A stretch of 64,000 bases of DNA from Georgenia thermotolerans. Lineage in GTDB: Bacteria; Actinomycetota; Actinomycetes; Actinomycetales; Actinomycetaceae. The stretch spans positions 1-64,000 of the forward strand of contig NZ_VUKF01000006.1 in NCBI RefSeq assembly GCF_009193185.1, in the 5' to 3' direction. Under the pieces are notes generated by a model. That model ran no database searches and was not told the origin of the DNA. It was given only the letters and a program-made list of their open reading frames with translations. The translations under genes were made by a program, and so were the position numbers. The stretch's first letter is position 1. Each line of letters starts with the position of its first letter. This document shows positions 1 through 64,000 of the stretch, piece by piece.

Positions 1-1023
1 GGCCGGCGCCAGGGCCGGTGGGCCGGCGCGGGCCCGCGGCGCGGGCGCGGCGGCGGGGGCCAGGGCGGCGAGCCGGCGATGGTGCCGCCGGCGGAGTTCA
101 CCTCCTACTACGGCCGGCCGGTGGTCAAGCCGTCGCCGTGGGAGGTCGACATCCCCGCCTACATGTTCGCCGGCGGGCTCGCCGCCGGCTCCTCGCTGCT
201 CGCGGCCGGGGCCGACCTCACCGGGCGGCCCGCGCTGCGCCGGCCGGCCCGCCTCGGCGCCCTCGGCGCCCTCGGGTTCAGCTTCGCGGCCCTCGTCCAC
301 GACCTGGGCCGCCCGGCCCGGTTCCTCAACATGCTGCGCACGGCGAAGCTGACCTCGCCGATGTCGGTGGGCACGTGGATCCTCGTGGCCTACGGGCCCT
401 TCGCCGGCGCGGCCGCCGCCGCCGAGGCAGCCGCGATGCTGCCGGACCGCTGGCGCGGGGGGCCGGTGCGGCTGCTCGAGGCGGTCGGACGTCCGGCGGG
501 GCTGGTCGCGGCCGTGACGGCGCCGCCGGTGGCCGCGTACACGGCGGTGCTGCTGGCCGACACGGCCACGCCGTCGTGGCACGAGGCCTACCGGGAGCTG
601 CCGTTCGTCTTCACCGCCTCGGCCGCCGCCGCGGCCGGCGGGCTCGGCATGGTCTCCGCGCCGGTCGGGCAGGCCGGGCCGGCCCGGCGGCTCGCGCTGG
701 GCGGTGCGCTGGTCGAGCAGCTCGCCGAGGCCCAGATGGAGCGGTCCATGGGGATCACCGCCGAGCCGCTGCACCAGGGCAAGGCGGGCCGGCTCATGCG
801 CGCGGCCCGGGTGCTCACCCTCGGCGGGGCGGCCGGGTCGCTGCTCGCCGGGCGCAGCCGGGTGGCCGCGGTGGCCTCCGGCGTCGCCCTGCTCGCCGGG
901 TCGCTGTGCACCCGGCTGGGGGTGTTCGAGGCCGGCCAGGCCTCGGCCCGCGACCCCCGCTACACCGTCGTCCCGCAGCGCGAGCGGCTGGACCGCGGGG
1001 AGCCGGTGCGCGCCCAGCCCTGA
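1..1023 (+). CDS. NrfD/polysulfide reductase-type membrane subunit (5' end outside window)
   Basis: Integral membrane protein of the NrfD family, which anchors an Fe-S/molybdoenzyme module and exchanges electrons with the quinone pool. The frame is open from base 1. The first ATG is at 79 but lacks a ribosome site, and the 26 codons before it encode a Gly/Arg-rich basic leader, so the real start probably lies left of the window. Counting from ATG 79, hydrophobic segments lie near residues 28-45, 60-75, 92-120, 135-165, 180-200 and 250-285, and the conserved VHDLGRPARF follows the second. The fdhD gene 2.4 kb away suggests that this subunit serves a formate dehydrogenase encoded just to the left. 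The formate link is inferred. Confidence 0.8.
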   Translation, partial: GRRQGRWAGAGPRRGRGGGGQGGEPAMVPPAEFTSYYGRPVVKPSPWEVDIPAYMFAGGLAAGSSLLAAGADLTGRPALRRPARLGALGALGFSFAALVHDLGRPARFLNMLRTAKLTSPMSVGTWILVAYGPFAGAAAAAEAAAMLPDRWRGGPVRLLEAVGRPAGLVAAVTAPPVAAYTAVLLADTATPSWHEAYRELPFVFTASAAAAAGGLGMVSAPVGQAGPARRLALGGALVEQLAEAQMERSMGITAEPLHQGKAGRLMRAARVLTLGGAAGSLLAGRSRVAAVASGVALLAGSLCTRLGVFEAGQASARDPRYTVVPQRERLDRGEPVRAQP

Positions 1024-1039
1024 TGCCGGGCGCGCGGAA

Positions 1040-1076
1040 GGGCCCCGGCCGGCGGGTCACCGCCGTGCCGGGGCCC
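1040..1076. terminator. Hairpin between convergent nrfD-like and fdhA genes
   Basis: GGGCCCCGGC (1040-1049) pairs with GCCGGGGCCC (1067-1076) around a 17-nt loop, with further CGCGCG pairing outside. There is no U-tract, as is usual for GC-rich actinobacterial terminators. It would serve both converging genes. Confidence 0.6.
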
Positions 1077-1095
1077 TGGGCGCGCGCCGGCCTGG

Positions 1096-2316
1096 TCAGC
1101 CGACCTTGATCATGTCGTTCGGGTTGAGGACGAACTTCTTGGCCACGCCGGAGTCGAAGTCCTTGTACCCCTGCGGGGCCTGGTCGATCGGGATCGCCGT
1201 GGCGTTGACGTTCTTCGCGATCTGCACCTTGTCGTGCAGGATCGCGTTCATCAGCTGCCGGTGGTAGCGCATGACGGGGCACTGGCCGGTGGTGAAGGAG
1301 TGCGACTTCGCCCAGCCGAGGCCGATGCGGATCGAGAGGGACCCGACCTTGGCGGCCTCGTCCTTGGCCCCCGGGTCGCCCGTGACGTACAGGCCCGGGA
1401 TGCCCAGCTGCCCGCCCGCCTTGGTGACGTCCATGACGGTGTTGAGCACGGTCGCCGGCTTCTCCTCGCCGGATTCCTTGCCCTGGCCGTGCGCCTCGAA
1501 GCCGACGGCGTCGACGCCGCAGTCGACCTCGGGCACCCCGAGGATCTGCTCGATCTGGTCCTTCGGGTCGCCCTCGGAGACGTCGACCGTCTCGCAGCCG
1601 AAGCTGCGGGCCTGGGCGAGCCGCTCCTTGTTGAGGTCGCCGACGATGACCACCGAGGCGCCGAGCAGCTGCGCGGCGGTCGCGGCGGCGAGGCCCACCG
1701 GGCCGGCACCGGCGATGTAGACCGTCGACCCGGTGCGCACCCCGGCGGTGAACACGCCGTGGTACCCGGTGGGGAAGATGTCCGAGAGCATGGTCAGGTC
1801 CATGATCTTCTCCATGGCCTGGTCCTTGTCCGGGAACTTCAGCAGGTTCCAGTCGGCGTAGGGCACGAGCACGTACTGCGCCTGGCCGCCCACCCAGCCG
1901 CCCATGTCGACATAGCCGTACGCCGAACCCGGCCGGTCCGGGTTGACGTTGAGGCAGATGCCGGTCTTGCCCTCCTTGCAGTTCTGACACCGCCCGCAGG
2001 CGATGTTGAACGGGACCGAGCAGAGGTCGCCCTCCTTGATGAACTCCACGTCCGGGCCGGTCTCGACGACCTCGCCGGTGATCTCGTGGCCGAGCACGAG
2101 CCCCTCGGGGGCGGTGGTGCGCCCGCGGACCATGTGCTGGTCGGACCCACAGATGTTCGTGGCGACCACCTTGAGGATGGCGCCGTGGTTGACCTTGCGG
2201 CCGACATTCGCCGGGTTGACACCGGGCCCGTCCCTGAGCTCGAACGTCGGGTAGTCGATGTCGATGACCTCGACCTTGCCCGGACCTGCGTAGCTGACTG
2301 CCTTGTTGCCGCCCAC
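1096..2316 (-). CDS. fdhA: Glutathione-independent formaldehyde dehydrogenase (zinc, NAD)
   Basis: Zinc-dependent medium-chain dehydrogenase closely resembling Pseudomonas putida formaldehyde dehydrogenase/dismutase, which oxidises formaldehyde to formate with tightly bound NAD. From the chosen GTG (2316) the product is 406 aa (family about 400). Cys56 in NICGSDQHM and His77 in the GHE motif fit the catalytic zinc. Cys107, 110, 113 and 121 form the structural zinc lobe. [10 protein letters not shown] marks the NAD fold, and [16 protein letters not shown] is typical of the subfamily. The start is set by GAAGGAGG five bases before the GTG; the ATG at 2355 has no such site. It converges on the NrfD-like gene and is divergent from truA. 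With fdhD nearby, it suggests stepwise formaldehyde-formate-CO2 oxidation. Confidence 0.93.
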
Positions 2317-2479
2317 AGCGGCCTCCTTCGCGTCGGACGTCGTTGTACGAACCATGGAGCCCGGCCGCGGCCTACTGCATCGTGGCCGGAATTCCACCCT
2401 GCCACGCCCCCCTGGAAGGCGGAAGGGGGAAGCATCGGACGGTTCTTCCCCGTTCGCGGGACGGCCCCGGGCGGCGCGT

Positions 2480-2492
2480 TAGCCTGCCCCTC
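2480..2492 (+). promoter_or_regulatory. Leaderless promoter -10 element for truA
   Basis: TAGCCT (2480-2485) lies 7 nt before the GTG of truA, so transcription should begin at or next to the start codon. No ribosome-binding site is present. Confidence 0.6.
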
Positions 2493-3428
2493 GTGACCAC
2501 CACCGACCCTGCCGAGGCGCCCGCCGTGCGGGTGCGCCTGGACCTGGCCTACGACGGCTCGGAGTTCGCCGGGTGGGCCGCCCAGCCCGGGCTGCGCACC
2601 GTGCAGGGGGTGCTCGAGGACGCGCTGACCACCGTGCTGCGCCTGCCCGCGCCGGCCCGCCTGACCGTGGCGGGCCGCACCGACGCCGGCGTGCACGCCC
2701 GCGGCCAGGTGGCCCACGTCGACGTCCCGGCCGCGGCCTGGGCGGCCGTGCCCGGGCGCAGCGACCGCGGCCCGGGAGAGGCGCTGGTGGCGCGCCTCGC
2801 CGGGGTGCTCGGCCGGGGCGGGTCCCCGCGCGGGGCGAGCGACGTCGTCGTGCGCCGCGCGGTCGAGGCACCGGTCGGGTTCGACGCCCGCTTCGCCGCG
2901 GTCTGGCGCCGCTACGCCTACCGCATCGCCGACGACGTCGCCCGCCGCGACCCGTTGCGCCGCCACGACGTGCTGTGGCACAACCGCCCGCTCGACGTCG
3001 CCGCGATGGACGCCGCGGCGCAGCAGCTGCTCGGGGAGCACGACTTCGCCGCCTACTGCAAGCCCCGCGAGGGGGCCACGACCATCCGCACCCTGCTCGA
3101 CCTGCGCTGGCGGCGCCTGCCCGGCGGCGCCCCGGACGCCGGGCTGGTGGTCGCCGAGGTGCGGGCCGACGCGTTCTGCCATTCCATGGTCCGCGCCCTG
3201 GTGGGGGCCTCGCTGGCGGTGGGGGAGGGGCGCCGGCCGGTCGGCTGGCCCGCCCGGGTGCTCGCCGCGGGCGTGCGCGACGCGGCCGTGACGGTGGCCC
3301 CGGCCCACGGCCTGACCCTCGAGGAGGTCGCCTACCCGGCCGACCACGAGCTGGCCGCCCGGGCGCGGCAGGCGCGGGCGCGCCGGGTGCTGCCGGAGAA
3401 CGGCGCGAGGCCCCGGGTGCTGCCCTGA
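2493..3428 (+). CDS. truA: tRNA pseudouridine(38-40) synthase TruA
   Basis: Converts uridines 38-40 of the tRNA anticodon arm to pseudouridine. The 311-aa product has the TruA start region [12 protein letters not shown], the catalytic [17 protein letters not shown] with its essential Asp, and the late motif [18 protein letters not shown] 2493 is chosen because homology begins there and TAGCCT lies 7 nt upstream, indicating a leaderless mRNA. An open frame extends back to 2343 without family similarity. In related bacteria truA sits between rplQ and rplM-rpsI. Here about 4 kb of formate, DUF5709 and ABC-F genes separate it from rplM. It converges on fdhD with a 42-nt gap. Confidence 0.95.
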
Positions 3429-3470
3429 CAACGGCCCGAGACGCCGGCTGCTGCTGAGAGGACCCTGACC

Positions 3471-4307
3471 TCAGACGAGGATGCGCTGCTCGCCGGCGTA
3501 GACGTTGACGCTCTCGCCCCGGCTGAACCCGACCAGCGTGATGCCGCACTCCTCGGCGAGCTCGACGGCCAGCGCGGAGGGCGCGCTGACCGCGGCCAGC
3601 GCGGGCACGCCGGCCATGTGCGCCTTCTGCACCAGCTCGAAGGACGCCCGGCCGGAGACCTGCAGGACGGCCCGGCGCAGCGGCAACCGCCCCTCGCGCA
3701 GCGCCCACCCGACGGCCTTGTCGACGGCGTTGTGCCGGCCGACGTCCTCGCGCAGGCACTCCAGGCGGGCGGTCCCGTCGTCGTCGACGGCGAACAGGCC
3801 GGCCGCGTGCACCCCGCCGGTGGTGTCGAAGACCTGCTGGCCCCGGCGCAGCCGCTCGCCCAGGGCGAGGAGCTCGTCGAGCCGGATGCGCAGCCCGTCG
3901 CCTCCGACCGGGAACCGCGAGGCGCGGGTGACCGCCTCGATGGAGGCGGTGCCGCAGATGCCGCACGAGCTGGAGGTGTACACGTGCCGGGCCAGGTCGG
4001 GCGATGGCGGGGCCACCCCGGGGGCCAGCCGCACCTCGACGAGGTTGTAGCTGCGGCTGCCGTCGGGGTTCACCCCCGCCCCGTAGCCGATGGACGCGAT
4101 GTGCCCGGCGTCCCACACCACGCCCTCGGAGACGAGGAACCCGGCGACGAGGTCGAAGTCGGCGCCCGGGGTGCGCATGGTGACGCTGTACGGGGCGCCG
4201 GCCACCCGGATCTCCAGCGGCTCCTCGCCGGCGAGGGTGTCGGCGCGGGCGCGGCGGGCGCCGTCGGCGCCCAGCCGCACCACCGGGCGTCGCTTCGTCG
4301 CTCGCAC
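3471..4307 (-). CDS. fdhD: Formate dehydrogenase accessory sulfurtransferase FdhD
   Basis: FdhD moves sulfur from the cysteine desulfurase to the bis-MGD cofactor of formate dehydrogenase, which is needed for activity. The 278-aa product has the essential CxxC as CGIC (Cys115/Cys118) after a Ser-rich stretch, plus the family blocks FDTTGGVHAAGLF, REDVGRHNAVDK and VSGRASFELVQKA. The start is GTG 4307 with GGGAGG about 7 nt upstream and a -10 box TAGACT (minus strand, 4332-4337). No catalytic formate dehydrogenase subunit is in the window; the NrfD-like gene at the left edge suggests that it lies just outside. Confidence 0.95.
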   Translation of the reverse strand: MRATKRRPVVRLGADGARRARADTLAGEEPLEIRVAGAPYSVTMRTPGADFDLVAGFLVSEGVVWDAGHIASIGYGAGVNPDGSRSYNLVEVRLAPGVAPPSPDLARHVYTSSSCGICGTASIEAVTRASRFPVGGDGLRIRLDELLALGERLRRGQQVFDTTGGVHAAGLFAVDDDGTARLECLREDVGRHNAVDKAVGWALREGRLPLRRAVLQVSGRASFELVQKAHMAGVPALAAVSAPSALAVELAEECGITLVGFSRGESVNVYAGEQRILV

Positions 4308-4331
4308 CGCCGCACCTCCCTCGTGGCGGGC

Positions 4332-4337
4332 AGTCTA
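4332..4337 (-). promoter_or_regulatory. -10 element of fdhD
   Basis: TAGACT on the minus strand, 24 nt before the GTG, leaves a short leader that carries the GGGAGG ribosome site. This differs from the leaderless neighbours. Confidence 0.5.
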
Positions 4338-4375
4338 GGCGCGCGGCCGGTGGTGCGGCGCCGCGGGGTCGCCGG

Positions 4376-4978
4376 TCAGGCCCGCTCCTCCTCGCCGGCG
4401 GTGACGTCGGCCTCGCCGGTGAAGTCCGCCTGGGCGGCGTCGAGGTCCGCGTCGTCGGGCTCGACGCTGCTGCCCTCGTCGACGGCGAGGTCGTCGCCGT
4501 CGGTGATGTGCATGGCGGCCTCCTCGGGCAGGAACCGCGCCGCGTCGACGCCGACGTCCTCGGCCATCACGTCCTGCTCCTCGCCCACCTGGTCGGTGGG
4601 GTCGTCGTCGTCGGGCTCGGCGACGAGGCGCCCGACGCCCGCGTCGGCGACGTTGTCGGGGGCCGGCTCGCCCATCGGCCCCGGCCCGGCGTGCGGGGAG
4701 GCCTCCGCGTCCGGTCCCTGCTGCTCCCACACCTCGGGCTCCTCGCGGGCGACGCGCTCGTCGATGGTGTCGCCCTCCTCCATCTCCGCCGGGGTGAGGT
4801 GCTCGCCCGCCAGCGGGTCCTCGTCCGGCGCGGTCAGCCCCTCGTCCAGGACGTCGTCGGTGGGGGTGTCGAGGAGCATGTCCTCCTCGCCGGGCTGCCA
4901 CGACTCGTCGGCGAGGAACTGGTCGCCGCCGGGGGAGCCTTCGGTGCTGGGGATCTCGGTGTTGCCGTCGGTGCTCAT
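4376..4978 (-). CDS. DUF5709 family acidic protein
   Basis: Highly acidic 200-aa protein, soluble, with no signal peptide or membrane segment. It has the DUF5709 layout: an N-terminal block containing DDVLDEGLTAPDEDPLAGE, then GDTIDERVAREEPEVWEQ, then a C-terminal block GRLVAEPDDD...EDVGVD...EEAAMHI. The function of the family is unknown. The start is ATG 4978, with CACGCT 6 nt upstream (leaderless pattern). The next gene on the same strand shares the C-terminal block, so the two look like a diverged tandem pair. A stress role is often guessed for such abundant acidic actinobacterial proteins, but nothing here shows it. Confidence 0.85.
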   Translation of the reverse strand: MSTDGNTEIPSTEGSPGGDQFLADESWQPGEEDMLLDTPTDDVLDEGLTAPDEDPLAGEHLTPAEMEEGDTIDERVAREEPEVWEQQGPDAEASPHAGPGPMGEPAPDNVADAGVGRLVAEPDDDDPTDQVGEEQDVMAEDVGVDAARFLPEEAAMHITDGDDLAVDEGSSVEPDDADLDAAQADFTGEADVTAGEEERA

Positions 4979-5125
4979 GCTGCCAGCGTGCCACCGGCCC
5001 CGGGGGCTCGCACCGGGAGCCAGGGCACCCGCCGGGCGCCCGCCCCGGAGGGCACGGAGGACGCGCGCGGTGCCCGGCGGCTGCCCGAGCGGGGCACACC
5101 GGCGGCCCCGGCGGCGCCCTACCGG

Positions 5126-5470
5126 TCAGCGCCGCTCGTCGTAGACGGGCCCGTACTCGTCCTCGTGGTCCGTCAGGCCGCCGGCGGCGTCGTGCGGGAG
5201 GAGGTGCATGGCCGCCTCCTCGGCGCTGAGGTCCCCGCCCGCCGCGCCGACGTCCTCGGCGAGGACGTCCTGCCACTCGCCCACCTCGTCGGTGTCGTCG
5301 TCGTCATCGGGCAGGGCCACCAGCCGGCCCACCGGGCGGCGGCCGGCGTCGAGGACGGCGACGCCGAGGACGTCGGCGTCGAGGTCCGGCAGGCCGTCCT
5401 CGGCGTCCGAGGGCCAGGACTCGTCGTCGAGGAGCCGGCCGGGGTCGGGGAACACGAACGGTGTGCTCAT
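5126..5470 (-). CDS. Small acidic protein sharing the DUF5709 C-terminal block
   Basis: 114-aa acidic protein of unknown function. Residues from about 49 on repeat the end of the previous gene: GRLVALPDDDDDTDEVGE, then WQDVLAEDVG and EEAAMHLL. The N-terminal half is different and shorter (PFVFPDPGRLLDDESWPSD). ATG 5470 is chosen because AAGGCT lies 6 nt upstream and GGAAGG also precedes it. An open frame runs back to 5602 without plausible protein character. It is divergent from the ABC-F gene, 106 nt away. Confidence 0.75.
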   Translation of the reverse strand: MSTPFVFPDPGRLLDDESWPSDAEDGLPDLDADVLGVAVLDAGRRPVGRLVALPDDDDDTDEVGEWQDVLAEDVGAAGGDLSAEEAAMHLLPHDAAGGLTDHEDEYGPVYDERR

Positions 5471-5576
5471 GGCCCTAGCCTTCCACCGCCCGGCGGCCGT
5501 GATCTGGGTCTCAGGGCCCGGCCGGCCCTCGTAATTGCGTGGACCGGCCCGATCGCGGCGGGCGATGCTGGCGCCC

Positions 5577-7256
5577 GTGGCGCACCTCGACCTCGCCGGC
5601 ATCGGCTACGACCTTCCCGACGGCCGCGGGCTGCTCGCCGACGTCTCGCTGCGGGTGGGCCCGGGCGAGCGGGTCGCGCTGGTCGGCCCCAACGGCGCAG
5701 GGAAGACGACGCTGGTGCGCATCGCCACCGGCGAGCTGGCACCGCACCGCGGCGCCGTCGGCCGCGGCGGGACCCTGGCCGTCATGGGGCAGCTGGTGGG
5801 GCGCGCCGCCGACGACCGCACGGTGCGCGACCTGCTCGTGGAGCACGCGCCGGACCGGCTGCGCGAGGTGGCCCGGCGCCTGGCCGGCGCCGAGCTCGAC
5901 ATGATGACCGACGACGACGAGCCCGCCCAGCTCGCCTACGCCCAGGCGCTCGCGGACTGGGCGGACGTGGGCGGGTACGCCGCCGAGGCCGAGTGGGACG
6001 AGATCACCCAGGAGGTGCTCGCCCAGCCGTTCGAGCGGGCGCAGTGGCGCGCGGTGACGTCGCTGTCCGGCGGGGAGGCCAAACGGCTCGTGCTCACCGC
6101 GCTGCTGCGCGGCCCCGCCGAGCTGCTCGTCCTCGACGAGCCGGACAACTCCCTCGACGTGCCGACCAAGCGCTGGCTCGAGGACCAGCTGCTCGCCACC
6201 GCCAAGGGCGTGCTGTTCGTCAGCCACGACCGCGAACTGCTCTCCCGCACCGCCACGCACGTCGCCGCGCTCGAGCCCGGCCCCGCCGGTGCCACGGCGT
6301 GGGTCCACGGCGGCTCCTTCGCCACCTTCCCCGCCGCCCGGGCCGAGCGGATGAGCCGGCTGGAGGAGCTGCGCCGGCGGTGGGACGAGGAGCACGCCAA
6401 GCTGCGCCAGCTCGTCGTGATGTACAAGCAGAAGGCCGCCTACAACGCCGACATGGCCTCCCGGCTCCAGGCCGCCCGCACCCGGCTGGCCCGGTTCGAG
6501 GAGGCCGGGCCGCCCGAGGCGGTGGCCGCCGAGCAGCAGGTGACCATGCGGCTGCGCGGCGGGCGCACGGGCCGGCGCGCCGTCGTCTGCGAGGCCCTGG
6601 CGCTGACCGGGCTCACCCGCCCGTTCGACCTGGAGGTCTGGTTCGGCGAGCGGGTCGCCGTCCTCGGCGCCAACGGCACCGGCAAGTCCCACCTGCTGCG
6701 CCTGCTCGCCGCCGGCGGCACCGACCCCGGCCCCGAGCACCTGCCCGCCGACGGCCAGCCGGTCGCGCCCGTCGCCCACGCCGGCGTCGCCCGCCTGGGC
6801 GCCAGGGTCCGGCCCGGCTGGTTCGCCCAGAGCCACCAGCGCCGCGACCTCACCGGCCGGACGCTGCTCGACGTGCTGCACCGCGGGGAGGGCGCCCGCG
6901 GCGGGATGGGCCGCGAGCACGCCGGCCGGGTGCTGGACCGCTACGACCTCGCCCACGCGGCGGAGCAGCGGGTCGAGACCCTCTCCGGCGGGCAGCAGGC
7001 CCGGTTCCAGATCCTGCTCCTCGAGCTCTCCGGCGCCACGCTGCTCCTGCTCGACGAGCCGACGGACAACCTCGACCTGCACTCCGCCGAGGCGCTCGAG
7101 GCCGGCCTGGCGGCGTACGAGGGCACCGTGCTCGCCGTCACCCACGACCGCTGGTTCACCCGCGGCTTCGACCGGTTCCTCCACGTCGGCGCGGACGGCT
7201 CGGTCGTGGAGACCCCGGAGCCGGTGTGGGAGGACGACGGCGTCCGCACCCGCTGA
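5577..7256 (+). CDS. ABC-F family ATP-binding protein
   Basis: Duplicated ABC ATPase without membrane segments, as in ABC-F ribosome-associated factors that act at the E site in translation control or antibiotic protection. First domain: GPNGAGKTT, LSGGEAKRL, LLVLDEPDNSLDV. Second domain: GANGTGKSH, LSGGQQARF, LLLLDEPTDNLDL. The charged helical linker between them (about residues 255-320) matches the P-site-tRNA interacting region. Length is 559 aa. The start is GTG 5577 with GATGCT 7 nt upstream. ATG 5565 is possible but lies inside that promoter. The stop codon falls in the first copy of a 23-bp tandem repeat. It could be a resistance or a housekeeping factor; the sequence alone does not decide. 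Confidence 0.88.
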   Translation: MAHLDLAGIGYDLPDGRGLLADVSLRVGPGERVALVGPNGAGKTTLVRIATGELAPHRGAVGRGGTLAVMGQLVGRAADDRTVRDLLVEHAPDRLREVARRLAGAELDMMTDDDEPAQLAYAQALADWADVGGYAAEAEWDEITQEVLAQPFERAQWRAVTSLSGGEAKRLVLTALLRGPAELLVLDEPDNSLDVPTKRWLEDQLLATAKGVLFVSHDRELLSRTATHVAALEPGPAGATAWVHGGSFATFPAARAERMSRLEELRRRWDEEHAKLRQLVVMYKQKAAYNADMASRLQAARTRLARFEEAGPPEAVAAEQQVTMRLRGGRTGRRAVVCEALALTGLTRPFDLEVWFGERVAVLGANGTGKSHLLRLLAAGGTDPGPEHLPADGQPVAPVAHAGVARLGARVRPGWFAQSHQRRDLTGRTLLDVLHRGEGARGGMGREHAGRVLDRYDLAHAAEQRVETLSGGQQARFQILLLELSGATLLLLDEPTDNLDLHSAEALEAGLAAYEGTVLAVTHDRWFTRGFDRFLHVGADGSVVETPEPVWEDDGVRTR

Positions 7257-7399
7257 GCGACGGCGTCCGCACCCGCTGAGCGGCGGCGTCCGCACCCGCT
7301 GAGCGGCGGCGTCCGCACCCGCTGAGCGGCGGCGTCCGCACCCGCCGAGCGGCGGCGTCCGCACCCGCCGAGCGGGCGGGGTCCGCACCCGCCCGGCGG
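7238..7399 (+). repeat. 23-bp tandem repeat starting on the ABC-F stop codon
   Basis: Seven copies with exact 23-bp spacing start at 7238, 7261, 7284, 7307, 7330, 7353 and (degenerate) about 7377. Each contains GTCCGCACCCG. Copy 1 encodes the C-terminal DGVRTR and stop of the ABC-F gene. Copies 1-4 carry TGA (7254, 7277, 7300, 7323) and later copies have CGA. Because 23 is 2 modulo 3, the TGAs cover all three frames. Confidence 0.95.
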
Positions 7400-7630
7400 T
7401 GCGCCGCACGTGGCAGGTCTCACGCGGGAGTTCGGTCCGCAAAGTTTTGACCCCGCCGCTCGCCGCACAGTACCCTGGGACGTCGTTGTGCATCCCCATG
7501 CGCTCCCGGTGCTCCCACTCGCCGGCGCAGCGGCGCGGATGCGCGCAGCGAGCACCACATGACCATGGGTTCCAGCGCCGCCATAGCTGTACCCGACGAC
7601 AAGAACGCTGAAGAAACGAAGGCTACGCCC
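7257..7630 (+). other. Intergenic region ABC-F to rplM
   Basis: Holds the 23-bp repeat array (to 7399), the rplM promoter (7447-7476) and a leader of about 150 nt before rplM. The leader has room for ribosomal-protein feedback control, but I could not identify a known L13 leader fold by eye. Confidence 0.6.
7447..7476 (+). promoter_or_regulatory. Promoter of rplM-rpsI
   Basis: TTGACC (7447-7452), an 18-nt spacer and TACCCT (7471-7476) form a good housekeeping-sigma promoter. It gives a leader of about 150 nt, unlike the many leaderless genes nearby. Confidence 0.75.
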
Positions 7631-8074
7631 GTGCGCACGTACACACCGAAGCCCGGCGACGTCACGAAGAACTGGTACGTCATCGACGCTACCGACGTCG
7701 TCCTCGGCCGACTGGCGACCCAGGTCGCCGCCCTGCTCCGTGGGAAGCACAAGCCGACCTTCGCCCCGCACGTGGACAACGGCGACTTCGTCATCGTGAT
7801 CAACGCTGACAAGGTCGCCCTGACCGGTAACAAGCTCGAGAAGAAGCTTGCGTACCGCCACTCCGGCTACCCGGGCGGGCTGAAGGCCACCAACTACGCC
7901 GAGCTCCTGGAGAAGAAGCCGGAGCGCGCCGTCGAGAAGGCGGTGCGCGGCATGCTTCCGAAGAACTCCCTGGGCCGCGCCCAGCTGAGCAAGCTGAAGG
8001 TCTACGCCGGTGCGGAGCACCCGCACAGCGCGCAGAAGCCGCAGACCTTCGAGATCACCCAGGTCGCCCAGTAG
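7631..8074 (+). CDS. rplM: 50S ribosomal protein L13
   Basis: Large-subunit protein L13, an early assembly protein. From GTG 7631 the product is exactly 147 aa, the usual actinobacterial length, beginning [24 protein letters not shown] precedes the GTG by about 8 nt. An in-frame ATG at 7559 would add 24 residues not seen in L13 and is rejected. It contains [17 protein letters not shown] and VRGMLPKN, both typical. It is cotranscribed with rpsI, 43 nt downstream. Confidence 0.98.
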
Positions 8075-8117
8075 CGCTCGCGCTGCGGCACCGCAGGAAC
8101 AGGACTGAAGGAGAGCT

Positions 8118-8609
8118 GTGGCTGAGACCACTTCCGACATCGAGCTGGGCGACGAGAACGCCCCCAGCAGCTACACCACCGAGAGCGCCGCGCCCGCCGG
8201 CGGCCAGGGTCAGTCCCTGACCGCCCCCGGCCAGGCCCTCGGCCGCCGCAAGGAGGCCGTCGCCCGCGTGCGCCTCGTGCCCGGGACCGGGCAGTGGACG
8301 ATCAACGGGCGCACGCTCGAGGACTACTTCCCGAACAAGCTGCACCAGCAGCTCGTGCGCTCGCCGTTCACGCTGCTCGACATCGACGGCCGCTTCGACG
8401 TCATCGCCCGCATCAGCGGCGGCGGCATCTCCGGCCAGGCCGGCGCGCTGCGCCTGGGCATCGCCCGTGCGCTCAACGAGATCGACCGTGAGTCGAACCG
8501 TCCCGCGCTGAAGAAGGCCGGGTTCCTCACCCGCGACGCCCGCGCGATCGAGCGCAAGAAGGCCGGTCTGAAGAAGGCCCGCAAGGCCCCGCAGTACTCC
8601 AAGCGCTGA
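8118..8609 (+). CDS. rpsI: 30S ribosomal protein S9
   Basis: Small-subunit protein S9, whose basic C-terminal tail reaches the P-site tRNA. Length is 163 aa from GTG 8118, preceded by GAAGGAG. The first 35 residues are an acidic/Ala-rich extension common in actinobacteria. The conserved part begins [15 protein letters not shown] and ends in the invariant [12 protein letters not shown]. It is the second gene of the rplM operon and is followed by a strong hairpin. Confidence 0.98.
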
Positions 8610-9180
8610 CCGGCGCTCCCACCGACGGCCCCGTCCCGCCCCGTGCGGACGGGGCCGTGGTGCGTCCGGACGCCCGTTGCCGCCGCGTGCGACGACGTCG
8701 CCGGCGGCGAACCCCCGACTCGCCGCAGTCTTGTGGCGCTGGAGGGGCAGGGGGAGCGAGTGCGAGGCCGTGGGGAGCGCGAGCGTGACGATGTTGCTGT
8801 CTGAGGCGCCGCCTCACCGCAACTTCGTCGCAGTCGCGCGCGCACCGGCCCGCGAGTGCGACGGCATTGCTGCTCGCGGACCAGGTGCGACACCGCCCGG
8901 ACCCGGCCGTGGTGCGTCCGGATGCCCGTTCCGGACCAACGTGGTGCGCCGAAGGTGGCACCATGGACCCGGCTCGCGACCGGCAGGCCCGACCGCGAGC
9001 AGCCGCGACCGGCGCGCCTCCCGTGCCCGGGAGCAGCTCCGACCGGCGCCGCGCGCCCCGGGGCGCGACGCTCGCCGGCCCGGACCCGGCGCGACCCACC
9101 GGCCGCCCACCAGGCACACACCCGCAGCCCACGGCAGGCACCCGCAGCACAGGGCACACACCCGCAGCACAGGAGGACAC
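8610..9180 (+). other. 571-bp gap between rpsI and glmM
   Basis: No convincing gene on either strand; the open frames here have no start signal or protein character. It holds the rpsI terminator; a 24-nt sequence beginning GTGGTGCGTCCGGA seen at about 8657 and, slightly changed, at about 8909; a perfect palindrome TGAGGCG-C-CGCCTCA at 8802-8816; and short direct repeats of GCACACACCCGCAGC just before glmM (about 9114-9170). The glmM promoter should lie here but was not identified. Confidence 0.6.
8625..8658 (+). terminator. Terminator of rplM-rpsI
   Basis: ACGGCCCCGTC (8625-8635) and GACGGGGCCGT (8648-8658) form an 11-bp perfect stem with a 12-nt loop, 15 nt after the rpsI stop. There is no U-tract. 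Confidence 0.7.
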
Positions 9181-10530
9181 ATGGCACGGCTCTTCGGCAC
9201 CGACGGCGTGCGAGGACTCGCCAACCGCGACGTCACCGCCGAGCTCGCCCTCGCCCTGGGGGCGTCGGCCGCTCGGGTGCTGACCGCCTCGGGCGACTTC
9301 GCCGACCGCCGGCCGCGGGCCGTGATCGGCCGGGACACCCGCATCTCCGGGGAGTTCCTCTCCTCCGCCGTCGCCGCCGGCCTGGCCAGCGCGGGCGTGG
9401 ACGTCACCCAGCTCGGCGTGCTGCCCACCCCCGGGGTCGCGCACCTGACGGCGAGCACCGACGTCGACCTCGGCGTCGTCATCTCCGCCTCCCACAACCC
9501 CATGCCCGACAACGGCATCAAGTTCTTCGCCCGCGGCGGGTTCAAGCTCGACGACGCCATCGAGGACCAGATCGAGGCCGGCCTCGAGGCGGACTGGGAG
9601 CGCCCGGTGGGCGGGGAGGTGGGCCGGATCAGCGCCGACTCCGCGCTGGCCGACCGCAACTACATCGACCACCTCGTCGCGGCCGCGGGCACCGACCTGC
9701 AGGGCGTGCGCATCGCCGTCGACTGCGCCAACGGCGCCGCGAGCGACATCGCGCCGCTGGCCCTGCGCGAGGCCGGTGCCGACGTCGTCGTCATCAACGC
9801 CTCCCCCGACGGGCGCAACATCAACCGCGACTGCGGCTCCACCCACCCCGAGCAGCTCCAGGCGGTCACCGTGGCCTCCGGCGCCGCGTTCGGGGTGGCC
9901 TACGACGGCGACGCCGACCGGTGCCTGGCCGTGGACCACACCGGCGCCCTCGTCGACGGCGACCAGATCATGGGCCTGCTGGCCATGGCGATGAAGGCCG
10001 ACGGCACGCTGGCCGGCGACACCCTCGTCGTGACGGTGATGAGCAACCTCGGGCTGCTGCTGGCCATGAAGGAGGCCGGCATCGCCACCGTGCAGACCGG
10101 CGTGGGGGACCGGTACGTGCTCGAGGCCATGCGCGCCGGCGGGTACACCCTGGGCGGGGAGCAGTCCGGCCACATCATCAACGCCGAGCACGCCACCACC
10201 GGCGACGGCGTCCTCACCTCCCTGCTCCTCGCCGCGCAGGTGGTGCGCACCGGGCGCACGCTCGCCGACCTCGCCGGCGTCGTCACCCGCCTGCCGCAGG
10301 TGCTCGTCAACGTCGCGGGGGTGGACAAGAACCGCGCGGCCAGCGACGAGGGCCTGGCGGACGCCGTCGCCGCCGTCGAGGCCGAGCTGGGGGAGACGGG
10401 CCGGGTGCTGCTGCGCCCCTCCGGCACCGAGCCGCTCGTGCGGGTCATGGTCGAGGCGGGCACCCAGGCCGAGGCCGACTCCGCCGCGCACCGGCTCGCC
10501 GGGGTGGTGCGCGACCGGCTGGGCCTGTGA
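9181..10530 (+). CDS. glmM: Phosphoglucosamine mutase
   Basis: Interconverts glucosamine-6-phosphate and glucosamine-1-phosphate, the step after GlmS on the way to UDP-GlcNAc for peptidoglycan. The 449-aa product starts MARLFGTDGVRG. The phosphoserine loop is ISASHNPMPDNG (Ser104), the metal loop YDGDADRCLAVD, the sugar-binding loop GGEQSGHI and the phosphate-binding RPSGTEPLVRVMVE. AGGAGG lies 5-6 nt before the ATG. Its stop codon begins a 14-bp tandem repeat. glmS lies 2.2 kb downstream on the same strand. Confidence 0.98.
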   Translation: MARLFGTDGVRGLANRDVTAELALALGASAARVLTASGDFADRRPRAVIGRDTRISGEFLSSAVAAGLASAGVDVTQLGVLPTPGVAHLTASTDVDLGVVISASHNPMPDNGIKFFARGGFKLDDAIEDQIEAGLEADWERPVGGEVGRISADSALADRNYIDHLVAAAGTDLQGVRIAVDCANGAASDIAPLALREAGADVVVINASPDGRNINRDCGSTHPEQLQAVTVASGAAFGVAYDGDADRCLAVDHTGALVDGDQIMGLLAMAMKADGTLAGDTLVVTVMSNLGLLLAMKEAGIATVQTGVGDRYVLEAMRAGGYTLGGEQSGHIINAEHATTGDGVLTSLLLAAQVVRTGRTLADLAGVVTRLPQVLVNVAGVDKNRAASDEGLADAVAAVEAELGETGRVLLRPSGTEPLVRVMVEAGTQAEADSAAHRLAGVVRDRLGL

Positions 10531-10572
10531 CCGCGGGCCGCTGACCGCGGGCCGCTGACCGCGGGCCGCTGA
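10528..10572 (+). repeat. 14-bp tandem repeat starting on the glmM stop codon
   Basis: The unit TGACCGCGGGCCGC is repeated three times from the stop codon, plus the start of a fourth. TGA occurs at 10528, 10542, 10556 and 10570. The 14-bp step (2 modulo 3) puts stops in all three frames. Confidence 0.95.
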
Positions 10573-10699
10573 CCCCGGGGCCGGACCAGGGGCATCTCGG
10601 GGGCGACCCCCATCCCGCCGCTCACGGCGGTGACGTACCGTTGGTGCCAGGCGCCACCGCGGCGCTGGCGCCGCCGGGCGTCGGACCCGAGGAGCCGAC

Positions 10700-11572
10700 T
10701 TGCACGAGGCCATGACGGTGATCCAGGAGGCCGTCCTCGGACTGGCGGGGTCGCCGTGGATCCTCCTGGCCGTCGTGATCCTGGCCACCATCGACGGGTT
10801 CTTCCCGCCGGTGCCGAGCGAGTCGGTCATCATCGCCGTCGCGGTGCTCACCGTCGCCGGCGACGGGCCCAGCCTGTGGCTGCTCATCCTCGCCGGGGCC
10901 GTGGGGGCCTTCTGCGGCGACGTGATCGCCTACACGATCGGCACGAAGCTGCCCATCGAGAGATTCCGGCTGTTCTCCTCGCGGCGGGGCCAGGCGACGC
11001 TGCGGTGGGCCAAGCACGCCCTGGCCCGGCGCGGCACCGTGTTCATCCTCTCGGCCCGGTTCGTGCCCATCGGGCGCGTCGCGGTGAACATGACCGCCGG
11101 GGCGGTCGGGTACCCGCGGCGCCGGTTCGTCGTCATCGTCGCCATCGCCGCGGTGATGTGGGGCAGCTACTCCACGCTGCTGGGGATGAGCGCCGGGGTC
11201 TTCCTCCACGACCACCCGCTGGTCGGCGTCGCCGTCGGCGTGGTCGGCGGCGTGTTCGTCGGGCTCGGCGTGGACAAGCTGCTCGGGGTGGTCCAGCGGC
11301 GGTGGTTCCCCACGGTGCCCACCCCCGAGGAGATCCTCACGCAGGACCTGCCGGCCCCCGGCGAGGACGCACCCGCGGACGCGGCGCCGGCGGTCCCGGT
11401 GCCGACCGGGCCCCCGGCCGCGTCGGCGGACGACGGGGCGGCCCGCGGACGGGAGGCCCGCCCCGGTGAGGCCCGGCGCGCCGGTGACGCCCCGCGCCCG
11501 GGCGAGAGCCCGCGCCCCGGCGAGGAGGGCTGGGAGCTGCGCGGCGAGGGCCGCGCGGCGGCCGGCGCCTGA
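10700..11572 (+). CDS. DedA family membrane protein
   Basis: Polytopic inner-membrane protein of the DedA/VTT family; members act in envelope maintenance and lipid-carrier (undecaprenyl phosphate or phospholipid) translocation. Features: the re-entrant region IDGFFPPVPSESVIIA near residues 30-45 and the signature FVPIGRVAVNMTAGAVGYPRRRF near 118-140. The last 90 residues form a Pro/Ala/Glu-rich, probably disordered tail. TTG 10700 is chosen because GAGGAG sits 6 nt upstream; ATG 10712 is the alternative. It converges on coaA 45 nt away. The exact substrate cannot be told. Confidence 0.85.
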   Translation: MHEAMTVIQEAVLGLAGSPWILLAVVILATIDGFFPPVPSESVIIAVAVLTVAGDGPSLWLLILAGAVGAFCGDVIAYTIGTKLPIERFRLFSSRRGQATLRWAKHALARRGTVFILSARFVPIGRVAVNMTAGAVGYPRRRFVVIVAIAAVMWGSYSTLLGMSAGVFLHDHPLVGVAVGVVGGVFVGLGVDKLLGVVQRRWFPTVPTPEEILTQDLPAPGEDAPADAAPAVPVPTGPPAASADDGAARGREARPGEARRAGDAPRPGESPRPGEEGWELRGEGRAAAGA

Positions 11573-11617
11573 GGACCCGAGCCCGCGGGGCAGCGCCCGA
11601 AGCCTGCCGGAGGACGC

Positions 11618-12574
11618 CTACAGCTTGCGCAGCCGCATGCGGTGCATGCTGTGGTCGGCGGACTTCGTCAGCACCAGCGTGGCCCGGCCACGGGTCGGCA
11701 GGATGTTCTGCACGAGGTTCGGGGCGTTGATGGCGTCCCAGATGGACTCCGCCCGGGCCACCGCGGCCACGTCGTCGAGGTCGGCGTACTTGCGGAAGTA
11801 GGACTCCGGCTGCGCGAACGCCGTGCGCCGCAGCTTGAGGAACCGGTCGACGTACCACCGCTTGACGTCGGCGGTGCGGGCGTCGACGTAGATGGAGAAG
11901 TCGAAGAAGTCGCTCACCGCGAGGGAGGACGTGCCGTCCGCCCGGGCCCGCGCCGGCTGCAGGACGTTGAGGCCCTCGACGATGAGGACGTCGGGCCGGT
12001 GCACCACCTGGTGGTGGCCGGGGACGATGTCGTAGCGCACGTGGTCGTACAGCGGCGCCGCGACCTCGGCCGCGCCGCCCTTGACGGCGGCGACGAAGCG
12101 CAGCAGCGCCCGCCGGTCGTAGGACTCGGGGAAGCCCTTGCGCTCGAGCAGGCCGCGCCGTTCGAGCTCGGCGTTGGGGTAGAGGAACCCGTCGGTGGTG
12201 ACCAGCTCGACGCGCGGGGTCTGCGGCCAGCGGCGCAGCAGCTCGCGCAGCAGCCGAGCGGTGGAGGACTTGCCCACGGCGACCGACCCGGCCACCCCGA
12301 TGACGTAGGGCGTGCGGGTGGCCCGCTCGCCCAGGAACGTCGACGTCGCCTGGTGCAGGGCCCGGGTGGCGGCCGCGTACAGCTGGAGCAGGCCCGACAG
12401 CGGCCGGTAGACGACGTCGACCTCGGCCAGGTCCAGCGGGTCGCCCAGCCCGCGCAGGTTCACCACGTCGGCGTCGGTCAGCGGCAGCGGCGTGGTGGCG
12501 GCCAGCCGGCTCCAGGAGTCCCGGTCGAACTCGACGAACGGGGAGGTGGCGACGGCGCGGGATGGGGCGGGCAC
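11618..12574 (-). CDS. coaA: Pantothenate kinase, type I (CoaA)
   Basis: Phosphorylates pantothenate, the first and usually controlling step of CoA synthesis. The 318-aa product matches actinobacterial CoaA end to end: FVEFDRDSW near the N-terminus, P-loop [50 protein letters not shown] and C-terminal RLRKL. GTG 12574 is the start; CACACT lies 7 nt upstream on the minus strand (leaderless pattern). It is divergent from glmS with 165 nt between. Long open frames extend upstream on this strand but are shadows of glmS. Confidence 0.97.
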
Positions 12575-12654
12575 GGCCCTAAGTGTGGCGTACGTCCGCG
12601 CGTGCGGGCGACGACGGCCGTCCACCGGCCCGTCCGGAACCGTCCGCGGGCCGG

Positions 12655-12703
12655 GCGTGAGCCCGATCATGTTCCGGGCTGGCCTCGCGTGAGCCCGATC
12701 ATG
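12655..12703. promoter_or_regulatory. Direct repeat pair in the coaA-glmS divergent region
   Basis: The 17-bp sequence GCGTGAGCCCGATCATG occurs at 12655-12671 and 12687-12703, 32 bp apart (about three helical turns), 37 bp before glmS. It looks like a two-site operator. The binding protein is unknown. Confidence 0.5.
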
Positions 12704-12726
12704 GCGGCACCCCGCCGCGCGCCGGT

Positions 12727-12739
12727 TATCCTGACGCGC
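12727..12739 (+). promoter_or_regulatory. Leaderless promoter -10 element for glmS
   Basis: TATCCT (12727-12732) lies 7 nt before the ATG. No ribosome site is present. There is no room for a glmS ribozyme. Confidence 0.65.
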
Positions 12740-14596
12740 ATGTGTGGAATCGTCGGGTACGTGGGCTCCGCGGCCCCCAGCAACCGTCCGCTCGAGGTGA
12801 CGATGGAGGGCCTGGCCCGCCTGGAGTACCGCGGCTACGACTCGGCGGGCGTCGCCGTCGTCACCCCCGACGGGCTCGCCAGCGCCAAGCGCGCCGGCAA
12901 GCTCGGCAACCTGCGCGAGACGCTCGAGGCCGAGCCGCTGCCCGCCGGCACCGTGGCCATCGGCCACACCCGCTGGGCCACCCACGGCGCGCCCACCGAC
13001 CTCAACGCCCACCCGCACCTGAGCGAGGACGGCCGCCTCGCCGTCATCCACAACGGCATCATCGAGAACTTCCAGACCCTCAAGGTCGAGCTGCTCGACG
13101 CCGGGGTGAGCTTCCAGTCCGAGACCGACACCGAGGTCGTCGCGCACCTGCTCGCCCGGGCCTACGCCGAGAGCGAGGACCTGACCTCGGCGATGCTCGC
13201 CGTCACCCGTCGCCTCGAGGGCGCCTACACCCTGCTCGCCGTGCACGCCGCCGAGCCGGGCACCGTCGTCGGCGCCCGCCGCAACTCCCCCCTGGTCATC
13301 GGCCTGGGCGACGGCGAGAACTTCCTCGGCTCCGACGTCGCCGCCTTCATCTCCCACACCCGCGAGGCGCTGGAGATGGGCCAGGACCAGGTGGTCACCA
13401 TCACCGCCGACGACGTGCGCGTGGTCGACGCCGACGGCAACCCCGCCGAGGGGCGCCGCTTCACCGTGGACTGGGACGCCAACGCCGCGGTCAAGGGCGG
13501 CTTCGGCACGTTCATGGAGAAGGAGATCCACGACCAGCCCAAGGCCGTGGCCGACACCCTCCTCGGGCGCACCGACGGGCAGGGCAACCTCGTCCTCGAC
13601 GAGCTGCGCATCGACGAGGCCGTGCTGCGCAGCGTCGACAAGATCATCGTCGTCGCCTGCGGCACCGCCGCCTACGCCGGGCACGTGGCCAAGTACGCCG
13701 TCGAGCACTGGTGCCGCATCCCGGTCGAGGTCGAGCTGGCGCACGAGTTCCGCTACCGCGACCCGGTGGTGAGCGAGAAGACCCTCGTCGTGGCCATCTC
13801 CCAGTCCGGGGAGACCATGGACACGATCATGGCCGTGCGCCACGCCCGCGAGCAGGGCGCGAAGGTGCTGGCCGTGGTCAACACCCACGGCTCGACCATC
13901 CCGCGCGAGTCCGACGCGGTGCTCTACACCCACGCCGGCCCCGAGGTCGCCGTCGCCTCCACCAAGGCCTTCCTCGCCCAGATCACCGCCTGCTACCTGC
14001 TCGGGCTCTACCTGGCCCAGCTGCGCGGGAACAAGTTCCCCGACGAGGTGGCCGGCTACCTCGAGGAGCTCGGCAAGCTGCCCGAGAAGATCCAGCACGT
14101 GATCGACCACGCCGACGAGGTCCGCGCCGTCGCCGAGGCCATGAAGGACGCCTCCTCGGTGCTCTTCCTCGGCCGTCACGTGGGCTACCCCGTGGCCCTC
14201 GAGGGCGCCCTGAAGCTCAAGGAGCTCGCCTACATCCACGCCGAGGGCTTCGCCGCCGGCGAGCTCAAGCACGGCCCGATCGCGCTGATCGAGGAGGGCC
14301 AGCCGGTCTTCTTCATCGTCCCGACCCCGCGGCGCCCCGTGCTGCACAACAAGGTCGTCTCCAACATCCAGGAGGTGCGCGCCCGCGGCGCGCGCACCCT
14401 GGTCATCGCGGAGGAGGGCGACGAGGCGGTCAACGAGTTCGCCGACGTCATCTTCCGGGTCCCGCGCACCCCGACCCTGATGATGCCGCTGGTCACCGTC
14501 GTGCCGCTGCAGATCTTCGCCTGCGCGCTCGCGGGCGCCAAGGGCTACGACGTGGACCAGCCGCGCAACCTCGCCAAGTCCGTCACGGTCGAGTGA
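12740..14596 (+). CDS. glmS: Glutamine-fructose-6-phosphate aminotransferase (isomerising)
   Basis: Makes glucosamine-6-phosphate from fructose-6-phosphate and glutamine, the first committed step to UDP-GlcNAc. The 618-aa product has the N-terminal glutaminase domain starting MCGIVGYVG (Cys2 nucleophile), GHTRWATHG and HNGIIENF, and two SIS isomerase domains with [25 protein letters not shown] and C-terminal [13 protein letters not shown]. The ATG is fixed by the need for an N-terminal Cys and by TATCCT 7 nt upstream. acpS follows after 28 nt. Confidence 0.98.
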
Positions 14597-14624
14597 GCGC
14601 CGGCGGGGCCGGGCGGGGGCGGCG

Positions 14625-14993
14625 ATGATCGTCGCGGTGGGCGTCGACGTGTGCGACGTGGCCCGGTTCGTCGCCGAGCTCGAGCGCGTCCCGCGGCTGC
14701 GCGAGCGGATCTTCACCCCCGAGGAGCGCGACCTGCCCGACGCCTCCCTGGCGGCCCGGTTCGCCGCCAAGGAGGCGATCGCCAAGGCGCTCGGCGCCCC
14801 GCCCGGGATGCGGTGGCACGACTGCACCGTCCACCGCATCTCCGGGTCGGCGCCGGTGGTGGAGATCCGCGGCACGGTGGCCGCCCGCGCGGCGGCCCTG
14901 GGCATCACCCGCTGGCACCTGTCGATCACCCACGACGGCGGCATCGCCTCGGCCATGGTGGTGGCCGAGGGACCGGACCGCCCCCGCGAATAA
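14625..14993 (+). CDS. acpS: Holo-[acyl-carrier-protein] synthase
   Basis: Transfers 4'-phosphopantetheine from CoA to acyl carrier protein. The 122-aa product has the magnesium/CoA-binding [10 protein letters not shown] at the N-terminus and the [12 protein letters not shown] motif at about residues 45-57, then [16 protein letters not shown]. Length is normal for the family. It lies between glmS and nnrD as in other actinobacteria. The initiation signal is weak, so it may depend on readthrough from glmS. Confidence 0.95.
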
Positions 14994-15039
14994 CGCCCAT
15001 CGGGCGGCCGGATCGGGCGCGGCGGGGCACCATGGGGCC

Positions 15040-16608
15040 ATGATCCGCGCGCACACCGCCGCCGCCGTCCGCGACGCCGAGGCCCCCCTCCTGGCCGCCG
15101 GGGAGCCGCTCATGGACCGGGCCGCCTTCGCCCTGGCCACCCAGGTGGCCGCCGAGCTGCGCGGGCGGGGCCACCGCGTCAGCGGCTCGGTGGTGCTGCT
15201 CCTGGTCGGCGGGGGCAACAACGGCGGCGACGCCCTCTTCGCCGGCACCCACCTGGCCCGCCGCGGCTGCCAGGTGCACGCCGCGGTGCTCGGCGAGCGC
15301 CCGCACGCCGCGGGCCTGGCCGCCGCCCGCGCGGCGGGGGTGCGCGTCCACGACGTCCTCGCCGCCCCCGACGTGCCCGGCGCCGTCGTCGCCCTCGCCC
15401 GCGCCGCCGGGGTCTGGGTGGACGGGCTGACCGGGATCGGGGCGCGCGGGCCGCTGCGCGAGCCGCTGGACCGGGTGGTCGGCGCGCTCGCGGCCGAGAA
15501 GGCCGCCTCCCCGGACGAGCCGGTGGTGGTGGCCGTCGACGTGCCCAGCGGCATCGGCGTCGACGACGGCGCCGTCCCCGGCCCGGTGCTGCCCGCCGAC
15601 GTCACGGTCACCATGGGCACCGCCAAGCCGGGCCTGCTGCTGCCCCCGGCCGACACGCTCGCCGGCCGGGTCGAGGTCGTCGACCTCGGGCTGGACGGCG
15701 CCCTGGCCGCCGCGGCGCCCGCCGTGTGCCGCCTCGCCGCGGCCGACGTCGCCGACCTGTGGCCCGTGCCGGGCCCGGCCGACCAGAAGTACACCCGTGG
15801 CGTCCTCGGCGTCGTCGCCGGCTCCCAGGCCTTCCCCGGCGCGGCGGTGCTCGCCGTCGCCGGGGCCGTGGGCGCCGGGCTCGGCATGGTCCGCTACCGC
15901 GGCCCCGAGGTGCCCACCGGGCTCGTGCACGCCCGTCACCCCGAGGTGGTCACCGCCCCCGGCCGGGTCCAGGCCTGGGTCATCGGCTCGGGCATCGACC
16001 CCGACGACGCCGCCCGCACCCAGGCCATGGAGGAGAGCCTGAGCGCCGCCCTGGCCGCCCGCCTGCCCGCGGTGCTCGACGCCGGCGGGCTCAGCCTCGT
16101 GCACGACGACGGCCACCTCGACCTGCCGGCCACCGTGGTGCTCACCCCGCACGCCGGCGAGCTGGCCACGCTGCTCACCGCCCGCGGGGAGGAGGTCGGC
16201 CGGGCCGAGGTCGAGGCGGCCCCCGCCCGGCACGCCCACCTCGCCGCGGAGATCACCGGCGCCACCGTGCTGCTCAAGGGGGCCACGACGGTCGTGGCCG
16301 CCCCGGACGGGCCGCTGTACGCCCAGGCGGACGCCACGCCGTGGCTGGCCACCGCCGGCGCCGGCGACGTGCTCGCCGGGGTGCTGGGCGCGCTGCTGGC
16401 CGGCTACGGCGACGCGATCGCCGCCGACCAGGAGGGCCGGCTGACCGCCCTGCCCGCCCGGCTGGCCGCCGCGGCTGCCCTCCTGCACGGCCGGGCGGCG
16501 CGCCGCGCCGCCGGCCAGGGCCCGGACGGGTCCGGGCCCGGCGCACCCATCACCGCTCAGGACGTCGCGGCGGCGCTGCCGGGCGCCGTCGGGGCGCTGC
16601 TGCGCTGA
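15040..16608 (+). CDS. nnrD: Bifunctional NAD(P)H-hydrate epimerase / ADP-dependent dehydratase
   Basis: Repairs damaged NAD(P)H: the N-terminal YjeF_N domain (about residues 1-225) epimerises R- and S-NAD(P)HX, and the C-terminal ribokinase-like domain (about 240-515) dehydrates S-NAD(P)HX using ADP. Seen: [12 protein letters not shown] and [14 protein letters not shown] in the first domain; [37 protein letters not shown] and [19 protein letters not shown] in the second. The 522-aa length fits the fused form. CACCAT lies 6 nt before the ATG (leaderless pattern). It lies 31 nt before alr and on its strand. Confidence 0.96.
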
Positions 16609-16639
16609 GCGGCCGGACCCAGGTGGGAGACTGAGAGGC

Positions 16640-17878
16640 GTGAGCCTGCCCGAGATCACCACGCGCCCCGCCGGGGTGCACGTCCACCCCGCGCGCGCCG
16701 TCGTCGACCTGGGCGCCATCACGGACAACGTCGGCGTGCTGCGCGCCGCCGCGCCCCGGGCCGAGGTGATGGCCGTGGTCAAGGCCGACGCCTACGGGCA
16801 CGGCCTGCTGCCGGTGGCCCGCGCCGCGCTGGACGGCGGGGCGACCTGGCTCGGGGTCGCCCAGCTGGCCGAGGCCCTGGAGCTGCGCGCCGGGCTGGAC
16901 GCCGGCGCCGGCGGCCCCGCCGCCGCGTCCGACGGGGCGGCCGCGCCCGCGCACCCGCCCATCCTCAGCTGGATCTTCGCCCCCGGCGCCCCGCTGGGCC
17001 GCGCCCTCGAGGCGGACATCGACCTCTCCGCCAGCGCGCCGTGGGCGGTCGCGGAGATCGCCGCCGCCGCCCGCGCCACCGGGCGCACCGCCCGCGTCCA
17101 CCTCGAGGTGGACACCGGCATGGGGCGCGGCGGCGCGCGGCCGGAGGCCTTCAACGAACTGGTGGCCGCCGCGGCCGCCGCGCAGGCCGAGGGCACGGTG
17201 GACGTCGTGGGCGTGTGGTCCCACCTCGCCTGCGCCGACGAGCCGGAGAACCCCGCCACCGGGCGGCAGGTGGAGGTCTTCACCGCCGCGCTCGCCCAGG
17301 CCGAGCGGGGCGGGCTGCGCCCCCGCGTGCGGCACCTGGCCGCCTCCGCCGGCACCCTGTTCCACCCGGCCACCCACTTCGACCTGGTCCGCCCGGGCAT
17401 CGCCGTGTACGGCCTGTCCCCGGCCCCGGCCGTCGCGTCCTCGGCGGCGCTGGGCCTGCGCCCGGCGATGACCCTCGAGGCCCGCCTCGTCGTCGTCAAG
17501 GCCGCCCCCGCCGGGACGCCGCTGTCCTACGGGCACACCGCCGTGACGACCACCGACACCCACCTGGGCGTGGTCCCGCTCGGCTACGGCGACGGCATCC
17601 CGCGCGCGGCCTCCGGGCTCGGCCCGGTCACGGTGGCCGGCCGGCGCTACCACGTCGCCGGGCGGGTGTGCATGGACCAGGTCATCCTCGACCTCGGCCC
17701 CGAGAGCACCGACGTGGCGGTGGGGGACACCGCCGTGCTCTTCGGCGACGGCCGGGACGGCACGCCGACGGCGGACGACTGGGCCGCCGTCGTCGGCACC
17801 ATCAACTACGAGATCGTCACCCGGCTGGGCGCGCGCGTGCCCCGCGTGCACGTGCCGGCCGGGCGGGAGGACGCATGA
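16640..17878 (+). CDS. alr: Alanine racemase
   Basis: PLP enzyme making D-alanine for peptidoglycan. The 412-aa product has the PLP lysine in VVKADAYGHG (Lys48) and the second-domain tyrosine region SYGHTAVTTTDTHLGVVPLGYGDG. VHLEVDTGMGRGG, DLVRPGIAVYGLSP and CMDQVILDLG are further family blocks. GTG 16640 has GAGACT 7 nt upstream, again a leaderless arrangement. The stop overlaps the start of tsaE (ATGA), so the two are translationally coupled, as is common in actinobacteria. Confidence 0.97.
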   Translation: MSLPEITTRPAGVHVHPARAVVDLGAITDNVGVLRAAAPRAEVMAVVKADAYGHGLLPVARAALDGGATWLGVAQLAEALELRAGLDAGAGGPAAASDGAAAPAHPPILSWIFAPGAPLGRALEADIDLSASAPWAVAEIAAAARATGRTARVHLEVDTGMGRGGARPEAFNELVAAAAAAQAEGTVDVVGVWSHLACADEPENPATGRQVEVFTAALAQAERGGLRPRVRHLAASAGTLFHPATHFDLVRPGIAVYGLSPAPAVASSAALGLRPAMTLEARLVVVKAAPAGTPLSYGHTAVTTTDTHLGVVPLGYGDGIPRAASGLGPVTVAGRRYHVAGRVCMDQVILDLGPESTDVAVGDTAVLFGDGRDGTPTADDWAAVVGTINYEIVTRLGARVPRVHVPAGREDA

Positions 17879-18393
17879 CCGACCTGACCCTCACCGTCGC
17901 CGACGCCGACGCCACCCGGGCGCTGGGCACCCGCCTGGCAGGGGTGCTGCGCGCGGGGGACCTCGTGCTGCTCAGCGGCCCGCTCGGGGCGGGCAAGACC
18001 ACCCTGACCCAGGGCATCGGCACCGGGCTGGGCGTGCGCGGGCAGGTCGCCTCCCCGACGTTCATCATCGCCCGCGTCCACCCCTCCCTCGGCGGCGGGC
18101 CGGACCTCGTGCACGTCGACGCCTACCGCCTCGGCTCCCTGGAGGAGGTCGACGCCCTCGACCTGGACACCTCCCTGGAGGACTCGGTCACGGTGGTGGA
18201 GTGGGGCGAGGGCAAGGTCGAGGCCCTGGCCGAGGACCGGCTCGAGGTCGAGGTGCGCCGTCCGCGCGGCGGGGACCGGGCCGACGCCCCGGTCGCCGAG
18301 CTCGCCGAGCCCAGCCCGCGCGAGGTGCTCGTGCGCGGCGTGGGGCCGCGGTGGGCCGACGTCGACCTCCCCGGCGCCCTGGATCCGCGGTGA
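17875..18393 (+). CDS. tsaE: tRNA t6A threonylcarbamoyl transfer ATPase TsaE
   Basis: ATPase that works with TsaB and TsaD to make N6-threonylcarbamoyladenosine at tRNA position 37. The 172-aa product carries Walker A GPLGAGKTT (about residues 35-43), the switch region SPTFIIARVH and VEWGEGKVEAL. It overlaps alr by 4 nt (ATGA) and the next gene by GTGA. The C-terminal 40 residues are charged and not conserved. TsaB and TsaD are at 19297 and 25472. Confidence 0.95.
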   Translation: MTDLTLTVADADATRALGTRLAGVLRAGDLVLLSGPLGAGKTTLTQGIGTGLGVRGQVASPTFIIARVHPSLGGGPDLVHVDAYRLGSLEEVDALDLDTSLEDSVTVVEWGEGKVEALAEDRLEVEVRRPRGGDRADAPVAELAEPSPREVLVRGVGPRWADVDLPGALDPR

Positions 18394-19208
18394 GGGCTGC
18401 CGCCTCCGCGTTCGTGGCGGCTCTGACCGTCCTGGCGGGGCTGGTCCTCGCGGCCCCGGCCCGGGCCACGCACGACGTCGACGCCACGACCGGTGCCCCC
18501 GCCGCCGGCCCCGGGGTCCCGGCCGAGGTGGCCGAGTGGTTCCGGGCGGAGGGACCCAACGCCGTCATCGCCGGCGCCGCCCAGCTGCCCGAGCTGACCC
18601 CGCAGCAGCGCGGGGAGGTGCGCGTCGGCCCCGTGCGCACCGTGATGACCTGGTCCGACGGGCTGCTGACCGGCGCCGACCTCACGCCGGCGGTCCAGCC
18701 CGCCAGCCCCGAGGAGTGGGTGGCGCCGCTGGAGCTGGGCGAGGCTGCCGTGGGCGTGCTCCTCGCCGGCCGCGAGGGCGCGGGCCGGCAGCTGCACGCC
18801 GAGGTCCGCGGCGACGCCGACCTGGGGGAGGCGGTTCGCGGCCTGGACCTGAGCACCCCGCTCGTGCACGACGAGCCGCTCGACGGGTGGTTCGCCGTCG
18901 CCGACGGCGAGGTGCGCCCCCTCGATGCCGCCGCCCGCGACGCGCTGGCCGGCGCCGCGCCGGTGGAGGTCTACCAGCCCCTGGTGCAGCAGCGCTACGA
19001 CCGCTACCGCGCGGCGGCCAGCGCCGAGCCGGGCTCGGCGGCCGAGCAGGCGCGGGCGGGCGGCAGCGGCGCGGTGGTGTGGGTCGCGGGGATCGTCGTC
19101 GTCCTGCTCGTGTGGGCCGGGGTGATCGTGTGGCTGCGCCGCCCGGAGGAGGCCCCGCGCACCGTCCGGCCGCGCGAGCGGCACCCCCGGCGCGGGGTCC
19201 GGCGCTGA
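18390..19208 (+). CDS. Hypothetical exported, C-terminally anchored membrane protein
   Basis: Not recognised as a named family. The 272-aa product has an N-terminal signal sequence (hydrophobic SAFVAALTVLAGLVLAA, likely cleavage after PARA), an extracytoplasmic domain of about 190 residues and one C-terminal membrane segment (VVWVAGIVVVLLVWAGVIVW) followed by an Arg-rich tail on the cytoplasmic side. There is no cysteine lipobox and no known catalytic motif. It is translationally coupled to tsaE (GTGA). Despite sitting inside the t6A gene group, its topology argues against a role in tRNA modification, so the location may reflect expression level rather than function. Confidence 0.75.
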   Translation: MRAAASAFVAALTVLAGLVLAAPARATHDVDATTGAPAAGPGVPAEVAEWFRAEGPNAVIAGAAQLPELTPQQRGEVRVGPVRTVMTWSDGLLTGADLTPAVQPASPEEWVAPLELGEAAVGVLLAGREGAGRQLHAEVRGDADLGEAVRGLDLSTPLVHDEPLDGWFAVADGEVRPLDAAARDALAGAAPVEVYQPLVQQRYDRYRAAASAEPGSAAEQARAGGSGAVVWVAGIVVVLLVWAGVIVWLRRPEEAPRTVRPRERHPRRGVRR

Positions 19209-19284
19209 GCGGACCGGCGCCGGCGGGCGACCGCCCCGACAACCGTGCGCTCCCGTGCCGGCGGCCCGCCGCCCGGGCCCGCAC

Positions 19285-19296
19285 TACCCTGGCCAG
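19285..19296 (+). promoter_or_regulatory. Leaderless promoter -10 element for tsaB-rimI-sseA
   Basis: TACCCT (19285-19290) lies 6 nt before the GTG of tsaB, giving tsaB-rimI-sseA a start of their own within the larger operon. Confidence 0.6.
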
Positions 19297-19983
19297 GTGC
19301 GGATCTTGTGCATCGATACCTCCAGCGGCAGCGCCGTGGCCCTCGTGGACGTCCCGGCCACCGGGCCGACCACCGTCCTGCGCGCGGCGCACAGCCCCGA
19401 CCCCCGCCGCCACGCCGAGACCCTCGGCCCCCTCGTCCAGGACGTGATGACCGCCGGCCCGCATGCGGACGCGATCGCCGTCGGCACCGGCCCGGCCCCG
19501 TTCACCGGGCTGCGGGTGGGCCTGGTCACCGCCGCCGCGCTGGGCCGGGCCCGCCACGTCCCCGTCCACGGCGTGAGCTCCCTCGACGTCCTGGCCCGCC
19601 AGGCGCTCGACGCCCGCCCGGACGCCGAGGTGCTCGTGGCCACCGACGCCCGCCGCCGGGAGGTCTACTGGGCCCGCTACCGGGCGCTGGGCGCCGACGA
19701 CGTCGAGCGGCTGGCCGGGCCGGAGGTGGCCCGGGCGGCCACCGCGGCCGAGGCGGCCGACGGCGCGCTCGTCGCCGGCGCGGGCGCCGCCCTGTACCCC
19801 GCCGACCTGCCCGCCACCGCCGGCCTGCCCGACGTGCTCGACCCCGCCGTCCTCGCGCGGCTGGTCCGCGCCCGCCTGGCCCGCGGCGAGCGCGGGGAGC
19901 AGGTCGAGCTCGGCACCGAGCCGCGCTACCTGCGCCGCCCCGACGTGCACGTGGCGGCGGCGCCCAAGCGCGCCACCGCATGA
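19297..19983 (+). CDS. tsaB: tRNA t6A biosynthesis protein TsaB
   Basis: Inactive TsaD-like partner that scaffolds the TsaB-TsaD-TsaE complex. Length is 228 aa, starting VRILCIDTSSGSAVALVD, with GTGPAPFTGLRVGLVTA typical of the ASKHA fold and the late block VATDARRREVYWARY. GTG 19297 has TACCCT 6 nt upstream. The stop overlaps the rimI start (ATGA). The usual tsaB-rimI-tsaD run is split here: sseA and sdhCAB separate rimI from tsaD. Confidence 0.94.
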   Translation: MRILCIDTSSGSAVALVDVPATGPTTVLRAAHSPDPRRHAETLGPLVQDVMTAGPHADAIAVGTGPAPFTGLRVGLVTAAALGRARHVPVHGVSSLDVLARQALDARPDAEVLVATDARRREVYWARYRALGADDVERLAGPEVARAATAAEAADGALVAGAGAALYPADLPATAGLPDVLDPAVLARLVRARLARGERGEQVELGTEPRYLRRPDVHVAAAPKRATA

Positions 19984-20483
19984 GCGCCCCGGCCCGGCTG
20001 CGCCCGCTCACGCCCGCCGACCTCGACCGGGTGCTCGCCCTCGAGCCCCAGCTCTTCGGCCGCGGCGCCTGGAGCCGGCAGGTCTACGCCGAGGAGCTGA
20101 CCACCGCGGGCCGGACCTACCTCGCCGCGGTCGTCGACGAGGGCCCCGGCGAGCTGCTCGTGGGCTGGGCGGGCCTGGCCGCGGGGGAGGAGGCGCAGGT
20201 CATGACCATCGGCGTGGCCCCCGGCTACCGCCGCCGCGGCATCGCCACCCAGATGCTCGGCGCCCTCCTCGACGTCGCCCGCGACCAGGGCGCGCACAGC
20301 GTGCTGCTGGAGGTGCGCGCCTCCGACGACGGCGCCCAGGCGCTCTACGCCCGCGCCGGCTTCGTCCCCATCGGCCGCCGGCGCCACTACTACGTCGCCG
20401 AGGGGGAGGACGCCATCGTCATGCGCACCCAGCTGCGCCGGGGCCCCGGCCCGATCGGCAGCGAGCAGGTGGGCGCCCGATGA
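19980..20483 (+). CDS. rimI: Ribosomal-protein-alanine N-acetyltransferase RimI
   Basis: GNAT enzyme that acetylates the N-terminus of ribosomal protein S18 and, in some bacteria, other proteins. Length is 167 aa, with the acetyl-CoA binding motif VAPGYRRRGIATQML (about residues 80-94), LLEVRASDDGAQALYARAGF and the RRHYY region after it. It overlaps tsaB by ATGA and sseA by ATGA. The C-terminal RRGPGPIGSEQVGAR is a non-conserved tail. Confidence 0.92.
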   Translation: MSAPARLRPLTPADLDRVLALEPQLFGRGAWSRQVYAEELTTAGRTYLAAVVDEGPGELLVGWAGLAAGEEAQVMTIGVAPGYRRRGIATQMLGALLDVARDQGAHSVLLEVRASDDGAQALYARAGFVPIGRRRHYYVAEGEDAIVMRTQLRRGPGPIGSEQVGAR

Positions 20484-21337
20484 CCCGCCAGGACGTGCTC
20501 GTCACCGCCGAGGAGCTGGCCTGCGAGCTCGCCGGGCCGCGCCCGCCCGTGCTGCTCGACGTGCGGTGGGCGCTGGGCGCCCCGCACGGCGGCGCCGCCT
20601 ACCGCGCCGGCCACCTGCCCGGCGCGGTGTTCGTCGACCTGGAGACCGAGCTCGCCGCCCCGCCCACGCCCGCCGCCGGCCGTCACCCGCTGCCCGCACC
20701 GGCGGACCTCCAGGCCGCGGCCCGCCGCTGGGGCGTCCGCGACGGCGACCGGGTGGTCGCCTACGACGCCGTCGGCGGCACCTCCGCCGCCCGCGTCTGG
20801 TGGCTGCTCCGTTGGGCCGGCCTCGCCGACATCCGGCTCCTCGACGGCGGCCTGACCGCCTGGCGGGACGGCGGCCTGCCGCTGGAGACCGGGGAGGTCC
20901 GCCCGGCCGAGGGCGACGTCGTCCTGCCGCTGGTGGCCTCCGGCCGGCCGGGGATGCCCACCGTGGACGCCGACGGCGCCGCGGCCTGGCCGGCGGCCGG
21001 TGTGCTGCTCGACGCCCGCGCCGGGGAGCGGTTCCGCGGTGAGGTGGAGCCGGTGGACCCGCGCGCCGGCCACGTGCCCGGGGCCCGCAGCGCCCCGACC
21101 ACCGACAACCTCACGCCCGCGGGGACCTTCCGGCCGGCGGCGGAGCTCGCCGCGCGCTTCGCGGCCCTGGGCGTCGACGGCGCCGCGCCGGTGGCGGTCT
21201 ACTGCGGCTCGGGCGTCACCGCGGCCCACGAGGTGGCGGCCCTGGCCAGCCTCGGACTCCCGGCGGCGCTCTACCCCGGCTCCTGGTCGCAGTGGTCGGC
21301 CGACCCCGCCCGCCCGGCGGCCACGGGCGGCGAGTGA
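20480..21337 (+). CDS. sseA: Thiosulfate/3-mercaptopyruvate sulfurtransferase (two rhodanese domains)
   Basis: Tandem rhodanese: the inactive N-terminal domain contains LLDVRWALGAPHGGAAYRAG and GHLPGAVFVDL, and the C-terminal domain carries the active-site cysteine in VAVYCGSGVTAAHE (about residue 240). It transfers sulfane sulfur to thiol or cyanide acceptors; the CGSGVTA loop resembles the CG(S/T)GVTA of 3-mercaptopyruvate-type enzymes. Length is 285 aa, normal. It is coupled to rimI by ATGA and is the last gene before a 22-bp repeat array. Its presence between rimI and tsaD is not part of the conserved actinobacterial order. Confidence 0.9.
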   Translation: MTRQDVLVTAEELACELAGPRPPVLLDVRWALGAPHGGAAYRAGHLPGAVFVDLETELAAPPTPAAGRHPLPAPADLQAAARRWGVRDGDRVVAYDAVGGTSAARVWWLLRWAGLADIRLLDGGLTAWRDGGLPLETGEVRPAEGDVVLPLVASGRPGMPTVDADGAAAWPAAGVLLDARAGERFRGEVEPVDPRAGHVPGARSAPTTDNLTPAGTFRPAAELAARFAALGVDGAAPVAVYCGSGVTAAHEVAALASLGLPAALYPGSWSQWSADPARPAATGGE

Positions 21338-21362
21338 CCGCCCGGGCGGGAGCCGGCTGAGC

Positions 21363-21450
21363 CGCCGCCACGTCCCGGCCGTGACGCCGCCACGTCCCGG
21401 CCGTGTCGCCGCCATGTCCCGGCCGTGTCGCCGCCATGTCCGCGGCCGTG
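21363..21450 (+). repeat. Four 22-bp tandem repeats downstream of sseA
   Basis: Copies begin at 21363, 21385, 21407 and 21429 and share CGCCGCC-A(C/T)GTC-C(C/G)-GGCCGTG. The repeat is perfect apart from single-base changes. Each ends CGGCCGTG(A/T), similar to the CGGTCGTGA of the 19-bp family at 25253, so it may be a relative. Confidence 0.9.
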
Positions 21451-21783
21451 ACGGGGGAGGTCGGAGCCGTCCGGGCAGCGCGCACCCGGTCGGAATGAGG
21501 CCGGACCGAGGGGCGCGACACCCCCTCGAACGTCATCTCAGCGAACACATGGCTGAACAGCGAACGTGAACGGCGCACTGGCGCCGCACCCGCCCGCCGG
21601 CGGCTGCCGGAGTTACGGCCGCCGCACCACCGCGCGTCGGTGCGCACCGCGGTCAGGACCAACGGACGGGAGGCGCCGTCGGATCCCGACACCGGGTGTG
21701 ATACGGCCCACGCGATGGCCGGTATGCGAACGAAATGCCGTAAAGGTGCCCGGGCGGTGGCGCGGCTGTGACCTAGAACTCGG

Positions 21784-21796
21784 TACCATCAGGACC
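21784..21796 (+). promoter_or_regulatory. Leaderless promoter -10 element for sdhCAB
   Basis: TACCAT (21784-21789) lies 7 nt before the ATG of sdhC. Confidence 0.6.
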
Positions 21797-22498
21797 ATGG
21801 TCACGACCACTGCGCCGACGAGGCCGCGCCGCGCCCGCAACACCACCGTCGCCCTCAAGGCGTCGATGGCCGTCACCGGCGTCATCTTCGTCCTCTTCGT
21901 TCTCCTGCACATGTACGGCAACCTCAAGGCCTTCGCCGGCCAGGAGGCCTTCGACGGCTACGCGGCCAGCCTGCGCACGCTGCTGTACCCCTACCTGCCC
22001 CACGAGGGCTTCCTGTGGATCCAGCGCCTCGTCCTCGTCGTCGCGCTCGTCGTCCACTTCTACGCTGCGGTGACGCTGTGGGCGCGGGCACGGGCCGCGC
22101 GCGGCACGCGTTACATCATGCACAAGCGCCAGGTGCAGACCTACTCCTCGCGGACCATGCGCTGGGGCGGGATCATCATCCTGGCCTTCATCATCTTCCA
22201 CCTGCTGCAGTTCACGACGCTGACCATCAACGTCGGCGGCACGTTCGACAGCCCGTACCAGCGCCTGGTGACCGCCTTCCAGCCCGAGCACTGGTACGTC
22301 TACCTCGCCTACCTCGTGGCCATCGTCCTGCTGACCATGCACGTGCGGCACGGCGTGTGGAGCGCCGCCCAGACGCTGGGCCAGAACAACCGCCGCCGCC
22401 AGCGCGGCCTCAACCTCGCCGCCTACGTGGTGGCCGGCCTGCTCCTGGTCGGGTTCATGGCGCCCCCGACGGCCATCCTGCTCGGCTTCGTGAAGTGA
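21797..22498 (+). CDS. sdhC: Succinate dehydrogenase cytochrome b subunit (b558 type)
   Basis: Five-helix membrane anchor that carries haem and the quinone site of succinate:quinone oxidoreductase, of the single-subunit b558 family found in Bacillus and actinobacteria. The 233-aa product has membrane segments near residues 24-45, 72-95, 125-150, 170-195 and 210-232. Histidines in [25 protein letters not shown] and MHVRHGVW are candidate ligands for two haems. No separate sdhD is present, which fits this type. It is the first gene of sdhCAB, with sdhA starting 8 nt later. Confidence 0.94.
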
Positions 22499-22506
22499 GG
22501 GACGAA

Positions 22507-24488
<1,982 letters not shown>

Positions 24489-24492
<4 letters not shown>

Positions 24493-25232
24493 AGATCACC
24501 ATCAGGGTCATGCGCCAGGCCGGCCCGCACGCCGAGCCCCGCCTGATCGATTACGAGGTGCCGGGCGTCTCCGAGGAGATGTCCTTCCTCGAGATGCTCG
24601 ACGTGCTCAACGAGAGGCTCACCGCGCGCGGCGAGGACCCGGTGGCCTTCGACTCCGACTGCCGCGAGGGCATCTGCGGCATGTGCGGCATCGTCATCAA
24701 CGGCGTCGCGCACGGCCCGGAGCGCACCACCACCTGCCAGCTGCACATGCGGTCCTTCAAGGACGGCGACACCATCACCCTCGAGCCGTGGCGCTCCAGC
24801 GCGTTCCCGGTCATCAAGGACCTCGTGGTGGACCGCTCCTCGTTCGACCGGATCATCGACGCCGGCGGGTACATCTCGGTGAACACCGGCGCCGCGCCGG
24901 ACGCCCACGCCGTGCCGGTGCCCAAGCCGGACGCCGACCGCGCCTTCGAGGCCGCGGCCTGCATCGGCTGCGGCGCGTGCGTGGCGGCCTGCCCGAACGC
25001 CTCGGCGATGCTGTTCACCGCCGCGAAGGTCACCCACCTCGGCCTGCTGCCCCAGGGCCAGCCCGAGCGGGACGCCCGCGTGGTGAACATGCTCGCCCAG
25101 CACGACGCCGAGGGCTTCGGCGGGTGCACCAACATCGGCGAGTGCGCCGCGGTGTGCCCCAAGGAGATCCCGCTGGACGTCATCTCCACGCTCAACGCCG
25201 ACCTCGAGCGGGCGATGGTGCACGGCCGCTGA
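24489..25232 (+). CDS. sdhB: Succinate dehydrogenase iron-sulfur subunit
   Basis: Carries the three Fe-S centres between FAD and the quinone/haem subunit. In the 247-aa product Cys58, 63, 66 and 83 (CREGICGMC and TTCQLH) bind the [2Fe-2S] centre, [11 protein letters not shown] the [4Fe-4S] centre and [16 protein letters not shown] the [3Fe-4S] centre. GTG 24489 overlaps the sdhA stop. It is followed by a 19-bp repeat array and then a 22-bp-stem terminator. fumC, the next TCA enzyme, is at 43.8 kb. Confidence 0.97.
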
Positions 25233-25245
25233 GCCGCCCCCTCCG

Positions 25246-25361
25246 GCGAGACGTCATCTAGGCGCCAAGACGTCATCTCGGTCGTGAGGCGTCATCTTGG
25301 TCGTGAGGCGTCATCTCGGTCGTGAGGTGTCATCTCGGTCGTGAGGCGTCATCTTCGTGCT
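25246..25361 (+). repeat. 19-bp tandem repeat array A, downstream of sdhB
   Basis: Six copies with exact 19-bp spacing; the core GTCATCT begins at 25253, 25272, 25291, 25310, 25329 and 25348. The typical unit is GTCATCTCGGTCGTGAGGC. On the opposite strand this is the GACGYCTCG core of arrays B, D and E. Confidence 0.95.
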
Positions 25362-25407
25362 GAGTCGATGGGCCCCGCTCCCGAACGGGAGCGGGGCCCA
25401 TCGACTC
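25362..25407. terminator. Very long perfect hairpin between sdhB and tsaD
   Basis: A perfect 22-bp stem (25362-25383 with 25386-25407, 2-nt loop) containing GGGCCCCGCTCCCG. It probably ends the sdh transcript in the forward direction. There is no U-tract. Confidence 0.8.
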
Positions 25408-25459
25408 GGCGCGGCCGCCGCCGTCGGCCCCGCGGTTCCGGACGACAAATGGCCGCGCG

Positions 25460-25471
25460 TACCCTGGTGCG
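25460..25471 (+). promoter_or_regulatory. Leaderless promoter -10 element for tsaD
   Basis: TACCCT (25460-25465) lies 6 nt before the GTG of tsaD. Confidence 0.6.
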
Positions 25472-26515
25472 GTGAGCGAACCCCTCATCCTCGGCATCGA
25501 GACCTCCTGTGACGAGACTGGCGCGGCGCTCGTGCGCGGCCGTGAGCTGCTCGCCGACGTCACCGCCTCCTCCATGGACGAACACGCCCGCTACGGCGGC
25601 ATCGTCCCCGAGGTGGCGTCGCGCGCCCACCTCGAGGCCTTCGTGCCCACCATCGACGCCGCCCTCGCGGCGGCCGAGGTGGACCTCGCCGACGTCGACG
25701 CCATCGCCGTCACCGCCGGGCCGGGCCTGGTCGGGTCCCTGACCGTGGGGGTCTCCGGCGCCAAGGCGCTGGCCCTGGCCACCGGCAAGCCGCTGTACGG
25801 CGTCAACCACGTCATCGGGCACGCCGCCGTCGACGAGCTCGTCCACGGCGCCTTCCCCGACCGGTTCATCGCCCTGGTCGTCTCGGGCGGCCACACCTCC
25901 CTGCTGCTGGTGGACAACATCGCCACCGGCGTGACCGAGCTGGGCCAGACCCTCGACGACGCCGCGGGCGAGGCGTTCGACAAGGTCGGGCGCCTGCTGG
26001 GCCTGCCCTACCCCGGCGGCCCGCACGTGGACCGGCTCTCCCAGCAGGGCGACCCCACGGCCATCCGGTTCCCCCGGGGCCTGTCGACCGGCAAGGACAA
26101 GGTCCGCCACCCCTACGACTTCTCCTTCTCCGGCCTCAAGACGGCGGTGGCCCGCTACGTCGAGGCCTGCGAGGACCGCGGCGAGCCGGTCCCGGCGGCC
26201 GACGTCGCCGCCGGCTTCTCCGAGTCCGTCGCCGATGTCCTCACCGCCAAGGCCCTGGCCGCCTGCCAGTACCACGGCTGCGACACCCTCGTCGTCGGCG
26301 GCGGGTTCTCGGCCAACTCCCGGCTGCGGTCGCTGGCGGCGGAGCGGGCGGAGCAGCACGGCATCACGGTGCGCATCCCGCCCATCCGGTACTGCACCGA
26401 CAACGGCGCGATGATCGCCGCGCTGGGCTCCGCCCTCGTGCGCGAGGGGGCGGCGCCGTCGTCCCTGGACCTGCCCACGGACTCGGGTATGCCGCTGGAG
26501 ACCGTGCGCGTGTGA
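25472..26515 (+). CDS. tsaD: tRNA N6-threonylcarbamoyltransferase TsaD
   Basis: Catalytic subunit that transfers the threonylcarbamoyl group to A37 of tRNAs reading ANN codons. The 347-aa product starts [17 protein letters not shown]. The metal-binding [10 protein letters not shown] motif is near residue 110. [28 protein letters not shown] and [12 protein letters not shown] complete the ASKHA fold. GTG 25472 has TACCCT 6 nt upstream. It is separated from tsaB/rimI by sseA-sdhCAB, so the usual gene run is broken. It converges on the HAAS-type gene. Confidence 0.97.
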
Positions 26516-26597
26516 GCTGACGGCGTGTCGCCGGGCAGAGCTGTGTCGGGCAGCCCGGGCGGCAGGGTGCCGACCCGCGCCGCGTCCGGGCGGAGGA

Positions 26598-27140
26598 TCA
26601 GGGCTGGTCCGGCCGCAGCGCCGGGACCACCCGCCAGCCGCGGGCGCCGACGACGAGCAGCACGGCGGCGAGGACCAGGCCGCCGGGGAAGCCCTGGCTG
26701 CTCACCGAGAACTGGGCGTCCGTCACGACGACCGTGAGCTCGAGCCAGAACAGCCGCGCCTCCACCCCGGCCGGCCCTGCGCCGTCGGCCACCTGGACCA
26801 GGGCGGCGGTGAACGTCGTGACCGCGAGCAGCCACACCACCAGCCAGCCGGCCGCCCAGGTGGCGCCGACCAGCCAGCGCGGGCGGTCGCGGGGGAGCAG
26901 GGCGAGGTACTCGCCGGCGAGCGTCCGGGGGTTGCCGAGCCCGTCGATCGCCTCGGCCATCGAGGTGGCGGCCGCGGCGGCGTCGAGCTCGCCGCGCAGC
27001 TGCGCCACGAGGGCCCGGCGCTGTTTGCCCGGATAGGTGTCCAGCCAGAGTTGGAGGCGCAGCAGGTAGGCCTCGCGGCGGATGCGGTCGCGCAGCGGGG
27101 GCCGCGGGACGGAGACGGCGACGGTGGACTGGGCGGTCAT
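26598..27140 (-). CDS. HAAS-type membrane protein, partner of PadR
   Basis: 180-aa protein: a soluble N-terminal part of about 90 residues resembling the HAAS helical domain found beside PadR regulators (WLDTYPGKQRRALVAQLRGEL and IDGLGNPRTLAGEYLALL), then two or three membrane segments (WLVGATWAAGWLVVWLLAV, and GGLVLAAVLLVVGARGW near the end). The ATG at 27140 overlaps the padR stop (ATGA) and follows AAGGAG. Such pairs sense or control a membrane process; the effector is not evident. I am confident of the gene and less so of the family name. Confidence 0.75.
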   Translation of the reverse strand: MTAQSTVAVSVPRPPLRDRIRREAYLLRLQLWLDTYPGKQRRALVAQLRGELDAAAAATSMAEAIDGLGNPRTLAGEYLALLPRDRPRWLVGATWAAGWLVVWLLAVTTFTAALVQVADGAGPAGVEARLFWLELTVVVTDAQFSVSSQGFPGGLVLAAVLLVVGARGWRVVPALRPDQP

Positions 27141-27517
27141 GACCGGTGCTCCTTGGGGTGCGGGGGAGGGGTGAGGGCGAGCGTGACGACGTGGGTGAGG
27201 GCCTGCCAGGCGCGGCGCTGGGTCAGAAGGTGCTGGAGCCCGGCCGGCGTGGGCCGGTAGTACTTGCGGGCCGGGCCGGCGGAGGACTGCACGAGGTAGG
27301 ACTCCACGTCCCCGTCCCGCTCCAGCCGGGTCAGGACGGGGTAGACGGACCCGGCGGCGATGTCCTCGAGCCCCAGGTCCTGCAGGCGCGTGACGAGCTC
27401 GTAGCCGTAGGAGTCGCTCTCTCGGAGCAGCGCGAGCACGAGCATGGGCAGCACGCCCTTGAGTAGCTGGGGGTCGCGCGGCGGGGACGGTCGTGAACGG
27501 GGCACGCCCAGGACCAT
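27137..27517 (-). CDS. PadR family transcriptional regulator
   Basis: Small winged-helix repressor, 126 aa. The PadR core is LLKGVLPMLVLALLRESDSYGYELVTRLQ, then GSVYPVLTRLERDGDVESY and RKYYRPTPAGLQHL (wing). It has a short C-terminal helix, as in one-domain PadR-s2 members. It is translationally coupled to the HAAS-type gene, so it probably regulates this pair itself. ATG 27517 lacks a ribosome site. Just upstream, TACTAGGTA (27526-27534) is an imperfect palindrome near the expected transcript start and could be the operator. Confidence 0.85.
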   Translation of the reverse strand: MVLGVPRSRPSPPRDPQLLKGVLPMLVLALLRESDSYGYELVTRLQDLGLEDIAAGSVYPVLTRLERDGDVESYLVQSSAGPARKYYRPTPAGLQHLLTQRRAWQALTHVVTLALTPPPHPKEHRS

Positions 27518-27612
27518 ATTGCCGACTACTAGGTAATGACAAGTACCGGGCGATGATGAGGTGGAGGTTGTGCCGTCCGTCGCGGTCAGGACGGGGAAGC
27601 GCCAGCAGAGGC

Positions 27613-27745
27613 GGTGCCTCGTGGCGGCGCTGATGTCGCGTGTCGAAAATGACGCGTCGTGACGGAGTTGACGCCTCGTGACGCGGTTGACGCCTCGTGA
27701 CCAACTTGACGTCTCGTGGCGGAGTTGACGTCTCGCCGCTGGCGG
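27613..27745 (+). repeat. 19-bp tandem repeat array B, abutting the GCS2-type gene
   Basis: Seven copies at 27613, 27632, 27651, 27670, 27689, 27708 and 27727, all exactly 19 bp apart. Typical units are GACGCCTCGTGACGCGGTT and GACGTCTCGTGGCGGAGTT. The last copy ends at the base before the stop codon of the minus-strand ligase gene (27746). The first two copies are worn. Confidence 0.93.
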
Positions 27746-28876
27746 TCAGAGGGGGTGGCCGGCGCGCATCTCGGCGACCATCGACGCGACGACGCCGTCC
27801 AGGCCGCCGCGCTCGGCCACGCGCAGCTGGCGCTGGTAGGAGGCGCCGTCGTCGAGGATGCGCCGGACGTCGCCGAGCTCGGCGACGCATCCCAGCCGCT
27901 CGGCCACGGGAGCGAGCTCGTCGAGCATCCGCGTCACCGTGTCGGTGACCAGCTCCTCCTCGCCGGCGTCGTCGAGGATGAGGATCGCGTCCATGCCGTA
28001 GCGGGCCGAGCGCCACTTGTTCTCCGCGACGAACCACGGCGGGACGGTCGGCAGCGTCTCGCCGGCGTCGAGCCGCTCGGAGTAGTGCTCCACCAGGCAG
28101 TGGGTGAGCGCCGAGATGGCGAGGACCTCCTGGAGGTTCGTCGCGGCGTCGCACACGCGCACCTCGATCGTGCCCAGCGCCGGGGCGGGGCGGATGTCCC
28201 AGCGCAGCTCGCTGAAGGTGTCGATGACGCCGGTGCGGGTCATGTCCTCGACGTAGGCCTCGAGGTCGCCCCACCGGGTGAACTGGTACGGCACCCCGGC
28301 GGTGGGCAGCTGCTGGAACATCATCGCCCGGTTCGACGCGTACCCGGTGTCCTCCCCGCCCCAGAACGGGGAGGAGGCGGCGAGGGACTGCAGGTGCGCG
28401 AACCGGGTGAGCAGGGCGCCGATGATGGGCAGCACCTTCGCCCGGTCCTCGATGCCGACGTGCACGTGCACCCCGTACAGCAGCATCTGCCGGCCCCACC
28501 AGCGGGTGCGGTCGATGAGGGTGGCGTAGCGCTCCTTGTCCGTCACGCGCTGGTAGGCCGGGCTCGCGAAGGGGTGCGTCCCGGCGCTGGCCAGCTCGAT
28601 GCGCAGCGCCTCGGTGACCGGCCGCAGGTCCTCGATGGCGCGGGCCAGGTCGGCGCCCGCGCCGCCGACGGTGCGGTTGACGCCGGAGACCACCTCCACG
28701 GTGTTGAGGAGCAGCTCGGGGTGGACGTGCGGGTGCGGGCGCCCGTCCGGGCCGGCGACGCCGTCCAGGACGGACGTCGCGGCCTGGCGCAGGTCGCCGG
28801 AGTCGGCGTCGACAAGCTGGAGCTCCCACTCGATGCCGACGGACGAGCGCGGGGAGGTGGCGAAGGACAGGCTCAC
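27746..28876 (-). CDS. Carboxylate-amine ligase, glutamate-cysteine ligase type 2 family (YbdK-like)
   Basis: 376-aa ATP-dependent ligase of the GCS2 family, which joins an amine to a glutamate-type carboxylate. Seen: VGIEWELQLVD near the N-terminus, PELLLNTVEVVSGV, GVHVHVGIEDR, WGGEDTGYASNR and LRWDIRPAPALGTIEVRVCD, all typical of YbdK/GshA-like proteins. Actinobacteria use mycothiol, so true glutathione synthesis is not assumed; an EgtA-like or generic gamma-glutamyl ligase role is possible. GTG 28876 has CACACT 6 nt upstream (leaderless). Array B directly follows the stop. Confidence 0.85.
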   Translation of the reverse strand: MSLSFATSPRSSVGIEWELQLVDADSGDLRQAATSVLDGVAGPDGRPHPHVHPELLLNTVEVVSGVNRTVGGAGADLARAIEDLRPVTEALRIELASAGTHPFASPAYQRVTDKERYATLIDRTRWWGRQMLLYGVHVHVGIEDRAKVLPIIGALLTRFAHLQSLAASSPFWGGEDTGYASNRAMMFQQLPTAGVPYQFTRWGDLEAYVEDMTRTGVIDTFSELRWDIRPAPALGTIEVRVCDAATNLQEVLAISALTHCLVEHYSERLDAGETLPTVPPWFVAENKWRSARYGMDAILILDDAGEEELVTDTVTRMLDELAPVAERLGCVAELGDVRRILDDGASYQRQLRVAERGGLDGVVASMVAEMRAGHPL

Positions 28877-28936
28877 GGGGTCAGTGTGCCGTCTGCCCGG
28901 GCCCCGGCGCCCGCCCGGCCCCGGCGCCGGCGACCC

Positions 28937-30145
28937 TCAGACCGGCTCGACCACGAGGACGCTGTGCCGGCCGGCGATACGGGTGAGCACGATGGTGGCG
29001 GGGCGACCGCCCTTGAGGGCGAGCTGGCGGCGCAGCTGCTCGGGCTCGACGGCGGTGCCCCGCTTCTTGATCGTCAGCGCCCCGACGTCGCGGGCGCGCA
29101 GGTAGGACCGCAGCGGCTTGAGCGCGAACGGGAAGTGGTCCAGGACCCGGTAGGCGGTCGCGAACGGGGATTCCACCAGGGAGTCGCCGGTGAGGTAGGC
29201 GATCCCCTCGCTGAGCAGCCCGGCGCCCAGCAGCTCGCCCACCCGGGCGACCAGGCCGGCGCGGATGACGGCGCCGTCGGGCTCGTAGAGGAACGCTCCG
29301 GGCGGGCGGACCTCGCCGGCCCGGGCGGGCGCGTCCGGCGCGCGCGCCCCCGCGTCGTCCCGCTCGGTCAGCACGTCGGCGCGCTCGCCGGCGAGGACGA
29401 GGGCGGAGCGGCCCGGGCCCTCGGGCGCCACGGCGCCGAACCACAGCCCGGCCTCGACGACGTCGCCGTCCACGCTGACCCAGCGGGCGTGCGCGTCGGC
29501 CGGGAGCGCGGCGTAGGGCACGCCGGGCGCGACCTTGACGCCCAGGGCGGGGACCCGCGCGCGCAGCGCGAGCACCGCGTCCAGGGGCGGGGCGTAGGCG
29601 GCCGGGTCGAACACCCGGCGGCCGCCGGCGCGCCGGGCGGGGTCGGCGAAGACGGCGTCGACGCCCTCGGCCGCCAGGTCGAGGGCCAGCGCGTCGCCGT
29701 GGCGCACCGCCGCGGTGGGGTAGGGGCGCAGGTTCGCCGCGGCGAGGGCCGCCGTCGTCGGGTCCGCCTCGACGGCGAGGACGGGCACCGCGAGCTCGGA
29801 CAGCGCCAGCGCGTCGCCGCCGAGACCGCAGCCGAGGTCGGCCACCAGGTGACTGCCGGCCTCGGCGTAGCGGCGAGCGTGGTGGAGGGCGACGACGTGC
29901 CGGGTGGCCTGCTCCAGGCCGTCCGGGGTGAAGACCATGGTCTGCGCGCGGTCGCCGAACTTCGCCCGGGCGCGGGCCCGCAGCCGCGACTGGGTCAGCG
30001 CGGCGGCGACCAGGTCGGCGTCGACGCCGCTGGCGCGCAGCCGCTCCGAGACCTGCAGCACCTCGCGCTCGGAGTAGGGCGGGAGCTGGCCCAGCAGCTC
30101 CTGGCCCGCGGGGCTGAGCAGCTTGGTGAGGGAGGCGGGGTCCAC
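28937..30145 (-). CDS. Class I SAM-dependent methyltransferase with THUMP-like C-terminal domain
   Basis: 402-aa protein. An N-terminal helical region (1-90) precedes a Rossmann methyltransferase: motif I VADLGCGLGGDALALSE (about 99-115), acidic loop VEADPTTAALAAANL and [19 protein letters not shown] in place of the usual NPP-type motif. The C-terminal 80 residues (SYLRARDVGALTIKKRGTA) match the THUMP-like domain of actinobacterial homologues, so the target is probably RNA. This is inference and the substrate is unknown. GTG 30145 has CAGGAT 6 nt upstream. It is divergent from the dpp operon. Confidence 0.85.
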   Translation of the reverse strand: MDPASLTKLLSPAGQELLGQLPPYSEREVLQVSERLRASGVDADLVAAALTQSRLRARARAKFGDRAQTMVFTPDGLEQATRHVVALHHARRYAEAGSHLVADLGCGLGGDALALSELAVPVLAVEADPTTAALAAANLRPYPTAAVRHGDALALDLAAEGVDAVFADPARRAGGRRVFDPAAYAPPLDAVLALRARVPALGVKVAPGVPYAALPADAHARWVSVDGDVVEAGLWFGAVAPEGPGRSALVLAGERADVLTERDDAGARAPDAPARAGEVRPPGAFLYEPDGAVIRAGLVARVGELLGAGLLSEGIAYLTGDSLVESPFATAYRVLDHFPFALKPLRSYLRARDVGALTIKKRGTAVEPEQLRRQLALKGGRPATIVLTRIAGRHSVLVVEPV

Positions 30146-30381
30146 CGCTCGATCCTGCCACCGGTGGCGCGGGGACCGGCGCGGGGACCGGCGCGGTGCC
30201 CGGGCGCGATGCCCCGGCGGGTGGCGCGCGGCGGCGGCGTGAGGACGACACGGCGCCGACGGCGGCGTCTCACGGGCCGGGATTTTCGGTCAGCCGCTGG
30301 CCGGTGCGCGTGGGGTGCGGGGTTAGGTTCGCTGCGCCGGCGCGGTAGACCCCCGCGCCCCTGCAGCACGAGGAGAACCCC

Positions 30382-31887
30382 ATGAGAAGACGTCACGCCC
30401 TCGCGAGCATCGCCGTGGTGGCCTCGGCCGCCCTGCTCGCCGCCTGCGGCGGCGGGGGCGGGGCGCAGGAGGCGGCGCCGGACCCGGCGGGCGCCGTCGT
30501 CGAGATCGGCTCCCTCTACGAGCCGCAGAACCTCAGCAACGTCGACGGCGGCGGTCAGGGCGTCACCGAGGCCCTGACTGGAAACGTGTACGAGGGCCTG
30601 TTCCGGCTGACCGACGACGGTGAGGTGGAGAACCTCCTCGCCCGGGACTACACGGTCAGCGAGGACGGCCTCACCTACACCGTCACGCTGCGCGACGACG
30701 TGACCTTCCACTCCGGCAAGGCGCTCACCTCCGCCGACGTCAAGAGCAGCGTCGAGCGGGTCACCGCCGAGTCCTCCCAGTCCGCGCGCAAGTCCTCCTT
30801 CGACACCATCGCCGGCATCGAGACCCCGGACGAGCACACCGTCGTGTTCACCCTCGAGGCGCCGTCGATCTCCTTCCCGTACAACCTGTCCTACATCTGG
30901 GTGGTCAACGCCGACGCGAGCGACCTCAAGAACGCCGAGGACGGCACCGGGCCGTACACCCTCGACGACTGGAAGCGGGGCAGCACGCTGACGCTGACCC
31001 GCTGGGACGGGTACTGGGGCGAGCCCGCCGCCAACGCCAAGGTCGTCTTCCACTACTTCACCGACGCCAGCGCGCAGAGCAACGCCCTGCTCACCGGCGA
31101 GGTGGACCTGCTCACCTCCGTGCAGAGCCCGGACGCCCTGGCGCAGTTCGAGGACACCCCCGACTACACGATCGCCGAGGGCACCTCGACCACCAAGGAG
31201 CTGCTGGCCTTCAACGACCGCGTCGCCCCCTTCGACAGCGTCGAGGTGCGCAAGGCGGTGTACTCCGCGATCGACCGGGAGAAGCTGCTCAGCGCCATCT
31301 GGGGCGAGTACGGCACCCTCATCGGCTCCATGGTCCCGCCCACCGACCCGTGGTACGAGGACCTCACCGGCGAGAACCCCTACGACCCGGAGCTGTCCAA
31401 GCGCCTGCTCGCCGAGGCCGGTCACCCGGACGGGTTCACCTTCACCCTGGACGCCCCCACCTACGACCCGCACCCGGCCGTCGCCGAGTTCGTCGCCGGG
31501 GAGCTGGCGAAGGTCGGCATCACCGTGGAGATCAACCCCATCTCGGCGGACGAGTGGTACACGAAGGTCTTCCAGGAGCGGGACTTCGAGGCCACGCTCC
31601 AGGAGCACGTCAACGACCGCGACGTCGTCTGGTACGGCAACCCCGACTTCTACTGGGGCTACGACAACCCCGACGTCACCGCCTGGGTGAAGGAGGCCGA
31701 GCAGGCCCCCACCGTCGAGGAGCAGACCGCCAAGCTCAAGCTGGTCAACCAGCAGATCGCCAAGGACGCGGCCAGCGCCTGGCTGTACCTGTACCCGCAG
31801 ATCGTCGTCGCCTCGAGCGAGGTCTCCGGGTACCCGGTGAACGGGCTGAACTCGCAGTTCTTCGCGTACGACATCACCAAGGGCTGA
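30382..31887 (+). CDS. Peptide/nickel-type ABC transporter substrate-binding lipoprotein
   Basis: Solute-binding protein family 5 (DppA/OppA/NikA type), 501 aa. Lipoprotein signal MRRRHALASIAVV... with lipobox LLAAC (Cys22), so it is tethered outside the membrane. Family blocks: EPQNLSNVDGG, VTFHSGKALTSADVKSSVER, GTGPYTLDDWKRG and VRKAVYSAIDREKLL. GAGGAG lies 7 nt before the ATG. It is the first gene of a five-gene transporter operon. The ligand cannot be fixed; peptides are the default for this family and nickel or sugars are alternatives. Confidence 0.92.
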   Translation: MRRRHALASIAVVASAALLAACGGGGGAQEAAPDPAGAVVEIGSLYEPQNLSNVDGGGQGVTEALTGNVYEGLFRLTDDGEVENLLARDYTVSEDGLTYTVTLRDDVTFHSGKALTSADVKSSVERVTAESSQSARKSSFDTIAGIETPDEHTVVFTLEAPSISFPYNLSYIWVVNADASDLKNAEDGTGPYTLDDWKRGSTLTLTRWDGYWGEPAANAKVVFHYFTDASAQSNALLTGEVDLLTSVQSPDALAQFEDTPDYTIAEGTSTTKELLAFNDRVAPFDSVEVRKAVYSAIDREKLLSAIWGEYGTLIGSMVPPTDPWYEDLTGENPYDPELSKRLLAEAGHPDGFTFTLDAPTYDPHPAVAEFVAGELAKVGITVEINPISADEWYTKVFQERDFEATLQEHVNDRDVVWYGNPDFYWGYDNPDVTAWVKEAEQAPTVEEQTAKLKLVNQQIAKDAASAWLYLYPQIVVASSEVSGYPVNGLNSQFFAYDITKG

Positions 31888-31926
31888 CGACGGCGCCGGC
31901 CGTCCGCCGCTCTCGGAAGGGGGCCC

Positions 31927-32892
31927 ATGGCGCGGTACCTCGCGCGCCGCGTGGCGTTCCTGTTGCTGTCCCTCGTCGTCGCGACGGTCGTCATCTTCGT
32001 GCTGCTGCGGCTGCTGCCGGGCGACCCGGCCAACGCGCTGCTCTCCGTCAACGCCACCGCCGAGCAGGTCGCGGCGGCCCGCGCCCAGGTCGGCGCCGAC
32101 GAGCCGGTGCCCGCCCAGCTCGCCGGCTGGGTGGGCCAGGTCCTCGCCGGGGACCTGGGCACCTCCTTCGTCAGCGGCGCCCCCGTGCTGCCGGAGATCC
32201 TCGCCCGCCTCGCCGTCACCGTCCCGCTGACGCTGATCGCGTTCGTCCTCGCCGCGGTGCTCGCCTGCGTCGTCGGCTTCCTCGCCGCCCACGGCGCCGA
32301 CCGCTGGTACGGCGTGGCGCTGTCCGGCTTCGCCCAGCTCGGCATCGCGGTCCCGGTGTTCTGGCTGGGCATGGTGCTGGTGTGGGTCTTCGCGCTGTCC
32401 CTCGGGCTGCTGCCCTCCGGCGGCTTCCCCCGCGACGACTGGGCCCGGCCGGGCGAGGCGCTGCGCGCCCTGACGCTGCCGGTGGCCACGATCGTCCTCG
32501 TCATGACCGCCTCGCTGGCCCGGTACGTGCGCTCGGCCGCCCTCGACGTGCTCGGCAGCGACTACCTGCGCACGGCACGCTCGCTCGGCAGCAGCCTGCC
32601 CGGCGCCTTCGTGCGCCACGGGCTGCGCAACGCCGCGGTGCCGGTGGTCTCCATCCTCGGGGTCGAGCTGGCCTCGACGCTCCTGGGCGCCGTCGTCGTC
32701 GAGAGCGTCTTCTCCCTGCCCGGCCTCGGCAGCATGCTCGTGCGAGCCATCGCCCAGCACGACTACCCCAGCATCCAGGGCGTCCTCCTGGTGACCACCC
32801 TGCTCGTGCTGGCCATCGGGTTCGTGGCCGACGTCGTCCAGCGCCTCCTCGACCCCCGCCTGCGGGCGCGGACCGCCGGGAGGGCCGCGTGA
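31927..32892 (+). CDS. ABC transporter permease, DppB type
   Basis: 321-aa inner-membrane permease of the peptide/nickel importer. Six membrane segments: the first at about 9-30 (the characteristic first helix before a periplasmic loop), the rest from about 95 on. The cytoplasmic EAA-like loop is YLRTARSLGSSLPGAFVRHGLRNA. GGAAGG precedes the ATG. The stop overlaps the start of the second permease (GTGA). Confidence 0.92.
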   Translation: MARYLARRVAFLLLSLVVATVVIFVLLRLLPGDPANALLSVNATAEQVAAARAQVGADEPVPAQLAGWVGQVLAGDLGTSFVSGAPVLPEILARLAVTVPLTLIAFVLAAVLACVVGFLAAHGADRWYGVALSGFAQLGIAVPVFWLGMVLVWVFALSLGLLPSGGFPRDDWARPGEALRALTLPVATIVLVMTASLARYVRSAALDVLGSDYLRTARSLGSSLPGAFVRHGLRNAAVPVVSILGVELASTLLGAVVVESVFSLPGLGSMLVRAIAQHDYPSIQGVLLVTTLLVLAIGFVADVVQRLLDPRLRARTAGRAA

Positions 32893-33746
32893 GCGCCGAT
32901 CTCGAGCTGGCCCCCGCCCCGCCGCGGCGGGCGGCCCGCCGGCGGCCGGTGACGCTCGTCGTCGGCGCCGTGCTGCTGGCCACGGTCGCCGCGGTGGCCC
33001 TGCTCTCGCTGGTCTGGCTGCCCTACGACCTCGCCGACACCTCCGGCGGCCGGCTCGAGGCGCCCAGCGCGGCGCACTGGCTGGGCACCGACAAGCTCGG
33101 CCGGGACCTGCTCAGCCAGACGATCGTCGGCACCCGGATCGCGCTGGGCGTGGGCCTCGGCGCGACCGCCGTGGCGCTCGCCGTCGGGGTGACGGTGGGC
33201 GTGGCGGCCGCGTTCACCCCGGCGTGGCTCGACGACGTCGTCTCCTCCGCCCTCGACGTCCTCATCGCCTTCCCCACCCTGCTGCTGGCGATGCTCGTGG
33301 TCGCGGCGCAGGGCGCGAGCACCTGGAGCGTGGTCCTGGCCATCGGCCTGGGCGCGTCCGCGATCGCGGCGCGGTACGCGCGCATCCTCACCAGCCGGGT
33401 GCTGGCCCAGCAGTACGTCGTGGCCGCCCGCACCTCCGGCACGGGCACCGCGGGCATCGTCGTGCGCCACGTGCTGCCCAACATCTGGCCCAGCCTCGTG
33501 GTCAACGTCGCGGTGCTCTTCGGCGTCGCCGTGCTGGCGGAGGCCAGCCTGTCCTACCTCGGCCTCGGCGTGCCGCCGCCGAACGCCTCGCTCGGGCGCC
33601 TCCTCCAGGAGGCCCAGGGCACCGTGGCGACCGCCCCGTGGGGCGCCCTGGCGCCCGGCCTGGTCGTCATGGTCATCGTGCTCGGCGCGAACTTCCTGGC
33701 CGACGGGTTGCGCGAGCGGTTCGACCCCACCCGGAGGAGCAGATGA
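32889..33746 (+). CDS. ABC transporter permease, DppC type
   Basis: 285-aa second permease subunit. A basic N-terminal tail (RRAARRRP) precedes the first membrane segment; the periplasmic stretch contains HWLGTDKLGRDLLSQTIVGT, a DppC/OppC hallmark. The EAA loop is QQYVVAARTSGTGTAGIVVRHVLPNI. GTG 32889 overlaps the DppB-type stop and the ATPase gene follows with ATGA overlap, so all four membrane and ATPase genes are coupled. Confidence 0.92.
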   Translation: MSADLELAPAPPRRAARRRPVTLVVGAVLLATVAAVALLSLVWLPYDLADTSGGRLEAPSAAHWLGTDKLGRDLLSQTIVGTRIALGVGLGATAVALAVGVTVGVAAAFTPAWLDDVVSSALDVLIAFPTLLLAMLVVAAQGASTWSVVLAIGLGASAIAARYARILTSRVLAQQYVVAARTSGTGTAGIVVRHVLPNIWPSLVVNVAVLFGVAVLAEASLSYLGLGVPPPNASLGRLLQEAQGTVATAPWGALAPGLVVMVIVLGANFLADGLRERFDPTRRSR

Positions 33747-34588
33747 GCGACGTCCTGACGGTGCGCGGGCTGCGCGTGCTCGCCGGCGCCGACGAGCATC
33801 CCCGCCGGCTCGTCGACGACGTCTCGTTCACGGTCGCGCCGGGGGAGCGGTTGGGCCTGATCGGTGAGTCCGGGTCCGGCAAGACCCTCACCGCGCTCGC
33901 GGTCGCCGGGCTGCTCGCGCCCGGGCTGCGCGCGGAGGGCTCGGTGCTGCTGGGCGGCACGGAGGTGGTCGGGGCGCCCGAGGCCGCGCTCAACCGGCTG
34001 CGCGGCTCGGCGGTGGCCCTCGTCTTCCAGGAGCCGCTGAGCGCGCTGGACCCGCTCATGCGCGTCGGCCGGCAGATCGCCGAGCCGCTGCGGCGCCACG
34101 GGGGCCTGCGCGGGGCCGCGCTGCGCGCCGGGGTGCACGCGCTCATGCGCGAGGTGGCCCTGCCCGAGCCGGACCGGCTGGCCCGGTCCTTCCCCCACCA
34201 GCTCTCCGGCGGCCAGCGCCAGCGGGTGGCCCTGGCCATGGCGCTGGCGTGCGACCCGGCCCTGCTCGTCGCCGACGAGCCCACCACCGCCCTCGACGTC
34301 ACCGTGCAGGCGGAGATCCTCCAGCTGCTGCGCCGGGTGGTGCAGGAGCGGGGGATGGCCCTGATCTTCGTCACCCACGACCTCGCCGTCGTCGCCGAGG
34401 TCGCCGAGCGGGTGGCGGTCATGCGCGCGGGCACGATCGTCGAGGAGGGCCCCCTCGCCGACGTCCTCGGCGCGCCGCGGCACCCGTACACCCGCACGCT
34501 GCTCGACGGCGCGCGCCGCCTCGACGCCGCGCTCGGCGCGGCGGGCGCGGGCACGCCGGCCCCGGCGCGGGCGGGCGGTGACCGATGA
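33743..34588 (+). CDS. ABC transporter ATP-binding protein, DppD type
   Basis: 281-aa ATPase of the peptide importer. Walker A GESGSGKTL, Q-loop FQEPLSALDP, signature LSGGQRQRV, Walker B LLVADEPTTALDV and H-loop VTHDLAVVAE are all intact. The C-terminal APRHPYTRTLLDG is the usual end of the Dpp/Opp ATPase domain. The 30-residue Ala/Gly-rich extension after it lacks the cysteine cluster that binds a 4Fe-4S centre in some relatives. Confidence 0.92.
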   Translation: MSDVLTVRGLRVLAGADEHPRRLVDDVSFTVAPGERLGLIGESGSGKTLTALAVAGLLAPGLRAEGSVLLGGTEVVGAPEAALNRLRGSAVALVFQEPLSALDPLMRVGRQIAEPLRRHGGLRGAALRAGVHALMREVALPEPDRLARSFPHQLSGGQRQRVALAMALACDPALLVADEPTTALDVTVQAEILQLLRRVVQERGMALIFVTHDLAVVAEVAERVAVMRAGTIVEEGPLADVLGAPRHPYTRTLLDGARRLDAALGAAGAGTPAPARAGGDR

Positions 34589-35352
34589 GCGCGCTGCTCG
34601 CCCTCGAGGCCGTGCGCTTCCGCTACCGCGGGGCCGCCACGGACGCCCTCGCCGACGTCTCCCTCGCCGTCCGGCGCCACCACAGCGTGGGCCTGGTGGG
34701 GGAGTCCGGGTCCGGCAAGACCACGGCGCTCTCGCTCCTGCTCGGCCTGGCGCGGCCCGCCGCCGGCCGGGTGAGCTTCGACGGCGTCCCCCTCGACCCC
34801 CGGGACCGCCGGCAGATGCGGGCCTTCCGCCGCCAGGTCCAGGTGGTCTTCCAGGACCCCTACTCCTCTCTCGACCCGCGCCAGCGGGTGGACCGCACCG
34901 TCGCCGAGCCGCTGGTCTCCCTGGGCCTGCGCCGGGGCGACCGCCGCGCCGCGGTGGCCGAGGCCCTCGCGGCGGTGGACCTGGACGCGGACGCCGCCCG
35001 CCGCTACCCGCACGAGTTCTCCGGCGGGCAGCGCCAGCGCATCGCCATCGCCCGCGCGCTCGTCACCGAGCCGGCGGTGCTGCTCGCCGACGAGCCCGTC
35101 AGCGCCCTGGACGTGGGCACCCGCCTGGGCATCATGGCCCTGTTCGACCGGCTCCAGCGCGAGCGCGGGCTCACCGTGGTGATGGTCTCGCACGACCTCA
35201 GCGCGGTCGCGGCCCTGTGCGAGCGCGTCGTCGTGCTCAAGGACGGGCGGGTGGTCGAGGAGGGTGCCACGCGCCGGGTGCTGGAGGAGCCGGCCGCGCC
35301 GTACACGCGGCGGCTGGTCGCGGCCGTCCCGCGACTTCCCCCGCAGCGGTGA
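34585..35352 (+). CDS. ABC transporter ATP-binding protein, DppF type
   Basis: 255-aa second ATPase, expected to pair with the DppD-type subunit. Walker A GESGSGKTT, Q-loop FQDPYSSLDPRQ, signature FSGGQRQRI, Walker B LLADEPVSALDV and H-loop VSHDLSAVAA. It ends soon after PAAPYTRRLVAAVP, so it lacks the longer C-terminal region of some DppF proteins. Last gene of the operon; no clear terminator before the groES promoter. Confidence 0.92.
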   Translation: MSALLALEAVRFRYRGAATDALADVSLAVRRHHSVGLVGESGSGKTTALSLLLGLARPAAGRVSFDGVPLDPRDRRQMRAFRRQVQVVFQDPYSSLDPRQRVDRTVAEPLVSLGLRRGDRRAAVAEALAAVDLDADAARRYPHEFSGGQRQRIAIARALVTEPAVLLADEPVSALDVGTRLGIMALFDRLQRERGLTVVMVSHDLSAVAALCERVVVLKDGRVVEEGATRRVLEEPAAPYTRRLVAAVPRLPPQR

Positions 35353-35380
35353 GCAGGCGCGCCAGCAGGAGCGACACTCG

Positions 35381-35422
35381 TTGGCACTCGCCTTGACCGA
35401 GTGCTAATCCCGGCCCTAGATT
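35381..35422 (+). promoter_or_regulatory. CIRCE operator and promoter of groES
   Basis: TTGGCACTC (35381-35389), 9 nt, GAGTGCTAA (35399-35407) is a CIRCE element with one change from consensus, the binding site of the heat-shock repressor HrcA. The -35 TTGACC (35393-35398) lies inside it and the -10 TAGATT (35417-35422) follows after 18 nt, so HrcA would block the promoter directly. Confidence 0.93.
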
Positions 35423-35559
35423 GAATCCAGACGCGGCCTTCCGGGGCCGCGGCGGCGCACCGGATCCTCGACGCTCGACCCCCGCGACGGCGGGCGTGGA
35501 GAAGACGGGGCGCGAACCCTTGAACTGTCCCATCACTCATGCGAAGGGGAGGTCCGCCA

Positions 35560-35856
35560 GTGTCGGTCTCCATCAAGCCGCTCGAGGACCGTATCGTCGT
35601 GCAGACCCTCGAGGCCGAGCAGACCACGGCGTCCGGTCTGGTCATCCCGGACACCGCCAAGGAGAAGCCCCAGGAGGGCACCGTGATCGCGGTGGGCCCG
35701 GGTCGTGTCGACGACAACGGCAACCGCGTCCCGGTCGACGTCGCCGTGGGCGACGTCGTCATCTACAGCAAGTACGGCGGCACCGAGGTCAAGTACGCGG
35801 GCGAGGAGTACCTCATCCTCTCCGCGCGCGACATCCTCGCGGTCGTCGAGAAGTGA
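35560..35856 (+). CDS. groES: Co-chaperonin GroES
   Basis: 98-aa co-chaperonin that caps Gro[17 protein letters not shown] at the start, the mobile loop [20 protein letters not shown] and the roof region [14 protein letters not shown] are normal. GTG 35560 is preceded by GGGGAGG; an upstream ATG at 35539 is rejected because GroES begins with the SIKPLEDR block. Unusually for actinobacteria, no groEL follows: a strong terminator begins 20 nt after the stop and the next gene is whiB on the other strand. Confidence 0.97.
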
Positions 35857-35875
35857 CTCACTTCTAGCTGACGCG

Positions 35876-35909
35876 CGAAGCCCCGGACCTCTCGAGGTCC
35901 GGGGCTTCG
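35876..35909 (+). terminator. Terminator of groES
   Basis: A perfect 16-bp stem, CGAAGCCCCGGACCTC with its complement, and a 2-nt loop, 20 nt after the stop. A small GAAGTGA-C-TCACTTC palindrome (35850-35864) over the stop codon precedes it. Confidence 0.85.
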
Positions 35910-36251
35910 TCGTTGGCGGGGAGGGCTCGGCCCGGCCGTGGGGGAGTCCGGCCTTCGTCTGGCCGGCTCCCGGGGGCGCCCGTCCGACTGCTGCGGGCGC
36001 GCTGCAGGCGGTCCCGCTGGCGTCCGCGGTCGGTCCGGCTGCCGCGAGGTGGCTCGGACGGTCCGGCCCGTGGGCGGCAATCCCTTGGCTGAAGACGTCG
36101 TCTGGCTATTCCGTACCACGTTTTCGGCCAGGGGTGGGAGATGATCGAGTGAGGTGCTCGGCCCGGCCCGTCCGGGTGATGGCACCGCGTGCACCCGCTC
36201 CGTCGCCGTGCGACGGGTGCCGTCGCCGGGTGCGCCGCGGCCGGACACACC

Positions 36252-36282
36252 GCGGCCCCGGACATCGGTCGTCCGGGGCCGC
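36252..36282 (-). terminator. Hairpin downstream of whiB
   Basis: GCGGCCCCGGA (36252-36262) pairs with TCCGGGGCCGC (36272-36282) across a 9-nt loop, 75 nt past the whiB stop. Confidence 0.55.
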
Positions 36283-36306
36283 AGGAGATTGGCTGGCTCG
36301 CCAGGC

Positions 36307-36382
36307 TCAGGAGGCGCGGCGCGGCTTGCGCTCAGGAGGCGCGGGCGCAGCGCGCGCTCAGGAGGCGCGGCGCAGCGGGCGC
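36307..36382 (-). repeat. Imperfect 25-26 bp repeats starting at the whiB stop codon
   Basis: The last whiB codons and stop (CGCGCCTCCTGAGC in whiB sense) recur twice downstream, with stops at 36358-36360, 36332-36334 and 36307-36309. Steps of 26 and 25 bp put them in two of the three frames. Confidence 0.8.
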
Positions 36383-36648
36383 GACAGGATGGCCTGCCGG
36401 TCGTCCTCGCTCAGCCCGCCCCACACGCCGTAGGGCTCGCGGACCTTCAGTGCGTGCTCGCGGCACTGCTGGATGACCGGGCAGGTGGCGCAGATGGCCT
36501 TGGCCGCCTCGTCACGACGGCGACGCGTGCCGCCACGCTCCCCCTCCGGGTGGAAGAAGAGGTTGGGGTCGGCCTCGCGGCACGCCCCCTGGTACTGCCA
36601 TTCCCACAGATCCATCACCGGTCCGGGAAGCCTGGAGAGCTCTGCCAT
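36358..36648 (-). CDS. WhiB family iron-sulfur regulator (WhiB3/WhiD type)
   Basis: 96-aa redox-responsive [4Fe-4S] regulator that works with the principal sigma factor. Cluster ligands Cys23, Cys53, Cys56 and Cys62 (GACREAD, CATC and QQC). The turn GVWGG follows in EPYGVWGGLSEDD, then a basic tail. The N-terminal LSRLPGPVMDLWEWQ matches WhiD of Streptomyces and WhiB3 of Mycobacterium, both found near groES/groEL1 and guaB as here. ATG 36648 is fixed by GGAAGGA 6-7 nt upstream; two more upstream ATGs are rejected. The stop codon region is tandemly repeated. Confidence 0.95.
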   Translation of the reverse strand: MAELSRLPGPVMDLWEWQYQGACREADPNLFFHPEGERGGTRRRRDEAAKAICATCPVIQQCREHALKVREPYGVWGGLSEDDRQAILSRPLRRAS

Positions 36649-36707
36649 CTCTGTTCCTTCCATCCGTTCCGTGTCCCGAGCGGCGATGACCGCCGCTGCT
36701 GTGGAGC

Positions 36708-36737
36708 AACGTAGCAACCGATGCACAACTTGTTCAA
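36708..36737 (-). promoter_or_regulatory. Promoter of whiB
   Basis: On the minus strand TTGAAC (36732-36737), an 18-nt spacer and TACGTT (36708-36713). This predicts a leader of about 50 nt. Confidence 0.65.
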
Positions 36738-36849
36738 GACCCTCGCGCAAGTTGGTCATTCGGGCAGTTCTCGTCCGCACCCGGCGTGGTGAACTGGCAA
36801 CGATGGGTCAACCGCGCCAAGATCGATCCATGGCGACGAGGGGAGTGCG

Positions 36850-37893
36850 GTGACCGGCATGGCAGCCTCCGCGCGTGAGTCCGGTTCTGGCTCTCCCGGC
36901 CGGGACCCGGCCCCGCGGCGTGCGGCGGCCCGCCGGGAGACCGGCGCGCCGCTGACCGTGGCCGCCGTCGCCGCCCGGCTGGGCGTGGCGGCCTCGACCC
37001 TGCGCACCTGGGACCGGCGCTACGGCCTGGGCCCGTCCTCCCACGAGGCCGGCAGTCACCGGCGGTACACCCCGGCCGACGTCGCCCGGCTCGAGCGGAT
37101 GCGCCACCTCACGCTCCAGGGCGTGGCACCCTCGGACGCCGCGCGCGCCGCGCTGAACGCCGACGAGGCGGGGCAGGCCGGCGGCCAGGGGTGGGCACCC
37201 TCGCTCGCGACGGCGGAGGCGGGCGAGCGCCTCCACCACGAACGCCTGCTCGTCGACCCCCTCTCCCTCGCCGCGGCGGCCATGGAGCCCGACGAGCCGC
37301 GCGTGCACCGCATGCTCGCTCAGGAGGTCCGCGACTCCGGCCTCGTCAAGGCCTGGACCGGCCTGGCCCGCCCGGCGCTGGGCATGCTCGCCCAGCGCGA
37401 GCGCACCGACCGGCCCGGCGTGGACCCCGAGGGGGTGATCTCCGCCGCCGTCCTCGCGCAGGTGCGCGAGGCCGCGGCGAGCGCGGAGCGGGCCCGGGAG
37501 GGGGCCGTGCGCGCGCTGCGCCCGGGCGGTCCCGCCGCCGGCGGCGCCGCGGTGCTGTTGTGCGCCGCCGGGGAGCTGCGGCTGCAGGCCCACGTCATCG
37601 GCGGCGGGCTCGCCGAGCGGGGGGTGCGGGCCCGGGTCATCCGCGCCGAGAACCTCGAGGACAGCGAGCAGGCGCTGCGCCTGCTCAAGGAGCGCGGGGC
37701 GCGGGTGCTGGCCATGGTGGGCAACCCCGCCGGCACCGAGTCGCTCGTGCGGGGCGCCTCCGACGACGGCGGCGTTGAGGTGTTCCTTCTCGGCGCCGAC
37801 GCCCCGGACCTGTGGCTGCCGCGCGTGCGCCGGGTGCGCACCGCCCCCGCCGCCGTCGAGGAGATCGCCAACCTCGTCGAGGAGAACCGGTAG
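36850..37893 (+). CDS. MerR-type regulator with a degenerate cobalamin-binding-like domain
   Basis: 347-aa DNA-binding protein. The MerR winged helix is LTVAAVAARLGVAASTLRTWDRRYGLGPS (about 35-63) with wing RRYTPADVARLERM. The middle is helical (about 125-225), like the helical bundle of CarH/LitR photoreceptors. The C-terminal VLLCAAGELRLQAHVIGGGLAERGVRARVI (about 235-265) has the shape of a B12-binding fold, but where CarH has GE-x-H the sequence reads GELR, so the cobalt-ligating histidine is missing. GTG 36850 has GAGGGGA upstream; ATG 36859 is an alternative. The stop lies in a 17-bp repeat. Targets are unknown. Confidence 0.8.
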   Translation: MTGMAASARESGSGSPGRDPAPRRAAARRETGAPLTVAAVAARLGVAASTLRTWDRRYGLGPSSHEAGSHRRYTPADVARLERMRHLTLQGVAPSDAARAALNADEAGQAGGQGWAPSLATAEAGERLHHERLLVDPLSLAAAAMEPDEPRVHRMLAQEVRDSGLVKAWTGLARPALGMLAQRERTDRPGVDPEGVISAAVLAQVREAAASAERAREGAVRALRPGGPAAGGAAVLLCAAGELRLQAHVIGGGLAERGVRARVIRAENLEDSEQALRLLKERGARVLAMVGNPAGTESLVRGASDDGGVEVFLLGADAPDLWLPRVRRVRTAPAAVEEIANLVEENR

Positions 37894-37945
37894 GCGGCGA
37901 GAACCGGTAGGCGGCCCGCCCCTGTAGGCAGCGCGAACCTGCAGG
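37882..37945 (+). repeat. 17-bp tandem repeat starting at the MerR-type gene stop codon
   Basis: GAGAACCGGTAGGCGGC occurs at 37882 and 37899, followed by two worn copies. TAG is at 37891 (the stop), 37908 and 37925, and a decayed CAG at 37942, all 17 bp apart. Three TAGs cover all three frames. Confidence 0.9.
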
Positions 37946-38024
37946 CATCGCGAAGCGGACAGCAGTGAGCGCCGGTGCGCGGCGCGAACCCGCAGGCCGC
38001 GGCGGGGGTGGCGGACGCCACTGA

Positions 38025-39566
<1,542 letters not shown>

Positions 39567-39569
<3 letters not shown>

Positions 39570-39594
39570 GCGGCTGAGCGGCTGAGCGGCTGAG
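39567..39594 (+). repeat. 8-bp tandem repeat starting on the guaB stop codon
   Basis: The unit TGAGCGGC begins at 39567 (the stop), 39575, 39583 and 39591. The 8-bp step gives TGA in all three frames. Confidence 0.95.
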
Positions 39595-39630
39595 CGGGCG
39601 GCGCGACGCGCCGCCCGCTCAGCCGCTCAG
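39582..39630. terminator. Bidirectional terminator guaB / exonuclease
   Basis: A perfect 24-bp stem (39582-39605 with 39607-39630, 1-nt centre) built from the TGA repeats and GGGCGGCGCG. The minus-strand gene's stop (39627-39629) lies in the outer stem, so both converging genes share it. Confidence 0.85.
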
Positions 39631-40364
39631 GCCGGCGCCTGCAGCGCGGCGAGGTCCTCGGCCAGCGGCATGGGCCAGCCCAGGCCCATCCCGGGCCCGG
39701 CGTGCCCCTGCTCGCGGCGCCAGGCGTTGAAGTCCTCCGCCCACCGGCGGTGCTGGGCCACCTGCCACGCGTGCACCTCGCTCAGCGGGGCGGCGGCGAG
39801 GTCGGGGTAGCGCACGGCCATCCGGGCCAGCAGGTCGAGGGTGGCGACGACGTCGACCTCGGCCGTGTGCAGGTGCCCCGGCTCGGCCACGCCGTAGACG
39901 GCGCACAGGTCCACCAGCCGGCGCGCGCCGGGCCGCTCCCGGTCCAGCGCCCGGTCGAGCACGAGGGGGTCGAGGACCGGCACGCACTCCCCGCCCAGCC
40001 GCTCCCCGAGCGTCGCCAGCCCGTGCCGGGCGAGCTCGTGGTCGAGCAGGGCCAGGTCGAACGCGGCGTTGAACGCCACCACCGGCACCCCCTCGAGCTG
40101 GGCCTCGACGACGAGCGCGGCGATCTCCTCCAGCGCCTGGGCCGGCGCCGCCCCGACCGCCCGGGCCCGCTCCGTGGTGATGCCGTGGATGGCGGTGGCC
40201 GGCCCGGGGATCTCCACGCCCGGGTCGATGATCCACGTCCGCACCGTCGTGGCGTACGCGTCGCGGTGCACCAGGGCGGCGGTGACGATCCGGTCCGTGG
40301 TGACGTCCACGCCGGTGGTCTCGGTGTCGAACCCGAGGAACGGTCCTGCCGACCAGCTGCTCAT
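39627..40364 (-). CDS. DnaQ-like 3'-5' exonuclease
   Basis: 245-aa DEDDh exonuclease. The first acidic pair is in FLGFDTETTGVD (Asp13, Glu15), then HGITTERA, the second Asp in AFNAAFDLALLDHE and the HTAEVDV motif holding the catalytic His and last Asp. It is a stand-alone proofreading-type nuclease, not part of a polymerase; substrate (DNA or RNA) unknown. ATG 40364 is preceded by AAGGAGG 5 nt upstream. It is divergent from the Nudix gene. Confidence 0.92.
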   Translation of the reverse strand: MSSWSAGPFLGFDTETTGVDVTTDRIVTAALVHRDAYATTVRTWIIDPGVEIPGPATAIHGITTERARAVGAAPAQALEEIAALVVEAQLEGVPVVAFNAAFDLALLDHELARHGLATLGERLGGECVPVLDPLVLDRALDRERPGARRLVDLCAVYGVAEPGHLHTAEVDVVATLDLLARMAVRYPDLAAAPLSEVHAWQVAQHRRWAEDFNAWRREQGHAGPGMGLGWPMPLAEDLAALQAPA

Positions 40365-40463
40365 GGCGGCCTCCTTCTCTGCCCCGCACTGTGCCAGCCG
40401 CCACCCACATCGCCCGGGAGGCGCCCGGGCGCGCCCCGACGTGGCGCTGACCACCCGCCCGCC

Positions 40464-40476
40464 TACCCTGAGGGGC
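40464..40476 (+). promoter_or_regulatory. Leaderless promoter -10 element for the Nudix gene
   Basis: TACCCT (40464-40469) lies 7 nt before the GTG. Confidence 0.6.
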
Positions 40477-41190
40477 GTGAACGCCGTCGCCCCCGCCCCC
40501 GCCCCGGACGGCGCGCGCACCGCCCTCGCCGCGCTGGGGGCCCGCGCGGCCGCCGGGGCGTTCCGCCCGCTCGGCGGGCCCCACGCGTACGACCCGGCGG
40601 TCGCCGGGACCTTCCGCCCCGCCGCGGTGCTGCTCCTGCTCGCCCCGGCCGGCCGCCCCGGGCCGGTGGGCGCCGACGTCTTCCTCGTCCAGCGCTCGCC
40701 CCGGCTGCGCCACCACCCCGGGCAGATCGCCCTGCCCGGGGGGCGCGTCGAGGAGGCCGACGCCGACGTCGTCGCCGGCGCGCTGCGCGAGACGCACGAG
40801 GAGATCGGCCTGGCCCCCGAGCACGTCGAGGTCCTCGGCCAGCTGCCCCCGGTGCTGGTCCCGGTCAGCCGCTACGTCGTCACCCCGGTGCTCGGCTGGA
40901 CCCCCCGGGCGCACCTGGCCACCAAGGTGGCCGCGGGGGAGGTGCTGCACACGATCCGCGCCTCCGTGGACGCCCTGCTCGACCCGGCCGCCCGGGCCGC
41001 GGTGACCGTGCCCGGACGGCCCTTCCGCAGCGCGGGCTTCCGCAGCCCGGCCGGCTGGATCTGGGGGTTCACCGGCAACCTCCTCGACCACGTCTTCACC
41101 GAGCTGGGCTGGACCCGGCCGTGGGACACGAGCCGGGAGGTGCAGGTGCGCTACGACGCCCGCGGCCTGGTGACGGCGCAGGACGACTGA
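40477..41190 (+). CDS. Nudix hydrolase, CoA pyrophosphatase type
   Basis: 237-aa Nudix protein. The Nudix box spans residues 89-111, from GGRVEEAD to ALRETHEEIGL, with all metal-binding glutamates present. The preceding SPRLRHHPGQIALPGG matches the CoA-diphosphatase signature (NudL/NUDT7 group), so it probably hydrolyses CoA or acyl-CoA to 3',5'-ADP and (acyl-)phosphopantetheine. The C-terminal WIWGFTGNLLDHVFTELGW fits. GTG 40477 has TACCCT 7 nt upstream. coaA is encoded in the same window but not near. Confidence 0.88.
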   Translation: MNAVAPAPAPDGARTALAALGARAAAGAFRPLGGPHAYDPAVAGTFRPAAVLLLLAPAGRPGPVGADVFLVQRSPRLRHHPGQIALPGGRVEEADADVVAGALRETHEEIGLAPEHVEVLGQLPPVLVPVSRYVVTPVLGWTPRAHLATKVAAGEVLHTIRASVDALLDPAARAAVTVPGRPFRSAGFRSPAGWIWGFTGNLLDHVFTELGWTRPWDTSREVQVRYDARGLVTAQDD

Positions 41191-41271
41191 CCGGGCGGCC
41201 GCGGCCCGCGCCGGTCCCGCCTCGCAGGACCGCCTCCTGGGCCTCCCCGGCGGGGTTCCGGCCGAGGACGG

Positions 41272-41283
41272 TAGCCTCGAAGG
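41272..41283 (+). promoter_or_regulatory. Leaderless promoter -10 element for guaB3
   Basis: TAGCCT (41272-41277) lies 6 nt before the GTG. Confidence 0.6.
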
Positions 41284-42408
41284 GTGAGCAACGAGATCGA
41301 GATCGGCCGGGGAAAGCGCGCGCGCCGCGCCTACAGCTTCGACGACGTCGCCGTCGTCCCGTCGCGTCGCACCCGCGACCCCGAGGACGTCTCGGTGAGC
41401 TGGCAGATCGACGCCTTCCACGTCGACATGCCCGTCCTCGCCGCCCCGATGGACTCGGTGATGAGCCCGGCCACGGCCATCGAGCTCGGCCGCCTCGGCG
41501 GCATCGGCGTGCTCGACCTCGAGGGCCTGTGGACCCGCTACGACGACCCCGCGCCCCTGTACGACGAGATCGTCGAGCTGCCCGCCGAGCGGGCCACCGC
41601 CCGCATGCAGGAGATCTACTCCGAGCCGGTCAAGCCCGAGCTCGTGCGCGACCGCCTCGGCGAGATCCGCGCCGCCGGCGTGACGGTGGCCGGCAGCCTG
41701 TCCCCGCAGCGCACCCAGGAGCACTGGCGCACCGTGGTCGAGGCCGGCGTCGACCTGTTCGTCATCCGCGGCACCACCGTCTCCGCCGAGCACGTCTCCT
41801 CCCAGGCCGAGCCGCTGAACCTCAAGCGCTTCATCTACGAGCTCGACGTGCCCGTCATCGTCGGCGGGGCCGCCACCTACACCGCCGCGCTGCACCTGAT
41901 GCGCACCGGCGCCGCCGGGGTGCTGGTCGGCTTCGGCGGCGGCGCCGCGCACACCACCCGCCGCTCGCTGGGCATCCACGCCCCGATGGCCTCCGCCGTC
42001 GCCGACGTCGCCGCCGCCCGCCGCGACTACATGGACGAGTCCGGCGGCCGCTACGTCCACGTCATCGCCGACGGCGGCGTCGGCCGCTCCGGCGACCTGG
42101 TCAAGGCGGTCGCGTGCGGCGCCGACGCCGTCATGCTCGGCGCGGCGCTGGCCCGCGCCAGCGAGGCGCCCGGCCGCGGCTGGCACTGGGGCTCCGAGGC
42201 GCACCACCCCGAGCTGCCGCGCGGCGAGCGCGTCCGGGTCGGCACGGTCGGCACGCTGGCGGAGATCCTCCACGGACCCTCCCGCACCGCCGACGGCACG
42301 CTCAACCTCATCGGCGCGCTGCGCCGCACCATGGCCACCACCGGCTACTCCGACGTCAAGGAGTTCCAGCGGGTCGAGGTCGTCGTCTCGCCCTACTCGC
42401 CGTACTGA
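41284..42408 (+). CDS. guaB3: GuaB3 family IMP dehydrogenase-related protein
   Basis: 374-aa TIM-barrel protein of the actinobacterial GuaB3 family, found near guaB throughout the phylum. It lacks CBS domains. Family blocks: RRAYSFDDVAVVPSRRTRD, LAAPMDSVMSP, IVGGAATYTAALHLMRTGAAGVLVG and ADGGVGRSGDLVKAVACGADAVMLG. The only cysteine is in the VACGADAV strand; the catalytic Cys loop of true IMPDH (SICTTR) is not present, so IMPDH activity is doubtful and the function is unsettled. GTG 41284 has TAGCCT 6 nt upstream. Confidence 0.93.
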   Translation: MSNEIEIGRGKRARRAYSFDDVAVVPSRRTRDPEDVSVSWQIDAFHVDMPVLAAPMDSVMSPATAIELGRLGGIGVLDLEGLWTRYDDPAPLYDEIVELPAERATARMQEIYSEPVKPELVRDRLGEIRAAGVTVAGSLSPQRTQEHWRTVVEAGVDLFVIRGTTVSAEHVSSQAEPLNLKRFIYELDVPVIVGGAATYTAALHLMRTGAAGVLVGFGGGAAHTTRRSLGIHAPMASAVADVAAARRDYMDESGGRYVHVIADGGVGRSGDLVKAVACGADAVMLGAALARASEAPGRGWHWGSEAHHPELPRGERVRVGTVGTLAEILHGPSRTADGTLNLIGALRRTMATTGYSDVKEFQRVEVVVSPYSPY

Positions 42409-42921
42409 TGGGCGCCGGCCCGGCGCCGGCCGACGGCGCCGACGTCACCTCGGCGGCCGACGAGGAGCTCGGCGGCACGGCCGCGGGGCTGGGGGACGAC
42501 GTCGAGATCGGCGAGGCGCACGAGCGACGAGGCCGGCGCGGTCGTCGGCCTGTGGCACGCCTGCGGGCTGACCCGCCCGTGGAACGACCCGCGCGCCGAC
42601 CTGGACCAGGCCCGCGCGGGGGCGACGTCGACGGTCCTGGTCGCCCGGCGCGCCGGCGTCGTGGTCGGGACGGTCATGGCCGGCGTCGACGGGCACCGGG
42701 GGTGGGTGTACTACCTCGGCGTCCAGCCCGGCGAGCAGGGCCGCGGGCTCGGCTCGGCCTTGCTGCGCGCGGCGGAGGCATGGCTGGGCGCCCACGGCGC
42801 ACGGAAGGTCCAGCTCATGGTCCGCACCGGCAACCCGGTGTCCGGGTTCTACGCCGGGCACGGCTACGCCGTGCAGGACTGCCTGGTGCTGGGCCGCTGG
42901 CTCGAGCCGGCGGCCGGCTGA
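42408..42921 (+). pseudogene. GNAT family acetyltransferase with a +1 frameshift near the N-terminus
   Basis: From about 42520 one frame encodes an almost complete YpeA-like GNAT: TSDEAGAVVGLWHACGLTRP, then WNDPRADLDQA, VVVGTVMAG, the acetyl-CoA loop GVQPGEQGRGLGSALL and VRTGNPVSGFYAGHGY. That frame has no start codon until GTG 42661, which would remove the first third of the fold. The missing first strand, VEIGEA, is in the neighbouring frame, open from an ATG at 42408 that overlaps the guaB3 stop. Removing one base near 42519 joins the two into VEIGEATSDEAG. So this is either a recent frameshift, a sequencing error, or a truncated gene read from 42661. Confidence 0.65.
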
Positions 42922-42955
42922 GCGTGCCGGGGGCCGGGGGCCGAGGCCTCGGGCG

Positions 42956-43141
42956 CTACTTCCAGGTCCGGCCGACGTGGACGTCGCGGTGGTCGTTCTC
43001 GTGCCCCGGCTGGAAGGAGCACTCGGCGACCCGGCGCCCCCACTTGTCTCGGCGGTTGGCGGAGCACACGCGCCGCGGCTCGGGCGGGCGCGCGTGGATG
43101 AGGCTGCGCAGGATGTCCAGGGTGCGGTCGTCGTCTGACAC
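42956..43141 (-). CDS. Small Cys/His protein, function unknown
   Basis: 61-aa basic protein starting at GTG 43141 with GAAGGAG 7 nt upstream. Two cysteines and two histidines are spaced as RRVCSANRRDKWGRR, then VAECSFQPGHENDHRDVH. The last part resembles the C-x4-GH-x3-HR motif of small actinobacterial zinc-binding proteins, so a single zinc site is plausible. No family is recognised. The good ribosome site supports a real gene. Confidence 0.6.
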   Translation of the reverse strand: MSDDDRTLDILRSLIHARPPEPRRVCSANRRDKWGRRVAECSFQPGHENDHRDVHVGRTWK

Positions 43142-43206
43142 GGGTCGGCTCCTTCACGGAGAGATACGCGAGCTGACCTGGGAGGGATGTCGGCGATGTG
43201 GGACCT

Positions 43207-43220
43207 GCCTGCCGGCAGGC
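43207..43220. promoter_or_regulatory. 14-bp perfect palindrome upstream of the small Cys/His gene
   Basis: GCCTGCCGGCAGGC lies 66 nt before the small gene, in the divergent region shared with the HPr gene. It is a possible operator. A CCCCTC-GAAA-GAGGGG hairpin also lies in this region at 43293-43308. Confidence 0.35.
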
Positions 43221-43388
43221 GCCAGGGGGAAGCGCGAAGGCGCCGGAGAGACGCGGAAGTTGGTCCACGGTAGCGCGCCCCTCGCCTGTACGCCCCTCGA
43301 AAGAGGGGGAAGGCCTACCGGTCGGCCGGGTGGCCGGCGCCCCCGCGCCGATCGGTCCGGCCAACGGTGTTCACGCAGGTGCGAGGCG

Positions 43389-43394
43389 TATCCT
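43389..43394 (+). promoter_or_regulatory. -10 element of the HPr gene
   Basis: TATCCT, 35 nt before the HPr ATG, giving a short leader that contains GGGAAGGA. I see no clear -35. Confidence 0.45.
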
Positions 43395-43428
43395 CGCGTC
43401 AACGTCCGCAACTGAGGGAAGGACCGTC

Positions 43429-43695
43429 ATGGCTCAGCGCAGCGCCGTCGTCGCCTCCAAGGTGGGGCTCCACGCCCGTCCCGCCGCCGTCTTCGTCAAG
43501 GCCGTCGCCGACTCCGGCGTGCCGGTGACCATCGCGAAGGGGGCGGGCGAGCCGGTCGACGCCACGAGCATCCTCGGCGTCATGACGCTGGGCGCCGACC
43601 ACGGCGACGAGGTGACCCTCACCGCCGAGGGCGAGGGCGCCGAGGAGGTGCTCGACCGCCTCGTCGACCTGCTCACCACCGACCTGGACGCCTGA
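43429..43695 (+). CDS. ptsH: Phosphocarrier protein HPr
   Basis: 88-aa phosphotransferase-system carrier passing phosphate from enzyme I to sugar-specific EIIA. The active-site histidine is His15 in [12 protein letters not shown], and Ser47 is in the regulatory position ([11 protein letters not shown]). The ATG is preceded by GGGAAGGA. No enzyme I or EII gene is in the window, so it stands alone, as is common in actinobacteria. Confidence 0.93.
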
Positions 43696-43843
43696 CGCCG
43701 GGGCCGAGGGCGGGCGCCTGACGCCCGAGGGTCGCGTCCGCCCGGCGGGCCCGCGTGACGCCCCTCACCGCGGTGGTGCGAGGATGGGTGGGCACAGACA
43801 GCGGCGCCGCGGTGCGCCGTCGACCTCGAGACATGGAGCAGCA

Positions 43844-45259
43844 GTGACGCAGCAGCAGACGGGCGAAGTCGCGCAGGAGTACCGGATCGAGCACGACACC
43901 ATGGGCGAGGTCCGGGTCCCCAAGGACGCCCTCTACTCGGCCCAGACCCAGCGGGCCGTCGAGAACTTCCCGATCTCCGGCCGTGGCCTGTCCTCGCACC
44001 ACATCTCGGCCCTCGGCCAGGTCAAGCGTGCCGCCGCGCTGGCCAACGCCGAGCTCGGCGTCCTGCCCGAGGACGTGGCCCAGGCGATCGCCGCCGCGGC
44101 CGAGGAGGTCATCGCCGGCAGGCACGACGACCACTTCCCGATCGACGTCTTCCAGACCGGCTCGGGCACCTCGTCCAACATGAACACCAACGAGGTCGTG
44201 GCCAACCTGGCCAGCGCGCGGCTGGGCCGGCCCGTGCACCCCAACGACCACGTCAACGCCTCCCAGTCCTCCAACGACGTCTTCCCGTCCTCGATCCACA
44301 TCGCCGCCATGCAGGCCGTGGAGGAGGAGCTGCTGCCGGGGCTGGAGGTGCTCGCCGCCTCGCTCGAGCGCAAGGCCGAGGAGTTCGCGGACGTCGTCAA
44401 GTCCGGCCGCACCCACCTCATGGACGCCACGCCCATCACCCTGGGCCAGGAGTTCTCCGGGTACGCCGCCCAGATCCGCTACGGCATCGACCGGGTCAAC
44501 GCGACCCTGCCGCGCCTGGCCGAGCTGCCGCTGGGCGGCACCGCCGTCGGGACCGGCATCAACACCCCGCAGGGCTTCTCGCAGCGGGTCATCGAGCTGA
44601 TCGCCGAGAACACCGGGCTGCCCCTGGTGGAGGCGAAGAACCACTTCGAGGCCCAGGCGGCGCAGGACTCCCTGGTGGAGACCTCCGGGGCGCTGCGCAC
44701 CATCGCGGTGTCGCTGACGAAGATCGCCAACGACCTGCGGTGGATGGGCTCCGGCCCGCGCACCGGGCTCGGCGAGCTGGCGCTGCCGGACCTGCAGCCC
44801 GGGTCCTCGATCATGCCCGGGAAGGTCAACCCGGTGGTGCCCGAGGCGACCGTCATGGTCGCGGCCCAGGTGATCGGCAACGACGCGGCCATCGCGTTCG
44901 CCGGCGCCCAGGGCAACTTCGACCTGCTGGTGATGCTGCCGGTCATGGCCCGCAACCTGCTGGAGTCCATCACCCTCGTCGGCAACGTCTCCCGGGTGCT
45001 GGCCACCAAGACGGTGGACGGGCTCGTGGCGAACGTGGAGCGGTGCCTGGAGCTGGCCGAGTCCTCCCCGTCGATCGTCACCCCGCTGAACCGGATCATC
45101 GGTTACGAGGCGGCCGCCAAGATCGCCAAGCACTCGGTCAAGCAGGGCATCACCGTGCGCGCGGCGGTGGAGGACCTCGGCTACGTCGAGCGCGGGGAGA
45201 TCACCCCCGAGCAGCTCGACGCCGCGCTCGACGTGCGGAGCATGACCGGCCAGCACTGA
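43844..45259 (+). CDS. fumC: Class II fumarate hydratase
   Basis: Hydrates fumarate to malate in the TCA cycle, next after the SdhCAB reaction. The 471-aa product starts [19 protein letters not shown]. The conserved regions are [39 protein letters not shown] and the fumarase signature [14 protein letters not shown] 43844 follows GGAG by 5 nt. It is oxygen-stable and iron-free, unlike class I enzymes. It converges on ackA across a 222-bp region with two short 19-bp arrays and a terminator. Confidence 0.96.
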
Positions 45260-45281
45260 CCCCGGCGCCCCCGCCCGCCCG

Positions 45282-45325
45282 CGAGACGTCAAGAACGGCG
45301 CGAGACGTCAAGAACGGCGCGAGTC
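45282..45325 (+). repeat. 19-bp repeat array C, downstream of fumC
   Basis: CGAGACGTCAAGAACGGCG is present twice (GACGTC at 45285 and 45304), then a partial third copy. It has the same period and orientation relative to the upstream gene as array A. Confidence 0.85.
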
Positions 45326-45360
45326 GGCGGGGGAGCGGGGCTCGGTGAGTGAGACGCAGC

Positions 45361-45390
45361 GACGGCGCCCCCCGGGGAGGGGGCGCCGTC
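45361..45390. terminator. Hairpin between convergent fumC and ackA
   Basis: GACGGCGCCCCC (45361-45372) pairs with GGGGGCGCCGTC (45379-45390), with a 6-nt loop. Confidence 0.75.
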
Positions 45391-45422
45391 GTCCTGTCAT
45401 CGCGAGGTCGTGCGCGCGTCGT

Positions 45423-45481
45423 GGCGTCCCGCGCGCCCAGACGACGTCTCGGTGCGAAGATGACATCTCACCGAGCGGGGG
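45423..45481 (+). repeat. 19-bp repeat array D, abutting ackA
   Basis: GACGTCTCGGTGCGAAGAT starts at 45443, followed 19 bp later (45462) by GACATCTCACCGAG... A worn copy precedes them. The last unit ends next to the ackA stop (45482-45484), as array B does next to its gene. Confidence 0.75.
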
Positions 45482-46669
45482 TCAGAGCAGCGACATCGCC
45501 TGGCGGGCGATCGCCAGCTCCTCGTTGGTGGGCACCACGAGCACGGTCACCCGCGAGCCGTCCGCGGAGATGACCCGCGGCTCCTTTGAGCGCTGGGCGT
45601 TCTTCTCCGGGTCGAGCTCGATGCCGAGGAAGCCGAGCCCGGCCACCGCCCCGGCGCGCACGACGTCGTCGTTCTCCCCGACCCCGGCGGTGAAGGCCAG
45701 CGCGTCCAGCCCGCCCATGACCGCGGCGTAGGCGCCGACGTACTTGCGCAGCCGGTGGGTGTAGACGTCCAGGCCGAGCTTGGCGGCGGCGTCGCCCTCC
45801 TCGATGAGGCGGTGGACCTGGCGCAGGTCGTTCTCCCCGGTCAGGCCCTTCAGGCCGGAGCGCTTGTTGAACAGGTCGTCGATCTCGTCGACGCTCATCC
45901 CCGCGTTGCGGGCCAGGTGGAACACCGTGGCCGGGTCGATGTCGCCGGTGCGGGTGCCCATGACCAGCCCCTCGAGCGGGGTCAGGCCCATGGAGGTGTC
46001 CACCGCCCGCCCGCCGACCACGGCGGAGGCGGAGGCGCCGTTGCCCAGGTGCAGGACGATCTGGCGCAGGTCGTCGCGGCCGAGCAGCTCGCTCACCTTC
46101 GCCGAGACGTACTGGTGGGAGGTGCCGTGGGCGCCGTAGCGGCGCACCGAGTACCTCTCGGCCACCTCGCGGTCCAGCGCGTAGGTGGCGGCGTCGTCGG
46201 GCAGGCCCTGGAAGAAGGCGGTGTCGAAGACGACGACGTGCGGCACGTCGGGCAGCAGCATCCGCCCCACCTGGATGCCGCGCAGGTTCGCCGGGTTGTG
46301 CAGCGGGGCCAGGGGCGAGAGCCGCTCGATGGTGGCGACGACGTCGTCGTCGACCAGCGCCGGCCCGGCGAACCGCCGCCCGCCCTGGACCACCCGGTGG
46401 CCGACGGCGACGATGCCCGCCTCGGCCAGATCCGGGCCGACCTCCTGGAACAGCTCGAGCACCTGACGCAGGCCGTCGCCGTGGTCGAGCACCCGGTCGT
46501 GCCGCTCGGTGACCTCGCCGTCGTTGCGGTGCTCGATGTGCCCCGCGCTCTCCCCGATGCGCTCGACGAGCCCCGAGGCCAGCGCGGTGCCCGCGTCGGG
46601 GTCGACCAGCTGGTACTTGATGGACGAGGACCCCGAGTTGATGACGAGGACGGTGCGGCTGGCGCTCAT
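45482..46669 (-). CDS. ackA: Acetate kinase
   Basis: Converts acetyl phosphate and ADP to acetate and ATP. The 395-aa product begins VLVINSGSSSIKYQLVD. Further blocks are GHRVVQGG, VVVFDTAFFQGLP, GAHGTSHQYVS, LHLGNGASASAV and ALAFTAGVGEN, all typical of the ASKHA acetokinases. ATG 46669 overlaps the pta stop (ATGA). Together with pta and the upstream phosphoketolase gene it makes an ATP-yielding acetyl-phosphate branch. Confidence 0.97.
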   Translation of the reverse strand: MSASRTVLVINSGSSSIKYQLVDPDAGTALASGLVERIGESAGHIEHRNDGEVTERHDRVLDHGDGLRQVLELFQEVGPDLAEAGIVAVGHRVVQGGRRFAGPALVDDDVVATIERLSPLAPLHNPANLRGIQVGRMLLPDVPHVVVFDTAFFQGLPDDAATYALDREVAERYSVRRYGAHGTSHQYVSAKVSELLGRDDLRQIVLHLGNGASASAVVGGRAVDTSMGLTPLEGLVMGTRTGDIDPATVFHLARNAGMSVDEIDDLFNKRSGLKGLTGENDLRQVHRLIEEGDAAAKLGLDVYTHRLRKYVGAYAAVMGGLDALAFTAGVGENDDVVRAGAVAGLGFLGIELDPEKNAQRSKEPRVISADGSRVTVLVVPTNEELAIARQAMSLL

Positions 46670-48762
46670 GCGTGGATCTCCTTGCTGGCGGGGACGGGCT
46701 CGGCCGCGGCCGCCTGGGCCTGGACCGCCGTGATGGCGACCGTGTTGACGATGTCCTGCACCAGCGCCCCACGCGAGAGGTCGTTGACGGGCTTGTTCAG
46801 GCCCTGGAGCACGGGCCCGATGGCCACGGCGCCGGCGGAGCGCTGGACCGCCTTGTAGGTGTTGTTGCCGGTGTTGAGGTCGGGGAAGACGAAGACCGTC
46901 GCGCGCCCGGCGACGTCGGAGTCGGGCAGCTTGGTCTTGGCCACCGAGGCGTCCACGGCGGCGTCGTACTGGATGGGGCCCTCGACGAAGAGGTCGGGGC
47001 GGCGCTCGCGGACGAGGCGGGTGGCGGTGCGGACCTTCTCGACGTCGGCCCCCGCGCCGGACTCGCCGGTGGAGTAGGACAGCATCGCCACCCGCGGCTC
47101 GACGTCGAACTGGGCGGCGGTGGCGGCCGACTCGATCGCGATGTCCGCCAGCTGCTCGGCGGTGGGGTCGGGGTTGACGGCGCAGTCGCCGTAGACGAGC
47201 ACCCGGTCGGCCAGGCACATGAGGAACACCGAGGACACGATCGCCGTGCCCGGCTTGGTCCGGATGATCTCGAAGGACGGCTTGATGGTGTGCGCGGTGG
47301 TGTGCGCGGCGCCGGAGACCATCCCGTCGGCCTGGCCGGACTGGACCATGAGGGTGCCGAAGTAGGACACGTCGCGCACGATCTCGCGGGCCCGGTCGAT
47401 GGTCATGCCCTTGTGGGCGCGCAGGTGGGCGTACGACTCGGCGAACGGCTCGAGCAGCTCGGAGGTGGCCGGGTCGACGAGCTGCGCCCCCTCGAGGTTG
47501 AGGCCGAGCCCGGCCGCGCGGGAGCGGATGCGCGCCGGGTCCCCGAGGATCGTCAGGTCCGCCACCTGGCGGGAGAGCAGCGTGGACGCGGCGCGCAGGA
47601 TGCGGTCGTCCTCGCCCTCGGGCAGGACGATGCGCTTGCGGTCCGCCCGCGCCCGCTCGAGCAGGGCCGACTCGAACATCAGCGGGGTGATCACCTCGCT
47701 GCGCGGGACGTCGAGGGTGTGCAGGAGCGCCTCGGCGTCGACGTGCTGCTCGAAGTTGCCCAGCGCGAGGTCCCGCTTGCGCTGGGTGCCGCGCGAGACC
47801 ACCCCGCGGGTGGAGGCCACGATGCGGGCCGACTCGTAGGTGTCGTGGTCGGTGGAGATGACCGGCAGGCGCTGGCCCAGGCCCTCGACCATCTTCGTCA
47901 CCTGGGGCGAGGGCCGGTAGCCGCCGTTGAGCACGATCCCGGAGAGGGAGGGGAAGGTCCCCGACGCGTGCGCCATGACGAGGGTGATGAGCACCTCCGG
48001 ACGGTCGCCGGCGGCGATGGCCAGCATGCCCTCCTTGAGCCGCTCGAGGATGTGCTCGGTGTTCATGCCCGAGACGAGCATGTGCTCGGCCTCGCGGTCG
48101 AGCAGCGCGTCGTCGCCGAGGATGAGCTCGCCGTCCAGGGCCCGCATGAGGTCGCGCACCACCGGCGCGGACAGCAGCGGCACCTCCGGCAGCGCCCACG
48201 CCGGCCGGCCGCGCTCGCCCAGCGCCTCGCGCACGGCCTGGAGCTGGTCGGGGGCGCACCGGTTGGCGAGCACGCCCACCGTGGTGGCGTGGTCGTGGGC
48301 GATCTCGTCGATGGCCAGGTCGGCGACGGCGGCGACCTCGGCGGGCGTGCGGTCCAGGGCGCTGACGACGAGGAGGACCGGGGCGCCGAGGTTCGCGGCC
48401 ACCCGGGCGTTGAAGGCGAGCTCGGCCGGCCCGGCCACGTCGGTGTAGTCCGAGCCGACGACGATGACGACCTCGTTGTCCCGCTCGACGGTGCGGAAGC
48501 GCTCGATGATCCGGCTCAGGGCGGCGTCGGGGTCGGCGTGGACGTCCTCGTAGGTCACGCCCAGCGCGTCCTCGTAGCTGACGTTGAGGCCGCCGTGGCC
48601 GAGGAGCAGGTCGACGACGGTGTCCCGCTCGTCCTTCCGGGTCACCGGCCGGAACACGCCGACCTTCTCCACCCGGCGCACGAACAGGTCCACCAGGCCC
48701 AGCGCCACGGTGGACTTGCCGGTGTAGCCCTCCGGCGAGGCGATGTAGATGCTCCGCGCCAC
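46666..48762 (-). CDS. pta: Phosphate acetyltransferase (long form)
   Basis: Interconverts acetyl-CoA and acetyl phosphate. The 698-aa product is the long form: an N-terminal P-loop domain (YIASPEGYTGKSTVALG, residues 6-22) with a DRTGG-type middle domain (about 215-330), then the catalytic domain (about 365-690) with LPEGEDDRILRAAS, MVSGAAHTTAHTIKP and YGDCAVNPDPT. GTG 48762 follows AGGGAGGGA. It lies 145 nt downstream of xfp and is coupled to ackA. The N-terminal domain is usually regulatory. Confidence 0.96.
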   Translation of the reverse strand: MARSIYIASPEGYTGKSTVALGLVDLFVRRVEKVGVFRPVTRKDERDTVVDLLLGHGGLNVSYEDALGVTYEDVHADPDAALSRIIERFRTVERDNEVVIVVGSDYTDVAGPAELAFNARVAANLGAPVLLVVSALDRTPAEVAAVADLAIDEIAHDHATTVGVLANRCAPDQLQAVREALGERGRPAWALPEVPLLSAPVVRDLMRALDGELILGDDALLDREAEHMLVSGMNTEHILERLKEGMLAIAAGDRPEVLITLVMAHASGTFPSLSGIVLNGGYRPSPQVTKMVEGLGQRLPVISTDHDTYESARIVASTRGVVSRGTQRKRDLALGNFEQHVDAEALLHTLDVPRSEVITPLMFESALLERARADRKRIVLPEGEDDRILRAASTLLSRQVADLTILGDPARIRSRAAGLGLNLEGAQLVDPATSELLEPFAESYAHLRAHKGMTIDRAREIVRDVSYFGTLMVQSGQADGMVSGAAHTTAHTIKPSFEIIRTKPGTAIVSSVFLMCLADRVLVYGDCAVNPDPTAEQLADIAIESAATAAQFDVEPRVAMLSYSTGESGAGADVEKVRTATRLVRERRPDLFVEGPIQYDAAVDASVAKTKLPDSDVAGRATVFVFPDLNTGNNTYKAVQRSAGAVAIGPVLQGLNKPVNDLSRGALVQDIVNTVAITAVQAQAAAAEPVPASKEIHA

Positions 48763-48800
48763 TGCGCTGGTCCCTCCCTGTCGATCGGAGGCCGCCCGGC

Positions 48801-48892
48801 CCGCGCGGGGGCGGACTCAGGCGGCCGTGTCGGATGCTCTCCGACGCCGGGCGGGGGCCGGTGGGACCGAAGGCCCACCCGCCCCCGCGCGG
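48801..48892 (-). promoter_or_regulatory. Competing stem-loops in the xfp-pta intergenic region
   Basis: CCGCCCCCGCGCGG (48879-48892) can pair either with GCGGGGGC (48851-48858), forming a compact hairpin with an inner GTGGG/CCCAC stem, or with the perfect complement at 48801-48814. In the xfp-to-pta direction the compact hairpin forms first. It could attenuate pta-ackA relative to xfp or protect an mRNA end. Confidence 0.5.
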
Positions 48893-48907
48893 TGCCCGCG
48901 GTGGGCG

Positions 48908-51415
48908 TTACTCGTTGTCGCCGCCGGTGGCGAGGCTGGCGGCCGGGCCGCCCGTCTCGGTGGCGGTCTCGCCGACGTCGGGCCACACCCAGTCGGCGAC
49001 GCGCGGGATGTCCTCGCCGTGCTCGCGGGTGTACATGCGGGCCTCGAGCCGGGCGTCGATCATCTTCTGGCGCAGCGGGCCGTACTTCTCGCCCAGGCCC
49101 GGCACCCGGTCGATGACGTCCATGACCAGGTGGTACCGGTCGAGGTCGTTGAGCATGACCATGTCGAACGGCGTGGTGGTGGTGCCCTCCTCCTTGTACC
49201 CGCGCACGTGGATGTTCGGGTGACCGTGGCGGCGGTAGGTGAGGCGGTGGATGAGCCACGGGTAGCCGTGGTAGGCGAACACGACCGGCTTGTCGGTGGT
49301 GAAGATCGTGTCGAACGCCCGGTCGCTCAGCCCGTGCGGGTGCTCCTTCTCGTCCTGCAGCCGCATGAGGTCGACGACGTTGACCACGCGGACCTTCAGC
49401 TCGGGGACGAACCGGCGCAGCAGGTCGGCCGCGGCGAGGGTCTCCAGCGTGGGCACGTCACCGGCGCAGCCGAGGACGACGTCGGGCGCCTCGCCCTCGA
49501 CCTCGGTGCCGGCCCAGTCCCAGATGCCCAGGCCACGGGCGCAGTGCTTGATCGCCTCGTCCACGCTGAGGAAGCTCGGCGCGGGCTGCTTGCCGGCGAC
49601 GACCACGTTGACGTACTGCTTCGAGCGCAGCACGTGGTCGTAGGTGGCGAGCAGGGTGTTGGTGTCCGGCGGCAGGTACACCCGGATGATGTCGGCCTTC
49701 TTGTTGACCACGTGGTCGATGAAGCCGGGGTCCTGGTGGGAGAAGCCGTTGTGGTCCTGGCGCCACACGTGCGAGGACAGCAGGTAGTTGAGGGACGCGA
49801 TGGGCCGGCGCCAGGGGATGTGGTTGGTGACCTTCAGCCACTTGGCGTGCTGGTTGAACATCGAGTCGACGATGTGGATGAACGCCTCGTAGGAGTTCAT
49901 CATCCCGTGCCGGCCCGTGAGGAGGTAGCCCTCCAGCCAGCCCTGGCACTGGTGCTCGGAGAGCACCTCCATGACACGGCCCGCCCGGGCGAGGTGGTCG
50001 TCGTCGTCGGTGGGCAGGTACTCGGCGTTCCACTGCTTGTTGGTGACCTCGTAGACGGCCTGCAGACGGTTCGAGGCGGTCTCGTCGGGGCCGAAGATCC
50101 GGAAGTTGTCCGGGTTGAGGCGGATGACCTCCGTGAGGTACTGGCCCAGGACGCGGGTGGCCTCGGCCATCGGGGCGCCCGGGGTCCGGACCTCGACGGC
50201 GAAGTCGCGCCAGTCGGGCATGCGGAGGTCCTTGAGCAGGAGGCCGCCGTTGGTCACCGGGTTGGCGCTCATGCGCAGGTAGCCGGTGGGCGCCAGCGCG
50301 GCGATCTCCGGGTTGAGCCTGCCCGAGGCGTCGAACAGCTCGTCGGCGCGGTAGCTCTTCAGCCAGGTCTCGAGGTCCTTGAGGTGCTCGGCGGTGTCGC
50401 GCGCGTTGGCCAGCGGCACCTGGTGCGAGCGCCAGGAGTTCTCGGTGCGCTTGCCGTCGATCTCCTTCGGGCCGGTCCACCCCTTGGGGGTCTTGAAGAC
50501 GATCATCGGCCACTTCGGGCGCTCGAGCTGGTCCTCGGGGGTGGTCGCGGCCTTGGCCTTGATGTCGGCGATCTCGTCCAGGACGACGTCGAGCAGCTCG
50601 GCGAAGCGGCGGTGGAAGGCGGCCGGGGTGTCGCCCTCGAAGCCGCCCTCGAAGAAGTGGGGCTTGTGGCCGTACCCGCGCATGAGGTCGGCCAGCTCCT
50701 CCTCGGGGATGCGGGCCAGGACCGTGGGGTTGGCGATCTTGTACCCGTTGAGGTGCAGGATCGGCAGGACCACGCCGTCCTTCGCCGGGTCGACGAACTT
50801 GTTGGAGTGCCACGACGTCGCCAGCGGGCCGGTCTCGGCCTCGCCGTCGCCGACCACCGCGAAGACGAGCAGGTCGGGGTTGTCGAACGCGGCGCCGTAG
50901 GCGTGGGACAGGGCGTAGCCCAGCTCGCCGCCCTCGTGGATGGAGCCGGGGGTCTCCGGTGCCACGTGGGAGGGGATGCCGCCGGGGAAGGAGAACTGCT
51001 TGAACAGCCGGCGCATGCCCTCCTCGTCCTGCGTGATGTCGGGGTAGGTCTCGGTGTAGGTGCCCTCGAGGTAGGTGTTGGCCACGAGCCCGGGGCCGCC
51101 GTGGCCGGGCCCGGTGAGGTACATCGCGCTGAGCTCGCGCTCGGCGATGACGCGGTTCATGTGGGCGTAGAGGAAGTTCAGCCCCGGGGTGGTGCCCCAG
51201 TGGCCCAGCAGGCGCGGCTTGACGTCGTCGCGGCTCAGCGGGGTGCGCAGGAGCGGGTTGTTCAGCAGGTAGATCTGGCCGACCGAGAGGTAGTTGGCCG
51301 CTCGCCACCAGGCGTCGACGCGCTCCAGCGTCTCGTCGTCCAGCGGGGCCGTGGTGCTCTCCGCGCGATGGCGCCAGGCGCTGGTGGCGGCGCCGGCTGT
51401 GGTGGTCGTGCTCAT
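48908..51415 (-). CDS. xfp: Phosphoketolase (xylulose-5-P/fructose-6-P)
   Basis: TPP enzyme splitting xylulose-5-phosphate (and often fructose-6-phosphate) with phosphate into acetyl phosphate plus an aldose phosphate. The 835-aa product carries both family signatures: [20 protein letters not shown] (about residues 164-183) and the TPP motif [22 protein letters not shown] 51415 is preceded by GAGGAG; an open frame extends further back without homology. It is the first gene of xfp-pta-ackA, so acetyl phosphate made here can yield ATP (AckA) or acetyl-CoA (Pta). Confidence 0.97.
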
Positions 51416-51555
51416 GTCTCGGATCTCCTCGATAGGTCTCCCCTTGACACGACCCGGAGCCGTGCGTGACCGCGCCCGCGGGCCTGTCGAGGCCTCATTC
51501 CGACCTCGCCAGTGTCCACCATCTGCCCCGTTCCTGCGCCCTCGGGAGGGCGGAT

Positions 51556-51597
51556 TTCCGCGGAAGCGCGGGCGTCTGTGGGAACACCCACAGACGC
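51556..51597. promoter_or_regulatory. Inverted repeats in the xfp-SURF1 divergent region
   Basis: GCGTCTGTGGG (51572-51582), AACA, CCCACAGACGC (51587-51597) is a perfect 11-bp inverted repeat. Next to it TTCCGCGGAA (51556-51565) is a perfect palindrome. They lie 21-60 bp upstream of the SURF1 -10 and about 140-180 bp upstream of xfp. They are candidate operators for either gene. Confidence 0.45.
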
Positions 51598-51617
51598 GAG
51601 GCACACGGGCGGACACG

Positions 51618-51629
51618 TAGTCTGGGCCC
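51618..51629 (+). promoter_or_regulatory. Leaderless promoter -10 element for the SURF1 gene
   Basis: TAGTCT (51618-51623) lies 6 nt before GTG 51630. Confidence 0.6.
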
Positions 51630-52616
51630 GTGGACCCACGCCCTGTCGCCGGCCGCCCCGGCCCCGCCGCGCCCGACGGCGCCGGGGCGGGTGAGGCGCC
51701 GGCGCGCGACGGCGACCGCGAGGCCCACGTGCCCGGCGTCGCCGCTCGCGCCCCGCGAGGGGGCCGCGGCGCACGCATGACGGGGCAGCGGTCGGACTAC
51801 CTGCGGGCGGCCCTGACCCCGCGCCTGATCGGCATCTTCGTCCTCCTGCTCGCCGCCGCGGTGGTGTGCGTGCGTCTGGGCGCCTGGCAGCTCGACCGCG
51901 CGGCGATCCGCGGTGCGGCCAAGGCCGAGGCCGCCCACGCCGCAACCCTTGCCGCCGACCCGGTGCCGCTGGCCGACGTGCTGCAGCCGCAGACGACCTT
52001 CACCGCCAAGGAACTCGCCCGCACGGTCGAGGTGACCGGCACCTACCGGGCCGATCAGCAGGTCCTCGTCCCGGGCCGCGAGGTGGACGGGCACCCCGCC
52101 ACCCTCGTCGTCACCGCCCTGTGGGTGTCCGAGGGGCCGGACGCCGGCGCCATGCTGCCGGTGGTGCGCGGCTGGGTCCCGGCGGAGGCCATCCGCACCG
52201 ACGGGCGGGCGGAGCCCGCCGACGCCGCGACCGCCGCCCTGCTGCGCGTGCCCGACGGCGTGCAGCGGGTCACCGGTCACCTGGGCGCCTCCGAGGTCGC
52301 CGAGTCCGGTGCGTACCCCGAGGGGATGGTCGGCGCCATCAGCTCGGCTCAGCTCGCGAACCTCTGGGGTGGGCCTACCTTCAGCGGCTACCTCGTGGAG
52401 TTCACCGAGAACCCCGACGGCACCCGCTCCGCCGTGGCGCCGACCGGGCTGTCGCACGCCCCACCGCCGGCCATGGCGCAGGAGACCGGGCTGAACATCC
52501 AGAACCTCGCCTACGCCGTCGAGTGGGTGATCTTCGGCGGCTTCGCCCTGGTCCTGTGGTGGCGGATGGTGCGCGACGAGGTCATCTACCGCCGCGAGGA
52601 GGCGGCCCTGGCCTGA
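51630..52616 (+). CDS. SURF1 family cytochrome oxidase assembly protein
   Basis: 328-aa membrane protein of the SURF1 family, which helps assemble haem-copper cytochrome c oxidase. The first membrane segment is at about 63-85 ([24 protein letters not shown], with the conserved GxWQL(D/x)R) and the second near the C-terminus ([20 protein letters not shown]). The exported domain between them has [17 protein letters not shown] and LPVVRGWVP. The leaderless GTG 51630 gives a 49-residue Pro/Ala-rich tail; starting at ATG 51777 would remove it. Confidence 0.9.
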
Positions 52617-52713
52617 GCGGGCCCCCGCCTGCCGGAGCCGCCCGGCGGCCCGTTCTCGGACCGGCCGCGGGCGGTGAGAGACTGAGGACAGACGCCGACC
52701 GAGAGGACCAGAC

Positions 52714-53127
52714 GTGACGAGCCCGGACGTGCCCCAGACCACCCAGCAGAGCCCCGCCGACGCCGCGGCCGCCGAGATCGAGCGCAAGAGCCGCAGCGCC
52801 TTCAAGGTCTACCGGGTGATGGCGTTCGTCACCGGCGCGATGCTCCTCGTGCTGTGCCTGGAGATGGTCCTCAAGTACGGCTTCAACGACGGGCAGCCGG
52901 TGCTGGGCAGCTGGGTGGCGATCGTGCACGGGTGGATCTACGTCATCTACATCGTCACGGTCTTCAACCTCTGGTCGACCATGCGCTGGGGCTTCGGCCG
53001 CATCATCGCGCTGGTCGCCGGCGGGGTGGTGCCCCTGCTGTCGTTCATCATGGAGACCCGCGCCCAGCGGTGGTTCGCGGCGGACCTGCCCGCCCTGCGC
53101 GACCGCGCGGCGGCCCGCGCCCGCTGA
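52714..53127 (+). CDS. DUF3817 family integral membrane protein
   Basis: 137-aa protein with an N-terminal charged region (1-30), then three or four membrane segments: FKVYRVMAFVTGAMLLVLCLEM, ILHGWIYVIYIV-like IVHGWIYVIYIVTVFNLW and IIALVAGGVVPLLSFIMETR. The pattern YRVMAFVTG...HGW.Y..Y.V is the DUF3817 signature. Function is unknown; it often sits beside SURF1 in actinobacteria. GTG 52714 follows GAGAGGA. Confidence 0.88.
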   Translation: MTSPDVPQTTQQSPADAAAAEIERKSRSAFKVYRVMAFVTGAMLLVLCLEMVLKYGFNDGQPVLGSWVAIVHGWIYVIYIVTVFNLWSTMRWGFGRIIALVAGGVVPLLSFIMETRAQRWFAADLPALRDRAAARAR

Positions 53128-53137
53128 GCCGCGGCCG

Positions 53138-53488
53138 TCACCGGCCGGGCCAGGAGCCCACGCGGACCCGCGCGCCCTCGCGCACGCCCCACCGGGCGAA
53201 GGCCCCCACCGGCGCCTCCAGCACCGCGCGGGCGCCGGGAGCAGGCCCGAGGACGCGCCACGGCCGCAGCACCCCGGTGCGCAGGACCGTCCCGTCCGCG
53301 CCCAGCAGTGCGACGTCGAGCGGCACGCGCATCCCGGCCCCGTGCACCGAGCGCTCCGGCGTCAGCAGCAGCCCCTCGGGCAGCCGACGGCGCAGCATCA
53401 GCCCGCGCAGGCGGCTGGCGAACGTGGCCGCGACCTCGATCCGGGCCACCGGCTGCCCGTCGACGACCAGGTCTTCCAGCTGCGGCAC
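53138..53488 (-). CDS. DUF192 family protein
   Basis: 116-aa small protein of the DUF192 (UPF0127) family. Features: VARIEVAATFASRLRGLMLRR, LLLTPERSVHGAGMRVPLDVALLGADGTVLR and VLEAPVGAFARWGVREGARV. Many relatives have a signal peptide or follow pilus genes; this one has none. GTG 53488 is fixed by GAGGAAG 4-5 nt upstream. It is convergent with DUF3817 (10-nt gap) and divergent from the Tad operon. Function is unknown. Confidence 0.85.
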   Translation of the reverse strand: MPQLEDLVVDGQPVARIEVAATFASRLRGLMLRRRLPEGLLLTPERSVHGAGMRVPLDVALLGADGTVLRTGVLRPWRVLGPAPGARAVLEAPVGAFARWGVREGARVRVGSWPGR

Positions 53489-53534
53489 GGCGCTTCCTCT
53501 CCCTGTGGACGGTCCGGGCGGGCGGTCCGGAGAT

Positions 53535-53667
53535 GGCATCTCGCGAACACCATGACGCCTCGCGACCGAGATGACGTCTCGCGACCGAGATGACGTCTCG
53601 CGACCGAGATGACGTCTCGCGACCGAGATGACGCCTCGCGACCCAGATGACGTCTCGCGAGCTGGGG
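53535..53667 (+). repeat. 19-bp tandem repeat array E, upstream of the Tad operon
   Basis: Seven copies at 53535, 53554, 53573, 53592, 53611, 53630 and 53649, all exactly 19 bp apart. The consensus is GACGTCTCGCGACCGAGAT; the three from 53573 are identical. It is the reverse complement of array A's unit with two base changes. Confidence 0.96.
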
Positions 53668-53731
53668 CCACGGGGCGGTGACCGGACGCCGCCACGGTAG
53701 CGGACAACTACCGCCCTGATTAGTTGAAAAG

Positions 53732-53758
53732 TGACGCAGATTTGCAGAAAGCGCGTCA
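53732..53758. promoter_or_regulatory. Inverted repeat in AT-rich region before the Tad operon
   Basis: TGACGC and GCGTCA separated by 15 nt, 82 bp upstream of the first gene, inside a locally AT-rich segment. Possible regulator site for the pilus operon. Confidence 0.4.
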
Positions 53759-53839
53759 ATTAGGACATGGTTCGTCCGGCGCCACGGGGGCAGTGGGGCT
53801 GCGGGCCTCGCGCGCCGCTGCACAGGGGGGAGGGATCGG

Positions 53840-54634
53840 ATGGGGCGACTGGTTCTGGGGGTGCTCTGTGCCGACGCTCCCCAGCAGGACCTGACCCGCG
53901 CCGACGTCGCGGTCGTGCGCCTCGATCCCGACGATGCCACCCCCTGGGCGAACCTCGCCACCGGAGCGACCCACGCCGTCGTGCTGGGCGAACGCCGGCA
54001 CGAGCTCGCCGTGCGCCACCACGCGGCCCTCGCCGCGGACCTGGGCCTGGCCGTCGCCTGGCGGGCCGAGATGCTCGGCCCGCTCGCCCTGGTCGCCGCC
54101 GCGCGCTACACCGCCCAGAACGCCCCGAGCGTCGGCCTCGCCCCGGCCGTGCTGGACGCCGCCGTGGCCGCCCTGTGGAACGGCGCCTGGGTCCCGAAGG
54201 TCGCCCGGCTCGACCACCCCGCCCCGAGCCTCGCCCAGCACCTGCGCTCCTGGCTGCCCGTGCCCGGCGGCTACCTCGTCACCCTCACCGGCGAGCCCCG
54301 GGTGGAGCGGGTGACGTCGGCGCGTGCCGCGGCGGCCGGCCGGCGCGGGCACCTGCTCCGCTCCGAGGGCGCCCTGCCGGCCGCGGCGCGCGACCTCGCC
54401 CAGGACCGCTCCGGCGCGGCGGACGTCACCGCCGTGGCCGGGTTCGACCGGCCGGCCGCGGGGCGGTTCGGCCCCGGCGCCGTCGAGCTGGTCGCCCTTC
54501 CCGAGAACGTCGGCCCGCCGGCGCCCGGCCCGCACGTCGCGTGCCCGGCGTGCGGCGTGCAGGTCCCCGCGGGGTTCTGCCCCTACTGCCGGGTCCGCCG
54601 GGCCGAGACCGCACACGCAGGAGCTGAGGCATGA
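53840..54634 (+). CDS. Hypothetical protein with C-terminal zinc ribbon, first gene of Tad operon
   Basis: Not recognised. The 264-aa soluble protein has an Ala/Arg-rich body with no membrane segment. The last 35 residues contain CPACGVQVPAGFCPYC, two CxxC pairs that should bind one zinc, like zinc ribbons that recruit or bridge proteins. GGGGGGAGGGA precedes the ATG by 4 nt. It overlaps the CpaB-like gene by ATGA, so it belongs to the pilus operon. A regulatory or assembly role is inferred from position only. Confidence 0.75.
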   Translation: MGRLVLGVLCADAPQQDLTRADVAVVRLDPDDATPWANLATGATHAVVLGERRHELAVRHHAALAADLGLAVAWRAEMLGPLALVAAARYTAQNAPSVGLAPAVLDAAVAALWNGAWVPKVARLDHPAPSLAQHLRSWLPVPGGYLVTLTGEPRVERVTSARAAAAGRRGHLLRSEGALPAAARDLAQDRSGAADVTAVAGFDRPAAGRFGPGAVELVALPENVGPPAPGPHVACPACGVQVPAGFCPYCRVRRAETAHAGAEA

Positions 54635-55359
54635 ACCCCCGTCAGCGCCGCGGCGTCCTCTTCATGCTCCTGGCGGTGCTGGTGGCCGGCGGGGTCTTCC
54701 TCGTCGTCCTCCAGTACCTCTCGAGCGTGGCGAGCGCCGTCGGCCCCACCACCACCGTCTACCGCGCGTCCGGGCCGCTGCCGGCCTACGCCACCCTCAC
54801 CCCGGACGCCCTCGTCGAGGACGAGGTGCCCACCCGGTGGCTCTCCGACTCGGCCCAGGTGCCCCTCGAGGACCTGCTCGAGCGCCGGGTCGGCGTCGCC
54901 CTCGCCGAGGGCACCATGGTCACCGCGGACATGCTCGTCCCGCCGTCCGACCTCAGCCCCACCGAGCGCGAGATCGCCATCGAGGTCGACGCCGTCACCG
55001 GCATCGCCGGGCGGGTGGAGCCGGGCGACTTCGTCGACATCTACGCCGTCTTCGCCGACGTGCCCGGCCTGCCCCAGCAGGTGCGGGTCCTCGTGCGCAG
55101 CGTGCGGGTGGTCACCGTCGCCGGCGAGCGGACCGTCGTCCAGGAGGACGGCGCCGGGCTGGGGGAGGAGCAGGTCATCCCCGTCACGCTCGCGCTGGAG
55201 CCCAACGACGCCCTCGCCGTCACCTACGCCGACGCCTTCGCCGCCGAGGTCCGCCTCGTGGGCCTGCCCGCCGGCACCGCCGAGGACCGCACCGGCGAGC
55301 AGGACCGCTACGACGCCGGCCAGCTCGGCGGCCAGCCGATCCCGGAAGGGGTGAACTGA
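54631..55359 (+). CDS. cpaB: Flp pilus assembly protein CpaB/RcpC (SAF domain)
   Basis: 242-aa envelope protein of the Tad system. One N-terminal membrane segment (GVLFMLLAVLVAGGVFLVVLQYL), then a SAF domain (about 42-105: YRASGPLPAYATLTPDALVE, and RRVGVALAEGTMVTADML) and the RcpC domain (IAIEVDAVTGIAGRVEPGDFVDIY). In Gram-negatives the homologue works with the secretin. No secretin is needed here, so it probably binds the cell wall. Coupled to its neighbours. Confidence 0.9.
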   Translation: MNPRQRRGVLFMLLAVLVAGGVFLVVLQYLSSVASAVGPTTTVYRASGPLPAYATLTPDALVEDEVPTRWLSDSAQVPLEDLLERRVGVALAEGTMVTADMLVPPSDLSPTEREIAIEVDAVTGIAGRVEPGDFVDIYAVFADVPGLPQQVRVLVRSVRVVTVAGERTVVQEDGAGLGEEQVIPVTLALEPNDALAVTYADAFAAEVRLVGLPAGTAEDRTGEQDRYDAGQLGGQPIPEGVN

Positions 55360-55360
55360 C

Positions 55361-56974
55361 ATGGCCACCCAGGTGGTGATCGGCTGCGCCGACCAGACCA
55401 TGGCCGCCGCGATCCGCGCCCAGCTCGGCGAGGCGGCCGACGTCGAGCTGCTCGCCGTCGCCGAGAGCACCAGCGAGCTCGTGCGCACGGTGGTCGAGCG
55501 CGACCCCCAGCTCGTCGTCGTCCACGACGCCCTCGGCCCCGAGCCCGTCCACCAGGCGGTGCGCGACCTGTCCCTGCGCCGGCCCGCCTCGGTCGTCCTC
55601 ATGGTGGTCGACGGCAGCGCCGAGTCCATCTCCGACGCCATGAACGCCGGCGCCCGCGGCGTGCTCACCCACCCGTTCTCCTTCACCGAGGTCCAGCAGC
55701 GGGTCATGGGGGCCATCGAGTGGTCCCGCCACCTGCGGCGGATGCTGACCACCGCGGGGGAGGACGCGACGACGGACGGCTCGCGCGGCCGCGTGGTCGC
55801 CGTCACCGGCACCAAGGGCGGGGTCGGGACGACGACGATCGCCACCCACCTGGCCTGGGACGTCCGCCGGCAGACCCCGGGCCTCAAGGTCCTGCTCGTC
55901 GACCTCGACCTGGAGAAGGGCGACGTCACCAGCCTCATCGAGGCGAAGTACCGCACCTCGGTCGCCGACCTGGCCAAGGTCGCCGACGACCTGTCCGCGC
56001 ACACGGTCATGGACGCCGTCTTCGAGCACGAGTCCGGGCTGTCGCTGCTGCTGCCGCCGGAGGACATCCGCGACGTCGAGTGGGTCACCCCCGCCGCGGT
56101 GCGGCTGATCATGGCCCTGCTGCGCCAGCAGTTCGACCTCGTCGTCGTCGATGCCGGCGCCCACGTCACCCCGGTCCAGGCCGCGGTGGTGGAGCTGGCC
56201 GACGAGGTGGTCGCCGTCGTCACCCCGGACCTCATCAGCGTGCGGGCGCTGCGCCGCAACGTCGCCTTCTGGGAGTCCCTGGCCGCCCGGAAGCCGGCGG
56301 AGGTGCGGGTCCTGGTCAACAAGCACAGCCGCGCGCAGGAGGTGCAGCCGGAGACGCTGCGCCAGCTCTCGCCCGCGCCCATGCTGCCCGCGGTCCTGCC
56401 GGAGATCACCCGGAGCCTGGAGAAGGCGGTGAACTCCCGCGCGCCCGAGCTCGTCGACGACAAGAAGTGGTGGGAGCGGCTGCGCGAGGTCGGCTCCGCC
56501 CTCGGCGTGCTCGCCGCGCTCGAGCGGCGCCGCGAGGAGCCGCCGCCTCCGGAGGCCGACGGCGGGGCGCCGTCGACCCGGCGCGGCCGCCGCCGGCAGG
56601 GGGCCGGGCTGCGGCGCCGGCGCGACGAGGGCTCGGCGAGCGTCGAGCTGCTCGGGGTGCTGCCCGTCGCGCTGCTCGTCCTCGCCCTGCTCTGGCAGCT
56701 CGGCATGGCGGGCCTGACCTACGTGTGGACCGGGCACGCCGCCGCGGCGGCCGCGCGCACCGTGGCCCTGGGCGAGCGCGACGGCGGCGTCATCGAGCGC
56801 GCGGCGGTGGCCGAGCTGCCCGCCGGCGTCGCCGACGCGGCCGCCGTCTCCTACGCCCCCGCCTCGGAGAAGGTCACCGTCCGGGTCGACGTGCCCCTCG
56901 CCGCCCCGGGCCTGGCGCGACTGCCCTGGGAGGTCGAGGTCAGCCGCAACGTCGTGAAGGAGCCCCGGCTGTGA
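55361..56974 (+). CDS. CpaE-like ATPase fused to a TadE-type pseudopilin
   Basis: 537-aa protein with three parts. Residues 1-125: receiver-like domain without a clear phosphoacceptor site. Residues 143-390: MinD/ParA-type ATPase of the CpaE/TadZ family (deviant Walker A TGTKGGVGTTT, then VLLVDLDLEKGDVTSLIE, and FDLVVVDAGAH), which places the pilus machine at its cell site. Residues 391-424: an Arg-rich linker ending RRRRDEG. Residues 425-537: a TadE-type pseudopilin beginning SASVELLGVLP with one hydrophobic helix. Gly424 followed by a Glu at +5 (Glu429) is a type IV prepilin cleavage site exactly at the junction. No stop or start codon separates the parts. The TadE gene that follows is a second, normal copy. 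Confidence 0.88.
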   Translation: MATQVVIGCADQTMAAAIRAQLGEAADVELLAVAESTSELVRTVVERDPQLVVVHDALGPEPVHQAVRDLSLRRPASVVLMVVDGSAESISDAMNAGARGVLTHPFSFTEVQQRVMGAIEWSRHLRRMLTTAGEDATTDGSRGRVVAVTGTKGGVGTTTIATHLAWDVRRQTPGLKVLLVDLDLEKGDVTSLIEAKYRTSVADLAKVADDLSAHTVMDAVFEHESGLSLLLPPEDIRDVEWVTPAAVRLIMALLRQQFDLVVVDAGAHVTPVQAAVVELADEVVAVVTPDLISVRALRRNVAFWESLAARKPAEVRVLVNKHSRAQEVQPETLRQLSPAPMLPAVLPEITRSLEKAVNSRAPELVDDKKWWERLREVGSALGVLAALERRREEPPPPEADGGAPSTRRGRRRQGAGLRRRRDEGSASVELLGVLPVALLVLALLWQLGMAGLTYVWTGHAAAAAARTVALGERDGGVIERAAVAELPAGVADAAAVSYAPASEKVTVRVDVPLAAPGLARLPWEVEVSRNVVKEPRL

Positions 56975-57351
56975 GCGGCGCCCGCGTCACCGCCGTGCGC
57001 CGCCCCGCCGCGGCGCCCCGGCGCCTGCGCGGCGCCGGGTCCGACCGCGGCTCGGCCGCCCTCGAGATGCTCGGCGTCCTCCCGGTCGTCGTGCTCGTGG
57101 CCCTGGCCACGCTGCAGGTCCTCGCCGGGGTCTACACCGTGCACGCCGCCAACCAGGCCGTGCGCGACGGCGCCCGTGCCGCGAGCCTGGGCGGGTCGGT
57201 GTCCGCGGCCGTCGACCGCTCGCTGCCCGGTACCCTCACGCCCCGCGAGCTCTCCGGCACCGGCGGGGAGGTCCGGCTCGTCCTCGACGTCCCCCGCATG
57301 GCGCCGTTCATCCCGGAGCTGCGGGTCACCCGCACGGCGGTCATGCCATGA
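56971..57351 (+). CDS. TadE-like pseudopilin
   Basis: 126-aa minor pilin-like protein. A 27-residue Arg-rich leader ends in Gly27, followed by SAALE (Glu at +5) and a hydrophobic helix (MLGVLPVVVLVALATLQVLAGVY), the type IV prepilin pattern cut by the TadV/CpaA peptidase. The exported domain (about 60-126) is short. GTG 56971 overlaps the fusion gene (GTGA) and cpaF follows by ATGA. It is the closest relative of the pseudopilin half of the preceding gene. Confidence 0.85.
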   Translation: MSGARVTAVRRPAAAPRRLRGAGSDRGSAALEMLGVLPVVVLVALATLQVLAGVYTVHAANQAVRDGARAASLGGSVSAAVDRSLPGTLTPRELSGTGGEVRLVLDVPRMAPFIPELRVTRTAVMP

Positions 57352-58811
57352 GGGGCTTCAGCGACTGGGCGGGCGCCGGCGCCGGCGCCGGCGGCCGCAC
57401 CCGCGCCGACCTCTCCCTGGCCAAGCAGGAGCTCGACGACGGGCTCGTCGAGAGCTTCAAGCGCAAGCTGCTCGACGAGGTCGACCTGTACGAGCTCGGC
57501 CGCCTCGAGCTGGCCCAGCGGCGCATCCGCCTCGAGCGGGTCGTCGCGCACCTGGTCTCCACCGAGGGCGTCATCCTCACCACCCGGGAGCGCAACGCCC
57601 TCATCCGGCGGGTCGTGGACGAGTCCATCGGCCTGGGCGTCCTCGAGCCGCTGATCGCCGACGAGACCGTCAGCGAGATCATGGTCAACGGCCACGGCAC
57701 CATCTACGTCGAGCGGTTCGGCCAGCTCGAGCGCACCGCGAACGCGTTCGCCTCCGAGGCGCAGCTGCGCCAGACCATCGACCGGATCGTCTCCACCGTC
57801 AACCGCCGCGTGGACGAGTCCAGCCCCATGGTCGACGCCCGCCTGCCCCCCGACGAGCGCATGCCCCGCGGCGCCCGCGTCCACGTCGTCCTCCCGCCCC
57901 TGGCGCTGGACGGGCCGACGATGACCATCCGGCTCTTCCCCAAGGCCTACGGCCTGGACGAGCTCCTCGCCCGCCAGAGCCTCGACGTCGCCACCGCGAA
58001 CCTGCTGGCGGCGTGCGTGCGGGCCCGGCTCAACGTCATCGTCTCGGGCGGGACCGCCTCCGGGAAGACGACGATGCTCAACGCGCTGTCGGCGTTCATC
58101 CAGCCCAAGCAGCGCATCATCACCATCGAGGACGCCGCCGAGCTGTCCCTGTCCCAGGAGCACGTGGTGCGCCTGGAGACCCGGCCGGCCAACGTCGAGG
58201 GCCACGGCCAGGTCACCATCCGCGACCTGGTGCGCAACGCCCTGCGCATGCGCCCGGACCGCATCATCGTCGGCGAGGTCCGCGGCGGCGAGGCGCTCGA
58301 CATGCTCCAGGCCATGAACACCGGCCACGAGGGCTCCCTGGCCACCGTGCACGCCAACACCAGCTACGACGCGCTCAACCGCCTCGAGACGCTCGCCTCG
58401 ATGAGCGACGTCGAGATCCCCTTCCACGCGCTGCGCGACCAGGTCAACAACGCCATCGACGTGGTCCTCCAGCTCACCCGCGGCTCCGACGGCACCCGCC
58501 GGGTGACCGAGGTCGGCTACGTCACCTCCCGCAACCGCGAGGACTTCGCCATCGCGCCGGTCATGTACTGGGACCCCGAGCGGGTGGGCGCGGACGGCCG
58601 GGAGGGGGCCTTCGTCCAGCTGCCGGTGCCCGAGCAGCTCCTCGACCGCCTCCGGGTGGCCGGCGAGCTCGACGACGACGGCCGCCCCCGTCCCGTCGTG
58701 GACGTCGGCGCCCGTCCCGTCGCCGACGTCGCGACCCCGGCGGCCGGCCCGGTCGACGCCGGCCCGCCGCCCCCGCCGCCGCTGGCCCAGCCCGCCGGAG
58801 CGCGGCCATGA
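57348..58811 (+). CDS. cpaF: Tad secretion ATPase CpaF/TadA
   Basis: Hexameric motor ATPase that powers Flp pilus assembly from the cytoplasm. The 487-aa product has an N-terminal domain to about 215, Walker A GGTASGKTT (Lys240), Asp box ITIEDAAELSL, Walker B MRPDRIIVGEVRGGEALDM and His box NTGHEGSLATVHAN. MTIRLFPKAYGLDEL and the ISEIMVNG-like VSEIMVNGHG are typical of CpaF. The last 60 residues are Pro-rich. Coupled to both neighbours. Confidence 0.96.
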   Translation: MRGFSDWAGAGAGAGGRTRADLSLAKQELDDGLVESFKRKLLDEVDLYELGRLELAQRRIRLERVVAHLVSTEGVILTTRERNALIRRVVDESIGLGVLEPLIADETVSEIMVNGHGTIYVERFGQLERTANAFASEAQLRQTIDRIVSTVNRRVDESSPMVDARLPPDERMPRGARVHVVLPPLALDGPTMTIRLFPKAYGLDELLARQSLDVATANLLAACVRARLNVIVSGGTASGKTTMLNALSAFIQPKQRIITIEDAAELSLSQEHVVRLETRPANVEGHGQVTIRDLVRNALRMRPDRIIVGEVRGGEALDMLQAMNTGHEGSLATVHANTSYDALNRLETLASMSDVEIPFHALRDQVNNAIDVVLQLTRGSDGTRRVTEVGYVTSRNREDFAIAPVMYWDPERVGADGREGAFVQLPVPEQLLDRLRVAGELDDDGRPRPVVDVGARPVADVATPAAGPVDAGPPPPPPLAQPAGARP

Positions 58812-59737
58812 CGACGGTGCTGCTCGTCCTCCTCGGGCTGCTCGCCGCCACGGTGCTCCTGCTGGCGGGCCTGCGCGACCTCGCCCTTGCCTCCAACCGC
58901 CGCCGCGCCCTCGCCGAGGCGGTCGCGACCGCCGACGGCCGCGCCGGCCGCACGCTCGTCGCCCGGCTCGACCGCGCGGTGCGCGCCACCCGGCCCGGGC
59001 GCTGGCTCGAGCGCCAGCTCATGCTCGCCGGCATGCAGGACCGGCCGGTCGTCGTCGTCGTCGCCGTGGCGCTGGGCGCCGCCGCCGCGGTGGGCTGGGT
59101 GCTCGGCGCGGGGCTGGCCCCGATCTTCGGCCTCGGCGGCGTGGGCGCGTTCGTGCTGGGCATCCGCGCCTACATCGGCCGGGCGCGAGAGCGTCGCCGC
59201 GAGCAGTTCGTCGCCCAGATGCCCGAGCTCGCCCGGGTGCTGTCGAACGCGACGAACGCCGGGCTCTCCATCGCCACGGCCCTGGAGCGGGCCTCCCGCG
59301 AGCTCGCCGCGCCCGCCGGGCCGGAGCTGGCCCGGGTGGCCTCCCGCATGCACTTCGGGGCGAGCCTGCACACCGCCGTCGCCGAGCTGGAGGAGCGGCT
59401 GCCCTCCCGGGAGGTCTCCGTCCTCGTCTCCACGCTCGTCGTCAGCGCCCGCAGCGGCGGGTCGCTGGTGTCCTCCCTGCGCGACATCGCCGACACCCTC
59501 GACGAGCGCAAGGAGGTGCGCCGGGAGGTGCGCACCACCCTGGCCCAGTCCACCGCGACCGGGTACCTCGTGATCGTCCTGGGCATCGGGCTGCTCTTCC
59601 TGCTCAACCTGCTCCAGCCCGGCACGGTCCAGGCCATGACCCGGGAGTTCCTCGGCCAGGCCGCCCTCGTCGTCGGCGGAGCGCTGTTCGTGGGCGGGTT
59701 CGTCGCGATCCGCCGCATGACGAGGTTCGACGGATGA
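58808..59737 (+). CDS. tadB: Tad platform membrane protein TadB
   Basis: 309-aa inner-membrane platform protein (GspF domain) that connects the motor to the pilus. An N-terminal membrane segment (1-21), two more near 75-110, a GspF-type cytoplasmic domain (QFVAQMPELARVLSNATNAGLSIATALER, and LVVSARSGGSLVSSLRDIADTLDERKEVRREV) and two C-terminal segments. Overlaps cpaF by ATGA and tadC by ATGA. Confidence 0.92.
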   Translation: MTTVLLVLLGLLAATVLLLAGLRDLALASNRRRALAEAVATADGRAGRTLVARLDRAVRATRPGRWLERQLMLAGMQDRPVVVVVAVALGAAAAVGWVLGAGLAPIFGLGGVGAFVLGIRAYIGRARERRREQFVAQMPELARVLSNATNAGLSIATALERASRELAAPAGPELARVASRMHFGASLHTAVAELEERLPSREVSVLVSTLVVSARSGGSLVSSLRDIADTLDERKEVRREVRTTLAQSTATGYLVIVLGIGLLFLLNLLQPGTVQAMTREFLGQAALVVGGALFVGGFVAIRRMTRFDG

Positions 59738-60639
59738 GCGCCGCCCTCGCCCTCGCCCTCGCCGGCGCCGGCGCGGGAGCCGCGGTGCTGTTCCTCGTCG
59801 GCTACCGCCTGCTGCGCACCGACCCCGCCAGCCACCTCGACGCCGAGGACCTCGTGCTCCTGCGCCGCGAGCAGCGCCGACGGGCCGAGGGCGTCTCCCC
59901 GCTGCGGCGCCTGGCGGCCGCCCTGGCCCCGCGGCTGCGGCGCCTGCTCACCCGCCGCCAGGTCGAGGCGCTGAGCACGCGGATCGAGGAGGCGGGCCGC
60001 CCCGGCGGGCTCACCGTCGACGGGTTCCTCGAGCGGACCGCCCTGTGGGTCATCCTCGTCACCCCCCTCGCGCTGCTGCTCCTGGCGATGGGCAACGTGC
60101 CCATCGCGCTGCTGTCGCTGACCGTCCCGGTCCTCATGCCGCTGGGGAGCCTGGCCGGGGCCCAGCGCCGCCGCCGTGAGCGCATCGACCGGGACCTGCC
60201 CGACTTCCTCGACATCCTCGCCGTCACCGTCAGCGCCGGGGTGAACTTCCGCGCCGCGCTCGTGCGCGTCGCCGAGCGGTTCAAGGGCCCCCTGGCCGAC
60301 GAGGTCAACCTCACCATCTCCCAGATCGCCAACGGCCTGCCGCTGCGCGACGCGTTCCAGGCCATGCGCGGGCGCAGCGGCTCGGAGAGCGTGGGCCAGT
60401 TCGTCTCCGCCCTGCTGCAGTCCCAGGAGCTCGGCGCCCCGCTGGCGGAGTCCCTCAACCAGATCGCCGCGGACATGCGCCGCGACAGCGCCCAGCGCCA
60501 GCGCCGCAAGGCCGCCCAGACCGCGCCCCGGGTGAGCCTGGTGACCTCCGTCGTCCTCCTGCCCGGCGCCCTGATCTTCATCATCGTCGGCTTCATCGTG
60601 GGCTCCGACGTCGACTTCGGCGCCTTCCTGGGCGGGTGA
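59734..60639 (+). CDS. tadC: Tad platform membrane protein TadC
   Basis: 301-aa partner of TadB, also with a GspF domain (RDLPDFLDILAVTVSAGVNFRAALVRVAE, and VSALLQSQELGAPLAESLNQIAADMRRDSAQRQRR). Membrane segments at about 4-22, 105-145 and 270-295. TadB and TadC form the platform at the base of the pilus. Coupled to the sensor kinase gene by GTGA, which ties the two-component genes to this operon. Confidence 0.92.
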   Translation: MSAALALALAGAGAGAAVLFLVGYRLLRTDPASHLDAEDLVLLRREQRRRAEGVSPLRRLAAALAPRLRRLLTRRQVEALSTRIEEAGRPGGLTVDGFLERTALWVILVTPLALLLLAMGNVPIALLSLTVPVLMPLGSLAGAQRRRRERIDRDLPDFLDILAVTVSAGVNFRAALVRVAERFKGPLADEVNLTISQIANGLPLRDAFQAMRGRSGSESVGQFVSALLQSQELGAPLAESLNQIAADMRRDSAQRQRRKAAQTAPRVSLVTSVVLLPGALIFIIVGFIVGSDVDFGAFLGG

Positions 60640-61808
60640 GACCGGTGAGCACCAGCGCGCCGCTGCACCGCCACGCCGGGACGATGGTGCGCGCCGCCCT
60701 GCTGGCCCGCCTGGCCAGCCTGGGCGCCGCGCTGGTGTGGCTGGTCGTCGACGGCGCCGGCCCGGCCGCGCTGGTCGCCGTGGTCGTGCTCAGCCTGGAG
60801 ACCTTCGCGGCCCTGGCCGTCCCCGGGGTGCGTGACCTCGTCGCCCGGCACCCGCTCGCCGTCGTCGCCGACTCGGTCATGGTCTTCGTGGTGCTGGCGA
60901 TGGTGGGGACCACCTCGCCGGTGGTGCTCGCGACGCTGTCGACCGCCCTGATGTACGGCGTCCTGTTCGAGCGGCGCCTCGCCGCGCTCCTCGGGGTCAT
61001 GCTGGTCGCGCTCTACGTGCTGGCCTCCGAGGCGACCCTGGACCCGGAGCCGTCCTTCATGGGGGTGCTCGGCATCCCCACCCTGTTCCTGTCCATGCTC
61101 GCGCTCGGCGTGGCCGCCCGCGGGTCCTACGCCCGGCAGGCCCGGCTGGCCGCGGCGGCCGCGGCCGAGAGCACGGCCCGCGCGGCCGCCGAGGAGCGGG
61201 CCCGGCTGGCCCGCGAGCTGCACGACTCCCTGGGCAAGTCCCTCCACGGGATCTCCCTGCTCGCCGACGGGCTGCCGCAGTGGATCGACAAGGACGTCGA
61301 CAGGGCCCGGCAGTACGCCGCCGCCCTGGCCGACGGCGCCCGGCAGGCCGCAGCCGAGACCCGCCAGATCGTGACGATGGCCCGCATGGACCAGCCCGAC
61401 CGGCCCCTGGCCGAGGTGCTGCACGAGATGTGCGCCCGCTGGGAGGCCGCCCAGGAGGTGCCCTGCACGTTCACCCACCGCTGCGTCGTCGACCTGAGCA
61501 CCGACGCGCGGTACGAGGTGGTCGCCATCGTGGGGGAGGCGCTGGAGAACGTGGCGCGGCACGCGGCGGCGTCGCGGGTGCAGGTGGAGCTGGCGCGCCG
61601 GGACGACGGGGCCATCGAGGTGCTCGTGGCCGACGACGGCCGGGGGTTCTGCCCACGGCCCGACGGGACGAGCCCGCGCGGGCACTACGGCCTGACCGGC
61701 ATGCAGGAGCGGGCGCGCCTGGTCGGCGCCGAGCTGACGATCGTCGCCGCGCCCGGCGAGGGCACACGGGTGCGGGTGGTCTGCCGAGAGGAAGGGCACG
61801 ATGACTGA
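60636..61808 (+). CDS. Membrane sensor histidine kinase (NarL-type partner)
   Basis: 390-aa kinase. Four or five membrane segments occupy residues 18-160 with almost no extracytoplasmic domain, so it probably senses a membrane or small-molecule signal. A coiled stretch (165-190) leads to HisKA_3: ARLARELHDSLGKSLHGIS with His196. The ATPase domain has EALENVARHAAASRVQV, ADDGRGF and GLTGMQERARLVGA. GTG 60636 overlaps tadC (GTGA); GTG 60645 is an alternative. Its end overlaps the response regulator start by 8 nt. Confidence 0.92.
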   Translation: MRPVSTSAPLHRHAGTMVRAALLARLASLGAALVWLVVDGAGPAALVAVVVLSLETFAALAVPGVRDLVARHPLAVVADSVMVFVVLAMVGTTSPVVLATLSTALMYGVLFERRLAALLGVMLVALYVLASEATLDPEPSFMGVLGIPTLFLSMLALGVAARGSYARQARLAAAAAAESTARAAAEERARLARELHDSLGKSLHGISLLADGLPQWIDKDVDRARQYAAALADGARQAAAETRQIVTMARMDQPDRPLAEVLHEMCARWEAAQEVPCTFTHRCVVDLSTDARYEVVAIVGEALENVARHAAASRVQVELARRDDGAIEVLVADDGRGFCPRPDGTSPRGHYGLTGMQERARLVGAELTIVAAPGEGTRVRVVCREEGHDD

Positions 61809-62490
61809 GCTGAGCGAGCTGGTCCCGCCGGAGACCGACCCGGCGGCGCTGTGGCGCGCCCAGGTGGGCGTGGCGATCGTCGACGACAACGCGGTGATCC
61901 GCATGGGGCTCCGGGCGCTGGTCGAGGCCTCCGACGCGCTGCGCTTCGTCGGCGAGGCCGGCGACGGGGAGGCCGCGGTGGACCTGGTGCGGGCGACCCT
62001 GCCGGACGTGGTGCTCCTCGACGTGCGCATGCCACGCCGCGACGGGGTCGCCGTCGCCCGTGAGGTGGCGCAGTGGACCAAGGTGCTCATGCTCACCTAC
62101 TCCGACGCCCCCGAGGTGGTCGAGGCCGCCGTCGAGGCGGGCGCCGGCGGCTACCTCGTGCACGGCCAGTTCGACAGCGGGGAGCTCGAGGCGAGCATCC
62201 TCGCCGTCGCCCGCGGCGCGTTCCTGCTCTCCCCGCCGGCCGCGCAGGCGCTGCGCACCGCCCGGGCCCGGGAGCGGGAGCCGGCCGCGCCGCGGCGGCC
62301 CGAGAACTGCCTGAGCGAGCGGCAGCGGGAGGTCATGGAGGCCATCGCGCAGGGCAAGACGAACGGGGAGATCGCCCGGGAGCTGTTCCTGTCGGAGAAG
62401 ACGGTCAAGAACCACGTCAACCGCATCTTCGCGAGCCTGGGGGTGCGCACGCGGGCGGAGGCGATCGCGTGGTGGCTGTCCGGGGCGTGA
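61801..62490 (+). CDS. NarL/FixJ family response regulator
   Basis: 229-aa regulator. Receiver domain with the acidic pair in AIVDDNAV (Asp28, Asp29), phosphoacceptor Asp74 in VVLLDVRMPRRDG, the Thr/Ser in MLTYSDAP and GAGGYLVHGQ in place of the usual Lys loop (no Lys there). C-terminal LuxR-type HTH: LSERQREVMEAIAQGKTNGEIARELFLSEKTVKNHVNRIF (about 169-208). It is the last gene of the Tad operon and lies directly upstream of the flp pilin gene, its likely target. Confidence 0.93.
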   Translation: MTELSELVPPETDPAALWRAQVGVAIVDDNAVIRMGLRALVEASDALRFVGEAGDGEAAVDLVRATLPDVVLLDVRMPRRDGVAVAREVAQWTKVLMLTYSDAPEVVEAAVEAGAGGYLVHGQFDSGELEASILAVARGAFLLSPPAAQALRTARAREREPAAPRRPENCLSERQREVMEAIAQGKTNGEIARELFLSEKTVKNHVNRIFASLGVRTRAEAIAWWLSGA

Positions 62491-62505
62491 CGCGGCGCGG
62501 CGGGC

Positions 62506-62616
62506 TTGGGCCCCGCGGCCGGACGGGCCTGGGTCCGGCACCGCGGCGGCCGGGCGGGGTTGGGCCCGGCGTTGGGCCCGTGGGCCCCACGGTTCCGCCG
62601 CCGCGCTTCCTAGCGT
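62506..62616 (+). promoter_or_regulatory. flp pilin promoter region with TTGGGCCC repeats
   Basis: TTGGGCCC occurs at 62506-62513, 62560-62567 and 62572-62579, the last two as a 12-bp direct repeat, followed by the near-palindrome GTGGGCCCCAC (62580-62590). A possible -10, TAGCGT, is at 62611-62616. These are candidate sites for the adjacent response regulator. Confidence 0.5.
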
Positions 62617-62676
62617 GAGGGCTGTCGGGGCGAGCCGTCCGGCTCGACCACCCAGGCAGCAGATGAAGGAGCAGAC

Positions 62677-62880
62677 ATGTCCACCCGACTCTACGTGCGG
62701 GCCAAGGTCCGCCTGCAGGAGCTGCTCGACCGCCGCGAGGCCGGTCAGGGCACCCTCGAGTACCTCGGCGTCGTCGTCATCGTCGCGATTCTCGTCGTCG
62801 CGGCGGTCACCGCGTTCAACAGCTTCAACCTCGGCGAGAAGATCACGACCCAGCTCGACAAGATCGGCAACGCCGGCTGA
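62677..62880 (+). CDS. flp: Flp pilin, major subunit
   Basis: 67-aa Flp-type IVb prepilin. A 23-residue basic leader ends in Gly23, followed by QGTLEY, which places Glu at +5 and Tyr at +6 of the mature pilin, the hallmark of Flp pilins. The hydrophobic helix LGVVVIVAILVVAAVTAF drives assembly. The mature subunit is only 44 residues. AAGGAG lies 5 nt before the ATG, so it is probably strongly translated. A separate unit from the machinery operon. Confidence 0.95.
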   Translation: MSTRLYVRAKVRLQELLDRREAGQGTLEYLGVVVIVAILVVAAVTAFNSFNLGEKITTQLDKIGNAG

Positions 62881-63004
62881 CACCCTCGGCGGCCGCGGCC
62901 GCCGCGCCATGGACGCGAGGAGGCGCCGCAGGGGGGGGGCGCCGCCTTCGGTGCGCACCGCGCGGCGGGCAGGACCGGGCCACGCCCGGCAGGAGGGAAG
63001 CACA

Positions 63005-63670
63005 GTGCTCGACGTCGTCCGGCGCCGCCTCGGCGGCCGGGTCGCCGACCGCGGTGCCGCGACGGCGGGCCTGATCCTGCTGGGCGCGTTCGGCGCGCTG
63101 GCGCTCGTCTTCCTCGCCGTTCTGCCCCTGCTCAGCGGCACCGAGCAGAGCGCGCGGGCGCAGACGGCCGCCGACGCCGCCGCCCTGGGCGGCGCCGAGC
63201 ACCTGCGTGACCACCTCCTGCGGGGCGTGGTCTCGCTCCGACCGGGCGACAGCCTGCTCGACCTCCTGCCGGGCACCACCGGCGACGCGACGGCGGCCGC
63301 GACCATGGCCGGCCGCAACGGCGCCACCCTCCGCGAGTACGACCGGTCCGGCCGCCGGGTGGAGGTCCGGGTGCGCCTGAACGAGCCGGGCGCCGCCGGC
63401 ACCAGCCCCGTCGAGGCCCGGGCGGTCGCCCAGCTCGGGCGGAACGGGCTCAACCTGGGCGCGTGCCGGCTCGCCGAGGAGGACCCGGAGCCGACTCCGA
63501 CGCCCTCGCCGACCCCTGAGGGCGAGGAGCCGACGCCGGAGCCGGCGCCCACGCTCTTCACGTTCACCTGCGCCGGCGTCCTGAGCTGGCAGGGCGAGGA
63601 CCTCACGGACCTCGCCGGTGCCCTCCGCGACGCGCTCCGCGAACCCCTCCGGCCCCGCCTCGTCGCGTGA
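63005..63670 (+). CDS. TadE/TadG-like membrane protein with Pro/Thr/Glu-rich linker
   Basis: 221-aa protein. An N-terminal basic stretch precedes a hydrophobic helix (ATAGLILLGAFGALALVFLAVLPLL), followed by AQTAADAAALGGAEHL, the 'TadE-like' segment seen in actinobacterial pilus clusters. It lacks the Glu+5 needed for a prepilin site, so it is a membrane protein rather than a processed pilin. Residues about 160-185 are a repetitive Pro/Thr/Glu linker (EPTPTPSPTPEGEEPTPEPAP). GTG 63005 follows GGAGGGAAG. Confidence 0.8.
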   Translation: MLDVVRRRLGGRVADRGAATAGLILLGAFGALALVFLAVLPLLSGTEQSARAQTAADAAALGGAEHLRDHLLRGVVSLRPGDSLLDLLPGTTGDATAAATMAGRNGATLREYDRSGRRVEVRVRLNEPGAAGTSPVEARAVAQLGRNGLNLGACRLAEEDPEPTPTPSPTPEGEEPTPEPAPTLFTFTCAGVLSWQGEDLTDLAGALRDALREPLRPRLVA

Positions 63671-63706
63671 GCGGCCCGGGCACGCCCGCCCCGCACCGGC
63701 TTTAAT

Positions 63707-63718
63707 CGGACTTGTCCG
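63707..63718. promoter_or_regulatory. Inverted repeat before the last gene
   Basis: CGGAC-TT-GTCCG directly follows TTTAAT, a locally AT-rich hexamer that could be the -10 box. Possible operator for the secreted protein gene. Confidence 0.35.
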
Positions 63719-63744
63719 GACAGAACCACTCGAAGGGATCGTCC

Positions 63745-64000
63745 ATGGAGATCGGGCCCCACCGCCGCCGCGCCGTGCGCGCGGCGGGTCTTGGCGTCGG
63801 CCTCGCCGTGCTGGCCGCCGGCCTGCCCGCGACCGCGCAGACCTCGGCGCCGGCCGACGAGCTCGGCTCCCCGGAGATCCCGGTGCGGGCGACGTTCAGC
63901 TACCCGTCGTTCTTCCTCGCCGCGAACCCCGAGGTGACCGGCGCCGTGCACGGCGTCAGGCGCGTCGACGGCGGGACGGCCGTCTACTTCTCGGTCGGGG
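63745..64000 (+). CDS. Secreted protein, 3' end outside window
   Basis: Only the first 85 codons are present. Sec signal peptide: basic HRRRAVRAAG, hydrophobic LGVGLAVLAAGLP, cleavage likely after ATAQ. The mature part begins TSAPADELGSPEIPVRATFS and has no recognisable domain yet. ATG 63745 follows CGAAGGGA by 6 nt. Position after flp and the TadE/G-like gene suggests an extracellular product of the pilus region, but this is inference. Confidence 0.7.
   Translation, partial: MEIGPHRRRAVRAAGLGVGLAVLAAGLPATAQTSAPADELGSPEIPVRATFSYPSFFLAANPEVTGAVHGVRRVDGGTAVYFSVG

What the first reader, a model, noticed from the sequence alone, without database searches (positions are those of the whole stretch)
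56561..56700. CpaE motor-positioning ATPase and TadE pseudopilin encoded as one polypeptide with a prepilin cleavage site at the joint
The 537-codon frame runs through a complete CpaE/TadZ-like ATPase, an Arg-rich linker and a TadE pseudopilin, with no stop codon and no in-frame ATG/GTG/TTG at the start of the pseudopilin. At the joint the sequence reads RDEG then SASVE: Gly at -1 and Glu at +5, the type IV prepilin peptidase rule, directly before a hydrophobic helix. The following TadE gene (RGSAALE) and Flp (AGQGTLEY) show the same rule. Inference: the ATPase serves as a giant prepilin leader, and TadV/CpaA cuts the polyprotein into a cytoplasmic ATPase and a membrane pseudopilin, giving 1:1 synthesis and delivering the ATPase to the site of pilus assembly.
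Basis: partly seen in the sequence, partly recalled or inferred. Interest (0 to 1): 0.87.

Follow-up and report, generated by a model that had tools for sequence, protein, structure and literature searches.

The report
Pilus ATPase fused to prepilin
In many actinobacteria a pilus-positioning ATPase and a small pilus subunit are encoded as one long protein with a conserved cutting signal at the joint, so the whole ATPase probably acts as an oversized leader that the pilin-cutting enzyme releases.

Summary
ORF 55361-56974 (+, 537 aa) joins a CpaE/TadZ ATPase to a TadE pseudopilin, with no stop and no convincing internal start. It is not a sequencing error: a second genome has the same protein at 98% identity, and 74 distinct loci (the window's included) carry the fusion, inside and outside the window's class of Actinomycetota. 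All 74 have Gly at -1; +5 is Glu in 72 and Asp in 2 (my scan required Glu or Asp at +5). The linker is variable and predicted disordered; a 45-residue helix begins at +1. In 44 related loci the same two genes are separate: the ATPase stops at the equivalent place, and the pilin has its own start and the same site. This natural experiment suggests that the fused protein ends up as two. Best explanation: a polyprotein cut by prepilin peptidase, with a leader of about 424 residues against the 6-51 given in a review. Cleavage is inferred, not shown. Seven searches of an open-access library gave no description of this fusion in listings or in passages of six papers.

The parts
55361..56974 (+). cpaE::tadE fused gene, 537 aa
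   Evidence: same fusion in relatives
55361..55780 (+). N-terminal receiver-like domain of CpaE/TadZ (residues 1-140)
   Evidence: Response_reg stretch 11-115, below Pfam's cut-off; the family profile matches CpaE N-terminal structures 4dad and 4dn6; confident model except residues 134-139
55781..56536 (+). MinD/ParA-like ATPase domain with deviant Walker A (GTKGGVGTTT), residues 141-392
   Evidence: AAA_31; fold matches 3ea0 and 3fkq
56537..56629 (+). Pro/Arg-rich linker, residues 393-423, variable and predicted disordered
   Evidence: pLDDT below 50 at residues 402-426; majority-residue frequency 0.35 (393-415) and 0.20 (416-423)
56630..56647 (+). class III signal peptide motif G|SASVE (Gly424 at -1, Glu429 at +5)
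   Evidence: Gly in 49 of 49 rows of A3, 64 of 64 of the main fused set and 10 of 10 further fused loci
56633..56971 (+). predicted mature TadE pseudopilin, 113 aa: 45-residue helix, then a small beta domain
   Evidence: TadE Pfam 424-466; helix 425-469 in the model
56971..57351 (+). second TadE-like gene (TadF position), GTGA overlap with the fusion
   Evidence: sequence; Pfam TadE; SDRG|SAALE
54631..55359 (+). cpaB/rcpC
   Evidence: RcpC, SAF, TIGR03177
57348..58811 (+). cpaF/tadA motor ATPase
   Evidence: T2SSE
58808..60639 (+). two platform genes (tadB and tadC positions), the first with an ATGA overlap with cpaF
   Evidence: T2SSF in both; overlap
62677..62880 (+). flp major prepilin
   Evidence: no Pfam match; REAG|QGTLEY motif, size 67 aa

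Best explanation
The gene makes one polyprotein. Its TadE helix acts as an internal signal-anchor, leaving the CpaE/TadZ ATPase and the Arg-rich linker in the cytoplasm. A prepilin peptidase cuts after Gly424 at the membrane face. This releases a soluble CpaE of about 424 residues and leaves a mature 113-residue TadE minor pilin free to enter the pilus machinery. The whole ATPase is thus the prepilin leader. Shown here: the continuous frame, its wide conservation, the conserved site, the predicted disorder of the linker, the lack of a conserved internal start, and related lineages that encode the two products separately. Inferred: topology, the cut, which peptidase does it, and any benefit (1:1 synthesis, local release).
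For: Fused in 48 of the 80 loci kept by the search for related loci, 30 split, 2 undecidable. 64 distinct fused loci in the main set, the window's included, plus L126 and 9 loci outside the class. Gly at -1 in 74 of 74; +5 Glu in 72, Asp in 2. Linker unconserved, but Gly424 in 49 of 49. pLDDT below 50 at 402-426 and helix from +1. In the 55 codons before the joint 20 of 64 fused loci have no in-frame ATG/GTG/TTG, and 5 of 64 have one with a Shine-Dalgarno match of 5 nt or more, against 28 of 44 split loci. Walker-to-joint in fused (median 267) equals Walker-to-stop in split (median 266) within one residue. The 20 residues before the joint are net positive in 56 of 64. A24 peptidase in 29 of 29 fused genomes searched.
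Against: No experiment shows cleavage. G-x4-E is a general TadE trait and might be kept for other reasons. My scan admitted only Glu or Asp at +5, and its first pass only G, A, S, T or N at -1, so the +5 count is partly built in. No peptidase gene was found on the window's contig, and peptidase presence is weak evidence, as 12 of 14 control genomes have it too. 8 of 64 fused loci are not net positive before the joint. 12 of 49 fused proteins do not match Pfam TadE at E 0.01.
Confidence: 0.73

Rival explanations
1. The fusion is never cut. TadE's helix is a membrane anchor that holds CpaE/TadZ at the pilus base as one protein.
For: The open frame and the helix fit it equally well. Tethering a localisation ATPase to the membrane would make sense.
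Against: Gly -1 is kept in 74 of 74 fused loci while most linker neighbours drift. In 44 related loci CpaE is unanchored, with its stop at the equivalent place.
Confidence: 0.15
2. TadE is made separately from an internal start codon in the fused frame, so the full-length protein is not the source of TadE.
For: 44 of 64 fused loci hold some in-frame ATG/GTG/TTG within 55 codons upstream, and 5 have a fair ribosome-site match. The window also has a CTG seven codons before the Gly codon (by eye).
Against: No conserved position; 20 of 64 have none within 55 codons and 32 of 64 none within 40. The window's near-twin L002 lacks even the window's GTG. CTG and other rare starts were not counted.
Confidence: 0.06
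3. The fused frame is a sequencing or assembly artefact hiding a stop and restart.
For: High-GC draft genome of 116 contigs.
Against: Same frame in a separate genome at 98% identity and in 74 distinct loci in all, one of them (L004) at 55% GC.
Confidence: 0.01
4. The fusion is a neutral by-product of operon compaction: the halves work either way and nothing is gained. This concerns benefit and is compatible with the best explanation.
For: Fused and split states interchange, at least 6 changes on the tree. In 29 of 36 split Streptomycetaceae loci the pilin is in the ATPase frame, so little more than a stop and a start separates the states.
Against: The fused state is seen on the deep branches of the ingroup and persists over long branches.
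Confidence: 0.4

Closest known systems
CpaE/TadZ pilus-localisation ATPase (3fkq, titled NtrC-like two-domain protein from Eubacterium rectale; that it is a TadZ is recalled)
   Same: Receiver-like domain plus MinD-like ATPase with deviant Walker A, in a tad operon
   Different: Here it continues through a linker into a complete TadE pseudopilin
TadE/TadF pseudopilins matured by TadV (Tomich 2006, seen only as a citation)
   Same: G|xxxxE site, hydrophobic helix, small C-terminal domain
   Different: The leader would be about 424 residues with a folded enzyme; PMC6916266 (passages) gives 6-51 residues for leaders
Split cpaE-tadE pairs of Streptomyces, Nocardiopsis and Cutibacterium
   Same: Same gene order, same site, orthologous CpaE
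   Different: A stop and a start codon lie between the two genes
Other pilus gene fusions: PilM-PilN in C. difficile (PMC6916266, passages); TadB-TadC in M. luteus (PMC4322843, passages)
   Same: Two pilus genes in one frame
   Different: Neither fusion includes a prepilin

Membership tests
CpaE/TadZ ATPase | MinD/ParA-type P-loop ATPase with deviant Walker A KGGxGT | tested here: met
   AAA_31 over cut-off in the window protein and matched in 49 of 49 members of A3; K152 to G156 invariant in A3
CpaE/TadZ ATPase | N-terminal receiver-like domain | tested here: met
   Profile matches 4dad and 4dn6, CpaE-related N-terminal structures; Pfam Response_reg below cut-off; Pfam TadZ_N in only 3 of 49
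CpaE/TadZ ATPase | Location in a tad operon | tested here: met
   cpaB, cpaF and two T2SSF genes adjacent; flp by motif
CpaE/TadZ ATPase | Polar or pilus-base localisation | not testable with these tools
   needs microscopy
NCBIfam CpaE_hom_Actino (Ssd) | Score over the curated cut-off | tested here: not met
   52.9 bits against 154.45
TadE pseudopilin | Pfam PF07811 over gathering score | tested here: met
   25.0 bits against 22.9, residues 424-466; 37 of 49 members of A3 match at E 0.01
Prepilin peptidase substrate | Gly or Ala at -1, often Glu at +5, hydrophobic stretch after it | tested here: met
   RDEG|SASVE plus helix 425-469; kept in relatives
Prepilin peptidase substrate | Leader of 6-51 hydrophilic residues | tested here: not met
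   Leader would be 424 residues with folded domains; range from PMC6916266 (passages)
Prepilin peptidase substrate | Actual cleavage | not testable with these tools
   needs a blot or N-terminal sequencing

The most novel reading that the evidence does not exclude
Prepilin peptidase works here as a polyprotein-processing protease: in much of a phylum a complete folded ATPase is a giant prepilin leader, freed at the membrane only once the pseudopilin has inserted, so that release of the ATPase is coupled to pilin maturation.
Probability: 0.45. Interest if true: 0.8.

Novelty: new variant of a known kind. Interest (0 to 1): 0.64.

Why it matters
Both halves are known families, but a pilus polyprotein whose leader is an enzyme would extend the leader length accepted by prepilin peptidases about eightfold over the 6-51 residues given in PMC6916266, and would make them processing proteases. 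Lineages with fused and with split genes give a ready comparison to ask whether coupling ATPase supply to pilin maturation matters in Tad pili of monoderm bacteria, where PMC6916266 (passages) calls it an important question how the assembly complex is held together.

Tried and rejected
Sequencing error: rejected by relatives. Internal start: no conserved start, with split genes as control. Number of fissions inside Streptomycetaceae: not resolved; holding the 36 split rows of a 72-row subset together is not rejected (p-AU 0.098). The tblastn search of plasmids found no match. Literature: seven searches gave no description of a CpaE-TadE fusion in the listings; I read passages of six papers and no whole paper. 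Subscription papers and preprints are not held. Peptidase presence in 29 of 29 fused genomes was set aside as weak; fused loci of named records were not searched for it.

Rows left out. One search took 128 loci (L001-L020, L031-L110, L122-L149). 14 did not match the Walker pattern: 12 distant CpaE loci (L009-L020), L126 and L131. L126 was later read as fused; L131 showed no TadE in the CpaE frame, and I did not look for one beyond it. Three rows had no TadE call: L101 ends at its contig end, L109 was left undecided, and L056 was first read in a wrong frame and re-picked by script as fused. Four loci were dropped as duplicates, judged by identical joint sequence (L122, L128, L129, L130). For L035 the script first chose a wrong joint; one search repeats the counts with it corrected. 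For L075 (split) the script's site is off; its site is SDSG|QVAVEF. The loci are the best hits to a fused query (best 80 of 518), so fused to split is not a frequency in nature. The tree used the quick method and warned of long branches (among them L005, L008, L045, L090, L124), whose places are unsure.

Full report
What is there. ORF 55361-56974 on the plus strand is 537 codons long with no stop. It sits in a tad operon: cpaB (54631-55359), the fusion, a second TadE-like gene overlapping it by GTGA (56971-57351), cpaF (57348-58811), two T2SSF platform genes (58808-60639), a histidine kinase and a LuxR-type regulator (60636-62490), and flp (62677-62880). Pfam finds AAA_31 at residues 144-299 and TadE at 424-466 of the fused protein. 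The joint is RDEG|SASVELLGVLPVALL, with Gly424 at base 56630.

More than chance. In six-frame translation of the 64 kb window, G-x4-E followed by a hydrophobic stretch occurs four times: at this joint, in the next TadE-like gene, in Flp, and once in a minus-strand frame that I did not characterise. All nine TadE matches of this genome have Gly at -1. Seven of nine have Asp or Glu at -3 (L115 and L121 have Ala), and eight of nine have Glu at +5 (L120 has Trp). In the main fused set -3 is Asp in 49 and Glu in 15 of 64. The joint thus looks like the genome's other prepilin sites.

Conservation. Eight orthologues with E below 1e-40 (the window's own among them) were found in the 59 genomes of the relatives search, and all eight are fused with G|x4E (L001-L008). 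Of the 80 loci returned by the search for related loci (best 80 of 518), 48 are fused, 30 split and 2 undecidable. Named fused genera: Cellulomonas, Nocardioides, Knoellia, Phycicoccus, Aeromicrobium, Janibacter, Actinomadura, Marinactinospora, Streptomonospora, Actinorugispora, Streptomyces, Actinacidiphila, Wenjunlia and Solirubrobacter. With the class search, and without four duplicates, the main set holds 64 fused and 44 split loci. L126 and nine loci of the same phylum but outside the window's class (L150-L158) are also fused, which makes 74. All 74 have Gly at -1; +5 is Glu in 72 and Asp in 2 (L043, L154). Three rows had no TadE call, for other reasons (see Tried and rejected). Pfam, which knows nothing of my scan, matches AAA_31 in 49 of 49 and TadE in 37 of 49 members of the alignment used for folding.

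The joint against its surroundings. In that alignment of 49 the majority residue averages 0.65 in the ATPase, 0.35 in residues 393-415 and 0.20 in 416-423, then Gly424 is 49 of 49 and Glu429 0.98. Some linker columns are less free: Asp at -3 is 0.82, and an Arg-rich patch reaches 0.78. AlphaFold (mean pLDDT 89.8, pTM 0.59) gives a confident ATPase, residues 402-426 below 50, and one helix 425-469 starting at +1, followed by a small beta domain. The ATPase matches ParA/MinD structures and the two-domain protein 3fkq. How the two halves lie to each other is not meaningful in this model.

Fused against split. In split loci the ATPase ends at the same distance from the Walker motif (median 266, range 258-321) as the joint in fused ones (median 267, range 247-332). 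Split TadE lies 30-275 bases beyond the ATPase stop with the same site: Gly at -1 and Glu at +5 in 43 of 43 by script, and L075 by eye. Split TadE has an in-frame start in 44 of 44 when looked for up to 89 codons back. Over an equal span of 55 codons, 41 of 44 split loci have a start and 28 of 44 one with a ribosome-site match of 5 or more bases; of fused loci 44 of 64 have some start codon, and 5 of 64 one with such a match. In 29 of 36 split Streptomycetaceae loci the pilin frame is the ATPase frame. On a 115-row tree of the ATPase region (64 fused, 44 split, 7 distant CpaE as outgroup) fused rows occupy the deep branches, and at least 6 changes are needed between fused and split. Split rows are 36 Streptomycetaceae, 7 in a Nocardiopsis clade (3 named) and 1 Cutibacterium; unnamed rows are placed by the tree and family codes. 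Counts of changes do not tell gain from loss; fused-first within this group is the simpler reading, and several long branches are unsure. Within Streptomycetaceae a single split clade is not rejected (p-AU 0.098).

Mechanism. Leaders are described as hydrophilic, 6-51 residues, left in the cytoplasm, with the peptidase acting at the cytoplasmic membrane face (PMC6916266 and PMC10191384, passages). The fusion fits this geometry: the 20 residues before the joint are net positive in 56 of 64 fused loci, neutral in 3 and negative in 5, and disordered in the window's model. The likely outcome is two proteins equal to those of the split lineages. An uncut, membrane-anchored ATPase remains possible (0.15), but it does not explain a -1 Gly kept everywhere in an otherwise loose linker, and split lineages manage without the anchor. 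The genome search found no A24 peptidase on the window's contig; two lie on C47 and C72. All 29 fused genomes with a G handle have at least one. In G264 and G021 one lies within about 2.3 kb of the fusion, and in G292 within about 7 kb (coordinates).

Novelty. Seven searches of an open-access library listed nothing that describes this fusion or an enzyme-sized prepilin leader, and the passages read in six papers do not mention one. Those passages do report that M. luteus lacks TadZ and has a TadB-TadC fusion (PMC4322843). Both halves are known, so this is a new variant of a known kind, with a directly testable claim about prepilin peptidase.

Noticed in passing
60636-62490 (+): A HisKA_3 histidine kinase and a receiver-GerE (LuxR-type) regulator lie between the second T2SSF gene and flp, which suggests dedicated control of the tad operon.
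   Followed up: no
45482-51778 (-): Phosphoketolase (XFP) and phosphate acetyltransferase, with an acetate kinase read by eye, lie together: a phosphoketolase route to acetate.
   Followed up: partly
53840-54634 (+); L008 3524-4132 (-): The gene upstream of cpaB has no Pfam match but a C-terminal CPAC...CPYC ribbon; L008 has a gene with a similar Cys-rich tail (CPSC...CLFC) before its cpaB (by eye).
   Followed up: no
G000 contigs C72 and C94 (L112-L114): The genome has two further tad-type loci with ordinary TadE and Flp-like genes, and a prepilin peptidase on C72; their CpaE are 27-31% identical to the fused one.
   Followed up: partly
L045 (Cutibacterium modestum), around 5278: cpaE and tadE are split and out of frame although the tree places the locus among fused relatives; its branch is long.
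   Followed up: no
L043 and L154, at the joint: These two fused proteins have Asp instead of Glu at +5.
   Followed up: no
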